Shown: positions 1 to 6,073 of the stretch, in pieces
Position numbering within the stretch: position 1 is the first letter of the stretch
Layout: each line of letters begins with the position of its first letter
Source of the DNA: an uncultured Oligoflexia bacterium
GTDB lineage: Bacteria > Bdellovibrionota > Bacteriovoracia > Bacteriovoracales > Bacteriovoracaceae
Length of the DNA: 6,073 nucleotides
Reading direction: 5' to 3'
Assembly: GCA_950060715.1 (NCBI GenBank)
Contig: CATLVA010000107.1
Span: 1-6,073, forward strand
Notes under the pieces: generated by a model
Told to the model about the DNA's origin: nothing
What the model saw: only the letters and a program-made list of their open reading frames with translations
Database searches by the model: none
Position numbers and translations under genes: made by a program

Positions 1-776
1 CCAAATGTACCGACAGCGACAGAAGGCCAGCCAGAAAACTGAACCGCAGGCCATCCTTCAAACTGAAGCCTTACATGCCTACCTGGAAACACGAGCGGCA
101 AATCATTTCCATTAATATAAATCTCAACTGCCTGTTCAAAACTAGAAGGGACGAATTTTGCAAGTAGATCGCCTTCATTCACCACAACATTTCCCGAACC
201 ATGAAGGACTCTTAGAATCACACCGTCCCTGGGAGCAGTAATCATCTGCGTCTGTTGCCGAGAAAGTTTAACTTCAGCACCTGCAAGATTTGCAGCAGCT
301 TCCGCCTCTTGAGAAAGAAGTTTTTTATATTCAATTTTTGCTTTTTCAAATTTTGTTCTAGCTGAAAGTCCTTGTTCAAAGAGCTCTTTTTGTCTTTTGT
401 AGTTTATATAAGATGTTTCACTCGCAGCTTTTGAAGCTTCGTACTTCTTAAGTTTTGCGTCTCGCTCTAGTTTTAATCGATCGATGAAATTAGGATCATT
501 ATCTACAATCTCTACAATTGGATCTCCTTTCAAAACTTTTGTGCCATCTGAAACATACCATTTATTAATACGACCAGGCAGAGTTGAATTAATATTCTGA
601 ACCCTATCATTTGGATTCATCGCAATGACTTTTCCATATCCTTTTGAACTCTGCTGCCACGGAGTGACCACGAGAATAATAACTGAAAAAGCTATGCTTC
701 CCAAAATAACGGCTGCAAGGGTTCTTGACCATTTAGGAACGAAATACAGATTTCTTACTGGAAAATCTTTATTCAT
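1..776 (-). CDS. HlyD-family membrane fusion (periplasmic adaptor) protein, partial: C-terminus beyond left edge
   Basis: Only the first 258 codons are in the window; the frame is open to base 1. Short cytoplasmic N-terminus, then one membrane helix at about residues 19-38 ending in TPW. Then a barrel-sandwich/lipoyl half-motif (about 63-90, with LPGRINKWYVSDGTKV and KGDPIVEIVDNDPN), a Lys/Glu/Ala-rich coiled-coil hairpin (about 95-175), the second lipoyl half (about 180-210, APRDGVILRV then NEGDLLAKFVP) and the start of the beta-barrel (232-258, GRHVRLQFEGWPAVQFSGW). This is the normal order for HlyD adaptors, which bridge an inner-membrane ABC exporter to a TolC-like outer-membrane channel. 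The ATG overlaps the end of the ABC gene by 8 bases and has a strong AAGGAG ribosome site (782-787) inside that gene, so the two are probably translationally coupled. Substrate unknown. The family call is firm; gene length and the next gene cannot be seen. Confidence 0.93.
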   Translation of the reverse strand, partial: MNKDFPVRNLYFVPKWSRTLAAVILGSIAFSVIILVVTPWQQSSKGYGKVIAMNPNDRVQNINSTLPGRINKWYVSDGTKVLKGDPIVEIVDNDPNFIDRLKLERDAKLKKYEASKAASETSYINYKRQKELFEQGLSARTKFEKAKIEYKKLLSQEAEAAANLAGAEVKLSRQQTQMITAPRDGVILRVLHGSGNVVVNEGDLLAKFVPSSFEQAVEIYINGNDLPLVFPGRHVRLQFEGWPAVQFSGWPSVAVGTF

Positions 777-2421
777 GATCTCTCCTTACATCTGAAAGCT
801 CTCTTCCTGAATCACAACTCACAATTTCTTCACCGTTTAGAAAATAATAGCCATCAAAATCAAAACCTTCTAGATTCTGATTGCTAAGTACAATAAGAGT
901 AATATTCTGATCGATTAAATATTTTAAAATACTTCTTCGCCTTTTCTTTTCCAATCCCTCAAAAACATCGACCGCCACAATAACTTTTGTTCCCACTAAG
1001 ATCTCTCTTGCGATAGTCAAACGTATCAATTGAGATGGCCATAGCGGATAACCAGCTGGGTTAATTTCAGTGTCTAATCCATCAGGCAGTGCCGTAATCA
1101 TATCTTGAAGGTCCACCACCTCCAAAACTTCTTCCACCTTTTTTATGGATATTTTTTCTAGTCCAAAAGTCAGATTTTCAAAAAGCGTTCCGTAAAAAAA
1201 ATGAGGTTCTTTTATGACTGAGATAAAATCATTCACTTGAAAAGCACAAAGTTCTTCGTAGCTTCTATTTCCAAATTGAACTTTATATCGACTCTCATCA
1301 GTAAACCCTCTGATCATATCGATAAAACTCAGTTTACTTGAATAAAATTTACTTTGAAGTAAGTAGCTCTTTCCATGTTCAAAATTGAGCGTCTCATTAT
1401 CAAACTTCACGAGTAAATCTTTACCTTTAATTTCTACAATTTCCTGCTTTAAATTTTCGGCTGGTTTCAATTTATAAAGTGAAGAAATTTTACTCAAAGC
1501 TGCATAAAGATCATAAAAATCTTCCAAGTATTTGCCTGCTCCAGAGAGTCCTGCAAGAATTACTGTAACGATGAGTTCCGCAGCGACTAATTGCCCCAAT
1601 GAAAGTTCACCAGAAATAACGAGAAACCCACCCAAACCTAAAATCAACGCACTCAAAAATGAATAAGAAATGAGGAGTAATACAATCTGAATGAATAAAA
1701 GCTTAAAATGGTCTTTTCTAGAGCCGATGTAATCATAAACTTTACTATCTGTGACTTCATAGACTTTCTTTTTATATTTTTGTCTTTTAAAAAAAGTACT
1801 CTCTCTAGCTATTTCTTCTAACCAATATGCTAGTTTGTATTTTCGATCTGATTCCTCAACCGCGGTCTTCATCGCTCTAGATCCAAATAAAAACCAGATT
1901 CCTGCTAGAAGAGAGATTAAGATAATATCAAAAACCAAAAAGTATGGGTGGTAAAATGCTAAGAGGATGAGTCCAAGTACGATCTGTAAAACGAGTGAAA
2001 CACCACCAGTAATTAAAGTGGTCGCTTTTTTCTGAACAGTCATTATATCAAAATAACGGTTCACCAGTTCAACACCATAATGCTTTGATAGTTCATCTTT
2101 ACCAGACATCATTATATTTTCCGCAATATCGGTGCTAATACGAATGAAAAAATGGCGTTGAAAAATCTCTATAATGAAAGTTTGTAGCGCTTTTAAAATA
2201 CTGGATATAATCAAAAGAGATAAAAGTAAGACCGTTAAAATAACTAGCGGCTGAACTAGAACTCCAAAAGCAATTGTGTTTACTAGTGCTTGTACTGAAA
2301 TTGGTATGGCCAGGGTGATAATACTGACCGCAATCCCATAAATGATTGCAATAGCGAAATATGAGCCTTCAGGTTTTAGGAGTTGATTATAATAAGATAA
2401 AAAACTTCTAAATTTTTGCAT
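769..2421 (-). CDS. ABC exporter half-transporter with degenerate nucleotide-binding domain (putative pseudo-ATPase)
   Basis: 550 residues. The N-terminal exporter membrane domain has about six helices (roughly 21-45, 55-78, 136-156, 160-180, 241-269, 276-293). The C-terminal nucleotide-binding domain (about 318-541) aligns well with ABC ATPases, but the motifs are altered. At Walker A (357-365) all three glycines are lost (SKFYSSKLS) and only Lys363 remains. The Q-loop Gln is Lys404. The signature is LWPSQ (460-464). Walker B keeps Asp485, but the catalytic Glu is Val486. The D-loop is EGLE and one residue short, and the H-loop His is Asn514. There is no C39 peptidase domain. From memory, HlyD-linked exporters of similar membrane-domain sequence also have a non-LSGGQ signature and no H-loop His, but keep Walker A; this copy has gone further. 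The start has AGAGG (2427-2431) five bases upstream. It is coupled to the HlyD gene, so it probably acts in the same inner-membrane export complex, perhaps with another ATPase supplying energy. Substrate unknown. Confidence 0.9.
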   Translation of the reverse strand: MQKFRSFLSYYNQLLKPEGSYFAIAIIYGIAVSIITLAIPISVQALVNTIAFGVLVQPLVILTVLLLSLLIISSILKALQTFIIEIFQRHFFIRISTDIAENIMMSGKDELSKHYGVELVNRYFDIMTVQKKATTLITGGVSLVLQIVLGLILLAFYHPYFLVFDIILISLLAGIWFLFGSRAMKTAVEESDRKYKLAYWLEEIARESTFFKRQKYKKKVYEVTDSKVYDYIGSRKDHFKLLFIQIVLLLISYSFLSALILGLGGFLVISGELSLGQLVAAELIVTVILAGLSGAGKYLEDFYDLYAALSKISSLYKLKPAENLKQEIVEIKGKDLLVKFDNETLNFEHGKSYLLQSKFYSSKLSFIDMIRGFTDESRYKVQFGNRSYEELCAFQVNDFISVIKEPHFFYGTLFENLTFGLEKISIKKVEEVLEVVDLQDMITALPDGLDTEINPAGYPLWPSQLIRLTIAREILVGTKVIVAVDVFEGLEKKRRRSILKYLIDQNITLIVLSNQNLEGFDFDGYYFLNGEEIVSCDSGRELSDVRRDHE

Positions 2422-2426
2422 TCTGA

Positions 2427-2431
2427 CCTCT
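2427..2431 (-). promoter_or_regulatory. Ribosome binding site of the ABC transporter gene
   Basis: On the minus strand this reads AGAGG, five bases before the ATG at 2421-2419. It supports that start and shows that the ABC gene has its own translation signal, separate from the upstream lipoprotein gene. Confidence 0.6.
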
Positions 2432-2451
2432 AAAAAACAGTGCTAGAAAGC

Positions 2452-2469
2452 GGCGAGGTTCCCCTCGCC
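2452..2469 (-). terminator. GC-rich hairpin with GNRA-type loop, possible partial terminator or mRNA 3'-end stabiliser
   Basis: On the minus strand the sequence is GGCGAGG, loop GGAA, CCTCGCC: a perfect 7-bp stem, six pairs of which are G-C, capped by a loop fitting the GNRA pattern. It lies 9 bases after the stop of the small lipoprotein gene and about 30 bases before the ABC start. The bases right after the stem are GCTTTCT, a poor U-tract; a run of six T comes only about 14 bases later. A full terminator is therefore doubtful. Partial termination, or an RNA stop that protects the short upstream message so that lipoprotein is made in excess over transporter, would fit better. The structure is seen directly; the role is inferred. 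Confidence 0.5.
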
Positions 2470-2478
2470 TAACGCGGT

Positions 2479-2616
2479 TTATGGGTCTAGGTAAGCACCC
2501 CGAGCTTTTTCAAACACTGGATGTTGCTTACTCATGGAGCCATTAGCATCACGGTTTCCCGTAGATGCACATGATAGAGTAAAAAGAATTGCACTGATCA
2601 GAAAAAAAGCTTTCAT
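2479..2616 (-). CDS. Small probable lipoprotein (45 aa), unknown function
   Basis: A short gene of 45 codons. The product begins MKAFFLISAILFTLSCAST: a lysine, a hydrophobic stretch (residues 3-14) and Cys16 in a lipobox-like context (T-L-S-C). The -3 residue is Thr rather than the usual Leu, so the lipobox is imperfect. After cleavage a hydrophilic peptide of about 30 residues would remain, with a HPVFEKARGAYLDP tail. The ATG is preceded by a strong AAGGGGG ribosome site (2626-2632) at 9 bases, and a candidate promoter lies further upstream. The ABC gene starts 57 bases after the stop on the same strand, so it is likely the first gene of the export operon. I do not recognise the family. It could be an accessory lipoprotein of the exporter, an envelope peptide, or an unrelated small lipoprotein. 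The coding call rests on the ribosome site, signal-like N-terminus and position. Confidence 0.68.
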   Translation of the reverse strand: MKAFFLISAILFTLSCASTGNRDANGSMSKQHPVFEKARGAYLDP

Positions 2617-2682
2617 AACTTTAATCCCCCTTCTTTTTAAACACTACCACCGGTCAGGATTTCAATATATTAAATAAAATCT

Positions 2683-2718
2683 CTTAGGTTGTTAGATTTT
2701 ATCAATCTAGCACCTAAG
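2683..2718 (-). other. Long imperfect hairpin in the pepP-lipoprotein gap
   Basis: Outer arms CTTAGGT (2683-2689) and ACCTAAG (2712-2718) are perfectly complementary. Inside, after one bulged base, a further G-C pair, one mismatch (a G-U if read on the plus strand) and six more pairs (TTAGAT-like arms) close a five-base loop at 2699-2703. On the minus strand the stem is followed by AGATTTTATTTAA, so it could be a weak, AT-rich terminator for the pepP transcript. If instead the promoter candidate at 2724-2753 is real, the hairpin would sit at the very 5' end of the lipoprotein/exporter mRNA and could protect it. The two roles are not distinguishable by eye. Confidence 0.5.
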
Positions 2719-2723
2719 CGTCT

Positions 2724-2753
2724 ATAATCATTAGCAATTACAAGACATGTCAA
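2724..2753 (-). promoter_or_regulatory. Candidate sigma-70-type promoter for the lipoprotein-ABC-HlyD operon
   Basis: On the minus strand a perfect TTGACA (2753-2748) is followed after 18 bases by GATTAT (2729-2724), which matches TATAAT at four of six positions. The expected start would be near 2717, about 100 bases before the lipoprotein ATG. The -35 box is exact, but the -10 box is weak and no transcript data exist. Confidence 0.4.
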
Positions 2754-2799
2754 AGTAAACAAAAACAATGTCGAACTTAAAATGAACTAAACACTAATT

Positions 2800-4545
2800 T
2801 TAGCTTCTAAATGAGCGACCTCTTTTAGCACACTCTGCTTCATATTCATCCAGCCATTTCTTTTCTTGCTCAGTCAACAGACTTTCTTCAATTAAAAGTG
2901 GGTCGAATCCAATCACAGTTAATGGTTCGAAAGTTAAAAATCCCTCAAACTTTGGATGCTCGATTACAATAGCAATATTTTCGATTCTAACCCCACCAAA
3001 GCCTGGAATATAGATCCCTGGTTCAATTGAAACCACTTGGCCGGGCTTTAAAAGATAATTTCTAACGGGACTAATTCCAACTCCACCTTCATGAACGTGA
3101 ACACCAACTCCATGGCCAGTACCATGGGCGAAATCATAACCAGCTTGGTAAAGAGGTTGTCTTGCAATCGCATCAAGTCCTGAACCACGAGTTCCAGATT
3201 TGAAGACTGCATTTTGCAAATGAAGTGTTCCCTTTAATGTAAGTGTATAGATTTCTTTTTGCTTAGCCGAGCCTTCTTTTGTTCCCGCCATGAAAGTACG
3301 AGTCGTATCAGTCGCAAAGCCAGCACCAAAATATCCACCAGAGTCGAGAAGAACCATACTCGTATCATTCAGAATAATATCTGCTTTTGGATCGCCATAG
3401 TGAATGATAGACCCGTTCGCATCAGCACCAGCAATTGTATTAAAGCTTTGGGCCACAGCTCCTTGCTCATTATATTTTTTTGTTGTTTCATGATAAAGAT
3501 CTAGCTCAGAGATTGATTTGTTTTGAGAAACATTTTCTCTCACCCATTTTATTGTATTAAAAATGGCCGTGTCTGATTTTTCAAATGATTCTCTGAATGC
3601 TTGCAGCTCAACCTCTTCTTTGATTGATTGCCACTCAATTACGCCCCCCTCTTTTTCGATCAAGGCTTCAGGACCAAAAACATCTTTTAATTCTTGATAC
3701 AGTTGTGCATTCAACATTCCAGGATCAAAAAGGACTTCTTCCAAATTGTACTTATTTTGAATCTCTTCAATCTTAGCTCCTCGCTCTGAGGCAGAAGCAT
3801 TTATATACTCAACACCACTATCTTCATTCTCAACTTGAACACCTTCATCAATAAAGACAAATGCTTTATCATGAGTCAGTAGCCCCACACCTAAATAAGC
3901 CGAAGAAAAAGGAATATGATACCCTCGCGCATTTGTTACCCAAGCAAGAGAGTCAATTGCCGTAACAAGATAAGCTTGCTTATTATTTTCAATAATCATA
4001 TCCAACTTATCTTTTACAGTTTTATTGATGTATTTCTTATCAAGAGCCTTCACGCCAGGAAGAGACGTAGCAGATTGAAACTCAACGACCTCATTAAGAG
4101 CTCCACTAAACACCCCTTGGATTTCAATTTTGTTCTTTTCAAGGTAGGAGAAAAAATCATAAGAGGTTCTATCCATTTCAACAGCGATCTTCTTTACACT
4201 CAGTTTTTTTAGATCTTCTTTTAAAGTCGATAACAAACCTTGGTTAGCTCCAACCTTCACCACATCCACTAGACTTAGATCACATTCCAAATCTGCTTGC
4301 TCGTGGTAGCGGCCATCTACATAGAGCTTAACTTTTCCGCTCGCCGGTACTAAAACCTCTGCTACAGAGCCAGTAAAGTTGGTGAAATAAAATCGATGAC
4401 AATCTGACATCGGAACATATTCATTAAGATATGGGTCGAAACTTGAGATATAAAAATATTCCATTTGATTGTGCGACATATAATTTTGTAAAGCTTCAAT
4501 ATTAGACTTTACCTGTGCTGAATCTAGTTTAAATTTTGAACTCAT
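2800..4545 (-). CDS. pepP: Xaa-Pro aminopeptidase (aminopeptidase P, M24B family), three-domain form
   Basis: 581 residues, complete. It removes the N-terminal residue from peptides whose second residue is proline; a two-metal (usually Mn) enzyme of the cytoplasm, as no signal peptide is seen. Two creatinase-like N-terminal domains (about 10-150 and 155-310) precede the pita-bread M24 domain (about 315-540) and a short C-terminal tail with FEPLTVIGFD and LLTEQEKKWLDEY, typical of long XPNPEP1-like enzymes. Expected metal ligands are Asp401, Asp413, His478 (in HGTGHGVG), Glu508 (SIEPGIY) and Glu522 (GVRIEN); His382, His474 and His485 match the other catalytic histidines. The two Asp are 12 apart, not the usual 11, so the DSGG loop has one extra residue. 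The 14-residue Glu-Glu gap is as in XPNPEP1. The start has AGGAG (4552-4556) six bases upstream. Transcribed divergently from kynA with a 78-base gap. Family call firm; the symbol is by function, since E. coli PepP is shorter. Confidence 0.95.
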   Translation of the reverse strand: MSSKFKLDSAQVKSNIEALQNYMSHNQMEYFYISSFDPYLNEYVPMSDCHRFYFTNFTGSVAEVLVPASGKVKLYVDGRYHEQADLECDLSLVDVVKVGANQGLLSTLKEDLKKLSVKKIAVEMDRTSYDFFSYLEKNKIEIQGVFSGALNEVVEFQSATSLPGVKALDKKYINKTVKDKLDMIIENNKQAYLVTAIDSLAWVTNARGYHIPFSSAYLGVGLLTHDKAFVFIDEGVQVENEDSGVEYINASASERGAKIEEIQNKYNLEEVLFDPGMLNAQLYQELKDVFGPEALIEKEGGVIEWQSIKEEVELQAFRESFEKSDTAIFNTIKWVRENVSQNKSISELDLYHETTKKYNEQGAVAQSFNTIAGADANGSIIHYGDPKADIILNDTSMVLLDSGGYFGAGFATDTTRTFMAGTKEGSAKQKEIYTLTLKGTLHLQNAVFKSGTRGSGLDAIARQPLYQAGYDFAHGTGHGVGVHVHEGGVGISPVRNYLLKPGQVVSIEPGIYIPGFGGVRIENIAIVIEHPKFEGFLTFEPLTVIGFDPLLIEESLLTEQEKKWLDEYEAECAKRGRSFRS

Positions 4546-4623
4546 GAACGACTCCTATTTGGTTTGCCCTCGCATCTTACACAAATTAATGACAAAATGA
4601 AACAGTCAGGTTAGCGTTGTCAC
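4546..4623. promoter_or_regulatory. Divergent promoter/operator region between pepP and kynA
   Basis: Both flanking genes start here and point outward, so this 78-base gap should hold both promoters. No convincing -35/-10 pair is visible for either gene. It contains inverted half-sites TGACAA (4590-4595) and TTGTCA (4617-4622), 21 bases apart, with a further GTCA at 4605-4608; this could be a regulator site or an RNA fold next to the kynA start. The pepP ribosome site AGGAG is at 4552-4556. For kynA only a weak AGG at 4608-4610, 13 bases before the ATG, is present. Confidence 0.45.
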
Positions 4624-5709
4624 ATGAAACACGAGCCAATATACTACGGTGAATACCTTAAACTAGATCAACTTCTAAACTCCCAGCAATTAAAATCCAA
4701 AGAGCATGGGAATGAAGCTCATGATGAGACTTTATTTATAATTATCCATCAAACTTATGAGCTTTGGTTTAAGCAAATTCTACACGAATTTGACTCTATT
4801 TACGCGCTGTTTAACACGGAACATGTTAAACCCAAAAGTTTTGGAACCATTAATCATAGGCTACAAAGAATTATCGAAATTCAAAAAGTTTTGAATCAAC
4901 AATTAAATATTATTGAGACGATGACTCCTTTAGATTTTATGGATTTTAGGGATTACTTAGTTCCAGCTTCTGGCTTTCAAAGTATACAGTTTAGACAGCT
5001 CGAACTAAAAATGGGGCTTCGTCAGAAATATAGACTACAAGCTGATAAAGCTTTTTTTAATTCAAGGCTTGAACAGAAAGACAAAGACCTCCTAATAAAA
5101 ATGGAAGAAGCTCCCACTTTCTTAGAGCTTTTAGACAACTGGCTTGCAAGGATGCCGTTTGCAGAATTTGATGGTTTCAATTTTTGGGATCACTATCGCT
5201 CAACCGTTAATTCCATGTTGGATGAAGATAAACAAATTATCAGTGACAACACCACTTTAAGTGAAAAAGAAAAAGAGTTTGAATTTAAAAACCTTGAAGC
5301 AACTCGTGTTAATTTTGAGCTGCTTTTTGATGAAGAAAAGTATAACGAACTTAGAGAGCAAGGAGTTGTGAGACTTTCCAGAAAGGCCAAACTAGCAGCC
5401 ATCTTTATTAAGCTTTATAGAGATGAACCAATTCTGCAAATTCCTAACCGATTGTTAGAACTTCTAATTGATATGGATGAGATGTTCACTACCTGGAGAT
5501 ACCGTCATGCGATTATGGCCCACAGAATGTTAGGGACAAAGATTGGAACAGGTGGATCTAGCGGTCATGAATATCTCAAAAAAGCGACAGAGAATAACCG
5601 CGTTTTCACTGACCTTTTTAACCTTGCGACTTATCTGATTCCGACGAAGAATAGACCTAAACTACCTGAACAGGTGGAGAACTCGCTTGGGTTTGCTTTT
5701 GAAAGGTAG
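4624..5709 (+). CDS. kynA: Tryptophan 2,3-dioxygenase, long eukaryote-like form
   Basis: 361 residues, complete. A haem enzyme, normally a cytoplasmic homotetramer, that opens the indole ring of L-tryptophan with O2 to give N-formylkynurenine, the first step of the kynurenine pathway. Key residues match the family: Phe38 and His42 in FIIIHQTYELW (distal pocket), Arg109 in FRDYLVPASGFQS (substrate carboxylate), proximal haem ligand His295 in WRYRHAIMAHRMLG, and Thr309 in GTGGSSG, the last exactly 14 after the His as in Xanthomonas. It is about 60 residues longer than the compact bacterial type. The region from about 190 to 290 (LFDEEKY, RLSRKAKLAA, YRDEPILQIP) and the tail DLFNLATYLIP resemble animal TDO. 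The start is fixed: an in-frame TAG lies at 4612-4614 and no other start codon intervenes, although the ribosome site is poor. No other kynurenine gene is in the window. A terminator follows. Confidence 0.96.
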   Translation: MKHEPIYYGEYLKLDQLLNSQQLKSKEHGNEAHDETLFIIIHQTYELWFKQILHEFDSIYALFNTEHVKPKSFGTINHRLQRIIEIQKVLNQQLNIIETMTPLDFMDFRDYLVPASGFQSIQFRQLELKMGLRQKYRLQADKAFFNSRLEQKDKDLLIKMEEAPTFLELLDNWLARMPFAEFDGFNFWDHYRSTVNSMLDEDKQIISDNTTLSEKEKEFEFKNLEATRVNFELLFDEEKYNELREQGVVRLSRKAKLAAIFIKLYRDEPILQIPNRLLELLIDMDEMFTTWRYRHAIMAHRMLGTKIGTGGSSGHEYLKKATENNRVFTDLFNLATYLIPTKNRPKLPEQVENSLGFAFER

Positions 5710-5754
5710 CATTTAAAAATTTTCTGCAAACAATAATTGGCAATTCTTTAAAAT

Positions 5755-5789
5755 GGGCTTCAAGTATTCTTAAGAAGCCCCTATTTCTT
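5755..5789 (+). terminator. Rho-independent terminator after kynA
   Basis: GGGCTTC (5755-5761) pairs with GAAGCCC (5774-5780). An inner AAG/CTT stem around a TATT loop continues it past a two-base bulge. The stem is followed by CTATTTCTT, a fair U-tract. It begins 45 bases after the kynA stop, so kynA is probably the last gene of its transcript and the small gene at 5910 is transcribed separately. Confidence 0.8.
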
Positions 5790-5834
5790 AACAACTATTA
5801 ACTGACTTAAACCGCTAAAATAACGATTTTTATC

Positions 5835-5861
5835 AACTTTCCCTAAAGTTTTGTCTAGGGA
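5835..5861 (+). other. Two overlapping, mutually exclusive inverted repeats
   Basis: AACTTT (5835-5840), loop CCCT, AAAGTT (5845-5850) form a perfect 6-bp hairpin followed by TTGTCT. The bases TCCCTA (5840-5845), mostly its loop, are also complementary to TAGGGA (5856-5861). The two pairings compete, or the loop and downstream arm could form a small pseudoknot. The element lies about 50 bases before the 42-codon gene and after the kynA terminator. Both stems are short and could be chance in AT-rich DNA. A TAAAAT at 5816-5821 could be a -10 box placing it at the 5' end of a transcript, but no good -35 box goes with it. Confidence 0.35.
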
Positions 5862-5909
5862 TTTCGACAAGAATTATTGAAAATAAACTTACAGCCTAAG
5901 GTGAGCACT

Positions 5910-6038
5910 ATGAGTATTAAGTTTGGCTCGATAATTTTTGTGATATTAGCCGTTTTTATCGTGAAACTATCGTTTGATAATTACAGTTCGGCGCAAGCTA
6001 ATGATCAAGCTTCAATCACAAGAGTTGATTTTAATTAG
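5910..6038 (+). CDS. Small single-helix membrane or secreted peptide (42 aa), unknown function
   Basis: A short gene with a good ribosome site, AAGGTGAG (5898-5905), just before the ATG. The product has a brief start with Lys4, a strongly hydrophobic helix (about residues 5-18, FGSIIFVILAVFIV), Lys19, then a polar tail ending in ITRVDFN. Residues 28-30 are A-Q-A, a typical signal peptidase I site, in which case a 12-residue peptide would be released outside the membrane. The distance from the helix to this site is rather long, so a membrane-anchored miniprotein is equally likely. It is separated from kynA by a terminator and about 120 further bases, so it probably has its own promoter. I do not recognise the family. 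Nothing downstream in the remaining 35 bases shows partners. Confidence 0.55.
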   Translation: MSIKFGSIIFVILAVFIVKLSFDNYSSAQANDQASITRVDFN

Positions 6039-6073
6039 TCGAATATTTTAAAAATAGATTAAATACCGAAGTT

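Follow-up and report, generated by a model that had tools for sequence, protein, structure and literature searches.

An ABC-derived exporter subunit with a degenerate nucleotide-binding domain has probably ceased to use ATP

ATP hydrolysis is regarded as a defining trait of ABC exporters. What does such an exporter do when all of its ATP motifs are degenerate and its reading frame is kept, and what would power transport? This question is raised by a gene found in a 6073-nt stretch of DNA from an uncultured Oligoflexia bacterium (contig CATLVA010000107.1, positions 1 to 6073); the whole of this stretch is referred to below as the window.

The initial annotation of the window had proposed a selected pseudo-ATPase, serving as a scaffold or as a channel with some other source of power. 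The proposal gains support from family-wide motif loss, from selection in those gene pairs that could be measured and from relatives in which the nucleotide-binding domain (NBD) is missing or the transmembrane domain (TMD) is fused to the adaptor. The reading that we favour, with a probability of about 0.6, is that of an ABC-derived tripartite exporter working without ATP, with the pseudo-NBD serving as a docking scaffold and transport driven by a gradient. That the exporter no longer uses ATP is quite probable; that an ion gradient takes its place is argued by analogy and is a tentative proposal, to which we would give slightly less than even odds.

A pseudo-ABC gene overlapping an adaptor gene

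The gene (769..2421; this and all other features located below are on the minus strand) encodes a protein of 550 aa with a TMD and a degenerate NBD, as identified by ORF call, Pfam, protein search, an AF2 model and structural match. Its frame is intact, and its stop is overlapped by 8 bp by the start of an ORF for an HlyD-type periplasmic adaptor (3..776; Pfam) that is cut by the window edge; the intact frame and the coupling to an HlyD adaptor, both noted in the initial annotation, are thus borne out. Pfam gave a PF00664 match of 25.7 bits, below the cut-off of 28, and found neither PF00005 nor a C39-type domain in the protein. Upstream of the gene are an M24 peptidase gene and, in divergent orientation, a tryptophan 2,3-dioxygenase gene (Pfam).

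The AF2 model (pLDDT 90.3, pTM 0.80) has the six-helix TMD fold with an NBD that is expected of an exporter. Residues 1–325 (1447..2421) form the TMD, with a predicted type IV ABC exporter fold according to the model and its structural match; residues 336–550 (772..1416), delimited by motif alignment as well, form the degenerate NBD, which keeps the ABC NBD fold in the prediction.

A scan of named genome contigs yielded a sole relative, L001, a Halobacteriovoraceae MAG locus whose protein is 63% identical to that of the window. The gene order in L001 is dioxygenase, M24, LysR (a label given from sequence), pseudo-ABC, HlyD and TolC, with a full-length adaptor homologue at L001:9646-10692 followed by a TolC-like gene at L001:10544-12115. 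The adaptor of the pseudo-ABC system is short, about 350 aa, and its best NCBIfam matches put RND_mfp ahead of type_I_hlyD, both below cut-off. No candidate gene for a secreted protein substrate was recognised in the window and the few neighbours scanned. A short adaptor that resembles RND/MacA types, taken together with LysR neighbours, weakly points to small molecules, not large proteins, as substrates.

Degenerate ATP motifs in the window protein

We read the motifs from an alignment to P-loop-intact members of the protein's own family. The former Walker A (residues 357–364, SKFYSSKL; 1330..1353) has Ser, Tyr and Ser in place of Gly357, Gly360 and Gly362 and Leu in place of Ser/Thr364, and retains Lys363. 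Leu and Gln are the sole residues retained in the former signature (residues 460–464, LWPSQ; 1030..1044). Lys404 (1210..1212) stands at the former Q-loop position and Asn514 (880..882) at that of the H-loop His. On the three glycines, Lys363, the signature, the Q-loop and the H-loop the family alignment agrees with the earlier reading. The two differ at the former Walker B (residues 480–485, VIVAVD; 967..984), where Val484 replaces the Asp and Asp485 the catalytic Glu; the latter had been equated with Val486 because another alignment was used. The D-loop, earlier described as shortened, is indeed short in the window protein, but it is equally short in the P-loop-intact relatives P0095 and L072; therefore, its length is a trait of the subfamily. 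Similarly, Lys404 lies outside the family-wide loss, since Gln404 is uncommon even among P-loop-intact relatives (4/40) and is still present in near relatives of the window protein (P0002–P0004).

Walker A, Walker B, signature and H-loop are all degenerate in this one chain, which thus lacks the ATP-motif set of a type IV ABC exporter (Walker A, Walker B Asp-Glu, LSGGQ and H-loop). Heterodimeric exporters keep one composite ATP site whole; the window chain does not provide for one. The earlier argument that even a canonical partner could not build a complete ATP site stands, because all motifs of the chain are degenerate. As far as sequence can tell, the window NBD is without the motifs for ATP binding and hydrolysis.

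Motif loss across the family

A protein search with the window protein gave 1954 matches, the best 120 of which were examined. Three of the best 94 of the 1954 (P0085, P0087 and P0091 among P0001–P0094) are fragments in which the NBD is missing; the remaining 91 best matches all lack a P-loop, although the database lists a PF00005 match for a few of them. Sister locus L001, represented by P0003, is equally degenerate. The same losses therefore recur in relatives, a check that the initial annotation had suggested, and the alignment indicates that motif loss is old and common to the closest relatives of the window protein. Recent decay of the NBD was considered and rejected on these two observations.

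The set was enlarged by a second search, which took a fusion-protein TMD as its seed, and by loci found in phylum genomes. Removal of 25 sequences as 95% redundant left 255 non-redundant rows out of 280; being best matches to the window, a single fusion and phylum genomes, they do not amount to a census. Seven fragments were left out of the counts, and P0168, a truncated fusion unrecognised by the fusion rule, is outside the 194 rows with an NBD region. Among these 194 rows, Walker A is present in 40, the Walker B Asp in 60, the Glu in 75, the signature in 26, the His in 32 and the Q-loop Gln in 8; the full motif set is present in two (P0095 and P0116). The P-loop-intact group consists of 40 rows, 24 of which fail the Glu or His test, under a strict P-loop rule that scores partly kept forms (L054, L068, L083 and P0185) as lost. 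As pseudo rows we selected 88 with neither a P-loop nor an Asp-Glu pair; their zero P-loop count is therefore by construction, unlike the 0/91 of the best matches, which were not selected in this way.

The gene is carried by 32 of 129 genomes of the class of L001 (E ≤ 1e-60), with one match per genome, and by 60 of 368 genomes of the phylum (E ≤ 1e-55), which we take to be Bdellovibrionota from the family name of L001; one of the 60 has it in two pieces.

Conserved operon, variable NBD

Of 58 loci examined, 57 (including the window) had a usable gene call; L069 was left out, its ORF being masked in gene picking by an ORF on the opposite strand. The adaptor lies downstream of the ABC-type gene or is fused to it in 54/54 loci with room on the contig (in L071 and L088 the ABC gene is split, and the adaptor comes behind its second part), and TolC follows in 50/51. 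The tripartite gene set (ABC-type TMD, HlyD and TolC) is present in 50/51 loci with room; the window shows two of the three genes before its edge. LysR-type genes were seen within four genes of the locus in 12/57 loci, and a gene for an SSF-type symporter directly upstream in one clade only.

The NBD comes in several states. It is P-loop-intact in loci such as L070 and L072–L075 and degenerate in the window, L001, L035–L053 and others. It is gone in six loci, whereas the window protein keeps its pseudo-NBD. Two of the six, L086 (302 aa) and L087 (316 aa), have TMD-only genes, the adaptor ORF overlapping the gene end; in the other four (L077, L078, L080 and L082) a single ORF of 668–701 aa has the TMD running directly into the adaptor. 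By Pfam, these four fusions have HlyD-type domains and lack PF00005, which is present in L064 and L072; nothing reaches the cut-off for L086 and L087. TMD-adaptor fusions make up 51 of the 255 non-redundant rows; the two that have an NCBI name, from a Bdellovibrionales MAG and a Pseudomonadota MAG, are called ‘HlyD family periplasmic adaptor subunit’. The model of a fusion (pLDDT 78.5) gave adaptor-type matches only among the 50 Foldseek matches listed, its adaptor part matching AcrA and MacA; since the model is weaker and the matches listed are to adaptors, we make no structural claim for the fusion TMD. Read from gene structure, the NBD-less and fused relatives are the strongest support for a selected pseudo-ATPase.

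A tree built from 60 TMD representatives, with three exporters as outgroup, places 13 fusions on one branch (support 95/92, starred; 94% of bootstrap trees). This branch is sister to the degenerate P0170 (100/100) and adjoins the clade of the window (88/80, not starred), and L086/L087 group with P-loop-intact L055/L056 (93/87, not starred). By parsimony, absence of the NBD takes two changes; a single origin is rejected (p-AU 0.0026, for NBD-less groups named after the tree was seen). Loss of the P-loop takes seven changes under the strict rule, and a single origin is not rejected (p-AU 0.083); therefore, we do not claim repeated loss. The outgroup exporters sit on very long branches; we therefore do not use the root to put events in sequence.

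Conserved TMD core and coupling helices

Glu282 (1576..1578), in the last TM segment (helix 275–293), is the same in every row, be it P-loop-intact, pseudo, fused or TMD-only; P-glycoprotein has Phe at the aligned position. His158 (1948..1950), placed by the model in the loop between helices 123–157 and 161–206, is near-invariant. More generally, E85, K131, H158, E190, K194, R235, H238, E282, E300, D304 and K311 are 87–100% conserved (weighted) in P-loop-intact, pseudo and fused rows alike and occur in both TMD-only proteins. Equal conservation in P-loop-intact rows means that these residues are no proof of ion coupling; they may instead serve in substrate recognition, adaptor contact or folding.

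Two cytoplasmic loops contain the putative coupling helices: loop 1 at residues 107–118 (2068..2103; predicted helices 108–114 and 116–120) and loop 2 at residues 204–215 (1777..1812; predicted helix 208–211). For pairs with a TM identity of 0.45–0.60, coupling-helix identity is 0.354 in the P-loop-intact group (432 pairs), 0.237 in the pseudo group (2236 pairs; 0.166 for helix 1 and 0.307 for helix 2) and 0.080 in the fused group (685 pairs), with gaps in the fused coupling loops scored as mismatches. Between P-loop-intact and pseudo rows, identity in matched pairs falls from 0.53 to 0.20 at Walker A, from 0.49 to 0.29 at Walker B and from 0.56 to 0.43 at the signature helix. All of these comparisons are coloured by the greater breadth of the P-loop-intact group relative to the pseudo and fused groups. 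We infer that the pseudo-NBD has given up its nucleotide contacts but still constrains the site where it docks, coupling helix 2 above all, and that this constraint goes when the NBD is gone.

The mechanism that we favour can be put as follows. The window protein would be the inner-membrane subunit of a machine composed of an ABC-type TMD, an HlyD-type adaptor and a TolC-type outer-membrane channel. Its ancestor would be a type IV ABC exporter that ran on ATP, a use of ATP that would since have been lost. The pseudo-NBD would survive as a structural element that docks on the coupling helices, where it may hold or gate the TMD dimer. An ion gradient would drive transport through the TMD, as in SbmA-type NBD-less relatives of ABC transporters, conserved residues such as Glu282 and His158 being candidates for the coupling. 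Such a charged core may have been present in the family, its few ATP-competent-looking members included, before the ATPase was lost.

Another possibility is that nothing is pumped: the TMD dimer would anchor the adaptor ring and TolC as a gated pore or an assembly platform, and flow would come from concentration gradients or from another transporter. TMD-adaptor fusions do look like anchors, coupling helices vary freely once the NBD is gone, and the symporter encoded upstream of one clade could be a separate powered partner. The symporter gene was seen in that clade only, however, and conservation of the TM segments is no lower in pseudo and fused rows than in P-loop-intact rows (groups that differ in breadth), which is more than a mere anchor should need. 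We therefore consider this passive role unlikely, although it deserves to be kept in mind.

Selection on the degenerate NBD

Three degenerate pairs, from a branch (L047-type) other than that of the window, had estimable dS in both domains; most pairs, including the window and L001, were saturated in at least one domain and were not used as ratios. The best-resolved degenerate pair, L091/L092, has 96.6% identity in the NBD and 99.1% in the TMD, with 57/110 and 80/160 four-fold sites differing, respectively; its dN/dS is 0.022 in the NBD (dN 0.018, dS 0.81) and 0.005 in the TMD. The NBD and TMD ratios are 0.149 and 0.065 for L090/L091 and 0.396 and 0.182 for L090/L092, the last two being probably too high because third-position GC (0.97 and 0.81) depresses dS. 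The P-loop-intact pair L070/L075 has ratios of 0.041 and 0.021. Purifying selection acts on the NBD in the degenerate pairs measured, all from outside the branch of the window, and the constraint is weaker than in the TMD.

Relaxed selection, which the initial annotation had named as evidence against a selected domain, is not seen in these pairs from outside the branch of the window, all three NBD ratios being below 1. Within that branch, the window and L001 are saturated (NBD pN 0.361, pS 0.741; TMD pN 0.184, pS 0.783) and share 46% identity in the NBD versus 75% in the TMD; here the rate of change in the NBD far exceeds that in the TMD.

A retained fold under selection would also suit a sensor, in which the NBD binds nucleotide or another ligand without hydrolysis and gates the TMD. 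Its predicted fold is intact, and Lys363 survives in 50/88 pseudo rows, Glu485 in 34/88 and His514 in 11/88, so weak nucleotide binding is possible. Against this, all three P-loop glycines are lost in 83/88 pseudo rows, identity in the Walker A segment falls as given above, and the NBD-less relatives have no need for such an input. A regulatory role of this kind is improbable.

Search for an ATPase encoded elsewhere

ATP could still be used if the machine were completed in trans by a canonical exporter subunit or by a free NBD whose gene lies elsewhere. There is precedent in heterodimeric exporters with a degenerate site (PMC7756269), and other ABC proteins are present in each of the ten genomes searched. 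A motif scan of the fetched stretches found no second ORF with P-loop and signature patterns in 56/57 loci. The exception, L067, is itself P-loop-intact and has another such ORF of 323 aa four genes upstream. No paralogous partner gene adjoins the pseudo-ABC gene in the window, in L001 or in any of the 57 loci by the same scan. Moreover, each of the 32 class genomes has one family member at E ≤ 1e-60.

We also searched six NBD-less and four other genomes with a family NBD profile. The best matches in the NBD-less genomes were in exporter-sized frames (at most 150 bits), NBD-sized frames reaching at most 101 bits. This profile is low-powered and the evidence from it weak: true pseudo-NBDs score 179 (G001), 157 (G022) and 116 (G075) bits, generic exporters score up to 159, and the top match (G282, 308 bits) is a sequence built into the profile. 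With a full-length profile, the NBD-less genomes gave, besides their own gene, nothing but weak matches of exporter size, of about 95 bits at most. No orphan family NBD was recognised in the six NBD-less genomes by this low-powered search. The locus scan and the profile searches weaken the earlier alternative of a larger complex with a separate ATPase, and we regard an ATPase in trans as very improbable.

Finally, a pseudogene, frameshift or misassembly can practically be dismissed: frames are split in a few relatives (L071, L084 and L088), but the window frame is intact, its 91 best matches with an NBD share the lack of a P-loop and the measured pairs are under purifying selection.

Implications

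P-loop-intact, dead-NBD, NBD-less and fused forms of one operon offer natural proteins for studying the path of a primary pump to ATP-independence, and the series separates the NBD as an engine from the NBD as a scaffold. It is quite possible, if somewhat short of even odds, that the family adds an energy class to the ABC, RND and MFS types of tripartite exporter, one reached by stepwise loss of the ATPase (P-loop-intact NBD, dead NBD, no NBD, adaptor fusion) and exporting by an ion gradient, with all stages in one bacterial phylum. The proteins also carry a warning for annotation: several database names say ATP-binding, which their motifs contradict.

Comparison with known systems

The top structural match of the window model is chain B of TmrAB, presumably TmrB. 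TmrB is called the degenerate subunit in PMC8277102, and a single degenerate site is well known from heterodimeric ABC exporters (PMC7756269). The window protein differs from TmrAB, TM287/288, BmrCD and TAP in that no partner gene lies alongside and in that its losses hit motifs of both composite sites. From type I secretion systems (HlyB-HlyD-TolC, PCAT type) the family is set apart by the loss of ATP motifs and by its short adaptor; powering by an ABC ATPase, the mark of those systems, is absent as judged by motif only.

EmrAB-TolC is proton-driven. Its adaptor and TolC work with an inner-membrane MFS secondary transporter (PMC8277102), while the inner-membrane subunit of the window family is an ABC-derived TMD.

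The SbmA family is a known case of an ABC fold with a changed power source. According to PMC13316013, SLiPT transporters such as SbmA resemble the TMDs of type IV ABC transporters. They have lost the coupling helices together with the NBD, work without ATP by means of the proton gradient and a glutamate ladder, and probably originated from YddA-like ABC proteins. SbmA and BacA are importers with an extra TM0 domain and no NBD, whereas the window family has an export-type operon with adaptor and TolC, and the window protein and many relatives retain a pseudo-NBD, with a TMD-adaptor fusion in one clade. Glu85, Glu190, Glu282, Glu300 and Asp304 are conserved in the TMD of the window protein; we claim no residue correspondence to the SbmA glutamate ladder. 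SbmA and BacA are not among the sequence and structural matches listed, which has no bearing on relatedness. Since the series of NBD stages resembles the SLiPT route, set in an export-type operon, we read the window protein as an ATP-independent and plausibly gradient-driven subunit; the pseudo-ABC family is seemingly a case independent of SbmA, with its intermediates still extant.

A search of titles and abstract openings in the literature found no description of this tripartite pseudo-ABC family. Both NBD-less SLiPTs and exporters in which one site is degenerate have precedents; a tripartite family whose stages run from a dead to a deleted NBD and on to adaptor fusion seems to be a novel variation on them.

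Genes upstream of the pseudo-ABC exporter

The interval between the M24 peptidase gene and the gene for the pseudo-ABC exporter (an ABC exporter that has lost its ATP motifs) differs between the window (2421-2800) and L001, a Halobacteriovoraceae MAG locus (L001:7015-7899). A LysR-like gene lies between the two genes in L001, whereas it is absent from the window. In the window a 45-aa ORF (MKAFFLISAILFTLSCAS...; 2479-2616, minus strand) with a lipoprotein-like start is located there; on that strand it is preceded by two promoter-like matches.

In ten other loci of relatives (L047-L052, L088, L090-L092) a gene of 497-502 aa directly precedes the pseudo-ABC gene, overlapping or abutting it. The L047 gene encodes a sodium:solute symporter (PF00474), which the L048 and L052 genes resemble as judged by eye; from their size and place, the genes in L049-L051, L088 and L090-L092 are probably of the same type. 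Where sequence was inspected (L047, L048, L049, L050 and L052), the 497-502 aa gene is itself preceded by an ORF of 100-124 aa whose tail reads, for example, YFLLI or FFLLI.

Fused adaptors and altered ATPase motifs

The block FEGWPA..QFSGWPS is strongly conserved (alignment A3) and common to fused and unfused adaptors: those of L001, of the fusions lacking the nucleotide-binding domain (L077, L078, L080 and L082) and of the TMD-only loci (L086 and L087). This block could be a family marker. At L084:6187-8107 the TMD runs into the start of an adaptor, after which the frame is broken. Because the L084 TMD sits in the tree apart from the main fusion clade, this locus is perhaps a third fusion, damaged or misread.

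Four homologous proteins (P0186, named Pirellulaceae, P0112, P0204 and P0212) retain Asp in Walker B, but Gly occupies the position of the catalytic Glu (DGxLDx) and the His of the H-loop is missing. Given these substitutions, weakening of the ATPase, as read from sequence, seems to extend beyond the phylum Bdellovibrionota.
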